This document shows positions 1 through 64,000 of a DNA stretch of 64,000 nucleotides, one piece after another. Origin of the DNA: Anaerolineae bacterium. GTDB taxonomy: Bacteria > Chloroflexota > Anaerolineae > Aggregatilineales > Phototrophicaceae. The stretch lies in the NCBI GenBank assembly GCA_022823945.1, contig JAJEBK010000009.1, positions 1 through 64,000 on the forward strand, given 5' to 3'. Under the pieces are notes generated by a model. That model was not told the origin of the DNA and did no database searches. It worked only from the letters and a program-made list of their open reading frames with translations. The position numbers were made by a program, and so were the translations under genes. Each line of letters opens with the position of its first letter. Positions within the stretch are counted from its first letter, which is position 1.

Positions 1-31
1 AATCCCTCCCCCATAAAGAGGGAGGGATTTT
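1..31 (+). repeat. Repeat module B, hairpin with T-run (terminator-like)
   Basis: An 8-bp inverted repeat (TCCCTCCC, 9-nt loop, GGGAGGGA) is followed directly by TTTT. Its reverse complement recurs at 46967-46994 with a one-base difference. On the + strand it could terminate a gene lying left of the window; its repeat nature is the firmer claim. Confidence 0.6.
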
Positions 32-52
32 CCGTCGCTTTGAGCGGGCTGC

Positions 53-73
53 GGGCGAGTCGTCGCCTCGCCC
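53..73. repeat. Repeat module C hairpin, copy 1
   Basis: GGGCGAG, a 7-nt loop, then CTCGCCC form a perfect 7-bp stem, followed by CCTACGAC. A second copy at 63415-63435 has GGACGAG and CTCGTCC, so one base pair has changed on both sides and pairing is kept. Confidence 0.6.
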
Positions 74-101
74 CTACGACCCACAGGTTCTTCGGGCGTT
101 T

Positions 102-148
102 GCTCCCCTTCCCTCATTTTGGGGGCAAGGGGCTGGGGGATGGGGGCA
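102..148 (-). repeat. Repeat module A, copy 1
   Basis: A 47-base G/C-tract-rich sequence identical, in reverse complement, to 46903-46949. It lies next to module B in both places, with module C inserted between A and B only here. Confidence 0.75.
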
Positions 149-229
149 ATGTCCGCCCTGCCAAGACTGCGCTGCGCACCTATTTGAATTCACATAACAA
201 GATTTGATCACACCCGCCTGAGCGCGCGC

Positions 230-259
230 TTGCCACCACCGCCGCAAATCGTCTATACT
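230..259 (+). promoter_or_regulatory. polA promoter
   Basis: TTGCCA at 230-235 and TATACT at 254-259 are separated by 18 bp. Transcription would start near 266, leaving a leader of about 30 nt before the TTG start of polA. Confidence 0.5.
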
Positions 260-296
260 CTGCGCCACTATTCGCGCGGCTGTATGGGCAGTTGTC

Positions 297-3089
297 TTGG
301 AACAGCGACCGGTTCTATATCTCATTGATGGGCATGCGCTGGCTTATCGTAGCTTCTTTGCGCTGCAGCGGGCTGGTTTTGTAACCTCGTCTGGCGAAAG
401 CACCAGCGCCGTCTATGGCTTCAGCGCGACGCTGTTGACCATCTATGAGAAGTTCCAGCCCAAATATCTGGCGGTGACTTTCGACAAAGGGCTCAGCGGA
501 CGCGAAGAATTTTATCCCGGCTACAAATCGTCCCGGCCGCCCATGCCGCCCGACCTGAAAGCCCAGTTTGAGCGCATCTTCGAGCTGGTGGCTGCTTTCA
601 ACATCCCGCAGCTGACCATGCCAAATATGGAAGCGGATGACATTCTGGGCACGATCAGCCGCCAGGCAGTCGAGCAAGGCTTGGATGTGCATATTGCCAC
701 GGGCGACCGCGACATCTTGCAGCTGCTGGGACCGCATGTGCGCGTGCAGCTTCCCCAGCGCCGCGGCGATGACCTGGTTTATGACGAAGCTGCCTTCCGC
801 GAGCGATATGCAATCGAACCGAGCCAGTTGATCGAACTGAAAGCGCTCATGGGCGACAGCTCCGATGACATCCCTGGCGTGGCGGGCATCGGCGAAAAGT
901 CGGCGACCAAGCTCTTGGGGCAATATCGGGACCTGGAAGATATCTACGCGCATCTCGACGATCACGGCACGCGCGTGCGCAACTGCCTCATCAGAGGCAA
1001 GGACATGGCTTTTCTGAGTCGCCGGCTGGCCACCATCATGCGCGACCTGGATATCAAGCTGGATCTGGATGCCTGTGTCTTGGGCGACTTTGAGCTGAAG
1101 GCGGTCGATGAAGTATTTTCCAGGTTGGAATTCCGGTCGCATCGTGAGCGCGTGCACAAGCTGCACGGCTCGCTGCATGGCGACGAAGCGATTGGCATCG
1201 TCAAAGCCGAGGATGTGGTCGAAACGGTCACCGTGCGCGACCAACCGGCGTTGGCTGACCTGGTTAAGACGCTCAATCGCGCCGAGATGATCGCCTTCGA
1301 CACTGAAACGACCGGCATCGACCAAATGGCCGCCGAGCTGGTGGGCATCGCGCTGGCGGTGACTGGCGAGCGCGGCTATTACATCCCCGTCAATCACCGC
1401 GCCAGCGACGGAGATGGGCAGTCCAGCATGTTTAACGAGCCAGTTGGCGACCAGTTGCCCCTGGACGAAGTGATCTCCGCGCTGCGTCCTCCGCTGGAAA
1501 ACCCGGCGATCCCCAAGGTCGCGCACAATGCCATTTATGATGTGATCATCTTGCAACGGTATGGTATCGATGTCGCGCCTATCGCCTTTGATACGTTGTT
1601 GGCGGAATGGCTCAGCAACCCCATCAGCAAGTTTCTCAAGCTCAAGACCTTGGTGGCGCACGCGCTGGATGTGCAGATGACCGAGATTGACGAACTGCTG
1701 GGCAAGGGCAAAGACCAGAAGACGATGAGCCAGATCGATATCGAAATGGCCGCTCCCTATGCCGCCGCCGATGCCAGTATGACCTGGCGACTCGTCCAGC
1801 CCCTGCGCGACAAGCTGAAGAACGAGGGCGTGACCACGCTGTATCACAAGCTGGAACTGCCACTCATCCCCATCATCAGCCAGATGCAGCGCAAAGGCGT
1901 ATCGCTGGATGTCGACTTCCTGCGCGCTATGAGCGACCAGCAGCGCGAAAGCCTGTCGGAGCTGCAAGCGCAAATCTTTGAGCTGGGCGGCGGCAAATTC
2001 AATATCAACAGCCCCAAACAGCTAAACGAAGTGCTCTTTGGCAGACTCGGCTTGCCGACCGAAGGGCTAAATCGAACCAAGCTGGGTTTCTCGACCGACA
2101 CCAACACCCTGCAAAAATTGCGGCGCGAGCACGAAATCATCGAATTGATCGAAGGCTTCCGCGAGCTTTCCAAATTGAAGAGCACTTATGTGGATGCGCT
2201 GCCCACGCTGGTCAATCCGCGCACCGGTCGCCTGCACACCAGTTACAACCAGACGGGCGCAGCCACCGGCAGATTCAGCAGCAGCAACCCCAACCTGCAA
2301 AACATTCCCAACCGCACAGAGATGGGGCGGCAGGTGCGCCGCGCCTTTGTCGCGCCACCCGGTTATGGCTTTCTGGCTGTCGACTACAATCAGATCGAGC
2401 TGCGGGTCATGGCGCATATCAGCGAAGATGACACCTTGATCGAGGCTTTTCAGGACGGACTGGATATTCATCGTGCCACCGCCGCGGCAGTATTTGGAAT
2501 CGGCCTGGACGAAGTGAACGACGAGCAGCGCGACTTTGCCAAGCGCGTGAACTTTGGCCTGTGTTATGGGCAGGGCGCATTTGGGCTGGCCAGTCAAACG
2601 GGCTTGACGCGATCCGAAGCCCAGTCTTTCATTGATGCCTACTTCGCCGAGATGCCCGGCGTAAAGCGTTATATTGACGAGACCCGCGCGCGTGTGTGGG
2701 AGCACGGCTATACCGAAACGCTCTATGGACGGCGGCGCAGCTATCCACAGATCAAAGCGGGACGGCGAACTCGTGGCGCGGGCAACGAAGAACGCGCCGC
2801 CATCAATATGCCCATTCAGGGAACAGCCGCCGATATCTTGAAGCAATCCATGATCAATCTGGATGCGCGCCTGCGCGATGCAGGCTGCGATGCCGCGATG
2901 ATCTTGCAAGTGCATGACGAGCTGGTGCTGGAAGTGCGCGAAGACGAATTGGCAGCGATCGGTCCTCTGGTGGTAGAGACCATGGAAGCTGCCTTGCCCG
3001 ATGGCAAACCCCTGCGCGTCCCGCTCAAAGCCAAAGCCAGCTGGGGCGGCAACTGGCGCGACATGCTCGAGCTAACAGCAGCGCCTTGA
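297..3089 (+). CDS. polA: DNA polymerase I
   Basis: Three-domain repair and replication polymerase of 930 residues, full length for the family. The N-terminal 5'-3' exonuclease covers roughly residues 1-290. The 3'-5' proofreading domain looks active: Exo I DTETTG at 335-340, Exo II HNAIYD at 410-415 and Exo III Tyr488/Asp492 are all present. The polymerase domain has motif A with Asp696, motif B with Arg745, Lys749, Phe753 and Tyr757, and motif C His873-Asp874-Glu875. Phe at 753, where some family members have Tyr, is the residue that discriminates against dideoxynucleotides. The start is TTG at 297, since no in-frame ATG precedes the conserved LYLIDGHALAYR segment. A good promoter ends 38 bp upstream, and argF follows after 34 bp, possibly on the same transcript. 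Confidence 0.97.
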   Translation: MEQRPVLYLIDGHALAYRSFFALQRAGFVTSSGESTSAVYGFSATLLTIYEKFQPKYLAVTFDKGLSGREEFYPGYKSSRPPMPPDLKAQFERIFELVAAFNIPQLTMPNMEADDILGTISRQAVEQGLDVHIATGDRDILQLLGPHVRVQLPQRRGDDLVYDEAAFRERYAIEPSQLIELKALMGDSSDDIPGVAGIGEKSATKLLGQYRDLEDIYAHLDDHGTRVRNCLIRGKDMAFLSRRLATIMRDLDIKLDLDACVLGDFELKAVDEVFSRLEFRSHRERVHKLHGSLHGDEAIGIVKAEDVVETVTVRDQPALADLVKTLNRAEMIAFDTETTGIDQMAAELVGIALAVTGERGYYIPVNHRASDGDGQSSMFNEPVGDQLPLDEVISALRPPLENPAIPKVAHNAIYDVIILQRYGIDVAPIAFDTLLAEWLSNPISKFLKLKTLVAHALDVQMTEIDELLGKGKDQKTMSQIDIEMAAPYAAADASMTWRLVQPLRDKLKNEGVTTLYHKLELPLIPIISQMQRKGVSLDVDFLRAMSDQQRESLSELQAQIFELGGGKFNINSPKQLNEVLFGRLGLPTEGLNRTKLGFSTDTNTLQKLRREHEIIELIEGFRELSKLKSTYVDALPTLVNPRTGRLHTSYNQTGAATGRFSSSNPNLQNIPNRTEMGRQVRRAFVAPPGYGFLAVDYNQIELRVMAHISEDDTLIEAFQDGLDIHRATAAAVFGIGLDEVNDEQRDFAKRVNFGLCYGQGAFGLASQTGLTRSEAQSFIDAYFAEMPGVKRYIDETRARVWEHGYTETLYGRRRSYPQIKAGRRTRGAGNEERAAINMPIQGTAADILKQSMINLDARLRDAGCDAAMILQVHDELVLEVREDELAAIGPLVVETMEAALPDGKPLRVPLKAKASWGGNWRDMLELTAAP

Positions 3090-3123
3090 TTAATAACCTG
3101 ACACGAACTGGCAAACATGACCG

Positions 3124-4041
3124 ATGAAGCACTTTCTTGATTTGGCGGCTTGTAGCAAAGACGAATTGCGCGACTATATTGACTTGGCGCTGCAATTGAA
3201 GGCAGAGTGGCGCGCCGGCGGCAACCAGCCTATTCTGCGCGGCAAGACCCTGGGTATGATCTTTCAAAAACCATCGCTGCGCACGCGGGTTTCTTTTGAG
3301 ATGGGTATGAAGCACCTGGGTGGCGATGCCATCATGCTCGGTCCGAACGAGATCGGCCTGGGCGTCCGCGAAAGCGTGCCCGATGTGGCGCGGGTGCTTT
3401 CCAGCTATGTGCAGGGGATTATGGCGCGCGTTTATGACCACAGCGATGTCTTGCAGTTGGCTCGGTATTCGCGCGTGCCCGTCATCAATGGCTTGAGCGA
3501 CGACTACCATCCCTGCCAGGCGCTGGCGGATATATTGACCATCCGCGAGCATTTTGGGGCGCTGCAGGGCATCAAGCTGGCTTTTGTTGGCGATGGCAAC
3601 AATGTAGCGGCTTCTGTCGCGCTGGCTTGCGCCCAGTTCGGGCTGGACTTTCGCATCGCCACCCCCGAAGGCTACGAAATGAAACCGCATATTCGCGAAC
3701 AAGCGCTGGAAATCGCCGCGCAAAACGGCACCTCGCTGCTCATGTGCACGCGCCCGGAAATGGCGCTGGCCGATGCCGATGTCGTCTATACCGACACCTG
3801 GATCAGCATGGGACAAGAGGCAGAAGCGGCCGAGCGCATTGATGAATTCAAGGCCTTGCAAGTCAATGCCCGAATGCTGGGTCATGCCAAGCCCGACGCC
3901 ATCGTTATGCACTGCTTGCCAGCCCACCGCGGGCACGAAATCACCGATGACATGATGGACGGTCCACAATCGCGCGTCTTTGAACAGGCGGAAAATCGGC
4001 TGCATGCCCAGAAAGCCATTCTGGCGCGCCTGCTGGTTTAG
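3124..4041 (+). CDS. argF: Ornithine carbamoyltransferase
   Basis: Transfers the carbamoyl group of carbamoyl phosphate to ornithine, giving citrulline in arginine synthesis; a cytoplasmic trimer in the family. The 305-residue protein carries the carbamoyl-phosphate site FQKPSLRTRVSFE near residue 42, the HPCQALAD motif and the ornithine-side HCLPAHRGHE motif near residue 260. The SLRTR form and the HCLPA motif separate it from aspartate carbamoyltransferase. No other arginine gene is nearby. It follows polA by 34 bp with no obvious promoter, so read-through is likely. The gap to cdaA (117 bp) holds its own -10-like element and two hairpins. ATG at 3124 gives the family's usual N-terminus; the ATG at 3117 is out of frame. 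Confidence 0.97.
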   Translation: MKHFLDLAACSKDELRDYIDLALQLKAEWRAGGNQPILRGKTLGMIFQKPSLRTRVSFEMGMKHLGGDAIMLGPNEIGLGVRESVPDVARVLSSYVQGIMARVYDHSDVLQLARYSRVPVINGLSDDYHPCQALADILTIREHFGALQGIKLAFVGDGNNVAASVALACAQFGLDFRIATPEGYEMKPHIREQALEIAAQNGTSLLMCTRPEMALADADVVYTDTWISMGQEAEAAERIDEFKALQVNARMLGHAKPDAIVMHCLPAHRGHEITDDMMDGPQSRVFEQAENRLHAQKAILARLLV

Positions 4042-4081
4042 TGCCGCTGTCGACAACGCGTCTGCCGAATTGATGTTAGAA

Positions 4082-4087
4082 TATGAT
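4082..4087 (+). promoter_or_regulatory. Possible -10 element for cdaA
   Basis: TATGAT lies 72 bp before the GTG start of cdaA. I cannot find a convincing -35 at 16 to 18 bp, so this is a weak call. If real, the transcript would begin inside the palindrome at 4090-4104. Confidence 0.25.
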
Positions 4088-4089
4088 AA

Positions 4090-4118
4090 CTTGCGCTGCG
4101 CAAGCGGGTTTCCGCTTG
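4090..4118 (+). promoter_or_regulatory. Two overlapping inverted repeats in the argF-cdaA gap
   Basis: CTTGCGC-T-GCGCAAG (4090-4104) is a perfect palindrome. It shares its last four bases with CAAGCGG-GTTT-CCGCTTG (4101-4118), a perfect 7-bp hairpin with a 4-nt loop. No T-run follows, so a simple terminator is unlikely. The two structures cannot both form fully in RNA. Confidence 0.5.
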
Positions 4119-4158
4119 TAGATAGGGCAGCGCTGACCAATTATTTGGAAGATGCCTC

Positions 4159-5034
4159 GTGGAACAAGTACTGGTCATTCTGGAGAGCCTCGCCCTGACC
4201 GATGTCGTTGATATCGCCATTGTGACATTGCTTTTCTACAGCATCAGTTTGCTCTTTCGCGGCACGCAGGCGGTTGCGCTTTTTCGCGGCATCGCGCTGT
4301 TGGCGATCGGCTTGATCAGTGTGGCGGCGGCGCTGCGGCTGCAAGCGCTGAGTTGGCTGCTGGCGAACAGTTTGACCGCCCTGGTCATTGCGATTCCGGT
4401 TATCTTTCAGCCCGAGATCCGCCGCGTGCTGGAGAGGCTGGGGCGCAGCGCATTCTTTGGCACTCGCCTGGCACCAGAAGCCACGCGGGTCTCGGTGATA
4501 GACGAGATCTATAAAGCCACAAGCAAACTGAGCAGTCGCCGCCATGGCGCGCTCATTGTGCTGCAGCGCAACAGCAGCTTGCAAGAATATATTCGCACCG
4601 GCGTTGGCCTGGAAGCGGTCGTCACGGCTGACTTGCTGGCTACGCTCTTTTGGCCCCGCACCGAGCTGCACGATGGCGCGGTCATCATTGATGACACGGG
4701 TCAGATCGCCGCGGCTTCTTGTGTTTTGCCCATCACAGCCAGCCGCAACCTGCCCAATCCCAACCTGGGCACACGCCACCGGGCGGCAGTCGGCATCAGC
4801 GAAGTGGGCGATGCGCTCTGCGTGGTTGTATCCGAAGAGACTGGCAAGATTTCGCTCACCAATGGCGGACGCATGATCCTCGACCTGGATGCGCAGCGCT
4901 TGCAGCTGATCCTGGGTGGCGTCTATGGACCTGACCAAGCCGACCAGTTGCCTCTTGCCAAGCGCGTGCGTGAACTGCGAGACGATTTTCTGCTGCGCCT
5001 ACAGACGCGCCGCCGACAAGGGGCACAAACATGA
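4159..5034 (+). CDS. cdaA: Diadenylate cyclase CdaA
   Basis: Makes the second messenger cyclic-di-AMP from two ATP, at the membrane. The 291-residue protein has three N-terminal membrane segments (about residues 10-85) and then a DisA_N cyclase domain. Both catalytic signatures are intact: Asp172-Gly173-Ala174 and Arg206-His207-Arg208. Start is GTG at 4159, chosen because it gives the usual short N-terminus; the ATG seven bases upstream is out of frame. Its stop overlaps the cdaR start by 4 nt (ATGA), so the two are translationally coupled. The family normally occurs with CdaR and often GlmM; glmM is absent here. Confidence 0.95.
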   Translation: MEQVLVILESLALTDVVDIAIVTLLFYSISLLFRGTQAVALFRGIALLAIGLISVAAALRLQALSWLLANSLTALVIAIPVIFQPEIRRVLERLGRSAFFGTRLAPEATRVSVIDEIYKATSKLSSRRHGALIVLQRNSSLQEYIRTGVGLEAVVTADLLATLFWPRTELHDGAVIIDDTGQIAAASCVLPITASRNLPNPNLGTRHRAAVGISEVGDALCVVVSEETGKISLTNGGRMILDLDAQRLQLILGGVYGPDQADQLPLAKRVRELRDDFLLRLQTRRRQGAQT

Positions 5035-6323
5035 TCCGGCGCTGGGCACAGACAAACGCCGCTGGCAACTTGCTCTGGCTGGCGGTTTCGCTGCTGCTGG
5101 CGACCGGCGTCTGGTATATCGCGGTTACTTCTGCCGACCCCATCCAACAGCGGCGCTTTTCCAGCGTGCCCATCCAGTTTGTGGAAAGCGCCTCGGCTGT
5201 CATGACCAGCAGCTCCGCCCGCGCGGCGATTGTCACCGTGCAAGGCTCGCAAACCTCCCTGCCGCGGTTGGTTGAAGAAATCGAAGTGCGCGCCGAATTG
5301 TCTCGATTGGGACCAGGCACCCATACTGTGCCGCTGCATGTCAGCGTCGCGCCCAATACCTCAGACAGCATCCGCAGACCTGTGCTGCGCATCCAGCCAG
5401 TGCAGATCGTGGTCGAGCTGGAGCCGATCGAATCGCGCGATATGGCTATCGAGATCGCCATCATCAATCCGCCGCCAATCGGCTATCGCCATGACGAACC
5501 GCAGTTGGATATTGACCAGGTGGTGGTTATCAGCGCAGCCAGCCGCATGTCACAAGTCGCGGCTATTCGCGGCGAGCTCGACTTGTCCGCCAGCCGCAGC
5601 CCACTCGAACAAGAAGTCCGCCTGCATGCGGTAGATGCCGAAGGCGACCGGGTGAGCGGCGTGACACTGAGCCCACAGTCGGTTCGGGTTTCCGTGCGCG
5701 TAACGCGGCGCGACGACATCCGCCAATTTCCAGTGCGACCCAATATCCTGTTGCACACGCTGGCCGAGGGCTTCTTGTTCAAAGATTACAGCTATGACCC
5801 TGCCTCTATCTTCATTAGCGGCGCGCCCGAGCAGTTGGCGCAGCTTTCTGATACCCTGCTTACTGAGCGAATCAGCCTGGAGGGGCATCAAGAGAAGTTC
5901 GAGGCGACTGTTCCCATCTTGCTGCCCGACGATGATTTGTTCGTCATGGGCGGCAACAACAACATCACGGTCGCTATTGACATCATTCCCATCATTGTTT
6001 CGCGCCAGATCGACAGCATTGATGTCGACCATTTTGGCTTGAACGGGCGATTCGCGGTGGCTATCGCACCCAGGACTGTGTCTGCCATAGTCAATGGTCC
6101 GGTTGTGCTGGTCGATCCGCTGACTGCCGCCGATATCCAGGTCAGTGTCGACTTGGATGGGCTCGCGCCCGGCGTATACGACCTAGCGCCGTCTATCGCT
6201 ATCAACCAAGGCGAACTCAGCGAGGCAAATGTATCGCTTTCGCCGTCCGTCCTGAATGTCGAGATCATCTCGCCCGCAGCCAACGACGACGAGCCCGAGG
6301 CTGAAGCGCTGACGGAAGGCTAG
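5031..6323 (+). CDS. cdaR: CdaR-type YbbR-domain protein
   Basis: Membrane-anchored partner and modulator of CdaA in the known cdaA-cdaR arrangement. The 430-residue protein has one N-terminal membrane segment (about residues 14-33) and a long extracytoplasmic part made of repeated beta-rich YbbR units, recognisable from recurring IQFVESAS/VPLHVSVAP and VDLDGLAPGVY-type segments. It overlaps cdaA by 4 nt. The sequence is acidic at its C-terminus (DDEPEAEALTEG). The family has no catalytic residues. The assignment rests on the domain pattern plus position; the number of repeats (probably four) is an estimate by eye. Confidence 0.88.
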   Translation: MIRRWAQTNAAGNLLWLAVSLLLATGVWYIAVTSADPIQQRRFSSVPIQFVESASAVMTSSSARAAIVTVQGSQTSLPRLVEEIEVRAELSRLGPGTHTVPLHVSVAPNTSDSIRRPVLRIQPVQIVVELEPIESRDMAIEIAIINPPPIGYRHDEPQLDIDQVVVISAASRMSQVAAIRGELDLSASRSPLEQEVRLHAVDAEGDRVSGVTLSPQSVRVSVRVTRRDDIRQFPVRPNILLHTLAEGFLFKDYSYDPASIFISGAPEQLAQLSDTLLTERISLEGHQEKFEATVPILLPDDDLFVMGGNNNITVAIDIIPIIVSRQIDSIDVDHFGLNGRFAVAIAPRTVSAIVNGPVVLVDPLTAADIQVSVDLDGLAPGVYDLAPSIAINQGELSEANVSLSPSVLNVEIISPAANDDEPEAEALTEG

Positions 6324-6332
6324 ACAGGCTGT

Positions 6333-6375
6333 GTCTGCCAATTGTGCCGCGCGCAGACTACAATTTGTGGCAGAC
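6333..6375 (+). promoter_or_regulatory. der upstream region: promoter inside a long hairpin
   Basis: GTCTGCCAATTGT (6333-6345) pairs with ACAATT and GGCAGAC (6360-6375), with a 3-nt bulge and a 14-nt loop. A promoter-like pair, CTGCCA at 6335-6340 and TACAAT at 6359-6364 with an 18-bp spacer, lies within the same bases. Transcription would start about 30 bp before der. Confidence 0.4.
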
Positions 6376-6401
6376 GAGCGTATGTGGAGCGTCCAGCGCT
6401 G

Positions 6402-7787
6402 ATGGCACAGAAACCGATTGTCGCCCTGGTGGGCAGACCCAATGTGGGCAAGAGCACACTCTTCAACCGACTGGTCGGCGAGCGGCTGGCAGTCACGCAC
6501 GAGATGCCCGGCACGACGCGTGATCGTCTGCATGGCGAGTCCTTCTGGACGGGCAGCGCTTTTCAGGTAATCGACACGGGCGGCATTGAAGTCTACCAGC
6601 CGAGCGGGGCGCGCGATGAATCGCCACTGGCAGAGGGCAGCGCAGCATTTGTGGCTGAGATCATTGAACAGGCGCTGATCGCCATTGCCGATGCCGATGT
6701 CATCATTCTGCTGGTCGATGCGCAAGTCGGCGTAACGGCGGCTGATGAAGCGATCGCCGAGATCTTGCGCCGCAGCGATAAACCTGTGCTGGTGGCCGCC
6801 AACAAAATCGACGATCGCCGCTTTCTGGACGAAGCCTATGACTTCTATAGCCTGGGTTTGGATGCCGTCGTTGGCATCAGCGCTATTCACGGCTTGGGCG
6901 TCGGCGACTTGCTGGACGAGCTGGTGGGCCGCCTGGACGCGCTGGTTGATGACAGCGAAGATGAAGACGACGACCATCTCAAGATCGCCATTGTGGGCAG
7001 ACCCAACGCCGGCAAGAGCACTTTGCTCAACAATCTCATCGGCGCCGAACGCGCCATTGTCAGCGAAGTCGCCGGCACAACCCGCGATGCCATCGATACC
7101 AACATCACCTGGCATGGCGAACAAATTACATTGATCGACACAGCAGGCATCCGCCGCAGGGGCCGCATTGAAGCGGGCGTCGAACGTTACAGCGTCATCC
7201 GCGCCATGAAAGCGATCGCGCGCAGCGATGTGGCGCTGTTGGTTATTGATGCGCAGTTGGGCGTTACCGAACAGGATGAGCACATCGCCGGTTATATCAT
7301 TGACGAATACAAGAGCCTGGTCATCGTGATCAACAAGTGGGACGCGCTGGAAAAAGACTCGCATACGATGCACGGTTTCATCGAAACTATTCGCGACCGG
7401 CTGCATTTTGTACGATATGCGCCGATTATCTTCATCAGCGCGCTGGCAGGACAGCGGATCCATCAGGTGCTGGAAGTTGCGCATCGTGTCTGGGAGGCGC
7501 GTTTCGTGCGCATGCCAACAGCCGATGTCAACAAGCTGTTGCGCGAGGCGGTCGAAAAACATCCACCACACGCCAAAGGCAACAAACGGCTGAAATTTCT
7601 GTATGCCTCGCAGGTGCGCACCGACCCGCCGTTGATCCTCTTTCATGTCAACGATCCGCGCCAAGTGCATTTCACTTACAAGCGCTATTTGGAGAACCAA
7701 TTTCGCGAAGCATTCGAATTTGAAGGCACGCCCATTCGCATGAGCTTTCGTTCGCGCGACAACAAGCGGGCGTTTGAGCCAGGATAG
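6402..7787 (+). CDS. der: Ribosome-assembly GTPase Der (EngA)
   Basis: Essential GTPase for 50S subunit maturation, built of two G domains and a KH-like C-terminal domain. The 461-residue protein starts MAQKPIVALV. P-loop 1 is GRPNVGKST (residues 11-19) and P-loop 2, GRPNAGKST, lies near residue 198. Each G domain has its switch DTGG or DTAG segment and the NKxD base-recognition motif (NKIDD and NKWDA). An acidic linker (DDSEDEDDD) joins the G domains, as is common in the family. I take ATG at 6402 and not the in-frame start 60 bp upstream, because P-loop 1 then falls at its normal place. Confidence 0.97.
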   Translation: MAQKPIVALVGRPNVGKSTLFNRLVGERLAVTHEMPGTTRDRLHGESFWTGSAFQVIDTGGIEVYQPSGARDESPLAEGSAAFVAEIIEQALIAIADADVIILLVDAQVGVTAADEAIAEILRRSDKPVLVAANKIDDRRFLDEAYDFYSLGLDAVVGISAIHGLGVGDLLDELVGRLDALVDDSEDEDDDHLKIAIVGRPNAGKSTLLNNLIGAERAIVSEVAGTTRDAIDTNITWHGEQITLIDTAGIRRRGRIEAGVERYSVIRAMKAIARSDVALLVIDAQLGVTEQDEHIAGYIIDEYKSLVIVINKWDALEKDSHTMHGFIETIRDRLHFVRYAPIIFISALAGQRIHQVLEVAHRVWEARFVRMPTADVNKLLREAVEKHPPHAKGNKRLKFLYASQVRTDPPLILFHVNDPRQVHFTYKRYLENQFREAFEFEGTPIRMSFRSRDNKRAFEPG

Positions 7788-7814
7788 CGCAGCGATTTTG
7801 GTCGGGCTTTTGCA

Positions 7815-7843
7815 TTGCGATAGCTGGCGGGCAAACCTATAAT
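7815..7843 (+). promoter_or_regulatory. lepB promoter
   Basis: TTGCGA at 7815-7820 and a consensus TATAAT at 7838-7843, with 17 bp between them. Start of transcription near 7850, about 32 nt before the TTG start of lepB. This is the closest match to the sigma70 consensus in the window. Confidence 0.65.
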
Positions 7844-7881
7844 CGGCGAGTCGTCAATCCTGCGCGCAAAGGGAAGTTCAG

Positions 7882-8448
7882 TTGGTCAGTCACACGGGCG
7901 ATCTGCCACGACCGCGCTTGAAGACGCCGGGTTTGCTGATGGAGTTGGTCGGCACTGTCGTGTTTGTGCTGGCGGTCACCGTGCTTTTTGACCTGGCGAT
8001 ACCGCGTTCGCTGGTCGATGGGCACAGCATGGAGCCGACTTTCTATGGCCATGACCGGCTGGTGGTCAGTCGCGTGCATTATCTGCTGAGCCAGCCCGCG
8101 CGCGGCGATATCGTGGTCTTCAACTCGCTGCGACCCAGTGAGGCGGCGCGCGGCGTCATGCTAATCAAGCGCATCGTTGGCTTGCCGGGCGATTCAGTTG
8201 TGATCCGCGATCGCCAGGTGCATATCAATGGCGTGGCGCTTGCCGAGCCCTACATCAAAGAACCCTGTGGGCGACGCTGCCGTGATGACGAATGGACCCT
8301 GGCCGCGGACGAATACTTCGTTATGGGCGACAACCGCAACAACAGCAACGATTCGCGCGCGTTTGGACCCGTACCCTTGCGCCACATCGTTGGCGAGGTC
8401 ATCTTCCGCTATTTTCCGCTGCATGCCATCGGGCTGATCGCCCAGTGA
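7882..8448 (+). CDS. lepB: Signal peptidase I
   Basis: Membrane serine protease that removes Sec and Tat signal peptides, of which several are encoded nearby. The 188-residue protein has a single N-terminal membrane anchor (about residues 20-40) and the Ser-Lys dyad: Ser49 in GHSMEPT and Lys96 in LIKRIVGLPGD. The later family boxes (VMGDNRNNSNDSR, FGPVP) are present. It is a short, single-anchor form. Start is TTG at 7882 preceded by GGGAAG; no ATG gives a better N-terminus. It has its own strong promoter, and the zinc-ribbon gene follows after 10 bp. Confidence 0.95.
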   Translation: MVSHTGDLPRPRLKTPGLLMELVGTVVFVLAVTVLFDLAIPRSLVDGHSMEPTFYGHDRLVVSRVHYLLSQPARGDIVVFNSLRPSEAARGVMLIKRIVGLPGDSVVIRDRQVHINGVALAEPYIKEPCGRRCRDDEWTLAADEYFVMGDNRNNSNDSRAFGPVPLRHIVGEVIFRYFPLHAIGLIAQ

Positions 8449-8458
8449 GGTGGCGTTC

Positions 8459-8725
8459 ATGACTGCCAAAGCTCCCGGTTACGCTTGCCCGCGCTGCACA
8501 GTCGGACGTTGCACACCACAGCGCACGACTTTCTGCGACATGGTGCACGATCAGTTGTTGAGCATTCCTAATGTACTCGCCCATATCTGCGATGTCTGCA
8601 ACTTTGTCGAATTCGATCAAGAGCTGCTCGATACCTTGTGGGAAAATCTTTACAGCGGCACCCCCCGCGAAGAACTTGTGCCAGCTGTCTCATCAAAACG
8701 CAGCCCGACATTCGGCGAAGGGTAG
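8459..8725 (+). CDS. Small zinc-ribbon protein, YgiT-like
   Basis: 88 residues with two CxxC-type pairs (CPRC near residue 11 and CDVC near residue 45) separated by about 30 residues. This is the pattern of small zinc-ribbon proteins such as the YgiT antitoxin N-domain (CPxC, then VPxxxCxxC). Here the second pair sits in PNVLAHICDVC, close to that consensus. No MqsR-like toxin and no helix-turn-helix lies next to it. ATG at 8459 has GAGG about 8 bp before it and is preferred over GTG at 8450. It sits 10 bp after lepB and 5 bp before the aldolase gene. Function unknown; zinc binding is inferred from the cysteines. Confidence 0.7.
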   Translation: MTAKAPGYACPRCTVGRCTPQRTTFCDMVHDQLLSIPNVLAHICDVCNFVEFDQELLDTLWENLYSGTPREELVPAVSSKRSPTFGEG

Positions 8726-8730
8726 CGCAA

Positions 8731-9441
8731 ATGCCAACAGAAGCAGATCTGCGGGAGCTGATATGTCGCATCGGCAGGCTGATGTATCAGAAGAGCATGA
8801 TTGATGGCACAGCCGGTAATATCAGCGCCAGACTGGACGACGGTGGCATTCTGCTCACGCCCAGCGGACTGGCGACCGGTTTCTTGCAGCCCGAGCAACT
8901 GATCATCGTCGACCTGGCTGGCCGACGCATTGATGAGCCTAGCGCCGACAACGCCGACTTGCGCCCGACCTCCGAAAGCGCCATGCACCTGGAATGCTAT
9001 CGCCAGCGCGATGATGTCAATGGCGTCGTTCATGCGCATCCACCCACTGCCATCGCGCTGACCCTGGCTGGAGTCGACTTGGGGCAATGTCTGATTCCCG
9101 AGATGGTGGTGCTGCTGGGCCTCGTGCCGACCGCGCCCTATTCCACGCCATCCAGCGAAGAAAACCGCCTCGCCATCACCGCGCTCATCCGCGAGCACGA
9201 TGTCATCATGCTGTCCAACCATGGCTCGCTGACGGTGGCGAAGTCACTTTGGGATGCCTATCTGCTGTTGGAATCGCTGGAGCACGGCGCAACCATCATC
9301 CACCGCGCGCTGCAGATAAGCAAGGAACTTAACGCCATTCCGCCAGAGCAGGTCGGTAAGCTGGTCGACTATCGCGAGCAATTCGGCTTGCTGCGGCCCG
9401 GCGACCGCGAGCGTTTCGCCCGTTTTATGCAGCCGGACTAA
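8731..9441 (+). CDS. Class II aldolase/adducin family protein (fuculose-phosphate-aldolase-like)
   Basis: Zinc-dependent retro-aldol enzyme or sugar-phosphate epimerase of the FucA/AraD fold; 236 residues. Metal ligands are visible as His101 and His103 in HAHP and His164 in SNHGS. Glu82 stands where FucA has its catalytic Glu73. GNISARL (residues 29-35) matches the phosphate-binding segment. This fits L-fuculose-1-phosphate aldolase or L-ribulose-5-phosphate 4-epimerase, and I cannot choose between them from sequence alone. No kinase or isomerase is adjacent, though an arabinoside region begins 180 bp downstream. Start is ATG at 8731, 5 bp after the preceding stop, so the two genes are probably cotranscribed. 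Confidence 0.85.
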   Translation: MPTEADLRELICRIGRLMYQKSMIDGTAGNISARLDDGGILLTPSGLATGFLQPEQLIIVDLAGRRIDEPSADNADLRPTSESAMHLECYRQRDDVNGVVHAHPPTAIALTLAGVDLGQCLIPEMVVLLGLVPTAPYSTPSSEENRLAITALIREHDVIMLSNHGSLTVAKSLWDAYLLLESLEHGATIIHRALQISKELNAIPPEQVGKLVDYREQFGLLRPGDRERFARFMQPD

Positions 9442-9488
9442 GCGCCGTCCCCACACCATCTGCCCAAGACTTGCGGGCTATTCCACTA

Positions 9489-9517
9489 TTGACTCGCTGC
9501 GTATTGGCGTATATCGT
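9489..9517 (+). promoter_or_regulatory. tRNA-Glu promoter
   Basis: TTGACT at 9489-9494 and TATCGT at 9512-9517 with a 17-bp spacer; a transcript would begin about 28 nt before the tRNA. Confidence 0.4.
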
Positions 9518-9551
9518 TTGCATTGTCGCTGCCGACCAGCAGTGCGGCGGA

Positions 9552-9624
9552 GGCCCCTTCGTCTAGCGGCCTAGGATGCCACCCTTTCAAGGTGGAGACA
9601 CGGGTTCGAGTCCCGTAGGGGCTA
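9552..9624 (+). tRNA. tRNA-Glu (anticodon UUC)
   Basis: 73-nt cloverleaf without an encoded CCA. The acceptor stem GGCCCCT pairs with AGGGGCT, with a G.U pair at 1:72. The anticodon stem CCACC/GGTGG encloses loop CTTTCAA, giving anticodon TTC. The T arm is ACGGG-TTCGAGT-CCCGT. Discriminator base is A. The last three bases double as the TAG stop codon of the convergent DUF2961 gene. It lies exactly between the core genes and the catabolic region. Confidence 0.97.
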
Positions 9625-10989
9625 CACAAAACTCTCGCGGATGCGCTGCGCCTGCTCGATATTGCCCTTAGCCCGTTCGCGCGTCTGCTGCATCTTTTTC
9701 TCCGCCTCGACCGCCCTTTCCCGCACATAGCTTTTGCCGCGCTCCTCCGCAGCATCCAGCATCGCCCGCATTTCATCATTCAGCTCGGCTGGTGAGCTTG
9801 GCGCGCCGGGTCGATTAGTCGGGTTAAGCGAGCTTTCCAGGCGTGTCGGCAGGCGCTCTTCCAGCTCTGCGATGGTCAGTTGTGGAGAAGGCAAGGTCTG
9901 ATACCAATATGCAGTCGAAGCCCAGTCGTCCGACAGGTGATTGCCATGCCCATGCTCAATCGTAACTTTGATGCGGCGCGAGAAATGCACGGGATCGGTC
10001 AAATGAAAACGATAACTGACCGGATAGCCGGGCATTTGGCTTTCGTGCAGAATCGTGCCGCACATCGGAAAGGCATTCGTCTGCATGCCCCAGGCGTGGC
10101 TGAAATAATCTTCTGTGCCCGTGCCATGCAGGCTGGGCGGCCAAGTATCGTCATCGATGAAAATCATATCATCGCCTTCGCCCCACCAGGTGCCCTGGAA
10201 GTGCGCCACCGACAGGTTGCAGCCGATGTAATGCCCGCTGCCCTCTGTTTCCAGCACGACATAATTGCCATCGCCGCTCAGGTTGACGATGTTGGTTTCT
10301 GGGCTGTTGGTCTGCAAGTTGGCTCCCCAGCCAGCGCAGGGATTGTCGCGTTTCCAATGCGCATGGAAGTAGGCGGTGTCGGCGGCGCTGTCTTTGCGAT
10401 GCAGCTCGTAGCCGATGTAGAAATATTGCCCATAGGGCACATCGTTCTGGTTTTCGATCTCGATGCGCGCGCGCTTTTGGAAGGGCATGGGCAGGTAGCA
10501 ATTCAAGCCGGCATTGCCACCGAAGAGGAATTGCTCTTCTGGCTTGACTGTCACGGCAAAAGGCAGCGACTGATAATTGGCGGCGATGCTGTGACCGATG
10601 CCGAAGAAGTCGCCCAGTGGCACGAGAACGCTGGGATTTTCCTGATCGTCCCAATACATTTTGAGCAGGATCTTGCGGTAATAATAGGGGTCGCTGACTT
10701 CCCAGTTTAGCCCCAGCGCATTGTGAATCTCGAATATGGGCGCGACATAATGTCCCATATGCGGGTCGATGATGCCGGGACCGAGCACGCGCCGGCAGAA
10801 CTGCGTCATCCAGATGTGCGTGATGCAGCCAGGTCCTTCGATATCGGCGAGCACGATGGTCTCATGCGGCGGGATCAGCCAATAATCCTGGTTGCGCCCG
10901 GTCTGGTCCCAGCTTGATGCGCGCGCCGAGCGAACATCGCGGAAGTGGGTCAAGTTGTCGAAGATGCCGCCCAGCGGTCTTATGGTCAT
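9622..10989 (-). CDS. DUF2961 (GH172-like) protein with helical tail
   Basis: 455 residues of the DUF2961 family, some members of which are known GH172 glycosidases acting on furanosides (fructofuranose dianhydride or D-arabinofuranosides). The core carries GDFFGIGH (residues 127-133), GEGDDM (270-275) and WPPSLHGTGTEDYF (283-296), the family's most conserved carboxylate-containing stretches. Residues from about 375 to 455 form an extra charged, Glu/Arg-rich helical tail that the paralogue at 14486 lacks. No signal peptide, so cytoplasmic. It reads divergently from the transporter at 11422. Its stop codon is inside the tRNA-Glu gene. GGAGACC precedes the ATG. Substrate not determinable; a furanoside is likely from context. 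Confidence 0.85.
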   Translation of the reverse strand: MTIRPLGGIFDNLTHFRDVRSARASSWDQTGRNQDYWLIPPHETIVLADIEGPGCITHIWMTQFCRRVLGPGIIDPHMGHYVAPIFEIHNALGLNWEVSDPYYYRKILLKMYWDDQENPSVLVPLGDFFGIGHSIAANYQSLPFAVTVKPEEQFLFGGNAGLNCYLPMPFQKRARIEIENQNDVPYGQYFYIGYELHRKDSAADTAYFHAHWKRDNPCAGWGANLQTNSPETNIVNLSGDGNYVVLETEGSGHYIGCNLSVAHFQGTWWGEGDDMIFIDDDTWPPSLHGTGTEDYFSHAWGMQTNAFPMCGTILHESQMPGYPVSYRFHLTDPVHFSRRIKVTIEHGHGNHLSDDWASTAYWYQTLPSPQLTIAELEERLPTRLESSLNPTNRPGAPSSPAELNDEMRAMLDAAEERGKSYVRERAVEAEKKMQQTRERAKGNIEQAQRIRESFV

Positions 10990-11054
10990 TTTCGGTCTCC
11001 TGTTGCGTTTGCCGAGTTGGTTGTTTGGCGTGTCAACTCCATCCTAAGCAATAT

Positions 11055-11083
11055 TTGACAACGCTATCATAGCGCGTTACACT
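11055..11083 (+). promoter_or_regulatory. Promoter with palindromic operator in the spacer
   Basis: TTGACA at 11055-11060 and TACACT at 11078-11083 with a 17-bp spacer. The spacer contains the 13-bp palindrome CGCTAT-C-ATAGCG (11062-11074). On the minus strand the same bases give TATGAT, a possible -10 for the DUF2961 gene. A protein bound here would cover the + promoter. The distance to the start codon at 11422 (about 330 nt) is long. Confidence 0.5.
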
Positions 11084-11148
11084 GCATGCAACCTGCAATT
11101 GGTGGCAAAGACCGCAAGAATATGATGGTCGACAGGGTCGCTTTCAAG

Positions 11149-11397
11149 TCATTTCAGCCGCACCGCCGGCACATGGCGTTTTCTATTGCGCATTATCCCT
11201 CGATGAAGCTCCTGCTCCACCTCTGCATGGAGACCAAGCGTCTCGGCGATAACCCCCGCACATAGTCCATCGGCGCGCAATCCGCTGCCCGCCTTCCCTA
11301 TCTCTGCGCGTCCCCCCAACTCGGGATAGTCACTGACTCGCTCAGTGTTGTCCGCTGTGGAATCTGTTTTGGGATTCCCCGCATTCCTATACGATGT
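11149..11397 (-). pseudogene. Possible coding remnant, unknown family
   Basis: A minus-strand frame without stops ending at a TGA at 11149-11151. Its translation has protein-like composition near the end (helix-like EVEQELHRG, basic end RNRKRHVPAVRLK). It has no convincing start and uses codons rare in the neighbours (AGA, ATA, CTA). I recognise no family. It could be chance. Confidence 0.2.
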
Positions 11398-11421
11398 CTA
11401 GTTCCAAAGAAAGGCAGGATC

Positions 11422-12699
11422 ATGAAACGCATTTGTCTAGTTCTGGCAATACTCGTTCTGCTCTCGCTGTCGCTGGTGGCGGGCGCGCAAGATCCAGTTA
11501 CCTTGACGGTGCTGGTTGAGCAAGGTGGCGTGTGGCTGCAAGAAGCCGCCGCTGCCCAATTTGAAGAGGAGACGGGCCACACCGTCGAATTTGTCAATGT
11601 GCCCTATGGCAGTGTCTTCGACCGTTTGTCAGCCGAAATGGCGACTGGCGGCAGCGCCTTTGATGTCGCCACCATCGATGTCGTTTGGATGTCGCACTTC
11701 GCCCCCTTCGCCGAGCCGCTGGATGATCTCTTCACCGACGAGGTCGTGGACGACTTGTTCGCCTCGCTGGTGGCAGACGCCCAGATCGACGGCACTTTCA
11801 TCGGCATGCCCACCTGGGCGAACACCGAAATCATCTTCTACCGCAAAGACATGTGGGAAGATGCTGACGAAATGGCGGCTTTCGAAGCCGAATATGGCTA
11901 TCCGCTTGCGCCGCCGACAACCTGGGACGAGTTCACCGACATGGCGCAATTCTTCACGAGGGACAACGATGGCGATGGCGAAATCGATATGTATGGCACC
12001 GATGTCAAAGGTGGCGTGGCCGACTTTGAGTGGATGATCGCCGTGCTGCAGGCTGGTTCGCCCGGCGTGGTGTTGGATGCCGACAACAACATCATCATCG
12101 ACAACGATGCGCATGTGGCGGGCTTGGAGTACTACATCAGCCACCACTGCGACATGGATGTGGCGCCGCCCAATGTCAATGAAGTTGACTGGGGCGTGGC
12201 TGAAAATCTCTTCTACCAAAGCCAGACCGCCATGTTCCGCTTTTGGGGGCATGCCTATCGCTTGACTCGCGGCGATTCGCCCATTGCCGATCTGGTTGGT
12301 GCTGCGCCCATGATCGCTGGTCCGGGCGGCATCGGCGCGATTCCCGGTCCGTGGTTCAACATCGTGCCCAAGACCTCGCAGAACAAAGAGGAGGCTTTGC
12401 AGCTGGTTCAGTATCTATATGACCACAACGCCATGGGCATCGAAGCGCCGCTGGGTTTGGCCGCGCGAAAATCGGCTTATGCCCAGTATGCCGATGTCGA
12501 GGGTTTCGAGAACCTGAACCCGCTGCTGGAGACGCTGGACAGCCCGCAGACCATCGGTCGCCCCGCTGTCGCCGACTGGCAGCAGATCGCCGATGAGATC
12601 TTGGGACCGATCGGCTCGGACGCCTTGACCTGCGAGCACGATGTCGCCGAGCTGCTGGCTTGGGGACGCGCCGAGTTGGAAGCGATGGGCTACGAATAA
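11422..12699 (+). CDS. Sugar ABC transporter substrate-binding protein (CUT1, set 1)
   Basis: Extracytoplasmic solute-binding protein of the COG1653 group, 425 residues. A Sec signal peptide (residues 1-22, ending VAGA before QDP) has no lipobox cysteine. The mature part shows the family features: TLTVLVEQGGVW start, YGSVFDRL near residue 72, and the PTTWDEFTD segment near 172. A run of acidic residues (TRDNDGDGEIDMYGTDV, about 187-203) resembles a calcium-binding loop, often seen in this family. GAAAGGCAGG precedes the ATG. It heads an operon with two permeases (12726, 13622) and the DUF2961 gene at 14486, implying uptake of a furanose-containing oligosaccharide. The specificity is inference. 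Confidence 0.93.
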   Translation: MKRICLVLAILVLLSLSLVAGAQDPVTLTVLVEQGGVWLQEAAAAQFEEETGHTVEFVNVPYGSVFDRLSAEMATGGSAFDVATIDVVWMSHFAPFAEPLDDLFTDEVVDDLFASLVADAQIDGTFIGMPTWANTEIIFYRKDMWEDADEMAAFEAEYGYPLAPPTTWDEFTDMAQFFTRDNDGDGEIDMYGTDVKGGVADFEWMIAVLQAGSPGVVLDADNNIIIDNDAHVAGLEYYISHHCDMDVAPPNVNEVDWGVAENLFYQSQTAMFRFWGHAYRLTRGDSPIADLVGAAPMIAGPGGIGAIPGPWFNIVPKTSQNKEEALQLVQYLYDHNAMGIEAPLGLAARKSAYAQYADVEGFENLNPLLETLDSPQTIGRPAVADWQQIADEILGPIGSDALTCEHDVAELLAWGRAELEAMGYE

Positions 12700-12725
12700 T
12701 TCGGTCGCGCGATAAGTGAGTGGGT

Positions 12726-13625
12726 ATGCCCGTGATCAGGCTGACGGAAAGACGATTTGTGCTGCTGTTACTGGCGCCGGCCGGCTGCTTCCTCGCCGTC
12801 TTTGTGGCATACCCGCTGCTTTTGCTGCTGCGGAACAGCTTTTACGAGGTCAGCCTCTACGCCTTGAACGATGGTGTCTTTGTCGGCTGGGACAATTTCG
12901 TCAAGGCGCTGGGCTCGTCGCGTGTGCGCGAGTCGGCTGCGCGGACGCTGAATTACACAGTAATCGCATTGAGCGCCGAGTTTGTGCTGGGCTTTGGCGC
13001 AGCGCTGCTCTTCAATGCGCTGGGCAAACGTTCCGAGCTTCTGCGCACCATTTTCGCGTTCCCGCTGATGATCCCGCCCATCGTCGCCGGCCTGCTTTGG
13101 CGCTTCATGCTGATCGACAATATCGGCATCGTCAATCACATCCTGGAGACGCTGGGCATCATCGGCGATGCCAGCGATATCAGTTGGTTGGGCGACCGCG
13201 ACCTGGTGCTCTTTTCCGTCGCGCTGCCTAATATCTGGCTGACGACCTCATTTGTAGCGCTGGTGCTGTATACCGGCTTGCAAAATGTCCCCGCAGAATT
13301 GATCGAGGCTGCCAAGATTGACGGCGCGGGCAACTGGCAGCGCTTCCGTCGCGTGACTGTGCCGCTGCTGCGCCCGGTCATCGCTGTCGTGCTGATTCTG
13401 CGAGGCATTGATGCCGCCCGCGCTTTTGACATGATCTGGATTCAGACCGAGGGCGGTCCGCGTTTCGCCTCGGAAATCCTCAGCATTCACATTTACCGCG
13501 CCATGATCCGCTATGGCAATGTGGGCGAGGCTTCTGCAATCGCCACGCTCTTCATGCTGGGCATGGTCTTGGCGAGCGCTCTGGCTTTCGCTGTCATCTG
13601 GGGCAGGGGGACTTCGCAATCATGA
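12726..13625 (+). CDS. Sugar ABC transporter permease (MalF/UgpA type, set 1)
   Basis: Inner-membrane permease of about 299 residues with six predicted membrane segments and the cytoplasmic EAA loop (EAAKIDGAGNWQRFRRVTVPLL, around residue 190-210) that docks the ATPase. It belongs with the binding protein 26 bp upstream; its stop overlaps the next permease start by 4 nt (ATGA). Start taken as ATG at 12726; GTG at 12720 is in frame and cannot be excluded. No ATPase gene is in the operon. Confidence 0.93.
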   Translation: MPVIRLTERRFVLLLLAPAGCFLAVFVAYPLLLLLRNSFYEVSLYALNDGVFVGWDNFVKALGSSRVRESAARTLNYTVIALSAEFVLGFGAALLFNALGKRSELLRTIFAFPLMIPPIVAGLLWRFMLIDNIGIVNHILETLGIIGDASDISWLGDRDLVLFSVALPNIWLTTSFVALVLYTGLQNVPAELIEAAKIDGAGNWQRFRRVTVPLLRPVIAVVLILRGIDAARAFDMIWIQTEGGPRFASEILSIHIYRAMIRYGNVGEASAIATLFMLGMVLASALAFAVIWGRGTSQS

Positions 13626-14449
13626 GAAGCCCCCTTGCCTCGCGGGCGCTGCTGATGCTGCTGGTGGCGCTAATCGTGCTGGTCTATGGCTTTCCCTATG
13701 CTTTCCTGGTTTCGACCTCGTTGAAGTCGCCACAGGCTGCGCTGGCCATCCCGCCGACCCTATTGCCACAGCAGCTCAGTATCGAAAATTATGCAAACAT
13801 TGGTGAGCATCCCAGCGTGCAGCGATCGTTCGGCAACAGCATCATCATCGCGCTGCTGAGCACAGTCATCACCATTGCGCTGGCTGTGCCGGCTGCCTAT
13901 GCTGTGGCGCGTTATGCGACCTGGGCGGGCAAAACCTTCCTATTCGTCGTGCTGATAACGCGTTTGATCCCGCCAGTCGCCGTGGGCATTCCACTATTCG
14001 TCATCATGCGCGCGCTGGGCTTGATTGATACGCATCTGGGCGTGGCGCTGGCACATTCCACCATCAGCGTGCCGCTGGGCATCTGGCTACTGGCCAGCTT
14101 TATGGAGGGCATCCCGCGCGAACTGGAAGAGGCGGCGCGCGTCGATGGCTGCTCGCGTTTTGGCGCGCTGCTGCGCATTATCATTCCGGTGGCTTCTGGC
14201 GGCATCGCAGTGACGGCAATCTTTGTCTTTCTGGCCTCGTGGAACGAATTTCTGTTTTCGCTGCTGCTGTCGTCGACCGGCGTCAAGACCGCGCCTATCG
14301 CCATCGCCGAATTCAAAACGCAATATGGCATCCAATGGGGCACGATGACCTCGCTGGCGGTATTATTCTCATTACCTGTTATCATCTTTTCGCTGCTGAT
14401 GCAAAAGCGCATCATCGCTGGCTTGACCGTTGGCGCTGTCAAGGGATAG
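13622..14449 (+). CDS. Sugar ABC transporter permease (MalG/UgpE type, set 1)
   Basis: 275 residues, six membrane segments and an EAA loop (EEAARVDGCSRFGALLRIIIPV, about residues 160-182). The last membrane helix is followed by the basic KRIIAGLTVGAVKG end typical of MalG-like subunits. Overlaps the preceding permease by 4 nt, so the pair is translationally coupled. The DUF2961 gene follows after 36 bp with its own ribosome-binding site. Confidence 0.93.
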   Translation: MRSPLASRALLMLLVALIVLVYGFPYAFLVSTSLKSPQAALAIPPTLLPQQLSIENYANIGEHPSVQRSFGNSIIIALLSTVITIALAVPAAYAVARYATWAGKTFLFVVLITRLIPPVAVGIPLFVIMRALGLIDTHLGVALAHSTISVPLGIWLLASFMEGIPRELEEAARVDGCSRFGALLRIIIPVASGGIAVTAIFVFLASWNEFLFSLLLSSTGVKTAPIAIAEFKTQYGIQWGTMTSLAVLFSLPVIIFSLLMQKRIIAGLTVGAVKG

Positions 14450-14485
14450 GCGCGTGAGTTTATTCTGCGAAGGAGAAGTTGGCAT

Positions 14486-15607
14486 ATGAATGTCTGGCAA
14501 CCCAATAGCCCGCTGGGCGGCTTGCCCTTTATCAAACGGGCGCGGTCGCTGCGTTCGTCCAGCTATGACACCAGCGGCGCAAACCGCGATTTCAAGGTCG
14601 TGCCGCCCGGCGCGACGCATGTCATGGCGGATATTGAAGGCTGCGGCACCATCAAACATATCTGGATGACCACGCGCTGCTATGCGCCGCAGTACATGCG
14701 CAAGCTTGTCATCGAGATGTACTGGGATGGCGAAGATAATCCCAGCGTGCGCGCGCCGTATGGAGACTTCTTCGGCATCGGGCACGCCACCGGCAAGCAC
14801 TATGTCTCCTTGCCCGTCAGCATGACTTTCGGCGATCGGCGCGGACCAAAAGGACCTTTCTCTCCCGCCATGAATTGGTACTTCCCCATGCCCTTTGGGC
14901 GGCATGCGCGCATCCAAATCATCAACGAGAGCGAAGAGCCTATCCAAAACCTCTTCTATTATGTCGACTACGAACTCTATGATGATGCGCCGCCGGACGA
15001 TCTGGGCTACTTTCACGCTTCATACAACCAGGAAAATCCCACGCAAGCCCTGGCGCATCCCGGCGATGATCCCAACCCCGCGCCCTGGGACCTGCCCGGC
15101 ATCAACCTCGATGGCGCAGACAATTATGTCATCCTGGACGCGGTCGGCACCGGGCATTATGTGGGCTGTCTGTTGAACATCGACAATTTTAACGCCAGCA
15201 ACCAGGTCTTCACTTGGCCCGGCGAGGGCGATGATATGTTCTTTGTCGATGGCGAGGCTTGGCCCCCCTCCCTGCATGGCACGGGCACAGAGGACTACTT
15301 CGGTTGCGCCTGGGGCTTCCCCAGCGGCGAATATGCGGGACCCTATCACGGCATTTCGCTGGGCAGCGATGTGCAAGAGCACTTCGGCAAGTGGAGCCTG
15401 TATCGCTGGCATATTGAAGACCCGGTGCGTTTCACAAAGTCGCTGCGCTTTTCAATCGAGCACGGGCACGCCAACGACCAGAGCAACGAGTATTCCAGCG
15501 TGGCCTATTGGTATCAGCTGGAGCCGCACAAACCGCTGCCGCCGCTGCCGCCGGTCGAAGCGCGCCTGCCACGGCGTTGGCCCGAACACGGTCTTTGGGA
15601 TCGCTAG
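14486..15607 (+). CDS. DUF2961 (GH172-like) protein, short form
   Basis: 373-residue paralogue of the protein at 9622. Shared landmarks: ADIEGCGTIKHIWMT (residues 48-62), YGDFFGIGH (92-100), GEGDDM (246-251) and WPPSLHGTGTEDYF (259-272). Just before WPP it has Asp-Gly-Glu (255-257) where the paralogue has Asp-Asp-Asp. It ends shortly after the fold and lacks the helical tail. No signal peptide, so it would act on imported material. GAAGGAGAAG sits 8 bp before the ATG. Being the fourth gene of the transporter operon ties it to whatever set 1 imports. Proposed activity: exo-acting furanosidase (inference). Confidence 0.86.
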   Translation: MNVWQPNSPLGGLPFIKRARSLRSSSYDTSGANRDFKVVPPGATHVMADIEGCGTIKHIWMTTRCYAPQYMRKLVIEMYWDGEDNPSVRAPYGDFFGIGHATGKHYVSLPVSMTFGDRRGPKGPFSPAMNWYFPMPFGRHARIQIINESEEPIQNLFYYVDYELYDDAPPDDLGYFHASYNQENPTQALAHPGDDPNPAPWDLPGINLDGADNYVILDAVGTGHYVGCLLNIDNFNASNQVFTWPGEGDDMFFVDGEAWPPSLHGTGTEDYFGCAWGFPSGEYAGPYHGISLGSDVQEHFGKWSLYRWHIEDPVRFTKSLRFSIEHGHANDQSNEYSSVAYWYQLEPHKPLPPLPPVEARLPRRWPEHGLWDR

Positions 15608-15749
15608 CTGCGCGCCACGGGATTTGCGCATCCTCAGACGATGTCATCCAAATCGATATTGACGCCCACCAGATGCGCGGTATCGGGCGAGTCGCCGATG
15701 CACATGGCGTACCGCAGCCAGTATTGCGGAAAATCGCGGAGGAAATCAC
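15608..15749. other. Gap with an open frame on both strands, possible gene remnant
   Basis: 142 bp between the DUF2961 and dehydrogenase genes. On the + strand the frame reads through to a TGA at 15751-15753 that overlaps the TTG start of the next gene (TTGA). On the minus strand the same codon phase is open and ends in TGA near 15643-15645, with protein-like residues (DFPQYWLRYAM, GVNIDLDDIV). One of the two may be the tail of a lost gene; I cannot tell which. Confidence 0.3.
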
Positions 15750-16718
15750 TTGAAAGCTCTGAGCGACTGCACAATTCTGGTGACACCAAGTTCTTTTGGC
15801 AGGCACGACCCGCGTCTGCATAGTGTGCTGGCGGAGTCGGTCGGCGAGGTTATCCGTAATGAGCGTGGCCGACCGCTGACATCGGACGAATTGCGCGACC
15901 TCCTGCCGGGCTGTGATGGGTACATCGCTGGGCAAGATCACATTGATGCCCACGCTTTGCAGCAAGCCGATCGCCTGCGTGTCATCGCGCGCTATGGCGT
16001 GGGCGTCGATCGCGTGGATCTGGCGGCGGCGCAAGCGCGCGGAATCATCGTCACCAATACGCCGGGTGCCAATGCCGATGCGGTTGCCGAGCTGTCGATC
16101 GGGCTGATGTTGGCGCTGGCGCGGCAGATCCCCCAGGCCAGTCAGCGCACGCGGGGTGGCGAGTGGCCGCGGCTTTCTGGCGTGTCGCTGGCTGGCAGTG
16201 TCGTCGGTTTGCTGGGTTTGGGCGCGATTGGGCAGTCGGTTGCGCGGCGTTTGCAGGCTTTTGATTGCATCTTGCAGGCGCACGATCCATTCATTACGAG
16301 CGACCAGGCACAACAGCTCGGCGTGCAGTTGGTCGAACTGGAGGCCTTGGTCGCCAATGCCGATTTCTTTTCGCTGCACTTGCCGGCGACCCCGGATACA
16401 GTTGGGCTGGTAGATGCGGACTTGCTGGCGCGCATGAAGCCTGGCGCCTTCTTGATCAACACGGCGCGCGGCGAATTGATAGACGAGGCTGCTTTGTATC
16501 AGGCGCTGCAGAGCGGACACCTGCGCGGCGCGGCGCTGGATGCCTTCCGCGAAGAGCCGCCGGCCGCCGATAACCCGCTTTTCAGCTTGCCGCAAGTGCT
16601 CGTCACGCCGCACATGGGCGCGCATACCGCGGGCGCGGTCAATGCCATGGGCTGGGGCGCGCTGAACGATTGCCTGGCTGTGCTGCGCGGAGATCCGCCC
16701 AAACACCGCGTTGTCTAA
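15750..16718 (+). CDS. D-isomer-specific 2-hydroxyacid dehydrogenase (SerA-like)
   Basis: NAD-dependent dehydrogenase of 322 residues that interconverts a D-2-hydroxyacid and a 2-ketoacid. Rossmann motif GLGAIG at 156-161. The catalytic Arg is in TARGELID, the Glu in the FREEPPA segment and the His in TPHMGAHT. It resembles the catalytic half of phosphoglycerate dehydrogenase but has no ACT regulatory domain. Start is TTG at 15750 with GGAGG 9 bp before it. Its position between a GH172-like gene and GH127 suggests a role in sugar-acid metabolism and not serine synthesis; that is inference. Confidence 0.88.
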   Translation: MKALSDCTILVTPSSFGRHDPRLHSVLAESVGEVIRNERGRPLTSDELRDLLPGCDGYIAGQDHIDAHALQQADRLRVIARYGVGVDRVDLAAAQARGIIVTNTPGANADAVAELSIGLMLALARQIPQASQRTRGGEWPRLSGVSLAGSVVGLLGLGAIGQSVARRLQAFDCILQAHDPFITSDQAQQLGVQLVELEALVANADFFSLHLPATPDTVGLVDADLLARMKPGAFLINTARGELIDEAALYQALQSGHLRGAALDAFREEPPAADNPLFSLPQVLVTPHMGAHTAGAVNAMGWGALNDCLAVLRGDPPKHRVV

Positions 16719-16732
16719 ACTGCCCAGACTTT

Positions 16733-16761
16733 TTGCATTGCGACAAGCCGCAAGTTACCAT
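16733..16761 (+). promoter_or_regulatory. GH127 promoter with inverted repeat in the spacer
   Basis: TTGCAT at 16733-16738 and TACCAT at 16756-16761 are 17 bp apart. TTGCG (16738-16742) and CGCAA (16749-16753) form an inverted repeat across the spacer. Transcription would start about 33 bp before the GTG of GH127. The layout resembles 11055-11083, although the repeat sequence differs. Confidence 0.4.
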
Positions 16762-16800
16762 TCTCATAACGAAATAAAAGTTTCAAAAAAAGGAGCGCCA

Positions 16801-18738
16801 GTGAATGAGAACCCAGCGCCGCTTTCGGTGAACCAAGTCAGCATTCCCCGCGGTTTTTGGGCAGAGCGGCAAGCCGTCAACCGTCAGCGCACCATCCCCG
16901 CTATCTACCGCCAGCTGGAAGACACGGGCCGGTTGAAAGCCTGGTCGTTGCAGCGTACGCACCCGATACCGAATGACCGCGGCACAGTCTACATGTTCTG
17001 GGACTCCGATACTGGCAAGTGGCTCGAATCGGTAGCATACAGCCTGGCGACTCATCCCGATGACGCGCTGCAAAGCTTGGCTGATCAACTCATCGACGCG
17101 GTGGCAGGCGCGCAGCAAGCCGATGGCTATCTCAATACCTACTTCCCCGTACTAGCAGCCGATGCCAAATGGACGAACCTTCGCGATTGGCACGAGATGT
17201 ACAATGCGGGCCACCTCATCGAAGCTGCGGTCGCCTATTCGCAAGCCACCGGCAAAGACAAGCTGCTAGGCGTATTGTCGCGCTTTGCCGACCATATCGA
17301 CGCGACCTTTGGTCCTGACGATGGCAAGGCGCGCGGCTATCCCGGGCACCCCGAACTGGAGTTGGCGCTGGTCAAGCTCTACCGACATTCTGGCGAACGG
17401 CGTTACCTCGATCTGGCGAACTATTTCATCAACGAGCGCGGCCAGGTGCCGCATTATTTCGATATCGAAGCGGCGGCGCGCGGCGAAAAACGGGAGGACT
17501 TTTGGGCGCAGACCTACCGCTATTGTCAGGCGCACGCCCCCATCCGCGAGCACACCGAAGCCACCGGACATGCTGTGCGCGCCTGCTATCTGTATGCGGG
17601 TATCGCCGATGTGGCGCTGGAGACGGGCGATGCCGAGCTGCTGGATGCTTCGCGGCGGTTATGGGACGACCTGACGCAGCACCAGATGTATGTGACCGGC
17701 GGGCTGGGACCGGCGCACTCCAACGAGGGCTTCACTTTCGCTTATGATATGCCTACCGAAACAGCTTATGCCGAGACATGCGCATCAATCGCGCTGGCAT
17801 TCTGGGCGCAGCGCATGTTCCATCTCGATCCCGACAGCCGCTACATTGATGTGATGGAGCGCGCCATCTACAACGGCAGCCTGGCCGGGCTGTCTCACGA
17901 TGGCGAGACCTTTTTCTATGCCAATCCACTGGCATCGTATCCTCGCGTCAACCCCTACAGTCGCTGGAGCGGCATCACCACCGATCAGCATTATCGCCGC
18001 GAGCCGTGGTTCTTCTGTCCTTGCTGCCCGCCCAATATCTCGCGGCTCATCGCGGGCATCGGCGAATACCTGTATTCGCAATTGGGCGACCGCGTCTATG
18101 CGCATTTGTACCAGGACAGCACAGCCAGCTTGCAAGTGGCGGGCGGCGCGTTGCTGCTGGAGCAGCGAACGGATTATCCCTGGCGCGGCGATATCGACTT
18201 CACAATCCGCTGCGATCAGCCGCTGGACTTTGAGCTGGCGCTGCGATTGCCCGATTGGTGCGCCGATTACAGCTTGTCGCTCAACGGCGTGGATGTCGAA
18301 GTGGACAAGCAACGGGGCTATCTCGTGCTAGGGCGCAGTTGGTCGGATGGCGATCGCGTGTCTTTTCGCTTGTCCATGCCAGTCGAGCGCGTCTTGCCGC
18401 ATCCGGATATTCGCCAGGCGGCTGGGCAGCTGGCATTGCAGCGCGGTCCGTTGGTTTATTGCCTGGAAGAAGCCGACAATGGCGGACGCCTCGCCAATGT
18501 GGCTATTCCGCCCGGTGCTGCGCTGAGCGCCAGTTTCGATGCCGACCTGCTGGGTGGCGCGAGCATCGTTCAGGGCAAGGCGCTGCGCAGCGAAGCAAAT
18601 GGAGACAGCCCGGCGCTCTACCGCTATCAGCGCGGTGCAGAACAGACGCCTGCCGAGTTTGAATTCAAAGCCGTGCCCTATTATCTGTGGGCGAATCGCG
18701 AGCCGGGCGAAATGCGCGTGTGGATGCGCAGCAGTTGA
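16801..18738 (+). CDS. GH127 family beta-L-arabinofuranosidase
   Basis: Retaining glycosidase that removes beta-L-arabinofuranose, using a cysteine nucleophile held by zinc. The 645-residue protein matches HypBA1 in length and layout: an (alpha/alpha)6 barrel then beta domains. The zinc-site residues are present as Glu325 and Cys327 (AETCAS) and Cys408-Cys409 (CPCCPPN); Cys408 aligns with the known nucleophile. No signal peptide, so it acts inside the cell on imported oligosaccharide. Start is GTG at 16801, because AAAAGGAG lies 6 bp before it; an in-frame extension to 16711 would overlap the upstream gene. The set 2 transporter follows after 80 bp. Confidence 0.93.
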   Translation: MNENPAPLSVNQVSIPRGFWAERQAVNRQRTIPAIYRQLEDTGRLKAWSLQRTHPIPNDRGTVYMFWDSDTGKWLESVAYSLATHPDDALQSLADQLIDAVAGAQQADGYLNTYFPVLAADAKWTNLRDWHEMYNAGHLIEAAVAYSQATGKDKLLGVLSRFADHIDATFGPDDGKARGYPGHPELELALVKLYRHSGERRYLDLANYFINERGQVPHYFDIEAAARGEKREDFWAQTYRYCQAHAPIREHTEATGHAVRACYLYAGIADVALETGDAELLDASRRLWDDLTQHQMYVTGGLGPAHSNEGFTFAYDMPTETAYAETCASIALAFWAQRMFHLDPDSRYIDVMERAIYNGSLAGLSHDGETFFYANPLASYPRVNPYSRWSGITTDQHYRREPWFFCPCCPPNISRLIAGIGEYLYSQLGDRVYAHLYQDSTASLQVAGGALLLEQRTDYPWRGDIDFTIRCDQPLDFELALRLPDWCADYSLSLNGVDVEVDKQRGYLVLGRSWSDGDRVSFRLSMPVERVLPHPDIRQAAGQLALQRGPLVYCLEEADNGGRLANVAIPPGAALSASFDADLLGGASIVQGKALRSEANGDSPALYRYQRGAEQTPAEFEFKAVPYYLWANREPGEMRVWMRSS

Positions 18739-18780
18739 ATGGCAGTCCCCGATCGACCGTGCTGGCGGCGTTCGGTACGA

Positions 18781-18803
18781 AATTGTTGGCGAACTGAACA
18801 ATT
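18781..18803 (+). promoter_or_regulatory. Hairpin before the set 2 binding-protein gene
   Basis: AATTGTT (18781-18787) and AACAATT (18797-18803) form a perfect 7-bp inverted repeat with a 9-nt loop, ending 3 bp before the AAGGAG ribosome-binding site. In RNA it could affect processing or translation; as DNA it could be an operator. Confidence 0.45.
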
Positions 18804-18818
18804 ATAAGGAGAAGCAAA

Positions 18819-20195
18819 ATGAGCGTATCAAGAAGAGAGTTTCTGAAGTTGGCCGGTTCGTCGGCGGGGGCGCTGGCGATGTTGTCGCGGATGGGCGCGC
18901 TGCCACCGGTGCTTGCTCAAGATGCGACGACCATCACGTTCGGCGGGTGGGGCGGCGTGGCCGAAGACGAAGGCGTCAAGGCGGCCATAGAGGTCTTCCA
19001 AGCCGAGAACCCTGATGTCAATGTTGTTTGGCAGCATACGCCCAGCGCCAGCGAATACTCGCGGGTGACGCTGACCAATATCGCGGCTGGCACAGCGCCC
19101 GATACCTCCTTCATCCGTTCGGATGATTACACCACTCTGGCGGCTGGCGGCGTCTTGCAAGATATCACCGACCTGGTGAAAAACGACTCGCTGCTGGGAC
19201 AAGAGAATTACTTCATCGAGCCACAAGAATCGAACCGCTGCGAAGTCAATGGCCGTTGGTATGGCATCGGGTCGACCTGGGTCGCCCACCACATCTATTA
19301 CAACGCCGAGCTCTTTGACGAGGCTGGCATCACGCCGCCCGGCTTCCAGGACGATGAAATCTGGGAATGGGATGAGTTTCTGGCGATCTGTAACCAGCTG
19401 ACCAAAGACAGCAATGGTCGTCATCCCGATGACGCCGGCTTCGACCGCGAAGACATCGTACAGTGGGCGGTCGATTGGGCGACCTCCTGGTGGATGCCCC
19501 TGGCGGCGGCTGTGCATTCCAATGGCGGCGAGTTCATCAACGAAGAGGGATTGTGCGCGCTGGATTCGCCCGAGGCCATGGAAGCGATGCAGCGGCTTGC
19601 CGACCTCGTGCATGTGCATCATGTCGCGCCGCGTGGCGCATCAATCGAAAGTCTGGGTATGAACAACACCCAGATGATCAATGCGGGCCGGCTGGCTATG
19701 GGCGTCGATGGCTCGTGGGCGCTGTCCTGGATGAATCCGTCTTTGCTGGATGTGCAGATGGGCACGGGCGCATTGCCGAAGATGGTGAAGCCGGCCAGTC
19801 TGATGCAAGCCCACTTCCATTCCATCTTGTCATCGACGCAACATCCCGAAGCAGCCTGGCGCTGGCTGCGCTTCTTGGCGACGCCATTTTACCAAGAGCA
19901 CTTCGCCAAGATCGGCCTGTGGATCCCCAATCAGAGCAGCATGTTGACAGAAGAGGGTCTGAAAGGCTGGGTGCGCGAGGGCATCCACCCGGAAAACTAT
20001 TCGCAGTTTGCCACCGACTACCTGCCCAAGCACGGTGTCGCTGGCTATCTGCCGCCGGGCTGGATCGAAGCTCGCAACGACTTCATCACGCCAGCATTCG
20101 AGGCATTGACCAACGGCGAGCAGGCTGCCGATGTCTTCCCGAATGCCGTGCGCCAAGCCAACGAAGTGTTGATGTTCGCGCGCGACGATATGTAG
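18819..20195 (+). CDS. Sugar ABC transporter substrate-binding protein (CUT1, set 2, Tat signal)
   Basis: 458-residue solute-binding protein whose N-terminus is a twin-arginine signal (SRREFLK, residues 4-10, then a short hydrophobic stretch and VLAQ near residue 33), so it should be exported already folded. The other three CUT1 binding proteins here use Sec signals. Mature features of the family: TITFGGWGG, then NIAAGTAPDTSFI near residue 90, WEWDEF near 187, and MGVDGSWALSWM. AAGGAGAAG lies 7 bp before the ATG. It follows GH127, so it probably delivers a beta-L-arabinofuranoside. Confidence 0.92.
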   Translation: MSVSRREFLKLAGSSAGALAMLSRMGALPPVLAQDATTITFGGWGGVAEDEGVKAAIEVFQAENPDVNVVWQHTPSASEYSRVTLTNIAAGTAPDTSFIRSDDYTTLAAGGVLQDITDLVKNDSLLGQENYFIEPQESNRCEVNGRWYGIGSTWVAHHIYYNAELFDEAGITPPGFQDDEIWEWDEFLAICNQLTKDSNGRHPDDAGFDREDIVQWAVDWATSWWMPLAAAVHSNGGEFINEEGLCALDSPEAMEAMQRLADLVHVHHVAPRGASIESLGMNNTQMINAGRLAMGVDGSWALSWMNPSLLDVQMGTGALPKMVKPASLMQAHFHSILSSTQHPEAAWRWLRFLATPFYQEHFAKIGLWIPNQSSMLTEEGLKGWVREGIHPENYSQFATDYLPKHGVAGYLPPGWIEARNDFITPAFEALTNGEQAADVFPNAVRQANEVLMFARDDM

Positions 20196-20231
20196 AGGCG
20201 CAATAGTTAAGCGCCATGTATCGAATGGGCT

Positions 20232-20254
20232 GGGGGGACAAGCATCGTCCTCCC
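20232..20254 (+). promoter_or_regulatory. Intercistronic hairpin, set 2
   Basis: GGGGGGAC (20232-20239), a 7-nt loop and GTCCTCCC (20247-20254) make an 8-bp stem with one G.U pair. The wobble pairs only in the transcribed sense. A smaller hairpin GGCGC/GCGCC is at 20197-20215. Both lie between the binding-protein and first permease genes. Confidence 0.6.
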
Positions 20255-20291
20255 GTGCCCGCCCTGACTACCAAACCTGTGAGCAGAGCCA

Positions 20292-21224
20292 GTGTCACTT
20301 GTCGACGGATCGTTGTGGTTGACACAGCAATATAATCGACTGAGCTTGAAACGCCGCCGCACCCTGATGGGCTATGTTTTCATCACGCCCTTCATTTTGG
20401 GTTTCGTCTTCTGGTTTCTGGTGCCGGCTGTCGTCGCCGCTTATTTGACGCTGCAGCGCTGGAATCTGATCTCGCCGCCGCGCTTCGTGGGCATGTACAA
20501 CTTCAACCGCATGCTCAATGACCCGCTGCTGCTGCAAAGCTTGAAAGTGACCGTGCTATTCTCTGCCATATCGGTGCCGCTGGGGCTGGTCTTTGCCTTC
20601 TTCCTCGCCAGCCTCATCAACAATAAGTTTCGTGGCATCGCCGTCTTCCGCACCATTTATTTCTTGCCCAGCATCGTGCCGGCTGTCGCCAACGCCATTC
20701 TGTGGGCTTGGCTCTTCAACACCGAGTTTGGATTGATCAACTTCGTGATTCGCGCGCTGGGCGGGCCAAAGATCGGCTGGCTGCAAGACCCCAACTGGGT
20801 GATGGTCGCCTTCGTGATTTTGACCGTCTGGGGTGTTGGCGGCTCGATGATCATCTTCCTGGCCGGCTTGCAAGGCATCCCCAAGATCTATTACGAAGCA
20901 GCCGAAATTGACGGCGCTGGTCGTTGGCAACGTTTGCTCAATGTAACTCTGCCCATGATGTCGCCCATCATCTTTTTTAACCTGGTGATTGGCTTCATCA
21001 ACTCTTTCCAGATATTCGTCAGCGCCTTGCTGATTACCAATGGCGGACCGCAGAATTCGACGCTTTTCCTGGTGCTCTACATCTATCGCACGGCATTTGG
21101 CAGCCAAAAGATGGGTTATGCGGCTGTACTGTCCTGGCTGCTCTTCGCTATCTTGATGATTTTGTCATTCTTTGTTTTTCGCTATATCGGCTCGCGGGTG
21201 TATTACGAAAATCCTGACGAATGA
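20292..21224 (+). CDS. Sugar ABC transporter permease (MalF/UgpA type, set 2)
   Basis: 310 residues with six membrane segments and an EAA loop ([25 protein letters not shown], around 200-224). GTG start at 20292; the first membrane helix begins near residue 33. Separated from its binding protein by 96 bp containing two hairpins, an arrangement seen in other transport operons of this window. Its stop overlaps an in-frame ATG of the next gene. Confidence 0.93.
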
Positions 21225-21235
21225 AGGACGGGACG

Positions 21236-22096
21236 ATGGCAAGCAAACCCAAGCGGAATCAGCGATCGTTGGGAGACCGGCTCTTCCATTGGCTGACGGT
21301 ATTCTTGCTGGTCTTCTTCGCTGTTGTGATGGTTGCGCCTTTTGTGTGGCTGGTTTCCAGCTCGCTGAAGACGCAGCTCAACATCTTCCAGTATCCGCCC
21401 GAATTCTTGCCCGACCCCTGGATGCCCCAGAATTACATCAACGCGATGACCTACAAACCATTCGGTCTCTATTTTCGCAATACGCTGCTGGTCGCCGGGC
21501 TGAATGTCATCGCGGTGGTTTTCACATCGTCATTCTGCGCCTATGGATTCGCCAGGATGCGCTTCCCCGGGCGTGATCTCTGGTTCGGCATTGTGATGGC
21601 GACGCTCTTCCTGCCCTATGCCATCTTGCTGGTGCCCAGTTTCATCGTGTTTTCGCGCTTGGGCTGGGTCGATACTTTCCTGCCGCTGGTGGTACCACAA
21701 TTCTTTGGCGGCGGCGCATTCAACATCTTCTTGATGCGGCAGTTCTTCCGCACGATTCCGGAGGAAATCTGCGATGCTGCGCGCATTGACGGCTGCAGCG
21801 AGTTCGGCGTCTACTGGCGCATCATGCTGCCGCTGTCCAAGCCTGCGCTGATCACCATCGGCATATTCACATTTTTGTTTGCCTGGAACGACTTGATCGG
21901 TCCGATGACCTATTTGCGCTCGCCGGACAATTTCACCATCGCCGTGGGCTTGGCATCTTTCCGAAGCCAGACCGACATCCACTGGGATTTGCAGTTGGCG
22001 GCATCCGCGGCTGTGACCTTGCCAGTCATCGCGATATTCTTTTTGTCGCAGCGCTACTTCATTCAGGGCGTGGTGATGACGGGCTTGAAAGGCTGA
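21236..22096 (+). CDS. Sugar ABC transporter permease (MalG/UgpE type, set 2)
   Basis: 286 residues, six membrane segments, EAA loop ([24 protein letters not shown]) and the C-terminal [10 protein letters not shown] end usual for MalG-like subunits. I chose ATG at 21236 since AAGGAC lies 7 bp before it; ATG at 21221, overlapping the previous stop, is in frame and possible. The gene converges on livF with only 6 bp between, with no terminator visible. Confidence 0.92.
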
Positions 22097-22102
22097 TGAG
22101 GA

Positions 22103-22804
22103 TTATGCCCAGAAGGCTTTTTCCAGGTCGTCAAAGTCGGCAGCCGGTCCTTCAAACTTGTTGCGCCCCAGCTCCAGCACATAGACATAATCGGCGATCT
22201 TGAGCGCCTCGCGGATCTCCTGGTCGACCAGCACAATCGTCAATCCCTCGCGGTCGCGCAGGTCGACCAGCATGCGATAGACCTCTTCGCTGAGCAGCTT
22301 GGCCAAACCAGCGGTCGGTTCGTCGACCAGAATGACTTCCGGGTCGGTCATCAATGTGCGGCCGATTTCTACCATGCGCTGCTGACCGCCCGACAAGTTG
22401 CCGGCCGGGTCGTGCTGCTTCTCGTGCAAAATGGGGAAGCGCTGGTAATTCTCCTCGATCTTGCTTTCCATGCGCGTTTTGTCGTTTTTGAATGTCCATG
22501 CGCCCATCATCAGATTCTCGCGCACCGACATATGTTTGAAGACGCCGGGCTGCTGGGGGATATAACTGATGCCGAGGTCGATCAAGCGGTGCGTCGCCGT
22601 GCCGGTTACATCTCTGCCGTTCAACAGCACTTCGCCGCTGTGTGGCTTTAGGAAGCCATAGACGGCTTTCAGCAAGGTGGATTTGCCGACACCGTTCGCG
22701 CCCAGGATCGTGGTCAGCTTGCCCGTTTCGGCGGTCAGGCTGAGGCCGCGCAGGATGTGCAGGTCTTCGTAATAGCCGACATACAAATCGTTGATTTCGA
22801 GCAT
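22103..22804 (-). CDS. livF: Branched-chain amino acid-type ABC transporter ATPase LivF
   Basis: 233-residue cytoplasmic ATPase: Walker A GANGVGKST (about residues 35-43), signature LSGGQQ near 137, Walker B ILVDEPTAGL. Its C-terminus is the LivF type, with a short EGPAADF end. ATG at 22804 is preferred, with AGGAC upstream; GTG at 22810 overlaps the livG stop. Last gene of livKHMGF. The Liv family carries branched-chain amino acids but also amides, urea and aromatic acids; the substrate here is not evident. Confidence 0.93.
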   Translation of the reverse strand: MLEINDLYVGYYEDLHILRGLSLTAETGKLTTILGANGVGKSTLLKAVYGFLKPHSGEVLLNGRDVTGTATHRLIDLGISYIPQQPGVFKHMSVRENLMMGAWTFKNDKTRMESKIEENYQRFPILHEKQHDPAGNLSGGQQRMVEIGRTLMTDPEVILVDEPTAGLAKLLSEEVYRMLVDLRDREGLTIVLVDQEIREALKIADYVYVLELGRNKFEGPAADFDDLEKAFWA

Positions 22805-22806
22805 GA

Positions 22807-23535
22807 TCACTCGTCCTCGCCCAGATAGGCTTCAATGACGGCGGGGTCGCTTTTGACGGCTTGTGGCTCGCCATCGGCGATCAATGCGCCATTGTTCAGC
22901 ACGATCAGGCGCTGGCTCAACTCGAACACGGCGCCCATATTATGGCTGATGAGGATGATGGCTTTGCCGTCCTCGTGCACGCGATGGATATAGCTGTAGA
23001 TGGTCTCTTGCAAGCGCGGATGCACGCCGGCGAATGGTTCGTCCAGGATAATGACCGCTGGATCGAGCATCAGCAGCCTGCCCAGCTCCAGCAGTTTGCG
23101 CTGTCCGCCACTCAAGGCGCGGCTTAGTTCGTTGGTCAGGTGGTCTATGGTCAGCAGGTCGAGAATCTCATGTGCGCGGGCTTCGATATCGCCTTGGCGA
23201 GCGCGCGGCCGGATAGCCAGTCCCGGCACCATCATATTCTCCATCACGGTCATTCTGCCCAGCGCGCGCGTGATCTGGAAGGTGCGTCCCAAGCCGGCGC
23301 GAACCACATCATAAGGCGGGTGCCCATCTATGCGCCGCCCGTTGAGATAGATCGTGCCATTGGTCGGTTTCAGCATCCCGCTCATGACATTGGTGAGCGT
23401 CGTCTTGCCTGCGCCATTGGGACCAATCATGCCGATTAGTTGTGGCTTGACAACGCTGAACGAAACATGATCAACCGCCTGGTTGCCGCCGAAGCGCATG
23501 ACGATAGAGTTCAGCTCCAGGTTGATCTCACTCAT
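22807..23535 (-). CDS. livG: Branched-chain amino acid-type ABC transporter ATPase LivG
   Basis: 242-residue ATPase partner of LivF. Walker A GPNGAGKTT near residue 38, signature LSGGQRKLLELGR near 140, Walker B VIILDEPFAGVHP, and the LivG-type C-terminal EAYLGED. GGAGGTGGG directly precedes ATG at 23535, which is within the end of livM (8-nt overlap), so translation is coupled. An upstream in-frame start at 23568 would lengthen it into livM without conserved sequence. Confidence 0.93.
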   Translation of the reverse strand: MSEINLELNSIVMRFGGNQAVDHVSFSVVKPQLIGMIGPNGAGKTTLTNVMSGMLKPTNGTIYLNGRRIDGHPPYDVVRAGLGRTFQITRALGRMTVMENMMVPGLAIRPRARQGDIEARAHEILDLLTIDHLTNELSRALSGGQRKLLELGRLLMLDPAVIILDEPFAGVHPRLQETIYSYIHRVHEDGKAIILISHNMGAVFELSQRLIVLNNGALIADGEPQAVKSDPAVIEAYLGEDE

Positions 23536-24676
23536 CGCCCACCTCCAGCCGCGCGGCATGGTCTTCATCGCTCTCGCGCTTGGCGACTGTCTCTTTCATG
23601 ACGATGTCGCGTCCGCTGAACCAGGTGATGATGGGGTAGAGCAAGCCGTTGCGCATGAATCGCAACGTCAAGACCATCACGAGGCCAAAGAGCGCGTATC
23701 TCCAGGCGCCCGGCTCCCAGACGAAGGCATCTGCCCCGTCCGCCATGGTTAAGCCAAACGGCAATGTGATGACGACCTCGCGCGTGGCTTCCAGCAAGTA
23801 GCGCGCAATGAAGGCGCCCGCCGCCGCGCCGATCAAACTCTCCATGCCGCCTATCACGGCATAGGCGATGATCAACGACATCTGCAAAATCTCCAACTGC
23901 TCGGGGATGATGCGTTCGCTGCCGATATCGCTGTAAAATATTCCGCCTGCCAAGCCGACAATCATGCTGGTGAAGACGAAGACCAAAATCTTGTAGCGCA
24001 CCACATTCACGCCCAGCGCCGAGGCGGCATCTTCGTCTTCGCGCATGGCACGCAAGAACAATCCCACCGGCGAGTTCGCGACCCAATACAGCGCCAGCAG
24101 GCATACGATGAGCAGCGCGAACATCAGGTAATATTCGACCTGGCGTGCCGTATCGACATCGGCGATTTGCAGCAGCGGACGCAGCGACAGCCCGTTCGAG
24201 CCGCCGGTATAGTCATATTCCGTCAACATGACGATGCGGAAGAGCTCGGAAAAGGCGATCGTAAACAGCGCCAGATATGCCGAGCGCAGACGCAGCAAAA
24301 GCCAGCCGATCACCAGCCCGACCAAACCAGCCACTATAGTGCCGATGAAGATCGCGCCCACAGACGAAACCGACTCCGGAGTCAAAAATGCGAAGCCATC
24401 GCGCGCCGCCAGCCCGGCCACATACGCGCCAATGCCCATGAATGCCATGTGCCCAAACGAAAACTGCCCGGCGATGCCAGCCAGCAGCGCCCAGCTTGAT
24501 GACATGATGGCGTAGAAGAAGCCGCTAATAAAAACGGTCTTGGCGTAGTTCGACTGTGTTGTGTCGTTGGGAAACCACAAAAAGTAGACAACGATTAGCG
24601 CCAGCAGGGCATAACCCAGCCTGCGCCGTCCAATGCCCGCATCCACCCTCGCTTCAATCCGTTGGAAGAGTGCCAT
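23528..24676 (-). CDS. livM: Branched-chain amino acid-type ABC transporter permease LivM
   Basis: About 382 residues with eight or nine membrane segments and the LivM signature around GQFSFGHMAFMGIGAYVAG (near residue 70) and MREDEDAASALGVNV in the cytoplasmic loop near 220. A charged C-terminal tail (KETVAKRESDEDHAARLEVGDE) is longer than usual. ATG at 24676 lies 2 bp after the livH stop; TTG at 24682 would overlap it (TTGA) and has the better-spaced GGGAG, so the start is uncertain by two codons. Confidence 0.92.
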   Translation of the reverse strand: MALFQRIEARVDAGIGRRRLGYALLALIVVYFLWFPNDTTQSNYAKTVFISGFFYAIMSSSWALLAGIAGQFSFGHMAFMGIGAYVAGLAARDGFAFLTPESVSSVGAIFIGTIVAGLVGLVIGWLLLRLRSAYLALFTIAFSELFRIVMLTEYDYTGGSNGLSLRPLLQIADVDTARQVEYYLMFALLIVCLLALYWVANSPVGLFLRAMREDEDAASALGVNVVRYKILVFVFTSMIVGLAGGIFYSDIGSERIIPEQLEILQMSLIIAYAVIGGMESLIGAAAGAFIARYLLEATREVVITLPFGLTMADGADAFVWEPGAWRYALFGLVMVLTLRFMRNGLLYPIITWFSGRDIVMKETVAKRESDEDHAARLEVGDE

Positions 24677-24678
24677 GA

Positions 24679-26217
24679 TCAATGTTGCTCCCTTCCGAAG
24701 AGACCGGTCGGCTTCAACAGCAAGACCAGCGCAAAGATGACCAGCGCGAAAGCTTCTTTGTAGGCTGCGCCGCGGCTGGGGTCGGGATGACAGCCTGCGC
24801 CCAGCGCCTCGACTATGCCGACGATGATGCCGCCGACCAGCGCCCCCGGCACAGAGCCAAGCCCGCCCAGGACGACGATCACATACGAACGCCCGACCAT
24901 CTCTGCGCCCACCCAGGGCACCCAGGCAAAGATCGGAATCAGCGCAGCTCCAGACATTGCCGCCAGCATGGAGCCCAAGCCAAAGGACAGCGTATTCATA
25001 TTGGTCGGATTGATGCCGGTTACCGCTGCTGCTTGCCGGTCCTGGCTGGTGGCGCGCAAGGCTCGCCCGGTCCAGGTTCGCTGCAAAAAATAGAGCAGCG
25101 CGAATATCAGCGCGATACCCACCAGCATGGCAAAGGCGCGGTCGCCGATGATGTTGATTGGGCCAAACGCGAACTCATCGGTGACCTGTGTGCGCGGCAG
25201 GGTAAAGCGCCGAACTTCTATGAAGCGGTCGGTGCGCTGGGGGAAAGGTCCCGCAATCGCCAGTGTCGTGTATTCGATGACAAAACCAAAGCCAAAGGTG
25301 ATCAGAATCGCGTATTCCGAGACGCGCTCTATCAGTCCGTCGTGCATGGGTTTCAGGAACATGCGCTCAAAGAAGGCACCCATCAGGAATACGATTAGCG
25401 CCGCCACCGGGATGCCCCACAGCGGATTGATGCTGATTTCTGTGCCTGTCAATTGGCTGAGCAGGTTCGAGCCGTGCATCAAAAAGTAAAACGAAAAATA
25501 GCCGCCCACCATGTAGAGTTGGCCATGCGCGAAACTCACGATGCCTTGGACAGAATAGATCAGCGTCAAGCCCACCGCCATCAGCGAATAGATGCAGCCA
25601 ATGACGACGCCATTGGCGGTCTGCTGCGCCAGGTAGGTGATATGATAAGGCGCGGCCACACAGAGGTTGTCGGCATTGTGCAGGGCAAAAAGCGTGTATA
25701 TCTGCCATGCGCCCAGCGAACCCAGCACGACCATCCAGTCGCGGCTGATTTTGGGGGTATCCCTCCACATCAAACCAATAATCAGGGGACCGATAGCGAA
25801 ACCGCCCAAGGCAGCGGCGGTAAGCACATTCCGATCGTCTGCTTCGGTTTCGCGGTAACGGCGGGGGATGAGGTAGGCTGCGATCGCTGACCACAAAGGA
25901 CCCGCCAAAATCAGCCAGGCTATGGATGGCAAGTTGGGGTCTTCTATGCGCACAAGGGCTTGCGAAGAAATAAAGACGGCAACAAATAGTCCGATAGTTA
26001 AGGTGGCGCGAGTGATCCAGCGGGGGCGCAAGTAATATAGACCAACCCCCAAGGGTCCCAGCGCGAAACCACTGACGACGCCCGCGACTTGCAGCGTGGA
26101 GAGGCTTGGCTCGTCGTCATTTTTGCGTTTGTCGGCAACTTGGGGCAGCGCCCACAAACCAATCACAGCCCAAAGCGGTCCAGCGAGCAGAAGCCAGGCA
26201 AGGAAGGCATCAATCAT
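24679..26217 (-). CDS. livH: LivH permease with a duplicated N-terminal membrane extension
   Basis: 512 residues. The normal LivH permease begins near residue 195 (YLAQQTANGVVIGCIYSLMAVGLTLIYS, then GIVSFAHGQLYMVGGY). The first 190 residues are extra and contain two copies of one unit: residues 6-65 and 99-153 share AWLLLAGPLW / AWLILAGPLW followed by a charged linker and GFALGPLGVGL / GFAIGPLIIGL. Each copy looks like two membrane helices. The extension is in frame, uses the same codon style, and its ATG at 26217 has AGGAGC upstream, so it is not an artefact of start choice. Role unknown; it may bind a partner or sense the membrane. livK lies 100 bp upstream, livM directly downstream. Confidence 0.88.
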   Translation of the reverse strand: MIDAFLAWLLLAGPLWAVIGLWALPQVADKRKNDDEPSLSTLQVAGVVSGFALGPLGVGLYYLRPRWITRATLTIGLFVAVFISSQALVRIEDPNLPSIAWLILAGPLWSAIAAYLIPRRYRETEADDRNVLTAAALGGFAIGPLIIGLMWRDTPKISRDWMVVLGSLGAWQIYTLFALHNADNLCVAAPYHITYLAQQTANGVVIGCIYSLMAVGLTLIYSVQGIVSFAHGQLYMVGGYFSFYFLMHGSNLLSQLTGTEISINPLWGIPVAALIVFLMGAFFERMFLKPMHDGLIERVSEYAILITFGFGFVIEYTTLAIAGPFPQRTDRFIEVRRFTLPRTQVTDEFAFGPINIIGDRAFAMLVGIALIFALLYFLQRTWTGRALRATSQDRQAAAVTGINPTNMNTLSFGLGSMLAAMSGAALIPIFAWVPWVGAEMVGRSYVIVVLGGLGSVPGALVGGIIVGIVEALGAGCHPDPSRGAAYKEAFALVIFALVLLLKPTGLFGREQH

Positions 26218-26254
26218 GTCTTTGCTCCTGGTGTTGGCTGATTGTCAAAGCAGA

Positions 26255-26279
26255 TGGGGCAGGCGCAATGCCCACCCCA
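26255..26279 (-). promoter_or_regulatory. Intercistronic hairpin between livK and livH
   Basis: In the minus-strand transcript TGGGGTGGGC, a 5-nt loop and GCCTGCCCCA form a 10-bp stem with two adjacent wobble pairs (U.G and G.U). On the other strand those positions are C/A mismatches, so the structure is specific to the RNA sense. Confidence 0.55.
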
Positions 26280-26317
26280 ACGCGAATCGGTATGACTGTG
26301 GATGATTGCACCCACGC

Positions 26318-27655
26318 TTAGGGCGAGGTCCCCGGCACAACATAGGCGGTGCCATGTGTCTGGTATACCTCGGGATAAACGACCGCGGCTTCCAACGAGC
26401 TTTGACCCTGCTCGAAATATTGCATGACGGTCACGATGGGGTCTGGCCACTGATGCCACATGAAGGTGGGCGTGCCTTCTGGCAAGTCCGGGTTGTGGCT
26501 GCCATAGGTGAAGTAGTAACGACCCTGCGACAGCAAAATGTCAGAGGCTTCGATTGCATCGACGATGGCGGCGGCATCGGAATAGCTGCCTGCGCGCTCC
26601 ATCGCATCCACCATCATGAATACGGCATCGTAGGAAGCCATGCCGAAGCTGGGCACGATATCGCCGAATTCCGCCTCGTATGCCGCGTTGAGTTCAATGG
26701 CTGTGTCATTGAACAAGCTGGGGATGATGCCAACGCGGTTGAAAGCGCAGTAATTGCCATCGGGCACAGTCGCCCAATACTGCACATGCTGGAAGGCGAT
26801 CTGGTTGGTGACGCAGATCGTGTCTGGGGTCGGCGCGATGCCCAGCTCAGCCATCTGCTGCGTCAGATTGAAGGATGTCTCGCCGGTCACCACGATACGA
26901 ATGGCATCGGGCGGCTCTGCGCTTGCCTGGATGCGGCTCAAGATCGGCACGAAGTCTTCCGTGCCCAGTTCGACATCGATCTGCGAGACCGTGACGCCAG
27001 CTGCTTCGAGGCGCGCTTGCTCATCGGCTGCGGCCGGCTGGCCATAGTCGGTGTTTTCCACGATCAAGACGACATCTTCGACGCCCAGCGCAATGAGCCA
27101 GTCGGTCACCACACTGCCCACCATTGAGCTGGCGGGTGAAATGCGGAAGATATGGTCGATGCCATCGTCAAAACGAGGCGCTGCGCCGTCGAACTCAATG
27201 ATGCCGTTGGCGCTCACATTGTCGTTCCAAGGCTCGGAGAAGATAGTCGGAATGGCGTTCTCTTCCATGATGCCCATGGTCGCCAAGCCAACAGCGCTGT
27301 GATAGACGCCGACCATGCCGTCTACTTCGTCTTCCAGGATCAGCCGCTCGGCGACAGCCTGGCCGCGCTCGGGGCTGCCCTCGGAATCACCCGTGATGAC
27401 CTCAAGCATATAATTGACGCCATCAATCTGGACGCCGCAATCGGCATTGATATCGGCTGCGGCCTGTTTGAATGCCCAGTCCATTGCCACGCCGCCAGCC
27501 ACAGCGCCCGGCGCAGACATCGGCGCCAAGCCACCGAGCGTGATTGTGTAATCGGCGAATTCGCAATGTCCATCCGCGCTAACCATGCCCAGCGGCACGA
27601 GCGTCAGCATCGTGATCAGCGCGATTGTTACAATGAACGCACATCTATGTTTCAT
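26318..27655 (-). CDS. livK: Branched-chain amino acid-type ABC transporter substrate-binding protein LivK
   Basis: 445-residue binding protein of the type-I (Leu/Ile/Val, amide and urea) family, with a Sec signal ending near GMVSA (residue 27) and no lipobox. Family features: ITLGGLAPMSAPGAVAGG after the signal, FIxxGVYHSAVGLATMGIMEE near 125-150 (the ligand-adjacent loop), and DVVLIVENTDYGQPAAADEQARLEAAG near 195, the domain-2 start. AGAGGAG precedes the ATG. First gene of livKHMGF, transcribed from the promoter at 27731-27759, back to back with the Dpp-type operon. Confidence 0.92.
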   Translation of the reverse strand: MKHRCAFIVTIALITMLTLVPLGMVSADGHCEFADYTITLGGLAPMSAPGAVAGGVAMDWAFKQAAADINADCGVQIDGVNYMLEVITGDSEGSPERGQAVAERLILEDEVDGMVGVYHSAVGLATMGIMEENAIPTIFSEPWNDNVSANGIIEFDGAAPRFDDGIDHIFRISPASSMVGSVVTDWLIALGVEDVVLIVENTDYGQPAAADEQARLEAAGVTVSQIDVELGTEDFVPILSRIQASAEPPDAIRIVVTGETSFNLTQQMAELGIAPTPDTICVTNQIAFQHVQYWATVPDGNYCAFNRVGIIPSLFNDTAIELNAAYEAEFGDIVPSFGMASYDAVFMMVDAMERAGSYSDAAAIVDAIEASDILLSQGRYYFTYGSHNPDLPEGTPTFMWHQWPDPIVTVMQYFEQGQSSLEAAVVYPEVYQTHGTAYVVPGTSP

Positions 27656-27730
27656 TCTGCACTCCTCTCATAAAGTTGATTGATGCGCACATCCTCTGTG
27701 AGCGTGCGCCACAGACGAATAGCTGCTTGT

Positions 27731-27759
27731 AGAGTAACCCGTGCCTGCGCCTTTGTCAA
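27731..27759 (-). promoter_or_regulatory. livK promoter
   Basis: Minus strand: a consensus TTGACA (bases 27754-27759) and TACTCT (27731-27736) with a 17-bp spacer. Leader of about 70 nt to the livK ATG. Confidence 0.6.
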
Positions 27760-27785
27760 ATGCGCGCCGTTTGCCGCAATTTGAC
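27755..27785. promoter_or_regulatory. Symmetrical control region between the liv and dpp promoters
   Basis: GTCAAAT (27755-27761) and ATTTGAC (27779-27785) form a 7-bp inverted repeat that contains both -35 elements. GCGCGCC follows each arm as a direct repeat (27762-27768 and about 27786-27792). Confidence 0.45.
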
Positions 27786-27809
27786 GCGCGCCACACAATT
27801 GGATAAATT
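27781..27809 (+). promoter_or_regulatory. Promoter of the Dpp-type operon
   Basis: TTGACG at 27781-27786 and TAAATT at 27804-27809 with a 17-bp spacer. The leader to the ATG at 27954 would be about 138 nt. Confidence 0.55.
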
Positions 27810-27953
27810 CTCGCTGTAGGTAGGGAGCGTCACATGCGCCATGCCCTAACTGCTGCTGAACGATAGAAAGGAGCGTGCCGGTTTCGATCCATGTTTGTAC
27901 AGGAAGAGCACCAACTGCAAAGACAGTCAGATTGAAAGAAGGAAGGAACCAGA

Positions 27954-29477
27954 ATGATGAAGCATATTCGAACGCTCTTGCCTTTGCTGCTATTGGCCGC
28001 GCTGGTGGCTTCGCTGGGCGCGGGATCATTGGCGCAAATGTCAGAAAGTGTGCTGCGCTCGGCGCATGATGCCGAATGGACGGGCTTGGATCCTCATGTC
28101 GCCAGCACTGTCTCCAGCTTCCATGTCTTGGCGAATGTCGTCGAATCCTTGACGACGAACAACGACGACATGCAATTGACGCCGCTGTTGGCCACCGACT
28201 GGTCGCAATCCGAAGACGGGCTGACCTGGACATTTACCTTGCGCGAGGGCGTGAGTTTCTCAAACGGCGCTGCCATGACCAGCGCAGATGTGGTCTTCTC
28301 GATGAACCGCATCCTGGACCCGGCAACGGGCTCCGGGCGCGTGGCTTCGGTAGGTGGCCCTGGCACCGTTTGGACAGCGGTCGATGATCACACTGTCACG
28401 GCGACGACGCCGAACCCCAACGCCATCTTGCCGACTTTGCTGTCCGCTCGCTCGACAGCCATCGTGCATCCCGACAGCGTTGATGAGAATGGCGTGATTG
28501 TTGTGCCGATTGGCACCGGTCCCTTCACCATCGAGAACCTGGATGGCACGATCAGCATGTCGCTCGTCAAAAACGAGGATTACTGGCAAGAAGGGCTGCC
28601 CAAGCTGGATGCGGTTGAAATCACGGTCATCCAGGAAGATGCCGCGCGCGAAGCCGCATTGCTGGGCGGCGAGGTCGATTTCATCACCGCTGTGGCACCG
28701 CAAGCTGTGCAAGCGTTGCAGGACAACCCGGATATCAATGTGTTGGTATCGCCGGCGCTGGCTTACAAGTACATCGGCTTGAACCTGATGCGCGAGCCTT
28801 TGAACGATCACCGCATTCGTCAGGCAATCGCCTATGCCATCAACCGCGAAGATCTGTGCGCCGCCGGTGACTTTGGCTTGTGTACGCCGCTGTATGGCGG
28901 TCCCATCGACACCGCCAGCCCCTGGCACTTCGACTATGCGCCCTATTCGCAGGATATCGACAAAGCCAAAGCGCTGCTGGCAGAAGCCGGCTATCCCGAT
29001 GGTTTTGAGATGGAGCTGATGCCGACCTCGACATACCAGGACACGGTGCGGCAGGCGCAGGTATTGCAGGCGCAGCTGGCTGCCATCGGCATTCGCACCA
29101 CCATCAACGCGCCAGAATGGGCGGAATGGCTGGAGCTCGAGGGCAACTTCATGTACGACGGCTACATTTGCAGCTGGAATGGCTTGATCGATGTCGAGCA
29201 GTATTACTATCTGCAGCATCGCACCGACGAGGTTTTCAACTTCACCGGCTACAGCGACCCCGCTTTTGACGAGCTGGTCGATGCCGGGCGCCAGGTTGCC
29301 GACTTTGACGAGCGCTATGCGATCTATGAAGAGGCAAACCGCATCCTGGTGGATGCCGTTCCCTATGTCTACTTCTACAACCCGGCTTTCGTGCGCGCCA
29401 TGAGTCCAAGTGTTCATGGCTATGTGCTGCGCCCCGACAACAACAATCTCTACATGAACACCACCGTCGACGGGTAG
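27954..29477 (+). CDS. Peptide/oligosaccharide ABC transporter substrate-binding protein (family 5, DppA-like)
   Basis: 507-residue large binding protein of SBP family 5 (dipeptides, oligopeptides, nickel, some oligosaccharides). Sec signal of about 27 residues ending GSLAQ, without lipobox. Conserved blocks: TGLDPHVAST, LTTNNDDMQLTPLLATDWSQSEDGLTWTFTLREGVSFSNG (residues 62-102), and the domain-closing segment NDHRIRQAIAYAINRE near 285. AGGAAGGAACC precedes the ATG pair at 27954. Forms an operon with two permeases but no DppD/DppF ATPases. Confidence 0.9.
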   Translation: MMKHIRTLLPLLLLAALVASLGAGSLAQMSESVLRSAHDAEWTGLDPHVASTVSSFHVLANVVESLTTNNDDMQLTPLLATDWSQSEDGLTWTFTLREGVSFSNGAAMTSADVVFSMNRILDPATGSGRVASVGGPGTVWTAVDDHTVTATTPNPNAILPTLLSARSTAIVHPDSVDENGVIVVPIGTGPFTIENLDGTISMSLVKNEDYWQEGLPKLDAVEITVIQEDAAREAALLGGEVDFITAVAPQAVQALQDNPDINVLVSPALAYKYIGLNLMREPLNDHRIRQAIAYAINREDLCAAGDFGLCTPLYGGPIDTASPWHFDYAPYSQDIDKAKALLAEAGYPDGFEMELMPTSTYQDTVRQAQVLQAQLAAIGIRTTINAPEWAEWLELEGNFMYDGYICSWNGLIDVEQYYYLQHRTDEVFNFTGYSDPAFDELVDAGRQVADFDERYAIYEEANRILVDAVPYVYFYNPAFVRAMSPSVHGYVLRPDNNNLYMNTTVDG

Positions 29478-29483
29478 GCAAGC

Positions 29484-29512
29484 AGCGGGCGCGGGTTGGC
29501 TTTCTGCCCGCT
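29484..29512 (+). promoter_or_regulatory. Intercistronic hairpin, Dpp-type operon
   Basis: AGCGGGC (29484-29490) and GCCCGCT (29506-29512) form a perfect 7-bp stem with a 15-nt loop, 7 bp after the binding-protein stop and about 57 bp before the first permease start. Confidence 0.5.
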
Positions 29513-29568
29513 CGCGCCTCTTTGCCCTGCTGCGCTAGCCGCTCGGCGCAGGCCAAGGTGGCTGCCGC

Positions 29569-30516
29569 GTGAATTATCAGTACATCGTCCAACGTCTACT
29601 TTCAGCGCTTGTTGTCGTGCTGGGAGTCACGGTGGTCGTTTTCATGATCGTGCAGATCGTGCCGGGCGATCCAGCTCGCGTTATGCTGGGTCCTTATGCC
29701 AACGATGAGGCGGTGCAGGGACTGCGCGATCGACTGGGCTTGAACCGGCCGGTCATCGAACAATACTTGTCATGGCTGGGCGCGTTGGCACAGGGCGACT
29801 TTGGGCAGAGCTTGCTGAATGGCCAAGCAGTCGCGCCGCAGCTTTGGGGGCGCATCGGTCCGTCCTTCGAGCTGGCGCTGGTATCGCTGCTGGTGGGTTT
29901 GGCGATCGCTTTTCCGGTCGGCATCATATCGGCATTGAAGCCAGGCAGCGGCATAGATATCGCTGCCACCATCTTCAGCCAGATTGGCGTATCCATCCCG
30001 TCTTTTTGGATGGGCATCATGCTAGTCATCATCTTTTCGCTGAACTTGTCGCTGCTGCCGCCCAGTGGCTATACGCCCATCACCGAAGACCCTGGCGACT
30101 GGTTTGCGCATATTGCGCTGCCGGCCTTCACCGCGGGCTTCGTGAGCGCCTCGATCATGACCCGGTTCATCCGCAGCGCCATGCTGGATGTGCTCAGCGC
30201 CAATTATGTGCAGACAGCGCGCGCCAAAGGCTTGGGCGAACGTTCTGTTGTTCTGCGCCACGCCCTGCGCAATGCCATGATCAACATCGTCACCATCATC
30301 GGCTTGCAGATAAACGCCCTTTTCAGCGGCGTCGTGATTGTCGAGGTGGTTTTTTCCTGGCCAGGGCTGGGACGGCTGGCGCTGAATGCCGTGCTCGAGC
30401 GCGACTATCCCTTGCTGCAAGGCACTGTGCTCATCGTGGCAGTGATGTTTACCATGGTCAATTTGCTGGTCGACCTGCTCTACTTCGTCCTCGATCCGCG
30501 TATTGAATATGCCTAG
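29569..30516 (+). CDS. dppB: Dipeptide-type ABC transporter permease DppB
   Basis: 315 residues, six membrane segments. DppB/OppB landmarks: an N-terminal FMIVQIVPGDPARVMLG segment near residue 25, LGLNRPVIEQYLSWL near 55, and the EAA-like loop YVQTARAKGLGERSVVLRHALRNAM near 210-234. GTG start at 29569 gives the family's usual NYQYIVQRLL beginning. Twelve bp before the next permease. Confidence 0.93.
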   Translation: MNYQYIVQRLLSALVVVLGVTVVVFMIVQIVPGDPARVMLGPYANDEAVQGLRDRLGLNRPVIEQYLSWLGALAQGDFGQSLLNGQAVAPQLWGRIGPSFELALVSLLVGLAIAFPVGIISALKPGSGIDIAATIFSQIGVSIPSFWMGIMLVIIFSLNLSLLPPSGYTPITEDPGDWFAHIALPAFTAGFVSASIMTRFIRSAMLDVLSANYVQTARAKGLGERSVVLRHALRNAMINIVTIIGLQINALFSGVVIVEVVFSWPGLGRLALNAVLERDYPLLQGTVLIVAVMFTMVNLLVDLLYFVLDPRIEYA

Positions 30517-30528
30517 GCGGGGCGAGCC

Positions 30529-31422
30529 ATGACAGCTTCGCAAGTTCGCACGAGCCGCGTTGCCGATGAGGTAGGCGCTTCCAACACCCTGTGGCGAGAC
30601 GCGGGCCGGCGGCTGCTGCGACACCGATTGGCGATGTTTGGCATTGGTGTGCTCACAATCGTCTGCGCGATGGCCGCATTCGGTCCCGCCATCACCCCCT
30701 ACGACCCCAACGGCATGGACTTCGCCAATCGTTTTGCTGGTCCGTCGCTTTCGCACTGGATGGGCACCGACGACTTTGGACGCGATACCTTTTCACGAAT
30801 CATCCTGGGCGCGCGCGTATCGCTGCAAGTGGGGCTGGTTGCCGTCAGCGTGGCGACCATCCTGGGCACCGGCCTGGGGTTGCTGGCGGGTTATGGACGG
30901 CGCTTCACAGACGAAGTCATCATGCGCGGCATGGATGTGCTCTATTCGATTCCAGCGCTGCTGCTGGCGATCGCGATTGTGGCAGCGCTGGGCAAAGGCA
31001 TCAACAATGCCATGATCGCCATCGGTCTGGCGTACATTCCTATCTTTGCCCGCATCGCTCGGGCGGCTGTGCTGGGCATCCGCAACGAAGAATTCATTAT
31101 CGCGGCGCGGGCGCTGGGCGCGGGCGACATGCGCATCCTGCTTTGGCATGTGCTGCCCAATGTGCTTTCGCCCATCATCGTGGAAATCACATTGAGTTTG
31201 GCATTTGCCATACTGGCGGAAGCCGCGCTGAGCTTCTTTGGCTTGGGCACCCAGCCGCCCGACCCCAGCTGGGGGCGCATGCTGGCTGAAGGGCGCGATT
31301 TCTTTCGACAGTCGGGCTGGATGGGCTTCTTCCCGGGTTTGGCGATTCTGTTCACGGTCATGGGCTTCAACTTTCTCGGCGATGGCCTGCGGGACGCGCT
31401 CGACCCCAAACTGCGACGCTAG
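30529..31422 (+). CDS. dppC: Dipeptide-type ABC transporter permease DppC
   Basis: 297 residues, six membrane segments. Family features: GTDDFGRDTFSRIILGARVSLQVG near residue 82, EEFIIAARALGAGDMRILLWHVLPN near 185-210 (ATPase-docking loop), and LSFFGLGTQPPDPSWGRML near 235. The N-terminal 30 residues are hydrophilic, as in DppC. The next gene starts within about 10 bp; no ATPase genes follow, so the transporter must borrow ATPases from another locus. Confidence 0.93.
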   Translation: MTASQVRTSRVADEVGASNTLWRDAGRRLLRHRLAMFGIGVLTIVCAMAAFGPAITPYDPNGMDFANRFAGPSLSHWMGTDDFGRDTFSRIILGARVSLQVGLVAVSVATILGTGLGLLAGYGRRFTDEVIMRGMDVLYSIPALLLAIAIVAALGKGINNAMIAIGLAYIPIFARIARAAVLGIRNEEFIIAARALGAGDMRILLWHVLPNVLSPIIVEITLSLAFAILAEAALSFFGLGTQPPDPSWGRMLAEGRDFFRQSGWMGFFPGLAILFTVMGFNFLGDGLRDALDPKLRR

Positions 31423-31431
31423 GTGGCACTT

Positions 31432-33666
31432 GTGAACATGCCCCTCTCTCCCCGGCGCCTGCTGGCTGCTGCGGTGTTGTCTGCCAGCGCTATGTGCCTG
31501 GAGATCGCGCTGACGCGGCTGCTGTCGGTGCTTTTTTTCCCGCCCTATGTATTCCTGGTCATCTCGATGGCGATATTGGGCATAGGCATTGGCGCTGCTT
31601 TGCCCGCCTTGCGACTGTCGCGGATCCGCGCAGACCGCCTTGCCCACTATTGTCTGGCCGCCGCCGCCAGCAGCTTGTTGTTGGCGGTCCTGTGCTGCAC
31701 TGCGCTGCCGCTGCACAGGCCGGCGCTGTTATTTGCCGCGCTGACCGTGCCCTTCGCTTGCGTTGGCTTGGGGCTGTCGGTTTTGTTCAGCTTGCATGCT
31801 GACCACAGTCGCTTGCTGTATATGGGCGATCTGGTTGGGGCCGGGCTGGGCGCTGTCTTGGCAATCCCGCTGTTGAACCGCTTTGGCGCGCTGAATGTCG
31901 TGCTGGTCGCGGCGCTGGGATTTGCGCTGGCTGCCTATTATCTGTCGGCGGGGCGCGGGCGCATTGTCACGCTGCTCGGCATGGCAGTCTGCGCTTCTGT
32001 ATTCGGCGCGAATGTCAACGCTCGCCTGCTGGATATTGATATGTCGGCGCTGGCGGCCGAGAAGCCTATCGTGTCGGCGCTGTCTGCGGGCGGAGAGATC
32101 TTGGACACTCGCTGGGATGCCTTCGCGCGCACCGACCTGGTTGACCCCGGCGCTGGGCAGCCACTGCGCATCTATGTGGATGGCGGCGCGGCATCAGTCA
32201 TGCCACAGCCGGCTTCTTCGGCACAACATCTGCGCGATATCGGCTTTTTCCCTTTCGCAACCGAGCAGCCAGCGCGCATTTTCATCGTGGGTCCCGGCGC
32301 TGGGCTGGATGTTTATTTTGCGTTGCAGAGCCAGGCAGAGTCCATTACGGCGGTCGAGGTCAACGGCGCGAGTGTGGATATGACGCGAGCCATGAGCAGC
32401 CGCAACGGCGCGGTTTATGACCAGCCCAATGTCACTGTGTTTGTGGACGATGGTCGCGGGGCGCTGCGACGCTCAAACGACAAATACGATTTGATATTTC
32501 TTTCGCAAGTCGTGTCGCTGGCGGCTGAACGCGGCGGCTATGCGTTGTCGGAGAATACAGTGTATACAACCGATGCATTCTCTGAATATCTGGCGCATTT
32601 GACCGATGGCGGGCAACTGGCGCTGAAGCTATATGACGAAGCAACCCTGACGCGCGGTCTGTCCACGGCGCTGGCGGCATTGCGCCGGCAGGGCAAGAGC
32701 GATTCGCAGGCGCTGGAACACCTGATGGTCTTTCTGGACGAGCAAGCAGGCAGCCCGGTGCCGCTGCTCTTGGTCGGCGCGCAGCCTTATACAGAGGACG
32801 ATTCGCTGGCGCTGGGGGCGGTCGCCCGCAGTGTGGGTTTCACTCCTCTGTTGCTGCCACATGTGCTCGTCCAGCCACCTTTCGACGAAGTCGCCGCTGG
32901 CGCAATGACATTCTCTGAAACGATCGCCAATGCCGCGGCTGATTATACGCCACCTACGGATGACCGCCCCTATTTTTTCCAGTTTGAGCGAGGCATCCCG
33001 ACCAGTTTGCAGCCCTTGGCGCTGATGATTCTGCTGGGCGGTTTGGGGCTGATGCTGCTGTGCCTGAGGCTGTGGCGGGGCAGCAGATCGGTGGCGCGCA
33101 GCCTCTCGCCCGTTTATGTGGCGCTGCTGGGCATGGGCTTCATCGCGCTGGAAATCTATGCAATCCAGCAGACGCGACTCTTCCTCGGGCATCCGACCTG
33201 GGCGGTAGCGCTGGCGCTCTTCACATTTTTGGTTGGCGGCGGCATCGGCAGTGGCTTGAGCCAGGTTCGCTTGCGTGGGCTGTTGTCACGCGTGCCATCG
33301 TTGTCGCCGCTGCTGGTGGTGATCCTGGCGTTGGCGTGGCATGGGCTGTGGTCGATGTTGAGCCGCGAGCTGATAACAGCCACTTTGCCCACCCGTCTTT
33401 TGGCGGCGCTTGTTTCGCTGCTGCCACTGGCGCTGTGCATGGGCGTGCCATTCCCGCAGGCGCTGGCGGAGATCGCAAAACTCGACCGGCGCGGAGTCGC
33501 TATCGCCTGGTCGGTGAATGGACTGGCCACAGTCGCTGGGTCCATCGCAGCAGTCATTTTGTCTATAACCGTGGGCTTCGGCGCGGCGCTGTGGCTGGGC
33601 GTGGCTGCGTATGCGCTGGCGGCGCTGAACCGTCTGCTGATGAGTCGTGCAGAGTCTGGTATTTAG
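31432..33666 (+). CDS. Polytopic membrane protein with spermidine-synthase-like domain
   Basis: 744 residues. Six membrane helices at the N-terminus (to about residue 190), a soluble Rossmann domain of the SpeE/methyltransferase fold (about 215-480), and several helices to the C-terminus. The nucleotide loop is IFIVGPGAGLDVYFA (about 284-298), followed by the acidic EVN strand end and a DDGR segment. The aminopropyltransferase Asp-containing motif (YDxIxxDxxDP) is replaced by YDLIFLSQVVSL, so spermidine synthesis is unlikely; what the domain binds is unknown. Start uncertain among GTG 31423, GTG 31432 and ATG 31438; AGG lies 8 bp before 31432. It follows dppC almost directly. Confidence 0.82.
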   Translation: MNMPLSPRRLLAAAVLSASAMCLEIALTRLLSVLFFPPYVFLVISMAILGIGIGAALPALRLSRIRADRLAHYCLAAAASSLLLAVLCCTALPLHRPALLFAALTVPFACVGLGLSVLFSLHADHSRLLYMGDLVGAGLGAVLAIPLLNRFGALNVVLVAALGFALAAYYLSAGRGRIVTLLGMAVCASVFGANVNARLLDIDMSALAAEKPIVSALSAGGEILDTRWDAFARTDLVDPGAGQPLRIYVDGGAASVMPQPASSAQHLRDIGFFPFATEQPARIFIVGPGAGLDVYFALQSQAESITAVEVNGASVDMTRAMSSRNGAVYDQPNVTVFVDDGRGALRRSNDKYDLIFLSQVVSLAAERGGYALSENTVYTTDAFSEYLAHLTDGGQLALKLYDEATLTRGLSTALAALRRQGKSDSQALEHLMVFLDEQAGSPVPLLLVGAQPYTEDDSLALGAVARSVGFTPLLLPHVLVQPPFDEVAAGAMTFSETIANAAADYTPPTDDRPYFFQFERGIPTSLQPLALMILLGGLGLMLLCLRLWRGSRSVARSLSPVYVALLGMGFIALEIYAIQQTRLFLGHPTWAVALALFTFLVGGGIGSGLSQVRLRGLLSRVPSLSPLLVVILALAWHGLWSMLSRELITATLPTRLLAALVSLLPLALCMGVPFPQALAEIAKLDRRGVAIAWSVNGLATVAGSIAAVILSITVGFGAALWLGVAAYALAALNRLLMSRAESGI

Positions 33667-33685
33667 TGCGCTGCTGTCCAATCTG

Positions 33686-33692
33686 TTACACT
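33686..33692 (+). promoter_or_regulatory. Possible extended -10 upstream of the 33730 gene
   Basis: TGTTACACT (33684-33692) matches an extended -10 (TGn plus TACACT), 38 bp before the start codon. No clear -35. The same TTACACT string forms the -10 of stronger promoters at 11077 and 57383. Confidence 0.3.
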
Positions 33693-33729
33693 AACGACAT
33701 CAAACCATGTCAATCGGCAAGGATAGCTC

Positions 33730-34563
33730 ATGAATGCAATGACAATCGGCTGCGCGCTTTGGACGCTGGGACCGACGCCCGATGTCGGCGCCCTGGCGCG
33801 TCAGATGGAAATCGCCGCAGAAATCGGTTGCCAGTCGGTGCAGCCATGGATCGTGCATAGCGATGACTGGCCCTGTATCCTCGACCCCGAGTTTGGCAGC
33901 CCGTCCGACCGACGCGAGGCACGCCAAATCGCCGAGTCGTTGGGCCTCACTTTCAGCGGCTTTTGCGCTCAACTGCAAGGCGCGAGCACATTCGGGGGCT
34001 TGGAAGAGCGGGAAGGTCTGCGCTGGCGCATCGACAAGACCAAGCAGGCGCTCGCCACAACTGCTGAAATGGGCGGGAATGTCATCACCACGCATCCCGG
34101 CCTCTTGCCCGAAGACCCAAGCGACGAAGCCTACCAGATCATGCTCGGCTCGGTGGCGGAGATCGCAGAATATGGCGCGAGCGTCGGCGTAACCTTCGCG
34201 CTGGAAACCGGACAAGAGCCACCCGCCGCTCTGGGCGCATTCATTGATGAAATCGGCAATCCCTGGCTTAAAGTCAACTACGATCCCTGCAACCTGCTGC
34301 GCTTCGGCTCGGAAGCCGGGACGATCCAGGGCGTGCATCTGCTCGGCGACAAGATCATCCACACCCACGCCAAAGACTGGAATCCCCAAACTCGCGAAGC
34401 CACCTGCGGCGAAGGTCTCGTGCCCTGGGCTGGCTATCTGGGCGCGCTGCGGGATATCGGCTACAGCGGCGTGCTGGCTATTGAAGACGAGACCGGCAAT
34501 GAAGATATGGTCGGCTCGATTCGCCGCAGCCACGCCTTTCTGAAGGGCTGGCTCCATGCGTAA
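33730..34563 (+). CDS. Sugar phosphate isomerase/epimerase (xylose-isomerase-like TIM barrel)
   Basis: 277-residue member of the AP-endonuclease-2/IolE-like TIM-barrel family. Metal-ligand carboxylates are visible at strand ends: FALETGQE (Glu near residue 158), the LKVNYDPCNLL segment (Asp near 188), HTHAKDW (His-x-His near 213) and AIEDETG (Glu near 256). Such enzymes isomerise or epimerise ketoses or inosose derivatives. AAGGA lies 8 bp before the ATG. Its last 8 bp overlap the Gfo/Idh/MocA gene, so the pair acts in one pathway, the usual isomerase plus dehydrogenase combination of sugar or inositol catabolism. Confidence 0.85.
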   Translation: MNAMTIGCALWTLGPTPDVGALARQMEIAAEIGCQSVQPWIVHSDDWPCILDPEFGSPSDRREARQIAESLGLTFSGFCAQLQGASTFGGLEEREGLRWRIDKTKQALATTAEMGGNVITTHPGLLPEDPSDEAYQIMLGSVAEIAEYGASVGVTFALETGQEPPAALGAFIDEIGNPWLKVNYDPCNLLRFGSEAGTIQGVHLLGDKIIHTHAKDWNPQTREATCGEGLVPWAGYLGALRDIGYSGVLAIEDETGNEDMVGSIRRSHAFLKGWLHA

Positions 34564-35617
34564 TATCGGCATCCTGGGCGCAGGCGGGATTGCCGCGCTC
34601 AGCCACTTGCCAGAAATCGCCGAGGTCGCGGACCTGCGCGTTACGCACATCTGTGGGCGCACCGAAAGCCGCTTGCGTCTGCTCTGCGAGCGTTTTTGTG
34701 TGCCGCGCTATTCCACCAGCTGGAGCGACTTGCTTGACGACCCGGCGCTGGATGGTGTGATTGTCGCGCTGCCGCATCCGCTGCATGCCGAAGCCGGCCT
34801 GGCTGTGCTGGAACGTGGACTGCACCTGTTTCTGCAAAAGCCGCTGTGCACGACGCTCGAAGAAGCCGACCGGCTCGTGGCCGCCAGTGACATGCGCCCG
34901 GGCCAGGCCGTCTATTGTCGCCCCTCCTTCAGCGCGGTCGTTTATGAAATGCGCCGACAGCTGGCAGCGGGGGCGATCGGCACAGTCTCCGGCGCGCTGG
35001 CCCGTCACAGCCACGGCGGTCCTGAAGTCTATTATGCCGAAGTTAGCGACAGCTTCAACGAGCCGCGCGTCGAAGGCGACTTTTGGTTTTACGATGCGGA
35101 AAAGGCTGGCGGCGGCGCTTTGATTGATATGGGCGTCTATGCCATCGCCAACATCGTCGCGCTGCTGGGCAAGGTCGAAGCGGTCACCGCCCACATGAGC
35201 ACAGTCGCCAAGCCGACCAAGCTGGAAGATACCGCAACGGTCATCCTGGAAATGGCGAATGGCGCGCTGGCCACTGCCGAGACAGGCTGGTGCGATCCCG
35301 CGCGATCATCATACTTGCGCGTTCATGGCACAGCCGGCAAGCTGCATCAATCCGGAGACGAAATCGCCTACATCCGCCCTGGCTCTTACGAACGCGAGTG
35401 GGCAGCCCCGCTCATTGAACAGTTCACCCCGCCACCTGTGGTCAACCAGCATGCCGAGTGGCTGCGCTGCATGGAGCAGGGGGAACAACCGGCGCTATCC
35501 AACCTGTGGACAGCCCGACATATCACGGAAGTTATGCTGGCGGCTGTGGCATCCAACCAACAGGGCAGGCGCGTACCTGTGCAGTCGCGGCCTAGAGCGT
35601 TGCTTCCAGCGCCGTAA
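34556..35617 (+). CDS. Gfo/Idh/MocA family oxidoreductase
   Basis: NAD(P)-dependent sugar or cyclitol dehydrogenase, 353 residues. Rossmann start [15 protein letters not shown] (residues 8-22). The conserved Lys-Pro of the EKPL motif is present in [13 protein letters not shown] near 98. The C-terminal beta-sheet domain has [13 protein letters not shown] near 185, the family's GG-D-G-H-like segment, with Tyr in place of the common His. Start ATG at 34556 overlaps the isomerase stop by 8 bp. Its 3' end overlaps the convergent GH51 gene by 26 bp. Substrate not identifiable. Confidence 0.88.
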
Positions 35618-37100
35618 ACGACAGCGGCGGCAGGACCAACTGCGCCACCCCATCGGCGACTCGCGGCACGGGAATGGACCGCGTCATCACGCGATTTGGG
35701 TCTTGCCAACTGTTGTGCGCTTTGGGGTCGCTGCCCGCGAGCTGATGCGCGGCGCGAAAAGCCCGGGGCGTTTGATCCTGCCAGTGGATCTCCAGCGCCA
35801 GCTCGTCCCGAAGCGAGCGATTGACCAGGAAGAGGCTGTTCGTTCCGTTCGCTGCATCGTGCGCGGACGAGGCATCCAGCAGCGGCATATCGCCGAATTG
35901 CGCTGTTTCGTAGCGCGGCGATTCCACCAGGACATCCAATGAATTGCCCTTGGCCAGCCGGCTGAAATGCAGCAGCGGATAATAAATCGACTGTTTGAGC
36001 AGCACATCGCCGCGAGTGAGCAGCGGGGCGATGACATTGACGATCTGGGCGAGGCAGGCGATCTTCAGCACATCGGCTTTGCGCAAGAACACATTCAGCC
36101 AAGTAGCCACCACCAGCGCGTCTTCCAGGTTGTAAACTTCTTCGATCAAATGCGGCGCTTCTGTCCAGTCGCCGCGCATATCCGCCCTTTCGCGGGCTTT
36201 GTACCATACATTCCACTCGTCCCACGACAGGTAGACATCGCGCTTGGAGCGGGTCTTGGCTTTGACATAACGCAGGACGCCAGCCAGCGCATCGACAAAT
36301 TCTTCGAGATGCGCGCTAATCGCCAGGAAGCTGGGCGTGTCATCACTGGTATTCTCAGCGTAATAGTGCATGGAGTGGTAATCAACTTGCTCCCAGCACA
36401 GCTCGAGCGCGACCCGGTCCCACTCTGGATAGCTGGGCATGGCGGGACCCGAAGAGCCGCAGAGCACCAGCGAAATCGAGTCGTCGTGCAGGCGCATCAG
36501 CTTGGCGGCTTCGCGGGCTTTTTTGCCATAGTCGACAGCGTTCAAATGCCCGATCTGCCAGGGACCGTCCATCTCGTTGCCCAGGCACCAATATGTCACG
36601 CCATAGGGATCGGGATTGCCATTGGCGGCGCGCTTGTCGGCGTATTGGCTGCCGGTCGGCGCATTGCAATATTCGACCAGGTTGGCGGCATCTTGGATTG
36701 TGCCCGTGCCCATATTGACGCCCAACATCGGCTCTGTGCCGATCTCGCGGCAGAAGCTCAGGAATTCGTCTGTGCCAAACTGGTTGGTCTCGATCGACTG
36801 CCAAGCCAGTTCGCGCCGCCGCGGACGCTGCGCTCTTGGACCGATGCCATCTTCCCAGTGGTAGCCACTGAGGAAGTTGCCGCCCGGATAGCGCATGGAG
36901 CGAAAGTTCAATTCTCGCAGCGCCGCCAGCACATCGCGCCGCAATCCGTTCTCATCGGCCTGCGCCGAAGCGGGGTCGTAGATGCCTTCGTAGATGCACC
37001 TGCCCATGTGCTCGGCGAAGCCACTGAAGAGCAGGGGCGAAATCGGGCTGATGACGCGCTTGGCGTTGATGTGGATGCGGGCGGATTCTGATTGGCTCAT
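35592..37100 (-). CDS. abfA: GH51 alpha-L-arabinofuranosidase
   Basis: Retaining exo-enzyme removing alpha-L-arabinofuranosyl groups from arabinan, arabinoxylan or oligosaccharides. 502 residues, normal for intracellular GH51. Catalytic acid/base is Glu176 in [10 protein letters not shown] and nucleophile Glu295 in [17 protein letters not shown] (71-76) and the RYPG substrate loop are intact. No signal peptide. ATG at 37100 is chosen; the in-frame extension to 37148 would run into the permease gene. It is the last gene of the set 3 transport operon, so set 3 probably imports arabino-oligosaccharides. Together with GH127 it allows hydrolysis of both alpha and beta L-arabinofuranosides. Confidence 0.94.
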
Positions 37101-37137
37101 TGGTATGCTCTTCTCTCGATTTGGATATCTCTTGATT

Positions 37138-37983
37138 TTAACGCCCACCCATGCCGGTCAAGGTGATGCCCTGGATGATCTGGCGTTGGAAGATGATGTA
37201 GACAATCAGAATGGGAATGGAAGACAGCACCGCGCCCGACAATACCATCGGTCGGTATTGCCCGGCATAGGATGAATTCAATATCGCCAATCCCACTGGC
37301 AGCGTGCGCGTTTCCAGGCTGTTGGTGACGATAAATGGCCAGAATAAATCGTTGTAATGGAAGAGGAAGACAAATATGCCAAGCGCTGTCAAGGCATTGC
37401 GCGAGAGGGGCAGGATGACATGCCAAAAGCGCCCGAAATAACCAGCGCCATCCAGCACCGCCGCTTCTTCCAGGTCGGTCGGCACTTGGATGAAGAACTG
37501 CCGCAGCAAGAATACGCCGAAGACATTGGCCGCCCCCGGGAAGACCAGCGCATTGAAAGTATCCAGCCACTGCAAGTCGCGCATTAGCAAATAGTTGGGG
37601 ATCAGCGTAACTTGCGATGGGATCATGATCGTGATCAACAGGAAGCCGAAGAGCAGGTTGTTGCCGGGAAACTTCAGCCGCGCGAAAGCGAAGGCAGCCG
37701 GCGCGCACAGCAGCAGTACAGCAGCGGTATAGCCGGTCGCGGCGATCAGACTATTGCGCAACCACAAATCCAGCCGCAAATCCTGCTGAGTCAGCACGGC
37801 GTTGATGCTGGCCAGCGTCGGCTCGACAGGTATGATCTGTGGCGGCCAGCGGTTGACCTCCTGGTTGGTCATAAACGATTGCGACACGGCGATCAACATC
37901 GGGAAGACGACAAACAAGCCCAACAGGGTCAGAAACACATAGGTAATCGTGTGCTGCGGCAGAATCGACCGCTCGGGTTTCAT
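37138..37983 (-). CDS. Sugar ABC transporter permease (MalG/UgpE type, set 3)
   Basis: 281 residues, six membrane segments, EAA loop ([26 protein letters not shown]) and a C-terminal [13 protein letters not shown] end. AGGAG lies 7 bp before ATG at 37983, preferred over the upstream in-frame TTG at 38004, which would overlap the preceding gene. GH51 follows after 37 bp. Confidence 0.93.
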
Positions 37984-37993
37984 GACGCGACTC

Positions 37994-38917
37994 CTAGTAT
38001 TCAATGCGCCGGCTCAACACGAGGAACTGGACGCTGGTCAACGCCGCCATGATGACCGCGATGCAGACCGCGACCGCCGCGCCATAGCCCATGCGGAAGG
38101 CTGTCCAGGCGATCTGATACAAATAGAAGATCAGCGAATAGGATGAACGCCCGGGCCCCCCATTCGTCATGATAAACGGCTGGCCATATACCTGAAAATG
38201 TGAAATGACGCCAGTGACGGTGACGAACAGGATTGTCGGCCGCAGCAAAGGCAAGGTGATGTGCCAGAACAAATCTGCGCTGCTGCCACCATCAATGCGC
38301 GCCGCCTCATATAGCTGCTCGGGGATGCCCTGCAAGCCCGCGATGAATATCAACATGGGGAATCCAAAACCCCACCAGATCGATGTCAGGCTCAAAGACG
38401 GGATGACCAGCCCGGGGTCGCCCAACCAATTCACCGGTCGCGCGCCAACAAAGCTCAGGCCATAATTGACGATACCGAATTGCGTATTCAGCAGCCACAC
38501 CCAGATCAAGCCAACCGCCCCCACCGACAACAGGCTCGGCGTGTACAACAGGACGCGGAAGAAGTTCTGCCCGCGAATGGGGCGCGTCACCGCGACAGCC
38601 GCCGCCAGCGCCACGATTGTCGTACCGACGACTGTGAGCGCCGTGAAGACGATGGTGTTTTGCAGCGCGATCCACCAAACATTGTCGTTTATCAGTTCAA
38701 TGTAGTTCTCGATGCCGATGTAGGGGCGCGACGGTCGCAGGATATGCCAGTCATAAAAGCTCATGCGCACCGCTTCGACCACAGCGCGGACAACGAATAT
38801 CAAAAAGAAAACCATGAATGGCGCAAGAAAAGTATAGGCCGCCAAGATCTCGCGCGTTTTTAAGCTGATGGAGAAGCGGCTCGCTGCCGTGAGTCTGGCG
38901 CGCTGGTTTGCGCTCAT
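37994..38917 (-). CDS. Sugar ABC transporter permease (MalF/UgpA type, set 3)
   Basis: 307 residues, six membrane segments, EAA loop (LYEAARIDGGSSADLFWHITLPLLRP near 215-240). The hydrophilic N-terminus of about 28 residues is typical. AGGAA precedes ATG at 38917. Ten bp before the partner permease and 110 bp after the binding-protein gene, with a strong hairpin in that gap. Confidence 0.93.
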   Translation of the reverse strand: MSANQRARLTAASRFSISLKTREILAAYTFLAPFMVFFLIFVVRAVVEAVRMSFYDWHILRPSRPYIGIENYIELINDNVWWIALQNTIVFTALTVVGTTIVALAAAVAVTRPIRGQNFFRVLLYTPSLLSVGAVGLIWVWLLNTQFGIVNYGLSFVGARPVNWLGDPGLVIPSLSLTSIWWGFGFPMLIFIAGLQGIPEQLYEAARIDGGSSADLFWHITLPLLRPTILFVTVTGVISHFQVYGQPFIMTNGGPGRSSYSLIFYLYQIAWTAFRMGYGAAVAVCIAVIMAALTSVQFLVLSRRIEY

Positions 38918-38969
38918 GGGTTATTCCTGAGTTTTTACGATTTGTCGCTGGTCGATTGCGCAGCCAAGG

Positions 38970-38993
38970 GCGGGACAGAACGCTCTGCCCCGC
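38970..38993 (-). promoter_or_regulatory. Intercistronic hairpin, set 3
   Basis: In the minus-strand transcript GCGGGGCAGA, a 4-nt loop GCGT and TCTGTCCCGC give a 10-bp stem with one G.U pair. The strongest hairpin in the window; lies between the binding-protein stop and the first permease start. Confidence 0.65.
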
Positions 38994-39027
38994 CGAATTG
39001 ACAGCATTGCCTGTTGTGTCCAGGCGC

Positions 39028-40374
39028 TTACATCGCGCGGTCGAGCACCTGCTGCATGCGTTCGGCCGCGTCGTTGAGGGCATCTTCGACCGACTTCAGG
39101 TTGTTGAGCGCGGCATCCAGTTCAGGATCGAGCGCTGCGTACATTTCCTGGACAGCGGTGCTTTGGTAATCCAGGACGCCATAGTCGCTGAAGGTCTGTC
39201 CCAGCAGGATATTGGACGGATAGTTGACCGGGTCGAGCGCGGCTTGCGCAGACAGCAGCGCCGGCACTTGTCCAGAACCCGCCCAGGTTACCTGATTGGC
39301 GCTGATCCACTTCAGCAAGGTCTCTACCGCAGCGGCTTTCTCGGGCGTCGAGCTGGCTGGCAGCAAAAAGGTATGGATGCCGAACCAGGTGCCTGGCTGC
39401 TCGCCGAACTGCACTTGTGGCCAAGCCATGCCGTTGATGTCGGTCTGATCCACCGCGAAGTTGCGGAACCAGGTGCCGGTGGGGATAACAGCCACCGAAC
39501 CGCTGGCGAAGCCCTGCCAGGTATCGAATCCGGCTGGCGGTGGCGACACATTGTATTCGTAGACCAGGTCGACCGCCTGCTGCAGCGCGGCGATTCCTGC
39601 GTCCGAGTTGACGGTGATCTGTTCGTCGGCCGATACCATCTCGCCGCCATGCTGCGCCAGCGCGCTCAAGAAGTTGACGCGAGGCCATTCGCCCACAACA
39701 TAGCCCCACTGCGCGACATTCTCGCTGTCGAAGTCGGGGTCGGCGGCATTGTTGCCATTGACGTCCAGGGTCAACGCCTGCAGCAACGATACCCAGTCTT
39801 CATAGTTGTCGGGCGCGGTGGACGGGTCGGTGTCGATGCCGGCCGCATCAAACATGTCGGTATTGATCCACAAGCCGCGGCCATGATTGTCCAGCGGGAG
39901 ACCATAGGTTACGCCCTGATACTGCATGCCGCTGTAGGTGATCTCGGAGATGTCGGTTTCATCAAACCAGCCGCCGCCGCTTGTGTACCAAGGACCCAAG
40001 TCCATCACTACGCCGAAGCTGGCGAATTGCGGCACTTCCGAGGCGTGCATCAAGACCAGGTCGGGCGGTTGGTTGGCGACGAATGCCGCTTGCAGCTTGG
40101 CATAGAGGGTGTTCCAGGGGATGATCTCGCTGGTTACCTCAAATTCCGGATTTTCCATGGCAAACTGCGCCAGCATCTCGTTCATGGTAACGCCATCGGA
40201 GCCGGTCAAGCCATTCCAATAGGAAATCTTGGTTTCGCCACCGCCAAATTCGCCAACGATGGGCGTAGGCTCTGCTTCCGCCTCCTGCGCTACTATGCTT
40301 GTCGGAATGGACATGACCAACATCATGGCGACAAACAGCGCCAATGTGAACATTAAAGACAGTCGTTTGACCAT
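39028..40374 (-). CDS. Sugar ABC transporter substrate-binding protein (CUT1, set 3)
   Basis: 448-residue COG1653 protein. Sec signal of about 30 residues ending SIVAQ, then a short Glu/Pro-rich linker (EAEAEPTPIVGEF) before the fold begins at TKISYWNGLTG. Family landmarks include NTLYAKLQAAFVANQPPDLVLMH near residue 80 and VIPTGTWFRNFAV near 300. AGGGAGAAC precedes the ATG. No lipobox. First gene of the transporter/GH51 operon, whose promoter at 40498-40527 contains a G11 tract. Confidence 0.93.
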   Translation of the reverse strand: MVKRLSLMFTLALFVAMMLVMSIPTSIVAQEAEAEPTPIVGEFGGGETKISYWNGLTGSDGVTMNEMLAQFAMENPEFEVTSEIIPWNTLYAKLQAAFVANQPPDLVLMHASEVPQFASFGVVMDLGPWYTSGGGWFDETDISEITYSGMQYQGVTYGLPLDNHGRGLWINTDMFDAAGIDTDPSTAPDNYEDWVSLLQALTLDVNGNNAADPDFDSENVAQWGYVVGEWPRVNFLSALAQHGGEMVSADEQITVNSDAGIAALQQAVDLVYEYNVSPPPAGFDTWQGFASGSVAVIPTGTWFRNFAVDQTDINGMAWPQVQFGEQPGTWFGIHTFLLPASSTPEKAAAVETLLKWISANQVTWAGSGQVPALLSAQAALDPVNYPSNILLGQTFSDYGVLDYQSTAVQEMYAALDPELDAALNNLKSVEDALNDAAERMQQVLDRAM

Positions 40375-40497
40375 TGTTGCGTTCTCCCTTGAATTGCCTC
40401 AATTAACAAAATACGGCTGGTTCAGGTCTCTCTCATTGGCACCTTTCTCTTCTGCTCCACCGGGTTCATAGAATCGCGCTGGGCAACCAGCAGGCAG

Positions 40498-40527
40498 AGC
40501 ATACCCCCCCCCCCGCGAAGAAGTCAA
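40498..40527 (-). promoter_or_regulatory. Promoter with an 11-G tract in the spacer
   Basis: Minus strand: -35 TTGACT (bases 40522-40527) and -10 TATGCT (40498-40503), separated by exactly 18 bp, of which 11 are an unbroken G run (C run at 40504-40514 on the given strand). Start of transcription near 40490, leader about 115 nt. The tract is the longest homopolymer I saw in the window. Confidence 0.6.
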
Positions 40528-40601
40528 GCAATTCGCTAATTCAGTTTTGCGGGATTTGTATGCGCGCGCATTCCAAGTCGGGCTGCGTTCAATCGCCGCC
40601 G

Positions 40602-43064
40602 CTAAATATCCAGGACCGATGCCCGCCAGATGTCTCGATTGTATTCGGCGATCGTACGGTCGGACGAAAAGAAGCCCGAGCGCGCGGCATTCAGGATGGA
40701 CATAGTCGTCCAGCGCTCTTCGTCCGCGAAAGCCTCCGCCACTTGTCGCTGGCAATCGATATAACTGGCGAAGTCGGCGCAGAGCATGTATTCATCGTGA
40801 TGCAGCAGCGAATCGACGATCGGCTGGAAGAGCCCGGTATCGCCATGCGAGAACACGCCACCAGCGATCCAGTCGATGGCAGCGCGCAGATCGGCATTGG
40901 TCTCATAGATGCCGCGCGGGTCATAGCCTGCTTGACGAACCGCCTGGACTTCTTCGGTGGTCATGCCGAAGAGGAAGAAGTTGTCCGCGCCGACTCGCTC
41001 GCGGATTTCGATATTTGCGCCGTCCAGCGTGCCGATCGTCAATGCGCCATTGAGCGCGAACTTCATGTTGCCCGTGCCCGATGCTTCTTTGCCAGCCAGC
41101 GAAATCTGCTCGGATAGGTCGGCCGCCGGATAAACAAGCTGCCCGCAGGTCACATTGAAATTGGGGATGAAGACGACGCGCAGCCGTGTTGAACAGATCG
41201 GATCGCGGTTGACGACATCCGCCACGGAATTGATCAGCTTGATGATCAGCTTTGCCATGTGATAGCCGGGCGCGGCTTTGGCTCCAAAGACGAAGGTAGT
41301 CGGCGCGACATCGGCAGCGGCATCGCTCTTTAGCTGCTGATACAAATGGATAATGTGCAGCGTTTTCAGCAGCTGCCGTTTGTATTCGTGCAAGCGTTTG
41401 ACCATCACATCGAACATGGAGTCCAGGTCGACCGTCAAGCCGAGCAGCCCGTCGATCATGTCCGCCAGTTCGGCTTTGTTGGCGCGTTTGATCGCCCGCC
41501 AGTCCGCGCGAAATTGCGGGTCATCGACGAAAGTCTCCAGCTGCGCCAGTTCTTCGAGCTTGGTCAGCCAGCCCGGGCCGATTTTCCCGCTGATGAGCTC
41601 AGCCAATTGCGGATTCGCCAGCTTCATGAAGCGGCGCGGCGTCACGCCATTGGTCTTGTTGCCGAACTTGTGCGGATACATGGCGGCGAAATCGGGGAAA
41701 ACCCGCGATTGCAGCAAGTCCGATTGCAATTGGGCGACGCCATTGACGCTGTAGCTGCCAACGCAAGCCAGGTGGGCCATGCGCACCTGTTTTTCTGCGC
41801 CCTCTTCAATGATGGACATCCGCTGTACGCGCCCCGTGTCGTTGGGAAAAGTCATGCGCACATCTTCCAGAAAGCGATGATTGATCTCGTAGATGATCTC
41901 CAGATGCCGCGGCAAGCAATGCTCCATCAGCGAGATGGGCCATTTCTCCAGCGCTTCGGGCAAGAGCGTATGCTGGGTGGCGGCGAAGGCGCGCGTGGTG
42001 ATGTTCCAGGCGCGTTCCCAATCCAGCCGGTATTCGTCCACCAGCAGGCGCATGAATTCGGCGATGGCGATGACGGGATGCGAATCATTGAGATGGATGA
42101 CCGCCACATTGGGCAATTCTTCCCAGTCGGCATTCAGGATTCTGAAGCGCTTGATGATATTGTTGAGCGAGCAGGCCACGAAGAAGTATTGCTGCTTCAG
42201 GCGCAATTCCTTGCCCTGCGGCGTGTTATCGTTGGGGTAGAGCACTTTGGTGACATTTTCGCTGCTGGTCTTTTGCTCCACAGCGCGCGAATAATCGCCA
42301 ACATCAAAGAGCTGCAAGTCGAATTCCCGGGTGGCTCGCGCGCTCCACAGCCGCAGCATGTTGACGGTCTTGGTCTTGTAGCCCGGCACCAAAGTATGAT
42401 ACGGCTGTCCCATGATAGTCTGCGCGGGCTGCCAGCGGACACGGTACTTGCCATCGCTGTCGGTGTAGCTCTCCGTATAGCCGCCGAAGCCAACCTCGAC
42501 CATGTCGTCGGGTTGGGGGAATTCCCAGGGATTGCCGTAATACAGCCATTCATCCGGGCTTTCTACTTGCCAGCCATCGCGGAAGGACTGGCGAAATATG
42601 CCATATTCATAGCGGATGCCATAACCTACCGCCGGGATGTTCAATGTCGCCAGCGAGTCCATAAAACAAGCCGAGAGACGTCCCAGGCCGCCATTGCCCA
42701 AGCCCGGCTCGATATCCAGCGCGATCAGCTCGTCGAGGTCGATTTCGTGTTGGCGCATCGTCGCGCGCGCCAATTGGTCAGTCTCGGTGTAGAGCAGGTT
42801 TTTTTCCAACTGCGCGCCCAGCAGATATTCCGCAGACAGGTAATAGACGAACTTGGGGTTCTGGCGAAAATAGCAATCTACATTCTGCTGCCAGTAATAC
42901 ATCATGTAATCCCGCACCGTGATCGACAGCGCCGTATACAGATCATGCGAGGTGGCGGTGTAAATGGCTTGTCCGCGCGTGTAATACAAGTTGTCACGAA
43001 AAGCCTGGGCGAAGGCTTCCTGCGTGAGCGTAACGCCGGAAATGTTCTCGAAGTTCGCAATCAT
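40602..43064 (-). CDS. glgP: Glycogen/alpha-glucan phosphorylase
   Basis: Pyridoxal-phosphate enzyme releasing glucose-1-phosphate from storage glucan. 820 residues, the usual bacterial length. The PLP site [27 protein letters not shown] is intact with its Lys. Other conserved blocks: [23 protein letters not shown] near 112-134, [17 protein letters not shown] near 330, [11 protein letters not shown] near 480. AAGGGGG lies 4 bp before ATG at 43064; a longer in-frame start at 43271 would overlap the sulfatase gene and adds no conserved sequence. Transcribed alone, divergent from the sulfatase. No other glycogen gene is near. Confidence 0.97.
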
Positions 43065-43229
43065 GATTCCCCCTTGGGTGCGCGCCGGGTGAAACGCCGG
43101 CCAAATCTTCCCGGTTGCGCGGGTTGCTATGTACACTTGACCTGCGCACAATGATAATTGCGCGGATGGCATTGCGCCAATTTTGCCCGGCGCTTTGTGT
43201 TTTCTGCGCTGGACGAGACGGGAAGCCAC
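43065..43229. other. glgP/sulfatase divergent gap
   Basis: 165 bp. A weak minus-strand pair (TTATCA, 18 bp, TACATA) could drive glgP. For the sulfatase I see GATAAT at 43153-43158 without a well-spaced -35. No other structure of note. Confidence 0.3.
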
Positions 43230-44645
43230 ATGAAACGACCCAATATCCTCATACTCTACACAGACCAGCAACGTTGGGATGCTTTGGGTGCGTCTGGCAA
43301 CGGCGAGATCAAGACGCCGCGCCTCGATGATCTGGCGGCGCGCGGCACACTATTTTCGCAGCACTTCGTGCAAAATCCCGTCTGCATGCCCAGCCGCATC
43401 AGCATGCTTTCGGGCCAGTATCCATCGACCCTGGGCATCACCGATATGGGCGTGCCAGTCCCGGAGGAAATCGTCACCCTGCCGCACATGCTTGCGCAAT
43501 ACGGCTATCGCAGCGCCAATATCGGCAAGCTGCATTTTCTGCCTCATGCCAACCGCGACCACCGTCTGCCACATCCGCCTTACGGTTTCGACCATCTCGA
43601 GATCGCCGATGAGCCGGGAGTGTACGAAGATGCCTATCGCGCCTGGGTACGCCGACAGGCACCCGACCAAATGGACGGCATCAGCGCAGGTATTCCGCCG
43701 GCAGCGCGCATCTGGCAGCAGACCCTGGGCATAGATTATGGCGTCGTGCATCGCGGCGATCCGCAGGGTCGGTATGACTTCGACCGCGGCATCCCTTTCG
43801 CCGCCGCCGACCACTTGACGCACAGCGCATTCGTCGGTGAACAAACAGCCGAATTCATCAAAGCGGCTGGCGACCAGCCTTTCCTGTGCATCGCGGGATT
43901 CTATTCGCCGCACGCGCCCTGGATCGCGCCGCAAAAATACCTCGACCTGTATGACCCCGAGTCGCTGTCGCTGCCGCAGTTTCCGCCCCATATCGACTGT
44001 CAGCGACCCAGCGATGAAAGTGCGCCATTCTCCGATGCGCAACTGCGGCGGGCGAAGCAAGGCTATTACGCCGTGATCAGCGAAATGGATCAGGTTGTCG
44101 GACGCATCCTGGACGCGCTGGATGAGAGCGGCGCGCGCGAGAACACCATCATCGTTTTCACTTCGGATCATGGCGAATGGCTGGGCGACCACCTGCGTTA
44201 TGGCAAGGGCTATCCCGCCGATGACGCCGTCAGTCGTGTGCCGCTGATCATCGCCGCGCCGGGTGAGCAGGAATCTCAAGAGCGCAGGGAAATCGTGGAA
44301 GCGGTGGACATTGTGCCGACCCTGCTGGAGCTGGCTGGCATCCAGATACCGCCTTTTCTGCAAGGGGAGAGTCTCGCGCCGCTGTTGGCCGGGAGCGCGG
44401 AGCGAAACAAGGCATCAGCGCTCACCGAAGGCGCTGGCTGGAAGAGCCTGCGCAGCGAAAATTTTCGCTATTTGGCGCATGCCGATGGACGCGAGAACTT
44501 GTGGGACATGCGTGAGGATCCAGGTGCCTATCACGATGTGGCGGGCAGCGCTGACTACCAAGCCGCCCTGACGGAGTGTCGGCATCTGCTGCTGACTCGC
44601 CTGCTGGTGATGGAACGCCCCTTGACGCGTTCATGGATTTATTGA
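43230..44645 (+). CDS. Type I sulfatase (formylglycine-dependent), CMPSR site
   Basis: Hydrolyses a sulfate ester after conversion of Cys52 to formylglycine. 471 residues. The N-terminal metal site is [12 protein letters not shown] (Asp12, Gln13-type ligands), and the modification motif is CMPSR (52-56) followed by SMLSGQYPS. The second metal-site segment is [12 protein letters not shown] near 312-323. No signal peptide, so it should act in the cytoplasm, presumably on imported sulfated sugars. ATG at 43230 follows GGGAAG. No maturase gene (FGE or anSME) is in the window. It converges on the DapA-family gene with 20 bp between. Confidence 0.92.
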
Positions 44646-44665
44646 CTTCAAGCCCCGCGATCGGC

Positions 44666-45586
44666 TTATGCAAAAGGATAGTCCACGGCGGCGAAGTCGG
44701 CGATTCGGCTCCAGAGCTGCTCCACCGCGCTGATATCGTCGGCATTCAGGCTGATCTTCTGTGGGTCGCGCGCGAATGGCGATGTCAGCACACCGCGCCG
44801 CCACAAAACGAACTTGTGCAAAGAGACGCCATAGACCATGGCATAGTTCAATAGCGGCAAGAGCAGGAAGTGGAGGCGCTCGGCTTCGGCAATATCGCCC
44901 GCGCGGTACAAATCGACAATCTTCACTTGCACATCGACAAAGCCGCCAGCCGGCATATTCCCGCAGGCACCGCGCCGCAGTTCGTCAATCAGGTAGATGC
45001 CATTGACGCCGCCAAAGACGCCCTGACAATGCCCGGCGTCCAACGCGATGATCTCGCTGATATGCTGCAAGATCGGCACAGTCTCTTCTTTGATGTATTG
45101 GATGCCGGCTTCCAGCGCCAGCAACTCGCACAATTCGCCGGGCGACAGGGGCGAACCAATGGGCGCAGGCGCATTCTGAATGATCAGCGGGCGATCGAAC
45201 TTTGCCAACTGACGATAATAGTCACGGACTGCGGATTTGCTGGCTTTGCGCAGGTAGGGCGGCATGGCCATCAGCGCTGCAACGCCGCATTCCGATGCCT
45301 GTTGGGCGAATTCCTGTGCAGCGCGCAGAGTCACGCCTTGTACGCCGGCAACTAGCGGGATGCGGTCCGCCGTTTGTCTGGCGGCGAACTGGACCACTGC
45401 GCGACGTTCGGCATCACTGAGCGTGAAGAACTCGCTGGCCAGCGCCGGCACAACCAGTCCATGCACGCCGACCGCGGCGCAAAATTCAATCTGCCGAGCC
45501 AAGCTGTCCCAGTCGATATCGCCTTGATCGGTGAAAGGCGTCTGCAAGATTTGGTAAATGCCAGCCAGCTTTGCTGTCGCGTCCAT
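44666..45586 (-). CDS. DapA/NanA-family aldolase or dehydratase
   Basis: Class-I (Schiff-base) TIM-barrel enzyme, 306 residues. Catalytic Lys166 is present in YIKEE, and the family turn PALASEFFTLS (48-57) matches the GxTGExxxLS loop. The Tyr of the usual YN motif is replaced: LIIQNAP has Gln137-Asn138, so the standard proton-relay Tyr is missing. Family members act on pyruvate-derived sugar acids (KDG aldolase, 2-keto-3-deoxy-arabonate dehydratase), dihydrodipicolinate or sialate. The divergent neighbour looks like a sugar-acid dehydratase, which favours a 2-keto-3-deoxy sugar acid substrate; this is inference. Confidence 0.85.
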   Translation of the reverse strand: MDATAKLAGIYQILQTPFTDQGDIDWDSLARQIEFCAAVGVHGLVVPALASEFFTLSDAERRAVVQFAARQTADRIPLVAGVQGVTLRAAQEFAQQASECGVAALMAMPPYLRKASKSAVRDYYRQLAKFDRPLIIQNAPAPIGSPLSPGELCELLALEAGIQYIKEETVPILQHISEIIALDAGHCQGVFGGVNGIYLIDELRRGACGNMPAGGFVDVQVKIVDLYRAGDIAEAERLHFLLLPLLNYAMVYGVSLHKFVLWRRGVLTSPFARDPQKISLNADDISAVEQLWSRIADFAAVDYPFA

Positions 45587-45598
45587 AGTGCCTCTTCG

Positions 45599-45627
45599 TT
45601 GCGCCTGTGTTGCCCGCCGCCTACACT
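45599..45627 (+). promoter_or_regulatory. Promoter of the enolase-family gene
   Basis: TTGCGC at 45599-45604 and TACACT at 45622-45627, 17-bp spacer. Leader about 57 nt to 45690. Confidence 0.5.
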
Positions 45628-45653
45628 ATAGACTGCATCACGCTGTCTCGCCA
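45625..45653 (-). promoter_or_regulatory. Promoter of the DapA-family gene, overlapping the opposing promoter
   Basis: Minus strand: TGGCGA (bases 45648-45653) and TATAGT (45625-45630), 17-bp spacer. Its -10 shares three bases with the -10 of the + strand promoter, so the two cannot be occupied at once. Confidence 0.4.
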
Positions 45654-45689
45654 CTTGTGAAGTCGACCCGAAGAATGAGGAAACAGCCA

Positions 45690-46844
45690 ATGCGCATCAC
45701 GCATGTCGAAGCCATCCCGGTCCGTATCAAACGCGAAGAAGCCTATCTGGGCGCTGTGCCAAAAACTGCCGACGAGCGAGCGTATTTCCTGCGTCCACCG
45801 TATCGCGCGCTCTACTCTCGCTATCTCGAAACGGCTTTCGTCAAAATCAGCACCGACGAAGGCGCATTCGGCTGGGGAGAAGCGCTGGCGCCGGTCGCCC
45901 CAGAAGTCGTCTGCGTCATCATAGAGCAATTGCTTGCGCCGGCGCTGCTGAATCGCGATCCGCTGGACGGCAATGTGCTGTGGAATGTGATGTACGACCT
46001 GATGCGCGAGCGCGGCTATTATGGCGGCTTCATGCTCGATGCCATCAGCGCTTGCGATACGGCCTTGTGGGATCTGCGCGGCAAATTGCTGGGGCAGCCT
46101 GTATACAAGCTGCTGGGCGGCGCATTTCGCGAGCAAGTGCCTTGCTATGTTTCGGGATTGCCTCGTCCGACTCCTGAAGAACGGGTCGAGCTGGCGCTGC
46201 AATATGTGGACGAGGGTTTCAACGCTTTCAAGCTGGCGGCTGGACACGGCGTGCGCGCGGATGCGGTCAGCGTCAAAGCCTTGCGCGATGCCTTGGGCGA
46301 CGAAGCGACCCTGCTGCTGGACGCGCACTGGGTCTATGCGCTGGACGACGCCATACAACTGGGGCAGGCGCTGGCCGGGCTGGGCGTTGGCTTCTTTGAA
46401 GCGCCCATCAACCCCGAAGACATTGACGCGCATGCTCAGTTGTCGGCCGCGGTGGCGGTGCCGATCGCGCATGGCGAGACCGAACGCACGCGCTATCAAT
46501 TTCGCCCCTGGCTGGAACAAGACGCCGCGCAAATCTTGCAGCCGGATGTCGGGCGCGCTGGCATCAGCGAAGTTATCAAAATCGCCAGCATGGCCGAGGC
46601 TTTCAACACGCGCGTCGCGCCGCACCTGAGCGTTGGTTTGGGCATCTGCATCGCCGCGACTATCCATGCCGCAGCGGCTATTCCCAATTTGTACCTGCTG
46701 GAGTATCAGCCACCGGTCTTTGCAGCCGCCAACCTGCTGCTGGAATCGCCCTTGACCTGTGTCGCTGGTTTCTATGACCTGCCGACTGGCGGGGGGCTGG
46801 GTGTGGCGCTGGACGAGGCGAAAGTGCGCGAATTGCAGGCCTGA
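45690..46844 (+). CDS. Mandelate racemase/muconate lactonising enzyme family protein, probable sugar-acid dehydratase
   Basis: Enolase-superfamily enzyme, 384 residues. Magnesium ligands Asp211, Glu237 and Glu263 are present. Asp211-Ala-His213 gives the DxH pattern seen in galactonate-type dehydratases, and Asp286/His312 form the His-Asp dyad of the mandelate racemase subgroup. Lys181 stands where the KxK motif begins, but the second Lys is Ala183. These features fit syn-dehydration of an aldonic acid to a 2-keto-3-deoxy acid. ATG at 45690 follows TGAGGAAA. It is divergent from the DapA-family gene, which could take the product further. Exact substrate unknown. Confidence 0.88.
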   Translation: MRITHVEAIPVRIKREEAYLGAVPKTADERAYFLRPPYRALYSRYLETAFVKISTDEGAFGWGEALAPVAPEVVCVIIEQLLAPALLNRDPLDGNVLWNVMYDLMRERGYYGGFMLDAISACDTALWDLRGKLLGQPVYKLLGGAFREQVPCYVSGLPRPTPEERVELALQYVDEGFNAFKLAAGHGVRADAVSVKALRDALGDEATLLLDAHWVYALDDAIQLGQALAGLGVGFFEAPINPEDIDAHAQLSAAVAVPIAHGETERTRYQFRPWLEQDAAQILQPDVGRAGISEVIKIASMAEAFNTRVAPHLSVGLGICIAATIHAAAAIPNLYLLEYQPPVFAAANLLLESPLTCVAGFYDLPTGGGLGVALDEAKVRELQA

Positions 46845-46902
46845 CTTCCCTCTGTCGAGACAGGGAGCTGGGTTGTGGTGATTTTAGTGGAGTTGACAAC
46901 CC

Positions 46903-46949
46903 TGCCCCCATCCCCCAGCCCCTTGCCCCCAAAATGAGGGAAGGGGAGC
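46903..46949 (+). repeat. Repeat module A, copy 2
   Basis: 47 bases identical to the reverse complement of 102-148. Confidence 0.75.
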
Positions 46950-46966
46950 GCTGCACCGTTTTGAAG

Positions 46967-46994
46967 TCCCTCCCTCTTTAATGGGGGAGGGATT
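46967..46994 (+). repeat. Repeat module B, copy 2
   Basis: TCCCTCCC and GGGAGGGA flank a 10-nt loop. It matches the reverse complement of 1-27 except for one inserted A. Only 17 bp separate it from module A here, against about 74 bp at the left end, where module C is inserted. Confidence 0.7.
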
Positions 46995-47047
46995 TAGGGT
47001 GGGGGGCATATCCACGATTCTCATCACTTCCGGGTGACTGAGGGCGG

Positions 47048-47860
47048 TCAACCCGGGACGAGCGGCGCTTTTGGACGGACGATTTGCAGGCGCTCTGGCG
47101 TCAACCGAGCCGCTAACTTATCGGAAACGCGGTAGCCGTGGCGGAAGTTGCCCCAGCTGGGTCCATAGCGAAAGACGATGATGCGCCGTTCGCCAGGATT
47201 AACGCGCTTGGCTGAGCCATGCGCCAGGCAATCCACAAACAGAATGGCATCGCCGGCTTGCATGCGCAGCTCCACCGCGCCCTCGACCTGGTCGACATAG
47301 GGCTGCTCGCTGTGCATTTGGTGCTTGTGCGCATCCGGATGCGCGAAATTGGATTTGTGACTGCCGGGGATGATCATGGTTCCGCCATCGCCCTCGCCAA
47401 TATCGGTCAGCGCCATCAGCACATTGATCTGACCGCAGTGGAAGCCGCCGTTGTAATAGCGGAATTGCGTGCGTTTGGTGCCTTCGTGCCCGCCGCTGTG
47501 CAAGCCGATCGCCTGCCCAGGACCGCGTATGCTGGCGAAGCACTCGTCAATGAAAAGCGGGCCGTGATTGTAGTCGAATGTGCCTGCGCCGCCGACGAAT
47601 GTCTTGACCTTGTCGATCCAGGCTGGATGGTCGATGAGCCGCTCGAAAGCTGCGCCACCTTCATAGATCTGCTGCAAGTTTAGCCCTTCATCATCGCCAT
47701 AGGTATGTCCGTGCACATAGCCGTTCCACTCGCCCGGCGACATGGGCAGCAGCGCGTCAATGCCGGCGTTCAGCTCGCGCACCTCGCCAGTTGAAAGCGC
47801 GCCTTTCAACAGCAGATAGCCGCGCAGGTCGAAGAAATACTTCTCGCGTTCGCTGACCAT
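47048..47860 (-). CDS. PhyH-family protein lacking the metal-binding Asp
   Basis: 270-residue member of the phytanoyl-CoA dioxygenase (Fe(II)/2-oxoglutarate) superfamily. The second half has family features: MALTDIGEGDGGTMIIPGSHKSNF near 155-178, then FVDCLAHGSAKRVNPGERRIIVFRYGP with the distal His and 2-oxoglutarate-binding Arg. The first metal box, expected as His-x-Asp, reads His-Ser-Gly (about residues 121-123, in GLHSGGHEG). Iron halogenases have Gly or Ala there, but some PhyH subfamilies do too, so chemistry is open. ATG at 47860 follows GGGGAG by 5 bp; GTG at 47866 is too close. Last gene of the minus-strand block, 12 bp after the FAD gene. Confidence 0.8.
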   Translation of the reverse strand: MVSEREKYFFDLRGYLLLKGALSTGEVRELNAGIDALLPMSPGEWNGYVHGHTYGDDEGLNLQQIYEGGAAFERLIDHPAWIDKVKTFVGGAGTFDYNHGPLFIDECFASIRGPGQAIGLHSGGHEGTKRTQFRYYNGGFHCGQINVLMALTDIGEGDGGTMIIPGSHKSNFAHPDAHKHQMHSEQPYVDQVEGAVELRMQAGDAILFVDCLAHGSAKRVNPGERRIIVFRYGPSWGNFRHGYRVSDKLAARLTPERLQIVRPKAPLVPG

Positions 47861-47872
47861 GTTCACTCCCCG

Positions 47873-50161
47873 TCACGCATAACACTGCAGGCCAAAGATG
47901 GCGGCGGGCGCTTCGCCCTGCACCTCCAGCACTTCGACTCGCAGTTGATCGGTTTCAACAGGTTCGTCAAAGCGAATCTGGTTGATGGTCTGGTGATTGT
48001 CCGCGACTTCCGCGAAGACCCGGCCATTGCCGTCGCCCAGCCGATAATGCTTGACTGTGAAGGGCATGACCGACTCGGGGTGCCCGCGCAGGCTGGTCTC
48101 CATGGCGTGGTCGAAGTCGCTATCAAACATGAGCGTGACCTGGCTGACGCTCTGCGGGTATGTCCAGTGGATATCCAGCTTTGGCTCGGGATCGTCTGGT
48201 TCCGCCACCCAGGCATTCACCGCCGATGTGGGGCGGGCCAAGCCATTGCCGATATTCTGCGCATCAAAACCATTGATCGGCTGCGAGAAAGCTATGGCGA
48301 AATTGTGCCCGGCCGGGCGGCGAGGCGGCGTCCAAAACTCAAATGCCTCCACGCCGATATCCTGTTGGGGCAGCTGCGACCGCCAATAGTGCAGCGCCAG
48401 CAAGCCAGTAATGCGCTGCTCGCTCAAGTGCAGCTGCACAAACGGGTTCGCCATGACGCACACGAAGGCATAACGCGAATCGTCTATCAATTGGGAGAAG
48501 CCCAACTCAACCGCTTGATTATTACCCGCCGGCAGATCAATCCGCAGCTTCTGCAATGTGATATCGGGCGTGTAATTGTCGCGCCGCGAACTGATGCGCA
48601 GTTGCACATCCAGGCTTGTGGCTTCGTCCGCGTCCGCCCAGATGGTCATGCCCGGCACCCGTCCGCGCTGCAAGGGCAACATCTGCGCGTAGGGGCGCTG
48701 CAGCCGGTGGCGCGGTCCATCGTCCGGGAGCTTTTCCAGGCAGAGCTTGCTGGAGGCGCGGATGGTCGCCGTTTTGACCAGATCCTCGGCGTCTTCGAGC
48801 TTGAATTGCGGGATAAATTGGCCGACGCGCTGCAAATCGCGCTGCAGCAATTCGATGCGTCCGGGCTGGGCGATATCCCGTGGCAGCAGACCGTGCCGGA
48901 TGCAGTGCGCTGCCGCCATGCCCACCGACTGCGCCGCCGAAGCCAAGGTCAGCATCACGCGCGTCGACCCGAAAGCCACATGCGATGCGCTCATGATGCG
49001 CCCGGCGATGAACAAGTTGCGGATATTCTTGCTGTATTGTGTGCGGTAGGGCACTTGATATACGCCTTTGGCATGCCATTGGTCGCAACCGGGCCGCTCG
49101 CTGAAGACGCCGTCAGCCGGGTGCAGGTCGATCGACCAGCCGCCAAATGAAATCGCGTCATAATGATGCCGCTGCTCGATAATATCCTGCTGGATCATCA
49201 TGGTATCGCCTTCAAAACGCCGGCTTTCCCGCTTGCCAGGAATCTGCCCGACCCATTCCAGTGTCAATGTCTCGGCATCGGGGAACTCGCCCGAATTCTT
49301 GATGTAATTCCAAACGCCATAAACGACTTTCCACAGCTGCCATTTGATGGTTTCGGTTTCGTGCACGGTGTCCAGCCGCCCGCCATATTCGATCCACCAA
49401 AGCCGACAGCCATCGGTGGCGGTGTTGAAGCTGCGGAAGCGCGGGATCTGCGTGATGTCTTCCAGCGCATAACTGGGCGGCACAAACTTGACCGGCACGC
49501 CGATATCTTTGCTGTAGAAGTAAATGGAATGCCCCAGCAAATAGCCATATTCTTCGCTGGGCGCGAACTTTTCGCCAAATTCATCGCTGGCTTCTGCGCC
49601 CATGCGGAAAGCTGCGCCCCCCTGAAATGCCACGATGCCATCGCCCGATGCATCGCAGAATAGCGGCGCGTACAGCTCGTATTGGGTGGAGTTCTGACTG
49701 CAAAAGGCGGTGACCGACTCGATCGTCTCGCCATCGCTCTTGGCCACATTGATAGCGGCGGTATTCAGCAACAGCGTGAGATTCGGCTCTTCAACGACTT
49801 TTTCCAGCAAAATGGTGTCGAAGAGCAAGCTGTTGCCTTCGCGGTTGCGGTACATATTTTCGACCAGCAGTTCGTCGATGACGCCGCCTTCGCGCGCCCA
49901 GCGATTGTTGTTGTTCATGTGCGAGGTCGCGCCCAAAGCCCACAGACGCACTTCGCTGCTGGCATTGCCGCCGAGCACGGGACGGTCTTGCACCAGCACG
50001 ACCTTGATGCCGGCGCGGGCAGCTGTGATAGCCGCGCAAGTGCCGGCCAACCCGCCACCCACGATGACCAGATCGCTGTCGATGCGGACTGTCTTTGGCG
50101 AGCGCGCCTCTGCCGAGAAAGGCTCACTTAGCATTCTTGGTATCTGGTTGTCTTGTTTCAT
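47873..50161 (-). CDS. FAD-dependent oxidoreductase with C-terminal extension
   Basis: 762 residues. The FAD-binding Rossmann start VIVGGGLAGTCAAITAARAG (residues 32-51) is followed by GGNASSEVRLWALG, typical of the FAD_oxidored (PF12831) family found in polysaccharide-degrading and planctomycete-type clusters. The flavin domain ends near residue 450, and the remaining 300 residues look beta-rich, like a carbohydrate- or ligand-binding module (KTVEVL-type ending, several Trp/Tyr-rich strands). No signal peptide. Its ATG overlaps the sulfatase stop by 4 nt. Substrate unknown; oxidation of a sugar or sugar alcohol is a guess from context. Confidence 0.82.
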   Translation of the reverse strand: MKQDNQIPRMLSEPFSAEARSPKTVRIDSDLVIVGGGLAGTCAAITAARAGIKVVLVQDRPVLGGNASSEVRLWALGATSHMNNNNRWAREGGVIDELLVENMYRNREGNSLLFDTILLEKVVEEPNLTLLLNTAAINVAKSDGETIESVTAFCSQNSTQYELYAPLFCDASGDGIVAFQGGAAFRMGAEASDEFGEKFAPSEEYGYLLGHSIYFYSKDIGVPVKFVPPSYALEDITQIPRFRSFNTATDGCRLWWIEYGGRLDTVHETETIKWQLWKVVYGVWNYIKNSGEFPDAETLTLEWVGQIPGKRESRRFEGDTMMIQQDIIEQRHHYDAISFGGWSIDLHPADGVFSERPGCDQWHAKGVYQVPYRTQYSKNIRNLFIAGRIMSASHVAFGSTRVMLTLASAAQSVGMAAAHCIRHGLLPRDIAQPGRIELLQRDLQRVGQFIPQFKLEDAEDLVKTATIRASSKLCLEKLPDDGPRHRLQRPYAQMLPLQRGRVPGMTIWADADEATSLDVQLRISSRRDNYTPDITLQKLRIDLPAGNNQAVELGFSQLIDDSRYAFVCVMANPFVQLHLSEQRITGLLALHYWRSQLPQQDIGVEAFEFWTPPRRPAGHNFAIAFSQPINGFDAQNIGNGLARPTSAVNAWVAEPDDPEPKLDIHWTYPQSVSQVTLMFDSDFDHAMETSLRGHPESVMPFTVKHYRLGDGNGRVFAEVADNHQTINQIRFDEPVETDQLRVEVLEVQGEAPAAIFGLQCYA

Positions 50162-51585
50162 GCCTTTTCCTCCAAGCCTATGGACGCAACCCAGCGCCGC
50201 AAAGCCAACTGCAATTCGTCCTTGACAGCATTATGCTGCCGATTGTCCCACAGATTCTCCAATTCATGCGCATCAGTCCGCAGATCGTAGAGTTCGCCCG
50301 CTGCGCCTGCTTCGGCGATGAGCTTCCAGTCGTGGCTGCGGATCATACGGATGCGGCCCGCCAGCGAGACCGGGTTGCCCTCCCAGGCCAGTCGCTCATC
50401 GGCTGGATTGGTGTATAGCCTATCTTGCAGTCCCTCGCGCTGCAAGCGGGCTTCATCAAATGGCTCGCCGGGCACGCCATATTCACTAATGGCGTAGGGG
50501 CGAATCGGACCACCTGATCCGCCGTCCCGCAGGAAGGGCAGCAGGTTCACGCCCTGCGCCTGCTCCGGGCAATGTATACCTGCGGCGGCCGCAAATGTCG
50601 GCATCAGATCAATGTGCGAGGCGAAGCGATCGTCAAGACGGCCACAATCGATCTGGCCAGGCCAGCGCACAATGAAAGGCACGCGTGTAAGCGCATCGTA
50701 TAGCGCGGGACTCTTGGTGATCAGGCCATGATCCCCTTGGTAATCTCCATGATCGCTTGTGAAAACCAGCAATGTGTTTGCGCTCAGTCCGCGCTCGTCC
50801 AGCAGGTCGAGAATTCGCCCGATTTCGCCGTCGATCATCATCACCATGCCGTAATAGACACGGCGCATCAAGCCAACTTGTGCCGCGCTGAAAGGAATGA
50901 CTGCATCGTTGTTGCGCTGGTGAAATTGCTGTCTGAAGGGCTTGCCCGCTCCAGCCAATCCCGCCAACTCGATATGCGGCGGCGGCAAGTCGTCAACCAT
51001 TGAATAGTATGGTTCGGGCGCTTCATACGGCGTATGTGGATACAAGTACGACAGCCACAGAAAGAATGGCTGGGCGGCTTCGGCGCAGCGATTGATATAG
51101 CGCAGCGCGGATTCGGTCTTGGCGTGTTCCGATGTGACTGAAGTCGGGACTGGCTCTTCCGCCAAACGCGGATACTTGCAGCGCCTGTAACGAACCCAGT
51201 CCAGGTAATCGCTCCAGTCCGGGTGTGATTCCAGCGCCGGTTTCTCGTCCCACCAATCGAAGTCAGAAGCGGTCAAAAAGGAGTGGTTCTTCCCGCTCAA
51301 GCCCGTGATATAGCCGCCTTCCCTCAGCATCGTTACGATATCGGTCGGCGGCCGCGCGCCTCGGTCGTGGTTGGAGGTACAACCATGTGTACTCGTCCAC
51401 TGGCCGCTGTGCAGGCTCCAGCGGTTGGCGAGACAAACCGGTGATGGTGTGGTCGCGTGCGTGAAGGCCACGCCTTCGCGCGTCAGCCGGTCGAGATTGG
51501 GCGTCCGTATCCGACTATTGCCCAAGGCGTGAATCGTATCAAAACGCTGCTGATCCGTGTAGATGAGCAGGATGTTTGGTTTCAC
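50158..51585 (-). CDS. Type I sulfatase with CxAxR modification site
   Basis: 475-residue sulfatase. Metal site PNILLIYTDQQRFD (4-16). The residue converted to formylglycine is Cys51 in CLANR (51-55) followed by WSLHSGQW, that is C-x-A-x-R and not the C-x-P-x-R seen in the sulfatase at 43230. The Ala form is accepted by radical-SAM anaerobic maturases in the literature but is unusual for the oxygen-dependent FGE. Later metal site LVFTSDHGDYQGDHGL near 260. No signal peptide. Overlaps the FAD gene by 4 nt and follows PhyH at a 3-bp gap. Confidence 0.9.
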   Translation of the reverse strand: MKPNILLIYTDQQRFDTIHALGNSRIRTPNLDRLTREGVAFTHATTPSPVCLANRWSLHSGQWTSTHGCTSNHDRGARPPTDIVTMLREGGYITGLSGKNHSFLTASDFDWWDEKPALESHPDWSDYLDWVRYRRCKYPRLAEEPVPTSVTSEHAKTESALRYINRCAEAAQPFFLWLSYLYPHTPYEAPEPYYSMVDDLPPPHIELAGLAGAGKPFRQQFHQRNNDAVIPFSAAQVGLMRRVYYGMVMMIDGEIGRILDLLDERGLSANTLLVFTSDHGDYQGDHGLITKSPALYDALTRVPFIVRWPGQIDCGRLDDRFASHIDLMPTFAAAAGIHCPEQAQGVNLLPFLRDGGSGGPIRPYAISEYGVPGEPFDEARLQREGLQDRLYTNPADERLAWEGNPVSLAGRIRMIRSHDWKLIAEAGAAGELYDLRTDAHELENLWDNRQHNAVKDELQLALRRWVASIGLEEKA

Positions 51586-51588
51586 GCC

Positions 51589-52440
51589 TTAGGTGCCGTG
51601 TCGATCTTGCTCAACCCCATGCTGCTGGCACCAGTCGTTGAGCGGGTTGAAGCCGCCGCTGGGCTGGAATTCCAAGGTGTCGTCCAGGTCTTCGCCAACC
51701 AGATATTGTTCCAGGTCGCTGAGCTTCTCGACGAATGACCGGTCTTGCATGACATAATCCATCGGCTTCAGCCAGCGATAGGCATAGCCGATCATGACGG
51801 CTTTGCGCGTGATCCCCGTGAAGTTGGGCGCGCCAGCATGCCAGGTGCGATATTCAAAAATCACGCAATCGCCGGGATTCAGCAGCGGCTCGATGGCGTT
51901 GACGGGGTCGGTCGCTCCCGCGGGGATGTCGATGCGCTCCTTGAGCTGGTTGCTACCCGGCGCGAGCATGGTGACACCGCTATTGGGCTGGCTGAGGTCG
52001 GTCAGGTAAAAGGCGCACTTCAAGCCGATGCGCGGATAATTGGCGGCACCCAGGTCCAACGATGTCCGGCCATTGTCGCGGTGCCAACCGGGCCTGCGGA
52101 TGCTGTCGGGCGTGTCGGGCGGGTCGGGATGCCGATAGATGAGATGGCTCGTGGAAAGCTGCAGGTTCGAACCCAGCAGTTGGATCACCAGAGGCAGCGT
52201 GACTTGGTTGGTCAGCAGGGGAATGAAGGCATCGTCCATCGTGATGCAGTTGCGAAAGCCATCATAAATCCCGCCGCCTGTCACGAAGCGGTTGAAGCGC
52301 TGGTCGGTGGCCAACAGCCGGTCGCCGGCTTCGATCAAGCTGCTGATGGCGCCGTCATCAAGCACATTGCGGACGATCAAATAGCCTTCATCATAAAATT
52401 GCCTGCGCTGTTCATCGCCAAGCTTTGTATAGCCGTCCAT
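51589..52440 (-). CDS. PhyH-family Fe(II)/2-oxoglutarate dioxygenase
   Basis: 283 residues with a complete facial triad: His120-Arg-Asp122 in GWHRDNG and distal His201 in EYRTWHAG, plus Arg212 for 2-oxoglutarate. The N-terminus EQRRQFYDEGYLIVRNVLD and the LTDLSQPNSGVTMLAPGSNQL block are standard. Family chemistry is hydroxylation, which can lead to oxidative O-dealkylation. ATG at 52440 follows GGAGATC; the upstream in-frame extension overlaps the next gene and has no PhyH similarity. Contrast with the His-Ser-Gly protein at 47048 in the same block. Confidence 0.87.
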   Translation of the reverse strand: MDGYTKLGDEQRRQFYDEGYLIVRNVLDDGAISSLIEAGDRLLATDQRFNRFVTGGGIYDGFRNCITMDDAFIPLLTNQVTLPLVIQLLGSNLQLSTSHLIYRHPDPPDTPDSIRRPGWHRDNGRTSLDLGAANYPRIGLKCAFYLTDLSQPNSGVTMLAPGSNQLKERIDIPAGATDPVNAIEPLLNPGDCVIFEYRTWHAGAPNFTGITRKAVMIGYAYRWLKPMDYVMQDRSFVEKLSDLEQYLVGEDLDDTLEFQPSGGFNPLNDWCQQHGVEQDRHGT

Positions 52441-52460
52441 GCAAGATCTCCATTTTCTTC

Positions 52461-53846
52461 TTATGTATAGGTGAAATAGGCGGTGGCGGTGCAATCGGCG
52501 TTGCTGCGAATGCGCACCCAATGCGCGCTGTAGCCGGGCGGGAATGTATGATGCGCATAAGCGCCAGGCGCGACACCCAGGCGGGCATAGGTCTTCCAAC
52601 TGCCATTGCCCAGGAAGTCCACCTCGATGCTGAATTGGACTGGGTCGCCACCATCGTTGCACAGGTGCAGCGCCTTGTTGTCGAAGCCGGTCATCAAATA
52701 GGGGTCAGAAACTTCGTCGGCGGCAACCGCATCTCCCCACCAGACGCCACCCCAGCCGGCCGGTTTGCCGAAGTTCCACAGGTCATCGGTCTTGCCAAAA
52801 TACAAGCCGGATTGTGGCTCGCCAGCCAGTTGATTCGCGCCGTGATGCGGGCTGGCATTGTCGCTGCCCAGTACCAGCATGCCACGATATGTACAAAAGT
52901 CGCCCAGCACCCAAAGATGTGTGGAGATCGGGCGAACACCCCAGATGCGATTCTCGTATGCCCAGGGCGAAAGCTCATAAAACAGGCCATGACAATCCAG
53001 AATGAAGCGCTCGTGATCGACTTCGCGGATGCGGGGCCATTCGGTCTGCCACATGTGGTCGAAGCAATGGCTGGCTTTGGGCAGGCGATAGCGCTTCCAT
53101 TGCCCGTTCGCTTCGGTATACACTTGCAAGATGGCTGACCGTTTGTCCCAGCCCATGGCGAAGATCGTGCCAGCGAAGTTGCCGCGCCCATTGACCTCGA
53201 TGAAAGGGTTTCGCTCGATGATGCGCCAGGTCTCGCCATCCCATTCCGCCAGCCGACCAGCCGCTTCTGCGCCCAGATAATCGCGTTCGTCATAGCTGTT
53301 GTTGGCCACGATGACGCGACCGAAGTTGCTGTAGGCGGCTTTGAAATGCGCGTATTCATGGTCGGGAACGCCCAATTCGATCGTCAAATCCGCCAGCCAG
53401 GTCGGCTGCAGGGTGTGTACATCCAGCTCATAGAACTCGCCTTCCATGCCCAGCATATAGACTTTGTTTTCGGGGTCGTGCAAATGACGCATGGTCGAGC
53501 ACAGACGCACTTCGCGCAATTCCTCGATGGTGCGCACATCCCCGCGCGCGTCGATGACATGCGGGCCGATGAAGCACTGGTTGGACTCGAAGTGAACCAT
53601 GCGGTTGGTGTAAGTGCCCACATAGCTCTGCGGATGCTTGTGCATGTTCAGGTTTTCGTCGATGCGGTATAGCCCGGTGCCGACTCCGCTGGGCGACTTG
53701 TGCGATACATAAGTAACCAGCCACAGCGAACCAGCCCAGGCCATCAGCGCGCCGATGCCGCATTCGCTGCGCGGAGGTCCCAGCTCTGCCGTGAGCGCCA
53801 AATGCGGCATCACGCCGCTGAGGTTCAAGTGTTTGTCTGCTGTCAT
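52461..53846 (-). CDS. Conserved-looking protein of unknown function, possibly a beta-propeller
   Basis: 461 residues with no signal peptide and no family I recognise with certainty. The sequence alternates short strands with Trp/Tyr/Gly turns (WAGSLWLVTYVSH, YVGTYTNRMVHFES, LAEWDGETWRIIE, FAGTIFAMGWDKRSAILQVY, GVRPISTHLWVLGDF). Each begins with a recognisable outward strand, suggesting blades of a beta-propeller. The C-terminal 60 residues (VQFSIEVDFLGNGSWKTYARL to the end) resemble a small beta-sandwich. First enzyme-type gene after the transporter. ATG at 53846 follows GCGAGG by 5 bp. A lyase or glycosidase role is possible but unsupported. Confidence 0.7.
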   Translation of the reverse strand: MTADKHLNLSGVMPHLALTAELGPPRSECGIGALMAWAGSLWLVTYVSHKSPSGVGTGLYRIDENLNMHKHPQSYVGTYTNRMVHFESNQCFIGPHVIDARGDVRTIEELREVRLCSTMRHLHDPENKVYMLGMEGEFYELDVHTLQPTWLADLTIELGVPDHEYAHFKAAYSNFGRVIVANNSYDERDYLGAEAAGRLAEWDGETWRIIERNPFIEVNGRGNFAGTIFAMGWDKRSAILQVYTEANGQWKRYRLPKASHCFDHMWQTEWPRIREVDHERFILDCHGLFYELSPWAYENRIWGVRPISTHLWVLGDFCTYRGMLVLGSDNASPHHGANQLAGEPQSGLYFGKTDDLWNFGKPAGWGGVWWGDAVAADEVSDPYLMTGFDNKALHLCNDGGDPVQFSIEVDFLGNGSWKTYARLGVAPGAYAHHTFPPGYSAHWVRIRSNADCTATAYFTYT

Positions 53847-53898
53847 GCTGCCTCGCTGATTTCTTCCTATGGTCAGAATCTTACGCTGGCGCCCGTGG

Positions 53899-53997
53899 TC
53901 AGACCTGTGCTTGCCGCTCTTCCAATGCGAAACTGCCAAGCGCTTGCGCGCCCAGTTGATCGACCAGCACGAAGAGAATATTTGGACGCGATCCCAC
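53899..53997 (-). pseudogene. N-terminal fragment of a sulfatase
   Basis: A 32-codon minus-strand frame opening at a GTG (53995-53997) and ending at TGA (53899-53901). Its translation SRPNILFVLVDQLGAQALG is the N-terminal metal-binding strand of type I sulfatases (compare PNILLIYTDQQR at 51585). The frame stops before the CxPxR site, and nothing downstream in the gap continues it. It lies between the permease and the unknown gene, in the same orientation as the block. Confidence 0.6.
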
Positions 53998-54009
53998 AGT
54001 GGGCAGCCC

Positions 54010-54894
54010 TCAACCCTTTAAGCCAGAGATATTTGCGCCTTGGATGAACTGCTTTTGAAACAGGAAGAAGACGATCAGCACAGGCATCACCATCAAGGTC
54101 GATGCGGCCATCTGCTGGTTGTAGATGCCGCCTTGCCCGGGCAAAGAGGTGAACTTGTACAGACCAATCGCGAGCGTGTGCAGGTCTGGATCTTTCAAAT
54201 AAATCAAGGGTCCCAGGAAGTCGTTCCAGCTATTCTGGAAGCTCAAAATGGCGATGACGACGATGGCGGGCTTGGCGAGGGGGATCATAACTTGCGTGAA
54301 GATCCTCACTTCACTCGCGCCATCGATTTTTGCCGCGTCGAGCAAGTCCTGCGGGATGCCCAGGAAGAATTGCCGACAGATGAAAATATAAAAGGCGTTG
54401 CCGAAGAAGTTGGGCACAATCAGCGGATAGAAGGTGTCGATCCAGCCGATGGCTTCATAAGCGGCGTAGACCGGTATCAAGCGCACGGCGAAAGGCAGCA
54501 TCAATGTCGCCAGCAGAATCAAAAAGAGCGCATCGCGAAACGGGAAACGAAAACGGGCAAAACCATAGGCTACGAGCGTGCACGAGCCGATGTCGCCGAT
54601 GAGCGAGATGATGGTGACGAACATGGTATTGCGAAAAGTGATGCCGAAGTTCCAAAACTGCAGCGCGTCTGTATAATTTTCTGGTTGCCAAACGCGCGGT
54701 ATCCACTGCACGGGGAAGACGCCGACTTGGTCCAATGGCATAAAAGACGACATGAACATCCAAAACAGCGGCGCCAGGAACCAGAGGCTCATCACGATGA
54801 GCAATAGATAGAGCAGGGCGCGGCTGACAAATCGCGATACGCGGACGAAGCTGTCGCTATCCAGGAAGCTTCGCGTTGTTGTCGCTGCTGCCAT
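54010..54894 (-). CDS. Sugar ABC transporter permease (MalG/UgpE type, set 4)
   Basis: 294 residues, six membrane segments, EAA loop (LLDAAKIDGASEVRIFTQVMIPLAKP near 205-230) and the C-terminal QGANISGLKG. Its ATG shares one base with the stop of the preceding permease (TAATG), and GGGGAGACGGG lies upstream. A longer in-frame start at 54987 would overlap the preceding gene. Confidence 0.93.
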   Translation of the reverse strand: MAAATTTRSFLDSDSFVRVSRFVSRALLYLLLIVMSLWFLAPLFWMFMSSFMPLDQVGVFPVQWIPRVWQPENYTDALQFWNFGITFRNTMFVTIISLIGDIGSCTLVAYGFARFRFPFRDALFLILLATLMLPFAVRLIPVYAAYEAIGWIDTFYPLIVPNFFGNAFYIFICRQFFLGIPQDLLDAAKIDGASEVRIFTQVMIPLAKPAIVVIAILSFQNSWNDFLGPLIYLKDPDLHTLAIGLYKFTSLPGQGGIYNQQMAASTLMVMPVLIVFFLFQKQFIQGANISGLKG

Positions 54895-55859
54895 TAGCCC
54901 GTCTCCCCGCCTTGATAAAAGACCCAGCGCTGCGATGTCGCCACGATGACCGCTGTGAAAACAAAAATGATAATGAAGAGGATCCAAGCGAGAGCGGACG
55001 AATAACCCATCTGTGGCGGCAGGTATTGAAATGCGTGATCAAACAAGTGCAGGACATAAGTTCGCGTCGCGTCTCTGGGGCGACCGCCAGTCATAATAAA
55101 GATCTGCGTGAAGACTTGAAACGCGCCGATGATATTGATCAGCACATTCAGATAAATGGTCGGCGTCATCAACGGGATGGTCACGCGCCGCAGACGTTGA
55201 AAGACATTCGCGCCGTCTATCTTGGCCGCATCATAGTATTCTTCCGGGATGCCTTGCAAGCCAGCCAGAAAGATCACCATGGTCACGCCCACCCAGGTGG
55301 TGCTCATAATCAAGAAGGCGATCATGGCAAAATCGGGGTCTGCGAACCAGCGAATCCGCGGCAGGCCAATCGCATATAGCAAGGAATTGAGCAAGCCAGC
55401 CCGGGCATTGAGCACATAGAGCCAGATTACCGACAGGGCGACGATCGGCACGACGGACGGCAAATAAAACAAGGTCCGCCACAGACCCAGGAAACGCACT
55501 TTGGTATTGAGCAGCAGCGCCAGGGCAAAGCCAAGCACGATGCGGATGACCACCGAGCCGCCAACATAAACGGCGGTATTGCGCAGCGACTTCACGAACA
55601 GGGGGTCGTCGGTGAACATGTGAACATAATGTTCCAGCCCCACCCACTTCGGCGGCGCGACGATGTTGTATTTGGTGAAGCTGAGCAGGAAGGACGCAAC
55701 GAAGGGAAATAGGGCGAACAAGAGGACGCCGATGATCCAGGGCGTGATGAAAAGCAAGCCGAATTTGGCTTCGCGCTTGCGCATGGGCGAAAGGTCGCGC
55801 CAACGGGTTCGTCTGCGGCCTCGCAGGGCACCTAGCTGCGCGCCAAATGCTTGTGCCAT
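54894..55859 (-). CDS. Sugar ABC transporter permease (MalF/UgpA type, set 4)
   Basis: 321 residues, six membrane segments after a basic N-terminus (RGRRRTRWRDLSPMRKREAKFG). EAA loop YYDAAKIDGANVFQRLRRVTIPLMTP near 220-245. Begins 78 bp after the binding-protein stop, with a hairpin in between, and is coupled to its partner permease through TAATG. Confidence 0.93.
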   Translation of the reverse strand: MAQAFGAQLGALRGRRRTRWRDLSPMRKREAKFGLLFITPWIIGVLLFALFPFVASFLLSFTKYNIVAPPKWVGLEHYVHMFTDDPLFVKSLRNTAVYVGGSVVIRIVLGFALALLLNTKVRFLGLWRTLFYLPSVVPIVALSVIWLYVLNARAGLLNSLLYAIGLPRIRWFADPDFAMIAFLIMSTTWVGVTMVIFLAGLQGIPEEYYDAAKIDGANVFQRLRRVTIPLMTPTIYLNVLINIIGAFQVFTQIFIMTGGRPRDATRTYVLHLFDHAFQYLPPQMGYSSALAWILFIIIFVFTAVIVATSQRWVFYQGGETG

Positions 55860-55891
55860 CTTGCTTTCCCCTGTGTTGCTCCGCGCGGGTG

Positions 55892-55926
55892 GTGATGCAG
55901 AGCGCCCAACGAGCGCCCCACATCAC
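55892..55926 (-). promoter_or_regulatory. Intercistronic hairpin, set 4
   Basis: GTGATG (55892-55897) and CATCAC (55921-55926) form a perfect 6-bp outer stem around a GC-rich interior containing two GAGCGCCC direct repeats, whose GCGC cores can also pair. Confidence 0.45.
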
Positions 55927-55937
55927 AAGATTTCGCT

Positions 55938-57260
55938 CTAGCCGTATTCTTCCCAGAAGCTATCCAGCAATGCCTGGATTTCTGCCTCGGCGGCTGCCAA
56001 TGCGTCTGCGATGGCGCTGTCGCCGAAGAGCACATCTTCCAGCATGCGGTTGAGGATCTGGTTGGCTTCGGGCTGCACTGGCGCGACAGGCACCAGGTAA
56101 TCCAGCGCGGCGACACCCAAGATGGCCTGGGCGCGCGGATGCTCGACGCCGTCTTTTTCATAGCCATTGCATTCCACCAACGGCGAGGGGCGCTGTTGCT
56201 GCTGAATGAACCAGCATGCGCCTTGGCCTTCGACTTCGGTGGTCAGCCATTTGACCAGTTTCCAGGCTTCGTCGGGATGCGCGGCATTCTTGGGGATCAT
56301 ATAGCCCCAGCCACCGTGCGCGCCACCACGCCGATCGGCGCTGCCACTCGGTCCGTAGGGAATCGGCGCGACATCGTAATTCAAGGTCTCGGCATGGTCT
56401 TCCAGTTGGAAGAGCGTCCACGAGCCGTTGGATTCGATCGACACCAGCCCCTGGATGAGCGGACCCTGGTCAAATTCGCCAGACATCTCCCAGAAGGCAT
56501 TCAGTTCTTCGATGCCATAGTTGATATCCGTCATCGCCTGCATGAATTCGAGCGTTTCCATGCCAGCTTCATTGTTGATGGTGATCGTGCGCAGATCGTC
56601 GCTGATCCAGGTTTGTCCATTGGCATTCAACCAGGCCAGGAAGGGGAAGCCCGTGACCGAATTGGCGTTGAAACCGACTCGCTCCAGGAAGCTGCCATCG
56701 CCTATGGTGAGCGCTTCCGCCACCTCGAGCATCTCGTCCCAGGTTTCGGGGAAGCTCTCGATTCCAGCTTCGGCGAAGTGGTCGACGTTGTACCAGGCGA
56801 TCGCAAAGGCACCACCACCGGGCAGCGGCAGCAGCCAGGTCTTGCCATTGAACTGCGTGCCAGCAAATTCAGACGGGTGGAAGATGGCGGGGTCGACACC
56901 ATCGGCGGCCATGTAATCGTCCAGCGGGATGATGGACTCGGTCGCCGCGAAGAAGGGCAGGTCGTGCCGTCCAAACATCGTCACATCCGGTGGATTGCCG
57001 GCGGCGATGGCAGCCAGCAGATTCTGCAAGCGGTTATCCCAAGGCAGGAAGACATTGTCGACGCAGATGCCAGGGTGGGCGTCTTCAAAAGCGGCGACCT
57101 GCTGCTCTTGGAGCGGGATGCGGTTGCCGCCCCAGTGATGCCAATAGGTGAGCGTGACATCGCCCTCACAGTCGGGGTTCTGCGCCGAAACCGACGAAAG
57201 CGGCAGCATCACCAGCAGCATAAGAGCAACTAGCAGCAAGAGCGTGGATTTCTTGAACAC
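55938..57260 (-). CDS. Sugar ABC transporter substrate-binding protein (CUT1, set 4)
   Basis: 440-residue COG1653 protein. Sec signal of 26 residues ending SVSAQ, no lipobox. Mature landmarks: VTLTYWHHWGGNRIPLQEQQVAAFE (34-58), NLLAAIAAGNPPDVTMFGRHD near 92, and RRGGAHGGWGYMIPKNAAHPDEAWKLVKWL near 315-345. GTG start at 57260 with AAAGGAGAA 5 bp before it. Two tandem promoters lie upstream. First gene of the minus-strand block that runs through two permeases to the PhyH, sulfatase and FAD enzymes, so it presumably binds their substrate. Confidence 0.92.
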   Translation of the reverse strand: MFKKSTLLLLVALMLLVMLPLSSVSAQNPDCEGDVTLTYWHHWGGNRIPLQEQQVAAFEDAHPGICVDNVFLPWDNRLQNLLAAIAAGNPPDVTMFGRHDLPFFAATESIIPLDDYMAADGVDPAIFHPSEFAGTQFNGKTWLLPLPGGGAFAIAWYNVDHFAEAGIESFPETWDEMLEVAEALTIGDGSFLERVGFNANSVTGFPFLAWLNANGQTWISDDLRTITINNEAGMETLEFMQAMTDINYGIEELNAFWEMSGEFDQGPLIQGLVSIESNGSWTLFQLEDHAETLNYDVAPIPYGPSGSADRRGGAHGGWGYMIPKNAAHPDEAWKLVKWLTTEVEGQGACWFIQQQQRPSPLVECNGYEKDGVEHPRAQAILGVAALDYLVPVAPVQPEANQILNRMLEDVLFGDSAIADALAAAEAEIQALLDSFWEEYG

Positions 57261-57288
57261 GAGATTCTCCTTTCAATACGGAAATGGA

Positions 57289-57316
57289 AGTGTAAAGCGA
57301 ATTGCTGTGTTGCCAA
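57289..57316 (-). promoter_or_regulatory. Set 4 proximal promoter P2
   Basis: Minus strand: TTGGCA (bases 57311-57316) and TACACT (57289-57294), 16-bp spacer; start about 22 nt before the GTG of the binding protein. Confidence 0.45.
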
Positions 57317-57342
57317 GCGCCATCCAGTTGAAGAAACGCCTC

Positions 57343-57359
57343 CCTATCTGTTTGATAGG
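57343..57359. promoter_or_regulatory. Inverted repeat between the two set 4 promoters
   Basis: CCTATC, a 5-nt centre, GATAGG: perfect 6-bp arms. It is downstream of P1 and upstream of P2, so it could be an operator or a leader hairpin for P1 transcripts. Confidence 0.4.
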
Positions 57360-57382
57360 CGCGCGGACAATTTTCGAAAAAT

Positions 57383-57411
57383 AGTGTAACGCGAACTTCT
57401 GCTGGATGCAA
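57383..57411 (-). promoter_or_regulatory. Set 4 distal promoter P1
   Basis: Minus strand: TTGCAT (bases 57406-57411) and TACACT (57383-57388), 17-bp spacer. The bases GCGTTACACT around the -10 are the same as in the promoter at 11055-11083. Confidence 0.5.
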
Positions 57412-57430
57412 CAATTTCGCTGCCAGTTTT

Positions 57431-58219
57431 CTATTGGAATGTGGCTCGATGCAGCGCGAACAGCAAAATATCGCGGCTTTTGTGCAGCGCGCGCTCTGGC
57501 TTTGGCAGGCTTGGGCTTAGCTCCAGGCTCAGCGCGCCGGCATAGCCATTTTTCTGCAGCGCCCGCAAAGTGTCGTAGAGCGCATCTTCGCTCATGACGC
57601 CGTCCAGCAAGCTCCAGTGCAGATCGCCCATGCCATCATTGTCATCGAAATGCACATAGCCGAGCCGGTCGCCCGCATTGCAGATGACTTCTGCCGGGTC
57701 TTCGCCAGAAAGCAAGATATGTCCGCTGTCGTAGAGCAGATAGAGGTTGGGATGTCCCAAAGCGCCGATAAACGCCAGAGTCTCGCTGGCAGTCGGCAGC
57801 GCTTTGCCGGGGAAGTGTTCCAGCGCCAGTTTGATGCCCAACCGCGCCGCATGCTCCGCCAACTGCAAAAGCGATGCGCCATAGCGCGTCAACCCATCTG
57901 CGCTGTCGTCTTGCCCCGGCACAACATACACCACCTGCGCGGCAACAGCGTGGGCATGCTCGAAAGCTTTCAGGCAATGCGCAATGGCGGTCTCGCGCGC
58001 GGACGAGTCGGCGCTTTCCAGCGATGCGCCCGGCGGCAGGCCAAAGGACGCGCCCAGGCAGCTGACTCTCAAGCCGAGTTCCTGCGCCAGCAAGCGGCTT
58101 TCCAAGGTCTGCAAGTGCGCCGGCTGTATGTCGATCCAGTCGAATCCCAGCTCGCGCACGTTGCGCAGCAGGTCGGTCTCTGTGCCGCTTAATGCCCATA
58201 GGCAGCAGGCGATATGCAT
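57431..58219 (-). CDS. Sugar phosphate isomerase/epimerase (xylose-isomerase-like TIM barrel)
   Basis: 262 residues, AP-endonuclease-2-type barrel. Strand-end metal ligands: ALEHFPGK (Glu near residue 145), [11 protein letters not shown] (Asp near 178, His near 181), [10 protein letters not shown] (His-x-Asp near 206) and LSLELSPS (Glu near 247). GGGAGGAC precedes ATG at 58219. It lies just upstream of set 4 on the same strand but has its own promoter, and is divergent from the SDR gene. Distinct from the longer homologue at 33730. Confidence 0.83.
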
Positions 58220-58236
58220 GTTTGTCCTCCCGGTGA

Positions 58237-58291
58237 CTCTTGGCAATCATACTTGCGCTCCGTTCAATTGCACAACACGCTGTGCCAAGAG
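58237..58291. promoter_or_regulatory. Long-spaced inverted repeat in a divergent promoter region
   Basis: CTCTTGGCA (58237-58245) and TGCCAAGAG (58283-58291) are perfect 9-bp inverted repeats 37 bp apart. They flank the minus-strand promoter at 58246-58275. The spacing suggests two bound operator half-sites and not an RNA hairpin. Confidence 0.5.
58246..58275 (-). promoter_or_regulatory. Promoter of the 57431 isomerase gene
   Basis: Minus strand: TTGTGC (bases 58270-58275) and TATGAT (58246-58251), 18-bp spacer, start about 20 nt before the ATG. Confidence 0.45.
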
Positions 58292-58300
58292 CCCGGCATA

Positions 58301-58329
58301 TTCCACTTTGCGCTTGCGAAAGGTACAAT
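58301..58329 (+). promoter_or_regulatory. Possible promoter of the SDR operon
   Basis: TACAAT at 58324-58329 with a weak TTCCAC at 58301-58306, 17-bp spacer; 38 bp before the ATG at 58367. Confidence 0.3.
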
Positions 58330-58366
58330 GTCGGCTGCATCTGACGAGATAATTGCGAAAGAGCTT

Positions 58367-59119
58367 ATGAGTGAACGAATCGCATTGATAACCGGCGCGG
58401 GCTCGGGCATCGGCAGGGCGGCGGCCCATGCCTTGTGGAGCGCGGGCTATTCGCTGACACTGGCGGGCAGGCGCGAAAGCAAGTTGTGCGAGACAGTTTC
58501 CCAAGCCGCTGTGGACGAGTCGCGGGCGCTGATTGTGCCGATGGATGTGAGTGATCGCGCCGCGGTCAGCCGCCTCTTCAACGCCTCCCAGGCGCGCTAT
58601 GGACGCCTCGATGTGCTCTTCAACAACGCTGGCATGGGCGCGCCAGCCCTGCCGCTGGAAGATCTGACCGCAGCGAAGTGGCAGCAGGTGGTCGCGGTTA
58701 ACCTGAGCGGCGCATTCTATTGCACACAAGAAGCGTTCAAACTGATGAAGACGCAGCAGCCCTCTGGCGGGCGCATCATCAACAACGGCTCTATCTCTGC
58801 GCAGACGCCCCGCCCGCACTCCGCGCCCTATACCGCCACCAAACACGCCTTGACGGGCTTGACCAAGTCGACCGCGCTGGATGGTCGCGCACACAACATT
58901 GCTTGTGGCCAGATCGATATCGGCAATGCCGGCACCGACATGACCGAGCGCATGCAGCAAGGCACTTTGCAAGCCAATGGCACGTTGGCTGTCGAGCCGA
59001 CCATGGATGTGCGGCATGTGGCTGACGCGGTGGTCTACATGGCCAACCTGCCCTTGAACGCCAATGTGCTCTTCATGACTGTGCTGGCAAGCGGCATGCC
59101 CTATGTGGGCAGAGGTTGA
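58367..59119 (+). CDS. Short-chain dehydrogenase/reductase
   Basis: Classical SDR of 250 residues. Cofactor motif TGAGSGIG (9-16), NNAG near 88, active-site Ser in GSISA and YTATK near 155-159. The RR after the second strand (AGRRESK) suggests NADP(H). An ATG at 58328 is in frame, but 58367 gives the family's normal short lead-in. First of four closely spaced genes (SDR, amidase, permease, aminotransferase) and divergent from the isomerase gene. Confidence 0.9.
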
Positions 59120-59122
59120 GGC

Positions 59123-60547
59123 ATGAGCGAGCTGATTTGGCTGACAGCCACAGAACAGGCGGAATTGATCAAACGGCGCGACATTTCGGCGCAGGAATTG
59201 GTGCAGGCGCATTTGGAGCAGATCGAGGCAGTCAACCCACGGCTCAATGCCATTGTGACCTATTTGCCCGAGCTGGCGCTGGAGCTGGCGCAGGCGGCGG
59301 ACGCGAAGCAAACTCGTGGCGAAGAGTTGGGCGTCTTGCACGGGCTGCCTATCGCGCACAAAGACTTGTTCGAGACGGCCGGCATCCGCACGACCATGGG
59401 CTCGCCGGTCTTCGCCGATTATGTGCCGGTAGCGGACGACTTGATCATCGCGCGCTTGAAAGCGGCTGGCTGCATCACGCTGGGCAAGACGAATGTGCCT
59501 GAGTTTGGGGCTGGCTCGCATACTTTTAATCCCGTCTTTGGCGCGACAAAGAATCCTTATGACCTGGCGCGGACTTGTGGCGGCAGCAGCGGTGGCGCGG
59601 CGGTGGCCTTGGCTGCTGCGATGCTGCCTATCGCCGATGGCAGCGACATGGGTGGCTCGCTGCGCAACCCGGCCAGCTTCAACAATGTGGTAGGCTTGCG
59701 GCCCACGCCCGGACGAGTGCCGCGCTATCCCAAAGCCGATGCCTGGTCTGTGCTGTCGGTGGATGGGCCGATGGGGCGCACCGTGCAAGATGTCGCGCTG
59801 ATGATGAGCGCAATCGCGGGACCAGACGCGCGTTCGCCCATCTCGCTGGAAGCACCCGCCTCGACCTTCGCAAATGACCTGGAACGCGACTTCGCCGGGG
59901 CGCGCATCGCCTGGAGCCCCGACCTGGGCTGCCTGCCAGTCGAGCGCAGCGTGATTGATACGATAGAAGCGCAACTGCCCGCATTTGCTGATATCGGCAT
60001 CGCGGTCGAAAACGCGCATCCCGATTTTTCCGATGCCTATGACATCTTCCAGATCTTGCGAGCCTGGAGCTTCGAGCTGTCTTTTGCCGAGCATTTCGCC
60101 CAATTTGGCGCGGACTCTTTCAAAGAGACGATCCGCTGGAATGCCAGGCAAGGGCAGCAGCTAAGCGCCCCCCAGATCAGCCGCGCGCAGGTCAAACGCA
60201 GCGAACTCTTCCACCGCGTCCGTGAGTTTCTGGATGTTTACGATTGCCTGTTGCTGCCGACTGCGCAAGTGCCGCCATTCCCGATCGAGCAGGAATATCC
60301 GCGCGAGATCAATGGTGAAAGCATGCACACCTATATTGACTGGATGATGAGTTGCGCATTCATCACGGTGACGGGCTTGCCAGCCATCTCTGTGCCATGT
60401 GGATTCACAAGCGCTGGACTGCCGGTGGGCTTGCAAATGGTCGGACGCCCCCGCGGCGAATTCGCGCTGCTGCAATTGGCCTACGCCTTCCAGGAAGCCA
60501 CGCGCTTTTACCTGCGCAAGCCTGCAATCGCCGATCGCGCCGGTTGA
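59123..60547 (+). CDS. Amidase (amidase signature family)
   Basis: 474-residue hydrolase of amides, with the Ser-cisSer-Lys triad: Lys80 in IAHKDLF, Ser155/Ser156 in CGGSSGGAA and nucleophile Ser179 in DGSDMGGSLRNPAS. Length and end are normal for the family. It lacks GatA context (no gatB or gatC), so a catabolic amidase is more likely than glutamyl-tRNA amidotransferase. ATG at 59123, 3 bp after the SDR stop. The lactate-permease gene follows after 25 bp. Confidence 0.9.
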   Translation: MSELIWLTATEQAELIKRRDISAQELVQAHLEQIEAVNPRLNAIVTYLPELALELAQAADAKQTRGEELGVLHGLPIAHKDLFETAGIRTTMGSPVFADYVPVADDLIIARLKAAGCITLGKTNVPEFGAGSHTFNPVFGATKNPYDLARTCGGSSGGAAVALAAAMLPIADGSDMGGSLRNPASFNNVVGLRPTPGRVPRYPKADAWSVLSVDGPMGRTVQDVALMMSAIAGPDARSPISLEAPASTFANDLERDFAGARIAWSPDLGCLPVERSVIDTIEAQLPAFADIGIAVENAHPDFSDAYDIFQILRAWSFELSFAEHFAQFGADSFKETIRWNARQGQQLSAPQISRAQVKRSELFHRVREFLDVYDCLLLPTAQVPPFPIEQEYPREINGESMHTYIDWMMSCAFITVTGLPAISVPCGFTSAGLPVGLQMVGRPRGEFALLQLAYAFQEATRFYLRKPAIADRAG

Positions 60548-60572
60548 TGCACTTGTCCAGCGGAGTCGGCTC

Positions 60573-62129
60573 GTGGAATTGACCTGGCTCACCTGGCTGC
60601 TGGCGCTGCTGCCCGTGTTGGCTGTGCTGCTGCTGATGGTCGGCTTTGGCTGGGGTGGCAGCCGCGCGGGGATGGCCGGGTTTCTGACCGCGCTTCTGCT
60701 GGCTCTCTTCGTCTTTGGCGGCGATGCGCTGCTGGCGATTGTGGCGATCGGCAAATCGGTCTTTCTGGCAGCGGATGTGCTCTACATCGTTTGGATGGCG
60801 CTGTTTTTCTACAATGTAACTAACGAAGCAGGCACTGTTGCCTTGATCGGCCGCAGCCTGCCACGCCTGACTCCCGACCGCGCTGCGCAAAGTCTGCTAA
60901 TTAGCTGGATTTTTGTATCGCTGTTGCAGGGTGTGGGTGGCTTTGGCGTGCCGGTGGCGGTGGTTGCGCCGCTGCTGGTGGGCTTGGGCTACAGCGCCAC
61001 GCAATCGGTGATCATGGCTTCGCTGGGACATGGCTGGGCGGTCACCTTTGGCTCGCTGGGCACATCATTCGTCGCCTTGACAGCTGTAACGGGCTTGCCG
61101 GGCGAGCTGCTGGCGCATGATGCCGCGCTGGTGCTGGGCATGGCTTGTCTCATCAGCGGGGCGCTCGTCGCCTATGTCAGCGCGGGCTGGGGTGGCTTGC
61201 TGCGTTCGCTGCCCATGCTGCTGCTGGTGGGCGCGACCATGGGGCTGACGCAATGGTTTGTCGCTGTACAGGGACTGTGGACGCTCGGCTCGACATCGGG
61301 CGCGCTGGCCGGCGCTTTTGTGGGCGTCGCCTATGTGCTTTCACCGCTGGGGCGCTCCAAAACCAAACGGGCATCCGCACAAGCCGACTCGTCGCGCAGC
61401 CTGGTTTTGGCATTGGCCGCTTATTTGATTCTGCTGTTGCTGGCATTCTCAATCAATCTGATCGCGCCGTTGCAAACCTTGATGGACAGCGTCTTGCTCC
61501 AGGTGCAGTTTCCAGCAGTTGCGACAGCCTATGGCTGGGAGGTGCCGGCGGAAAGCGGGCGCGGCATCAGCCTCTTTGGCCATGCCGGCGCCATTCTGTT
61601 TTATGCTGGCGCAATCGCTTTTTTGCTTTACAAACGCGCAAACTACTTCGAGCATGACGATGCCTGGCGCGTAATCTGGCGTAAGGTGAGCAAATCGGCA
61701 GTGAAATCTACCGTGTCGATCCTGGCGTTGGTGGCGATGGCATCGCTGATGACGCACACGGGCATGACGCAGATCATCGCGCGCGGCATCAGCGAAACAG
61801 TCAGCGCGCAGGTCTATCCGCTCTTCGCTCCCTTCATCGGCACTTTGGGCGCATTCATGACAGGCAGCAACACCAACTCCAATGTTGTGTTTGGCGCGCT
61901 GCAACAAGAGACGGCGGCGCTGCTGGCTTTGAGCGTGCCGATTGTGCTGGCTGGGCAGACAGCCGGGGCGTCGCTGGGCAGTGTGCTCGCGCCAGCCAAA
62001 ATCATCGTCGGCTGCAGCACGGTCGGGCTGGGCGGGCAAGAAGGACCAGTCATCAGACGCATGCTGCTGCTGGGTTTGATACCGGTCGTGTTTGTGGCGC
62101 TGATAACATTCCTGCGTTCGGGCAGCTGA
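60573..62129 (+). CDS. lctP: L-lactate permease family transporter (LctP)
   Basis: 518 residues, about 13 membrane segments, of the LctP family (lactate and glycolate uptake with protons). Conserved parts: FGVPVAVVAPLLVGLGYSATQSVIMASLGHGWAVTFGSLG (about 125-165) and FMTGSNTNSNVVFGALQQETA near 428. The C-terminal block QTAGASLGSVLAPAKIIVG is intact. GTG at 60573 with CGGAG upstream gives a normal N-terminus (ELTWLTWLLALLPVL). In this operon it may carry a 2-hydroxyacid related to the amidase or aminotransferase reactions. Confidence 0.9.
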   Translation: MELTWLTWLLALLPVLAVLLLMVGFGWGGSRAGMAGFLTALLLALFVFGGDALLAIVAIGKSVFLAADVLYIVWMALFFYNVTNEAGTVALIGRSLPRLTPDRAAQSLLISWIFVSLLQGVGGFGVPVAVVAPLLVGLGYSATQSVIMASLGHGWAVTFGSLGTSFVALTAVTGLPGELLAHDAALVLGMACLISGALVAYVSAGWGGLLRSLPMLLLVGATMGLTQWFVAVQGLWTLGSTSGALAGAFVGVAYVLSPLGRSKTKRASAQADSSRSLVLALAAYLILLLLAFSINLIAPLQTLMDSVLLQVQFPAVATAYGWEVPAESGRGISLFGHAGAILFYAGAIAFLLYKRANYFEHDDAWRVIWRKVSKSAVKSTVSILALVAMASLMTHTGMTQIIARGISETVSAQVYPLFAPFIGTLGAFMTGSNTNSNVVFGALQQETAALLALSVPIVLAGQTAGASLGSVLAPAKIIVGCSTVGLGGQEGPVIRRMLLLGLIPVVFVALITFLRSGS

Positions 62130-62141
62130 AAGCGAGGCGAT

Positions 62142-63398
62142 TTGTTGACAGAACTGGCGCTCTTTGGCGGCGCAAAAACGCGCGAGGCGGCCTATCCGGC
62201 CTGGCCCCCGCATGACGAGCGGGATATTGAAGCGGTGACCGAGGTCGTGCGCAGCGGCAACTGGGGCGGCTTCCCCTATCCAGGCGCACAGACGCGGCGC
62301 TTTCTGGATGCCTTCATCGCGCTGCAAGGCGGAAAATACGCGGTGGCAGTGATGAATGGCACCTTGACGATGGAAGTGGCGTTGCGCGCGGCCGACATCG
62401 GCTGGGGCGACGAAGTCATCGTGCCAGCCTACACCTTCCAGGCGACTGCCTCTGCGCCCATGATGGCCGGCGCTGTGCCGGTGCTGGTGGATATCGACCC
62501 CAACACATTTTGTATTGATCCCGCCGCCATAGAAGCGGCCATCACAGCGCGAACGCGAGCAATTATTCCCGTGCATGTCGCTTCCCAGATGGCGGATATG
62601 GACGCCATCATGCGCATCGCCGCCAGGCATGATCTGATCGTCATCGAAGACGCGGCGCACGCCCACGGCGCAGTCTGGAATGGCCGCGGCGCCGGCGCTA
62701 TCGGCGACTTCGGCAGCTTCAGCATGCAATCAACCAAGATTCTGACGGCTGGCGAGGGCGGCGTGCTGTTGTGCCAGACAGAAGAGCAGGCTTGGCGCGC
62801 TGCCAGCATCATCGATTGCGGACGCCCGCATGACCCCGCGGGGGAGCTTTATACACAAGGTGGCAACTATCGCATGACCGAGTTGCAGGCGGCGCTGCTC
62901 AATGTCGGGCTGGAGCGCTTTCCTGCGCAGTCCGCCATGCGCGAAGAGCTGGCTGCCTATATGGACGAAGCCTTAAGCGAGCTGCCGGGCATACGGGTCT
63001 TGCCGCGTGACGAGCGACACCAGCGGCGCGCCATATATTGCTATACCTTCGCCATCGAGCCAGATGACTTCGGCGCGACAAATGAGCCTGTGGCGCGGGC
63101 ATTGATGGCGGAGGGCATCCCTTGCTGGTCCGGTTACGAGCCGATGTACCGCTACGATCTTTTTCAACCGACCCAATCCCGCTTACCCGTGCCATCCGCG
63201 TTCCCCGAATATTTCGACTATTCGCGTCTGCATCTGCCCGTTACCGAGCGCATCAGTGGCGAGACGGGTCTGTGGCTGGGCGAGGCAATCTTCCGCGCGG
63301 GGAAGCAGGGAGTAGACGATGTTGTCGCTGCCCTGGGCAAGATCCAGTCGGCTTTGGCAAGGGATCCTGGACTGGCCGAGCGAATCGCGGCGCAGTGA
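62142..63398 (+). CDS. DegT/DnrJ/EryC1/StrS family aminotransferase
   Basis: Pyridoxal-phosphate aminotransferase of the sugar-modifying fold, 418 residues. Catalytic Lys199 in SMQSTKILTAGEGG; cofactor residues Asp170 in VIEDAAHAHGA and the PAYTFQATASA loop near 95. The family makes amino sugars or AHBA-like products, but catabolic members exist. Tandem TTG codons at 62142 and 62145 both fit the GCGAGG ribosome-binding site. No nucleotide-sugar gene is nearby. Last gene of the SDR operon. It converges on the TPP enzyme, with repeat module C in the 37-bp gap. Confidence 0.88.
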   Translation: MLTELALFGGAKTREAAYPAWPPHDERDIEAVTEVVRSGNWGGFPYPGAQTRRFLDAFIALQGGKYAVAVMNGTLTMEVALRAADIGWGDEVIVPAYTFQATASAPMMAGAVPVLVDIDPNTFCIDPAAIEAAITARTRAIIPVHVASQMADMDAIMRIAARHDLIVIEDAAHAHGAVWNGRGAGAIGDFGSFSMQSTKILTAGEGGVLLCQTEEQAWRAASIIDCGRPHDPAGELYTQGGNYRMTELQAALLNVGLERFPAQSAMREELAAYMDEALSELPGIRVLPRDERHQRRAIYCYTFAIEPDDFGATNEPVARALMAEGIPCWSGYEPMYRYDLFQPTQSRLPVPSAFPEYFDYSRLHLPVTERISGETGLWLGEAIFRAGKQGVDDVVAALGKIQSALARDPGLAERIAAQ

Positions 63399-63414
63399 AC
63401 CCCGGTGGTAAATC

Positions 63415-63435
63415 GGACGAGTCACCGCCTCGTCC
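63415..63435. repeat. Repeat module C hairpin, copy 2
   Basis: GGACGAG, 7-nt loop, CTCGTCC, then CTACGAC, in the gap between two convergent genes. The TAG stop of the TPP gene is inside the trailing CTACGAC. Compare 53-73. Confidence 0.6.
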
Positions 63436-64000
63436 CTACGACAGCCGATTACGACTTTTTGAGCGCGCGCTGGTGGGATAGCCGGCCGGATCGAGCATCA
63501 CATCCAGCAGCATGGCTGTGTTTTGTTCGAGCCAAGCCCGGATGCCGGCCGCGCAGTCCGCTTGTGATTCGACCTTGTGATAAGCCAATCCAAATGCCGC
63601 CGCGATATGCCGATAATCTGGGTTGGCGAACTCCGTGCCAACAGCCGCCTTCCCGCGCCGCCGTTGCGCCGAGCGGATCAAATCCAGCGCGCTGTCATTC
63701 ATCACAGCCACCAGAACCGGCAGTCCCAGCCGCGCCAGCAGGCCGATTTCACCCATGACCATAGCCAGCCCGGCATCGCCAGTTATGCAAACGACCGGCT
63801 GCCGCGTGACCTTTGCCGCCGCAATCGCGCTGCACAAGCCAAAGCCCATCGCCGACAAGCCATTCGACACGAAGTAGCGATTGGGCTGCAGGGCGGGCCA
63901 TGCCAACGCGGCGAAAATCTTGTGCGAGCCGACATCGGTGGTCAGGATGATGTCATCGGGCGTATGCGCGCGCAGCGATGCCAGGAAAGCCTGCGGGGAG
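63436..64000 (-). CDS. Thiamine-pyrophosphate-dependent enzyme, C-terminal part (runs off the window)
   Basis: Only the C-terminal 187 codons are present; the frame stays open to the window edge, so the start lies beyond 64000. The sequence shows the TPP-binding C domain of the acetolactate-synthase-like family: LTTDVGSHKIF, then VSNGLSAMGFGLCSAIAA and the metal/diphosphate motif CITGDAGLAMVMGE...AVMNDSAL. That motif has GDA where most members have GDG, and ND at its end. Candidates include acetolactate synthase-like, phosphonopyruvate or sulfopyruvate decarboxylase-like enzymes. An internal TTG at 63906 is not the true start. Confidence 0.85.
   Translation of the reverse strand, partial: SPQAFLASLRAHTPDDIILTTDVGSHKIFAALAWPALQPNRYFVSNGLSAMGFGLCSAIAAAKVTRQPVVCITGDAGLAMVMGEIGLLARLGLPVLVAVMNDSALDLIRSAQRRRGKAAVGTEFANPDYRHIAAAFGLAYHKVESQADCAAGIRAWLEQNTAMLLDVMLDPAGYPTSARSKSRNRLS

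Follow-up and report, generated by a model that had tools for sequence, protein, structure and literature searches.

The minus strand at 40498..40527 of the window (the whole 64,000-nucleotide stretch of DNA analyzed here) carries a run of 11 G between a -35 and a -10 hexamer upstream of genes for arabinoside uptake, and this raises the question of whether expression of these genes is varied at random by slippage within their promoter. The analysis indicates that random slippage of this kind probably raises and lowers sugar uptake in this uncultured Anaerolineae bacterium. We favor, with reasonable confidence, a slippage-tuned graded promoter which confers phase variation on a sugar-uptake operon and which is one of a group of poly-G spacer promoters in the genus.

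Promoter and operon architecture

The promoter claimed in the earlier note was confirmed in the sequence. Reading along the minus strand, the -35 hexamer TTGACT (40522..40527) is followed by an 18-bp spacer (40504..40521) consisting of TCTTCGC and the G11 tract, and then by the -10 hexamer TATGCT (40498..40503). The tract (40504..40514), which reads as 11 C on the plus strand and is predicted to be slippage-prone, provides all but one of the G residues that make up 12 of the 18 spacer bases. Both hexamers were also recovered by a sigma70-like consensus scan of 38900-41200, which returned three sites, each scoring 9/12, against a mean of 0.8 in shuffled sequences; only TTGACT-18-TATGCT is intergenic, with the other two located within the binding-protein gene. 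Judged by its motifs, this is a putative housekeeping-sigma-type promoter. The homopolymer lies between -35 and -10 as it does in spacer phase-variable promoters of the porA type, and at 18 bp the spacer is near enough to the 17-bp optimum that the gain or loss of one base should matter.

The tract is the sole C/G run of at least 7, or A/T run of at least 8, in the whole 64-kb window. The pattern G8 matched the window only within this tract, giving four overlapping matches, and since shuffled sequences gave a mean of 1.70 and reached four in 11 of 100 cases, the occurrence of a long G run is in itself only slightly unexpected given the composition of the window, and it is the position of the run that is unusual. 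Transcription is predicted, from the position of the -10 hexamer only, to start about 7 bp past it (40488..40492, minus strand), which would give a leader of approximately 116 nt (40375..40491) containing a likely ribosome site, AGGGAG, at 40384-40389; the distance from the end of the -10 to the ATG of the binding-protein gene is 123 bp. The leader had no match to an Rfam family and its folding was ordinary (z-score 0.87), and an RNA element in the leader is not supported.

The operon content given in the earlier note likewise held, with all genes encoded on the minus strand. The first gene (39028..40374) encodes a 448-aa ABC substrate-binding protein (SBP_bac_1, PF01547, E 1e-22), which by family would be exported and extracellular. 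It is followed by two ABC sugar permeases, UgpA/GlcT/MalF-like (37994..38917) and UgpE/GlcU/MalG-like (37138..38004), for both of which the model matches were below cut-offs, and by a GH51-type alpha-L-arabinofuranosidase (35592..37148; Alpha-L-AF_C, PF06964, E 2e-39), whose NCBIfam ArfA score of 621.8 bits fell just under the cut-off of 625. Upstream and co-directional is the glycogen/starch phosphorylase gene glgP (40602..43271, minus strand; PF00343, TIGR02093), which we regard as context outside the proposed switch and as a possible source of read-through.

Orthologous promoters in sibling genomes

When the own genome and 60 relatives were searched, close binding-protein orthologs were recovered in six other members of the genus, which, to judge by the isolate names, presumably lives in sponges. 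Binding-protein identity was 98% in G003, 92% in G027, 89% in G022, 88% in G025 and G013 and 87% in G017, and the gene order glgP, binding protein, permease, permease, GH51 (as far as the start of the GH51 gene) was kept in 6/6 siblings. The survey had one genome per species, and the comparison is therefore between species.

The variation in tract length that the earlier note had predicted for sibling genomes was present across these seven species, one genome each. While the own promoter has 11 G and an 18-bp spacer, the nearest sister, G003, has 8 G and 15 bp, G025 has 10 G and 17 bp, G017 has 9 G and 16 bp, and G013 has 9 G followed by A and 16 bp; G027 has an interrupted tract (GGGGAGGGG) and G022 no tract, each with a 16-bp spacer. 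Hexamers and an uninterrupted tract at the matching position were thus found in 5/7 orthologous promoters. The -35 was TTGACT in G003 and G027 and TTGCGA, TTGATA or TTGCAT in the other four siblings, and the -10 hexamers of the six were TATGCT, TATTCT, TAAAAT, TAAAAT, TATACT and TACACT.

Between the own genome and G003, identity is complete over the 60 bp past the -10 and 96% over the 50 bp ahead of the -35, so that the tract is the part which has changed. Over 4,349 alignment columns these two genomes differ by 168 substitutions and three internal gaps, of which only the gap at the tract exceeds one base. In the other 20 of the 21 ortholog pairs, most flanking stretches were 13-66% identical in short global alignments, the exceptions being two stretches of G025 versus G017 at 86 and 77%. 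As the hexamers are kept while the flanks diverge, the promoter elements outlast their surroundings. The own genome contains 20 tracts of at least nine G. Four could be paired with G003, with lengths (own/G003) of 11/8, 11/14, 10/10 and 10/15; the other 16 are uninformative, since the comparison covered only the surroundings of listed G003 tracts with at least 8 G. The 10/10 pair is the promoter tract of a different gene set (set D, described below) and is of equal length in both genomes.

Poly-G spacer promoters across the genus

In 34 genus genomes, the pattern TTGA-gap-G7-TANNNT gave 15 matches at 13 distinct tracts versus 3 for reversed-pattern controls, and TTGC-gap-G7-TANNNT gave 19 matches versus 0, with three tracts common to the two lists. 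Among 64 distinct G7-TANNNT sites (from 69 places, leaving out four near contig ends and counting two identical G032 copies once), TTGA or TTGC was spaced 14-19 bp from the -10 hexamer in 23 cases, which involve 22 sites, and at other distances in 18 cases, 14 of them at the fifteen remaining spacings within 8-28 bp. An ABC binding protein was located downstream of 14/22 promoter-like sites. These binding proteins form five ortholog groups of one broad family, namely set A (the window), set B (L158 and others), set C (L163-L165), set E (L166, L174 and L210) and the single L169. Three of the 22 sites precede set D, a small secreted-looking protein for which neither Pfam nor NCBIfam gave a match (the L172 protein was scanned), and the remaining 5/22 precede something else, including two sites within long reading frames (L170 and L176) and one opposite such a frame (L168). 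The window promoter is one of a family of poly-G spacer promoters, and the finding is wider than a single case.

Several individual loci may be described here. Set D (L167, L172 and L173) has poly-G promoters of 13, 10 and 10 G ahead of a protein of approximately 210 aa. At L174 (G032:C14) the set-E binding-protein gene is tandemly duplicated together with its poly-G promoter, both copies having 8 G and identical 30-bp flanks. The set-B gene at L219 (G015:C33) has an in-frame TGA inside the match and may be inactive. A further binding-protein gene, L202, is preceded by a 14-G tract with no clear -35.

Other ABC binding-protein genes obtained in the same search showed no G7 run in the 300 bp upstream (0/43 distinct genes, from 52 loci after dropping eight without a BLAST segment and one duplicate), and a poly-G spacer as a general device for ABC binding proteins is therefore ruled out. 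An earlier count, of the DNA ahead of the match in all 52 loci, had found one G7 run, at L235, with no TANNNT after it. Similarly, 19 further set-C orthologs had no G7 run in 300 bp upstream. Missing mismatch repair as the cause of the tracts was rejected for MutS, which is encoded in 34/34 genus genomes.

Spacer length with and without a tract

The earlier note had proposed that the tract changes spacer length, and a comparison of tract-bearing with tract-free promoters is in line with this. In sets A, B, C and E, spacers without an uninterrupted G7 run were 16-17 bp in 19/19 promoters, whereas those with such a run were 15, 15, 15, 16, 16, 16, 16, 17, 18, 18, 18, 19, 19, 19 and 27 bp, that is, 16-17 bp in only 5/15 (Fisher 2e-5, a p-value which is only a guide, given the relatedness of the sequences and the choice of hexamers by eye). 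Where more than one pair was available, the one closest to 17 bp was used by the script, which favors 17. In set B the -10 was located 51-56 bp ahead of the start codon in 11/12 promoters, a near-constant position which leaves the choice of hexamer hardly free, and there 16-17 bp spacers were found in 6/6 promoters without a run versus 2/6 with one. In set C, the G008 spacer has 16 G and is 27 bp long, and by its length should be silent, while spacers of 18 and 15 bp were found in G017 and G013. Such a pattern would be expected if promoters lacking a tract were kept at the optimum and tracts drifted around it.

Left out of the spacer count were loci with an unclear -35 (set-E L278, L280, L281, L284 and L294, and L219), L282 (altered -10), L228 (gene in two pieces, no promoter recognized), L289 (which reads TTGCGC-17-TATGCT), L220, L261, L270 and L295 (without upstream DNA), L268 (match starting inside the gene) and the 19 further set-C loci lacking any G7 run; L226 was counted though its match begins within the gene.

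G tracts outside promoters and beyond the genus

G tracts as such were rejected as the signal, as TANNNT is missing after 16 of the 20 tracts with at least nine G in the own genome. A search of the 34 genus genomes for plain G8-TANNNT gave 60 matches versus 13 reversed controls; two repeated elements, which account for 11 and 7 of the 64 G7-TANNNT sites, inflate this count, and the case is not rested on it. The first element reads approximately TTAGAACATATATTC with 10-14 G and then TAATAT, TAAGAT or TAATGT, and was found at L183-L185, L193, L204-L209 and L215, four of these places being in G007 alone. It lacks a usual -35, is not a clear promoter, and may represent an extragenic element, mobile or repeated, that contains a slippery tract. 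In the second element (L187, L190, L191, L197-L199 and others, with its seven sites counted by pattern) a palindrome-like GTATAGATACAGTATGTATAC lies directly ahead of the run. At L178 (G030:C10), in a region covered by mechanical reading frames, a 32-G run precedes TATTCT, and this run may be an artefact of assembly.

Across the phylum, TTGA-gap-G7-TANNNT with spacers of 14-19 bp gave 32 sites in 28/400 genomes versus 9 reversed controls, and across the class, TTGAC-gap-G8-TANNNT gave 20 sites in 13/396 genomes versus 1. Sixteen of these 20 class sites lie outside the genus. Nine of the 16 precede a protein whose start resembles a signal peptide or membrane anchor by eye, and the other seven have no clear gene, a distant gene or an uncertain gene, or are within a reading frame. 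This list is a lead rather than a tally of working switches. In G042, a genome of the same order in 5 contigs, four near-identical TTGACAYTGTACG-G9/10-TAATAT promoters (L374, L380, L382 and L383, with 10, 9, 9 and 9 G) were observed, three of which precede large secreted-looking proteins, with PD40 repeats in the two scanned, and the fourth of which has no called gene; this set looks like a classic contingency gene family. L308 and L333 of G124 precede similar secreted-looking proteins and share a promoter core, with 10 and 12 G. In this genus, poly-G spacer promoters are located mainly ahead of genes for certain ABC binding proteins, and in other Anaerolineae often ahead of genes for secreted-looking proteins. 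Whether these promoters make up a general Anaerolineae contingency system, with random switching of individual ABC uptake systems here and of secreted-protein families elsewhere, we regard as evenly balanced; such a system would let a clonal population forage for different sugars, in a phase variation of nutrition rather than antigens.

Proposed mechanism and alternative explanations

In the mechanism that we favor, slipped-strand mispairing by the polymerase would add or remove G in the spacer tract, and each gain or loss would shift the distance between -35 and -10 around the 16-17 bp optimum. Transcription of the arabinoside-uptake operon would then rise or fall stepwise, in single cells and their descendants. 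The window copy, with 11 G (18 bp), is predicted to lie slightly over the optimum, a 10-G form (17 bp) is predicted to be strongest, and the 8-G form of the sister (15 bp) is predicted to be weak. The likely benefit would be bet-hedging among uptake systems. If a repeated set of slippage-tuned promoters does act on sugar uptake, it would be a case of random switching used for foraging in environmental or symbiotic Chloroflexota.

It is conceivable, though in our judgment unlikely, that the G-rich spacer end is instead a fixed feature of the promoter, either as a sequence read by polymerase or a regulator or through DNA stiffness, with the long runs being a harmless slippage by-product of GGG seeds and no switch having been selected. 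Short or interrupted G runs beside the -10 are indeed common in tract-free orthologs, as in G027 and in spacers ending in GGGGGGA, GGGGCGG, GAGGGGA or TTGGG, and both the own tracts that lack a following TANNNT and the 18/64 sites within repeated elements place long runs away from promoters or in repeats. However, a fixed feature would not account readily for the departure of tract spacers from the length held by tract-free orthologs, for the recurrence of runs ahead of binding proteins in five ortholog groups, or for their persistence despite MutS throughout the genus.

A slippage-tuned promoter would have little consequence if it were a minor one, with most expression of the operon coming from glgP read-through or an undetected promoter and tract length hardly mattering. 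Read-through could supply expression, as glgP is on the same strand, its stop codon is 74 bp ahead of the -35 and no terminator is predicted between them, and glgP is also upstream in every sibling. Yet the hexamers and a 15-18 bp spacer are kept in 7/7 orthologs despite the diverged flanks, which one would hardly expect of an idle promoter, and we consider this possibility quite improbable. Chance or an assembly artefact, such as poly-G from two-color sequencing or a collapsed repeat, is highly improbable: while the sources are metagenome assemblies and several surveyed G-tract places are at contig ends, an uninterrupted tract was found at the matching place in the own assembly and in jk18x44bins.10, jk18x8bins.27, jk18x27bins.46 and jk18x7bins.101 (the last four sharing one project, judged by their names), an interrupted one was found in SB0662_bin_10, the tracts lie inside long contigs with unique flanks, and reversed-pattern controls gave 0 and 1.

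Comparison with known systems

Most known examples of phase variation through simple repeats come from host-adapted pathogens and concern their antigens, and the Anaerolineae are a class rich in uncultured members. Among open-licence PMC papers, no title on phase variation or contingency loci in Chloroflexi or Anaerolineae was found, and the few papers containing both words dealt, by title, with other subjects. Within open-licence PMC titles, novelty appears to lie in the lineage and in the kind of gene, as the mechanism itself is already known. Sponge-associated Anaerolineae and Caldilineae are described as having many sugar ABC transporters, including those for arabinosaccharide, and their AraNPQ/MsmX arabinosaccharide uptake corresponds to the window in class, kind of transporter and substrate (PMC6306507). 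That text contains no word beginning with 'phase', and its passages on uptake make no mention of regulation.

In opc of Neisseria meningitidis, as in the window, there is a promoter homopolymer, and in opc it is described as setting the level of transcription (PMC7864442); the opc tract is poly-C over the -35 region, whereas the window tract is inside the spacer. In tp0126 of Treponema pallidum, poly-G lies between -35 and -10 as in the window, and transcription is reported to be best at a -35/-10 distance of 17 bp (PMC7864442). Unlike the window gene, tp0126 encodes an OmpW-like outer-membrane protein, and length variation within isolates is reported for such Treponema tracts.

The precedent named in the earlier note, porA of N. 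meningitidis, proved to be exact, with poly-G of approximately 9-11 inside the spacer and an 11-G form in strain 8047 which equals the window run; relative to 11 G, protein was reported to be 2-fold lower at 10 G and 13-fold lower at 9 G (PMC3639595). As the effects in porA and tp0126 are graded, graded volume control is likelier than the strict on/off expression which that note had also proposed. porA differs in being a pathogen's outer-membrane porin under antibody selection with proven switching, whereas the window gene encodes an ABC sugar-binding protein for which switching is predicted.
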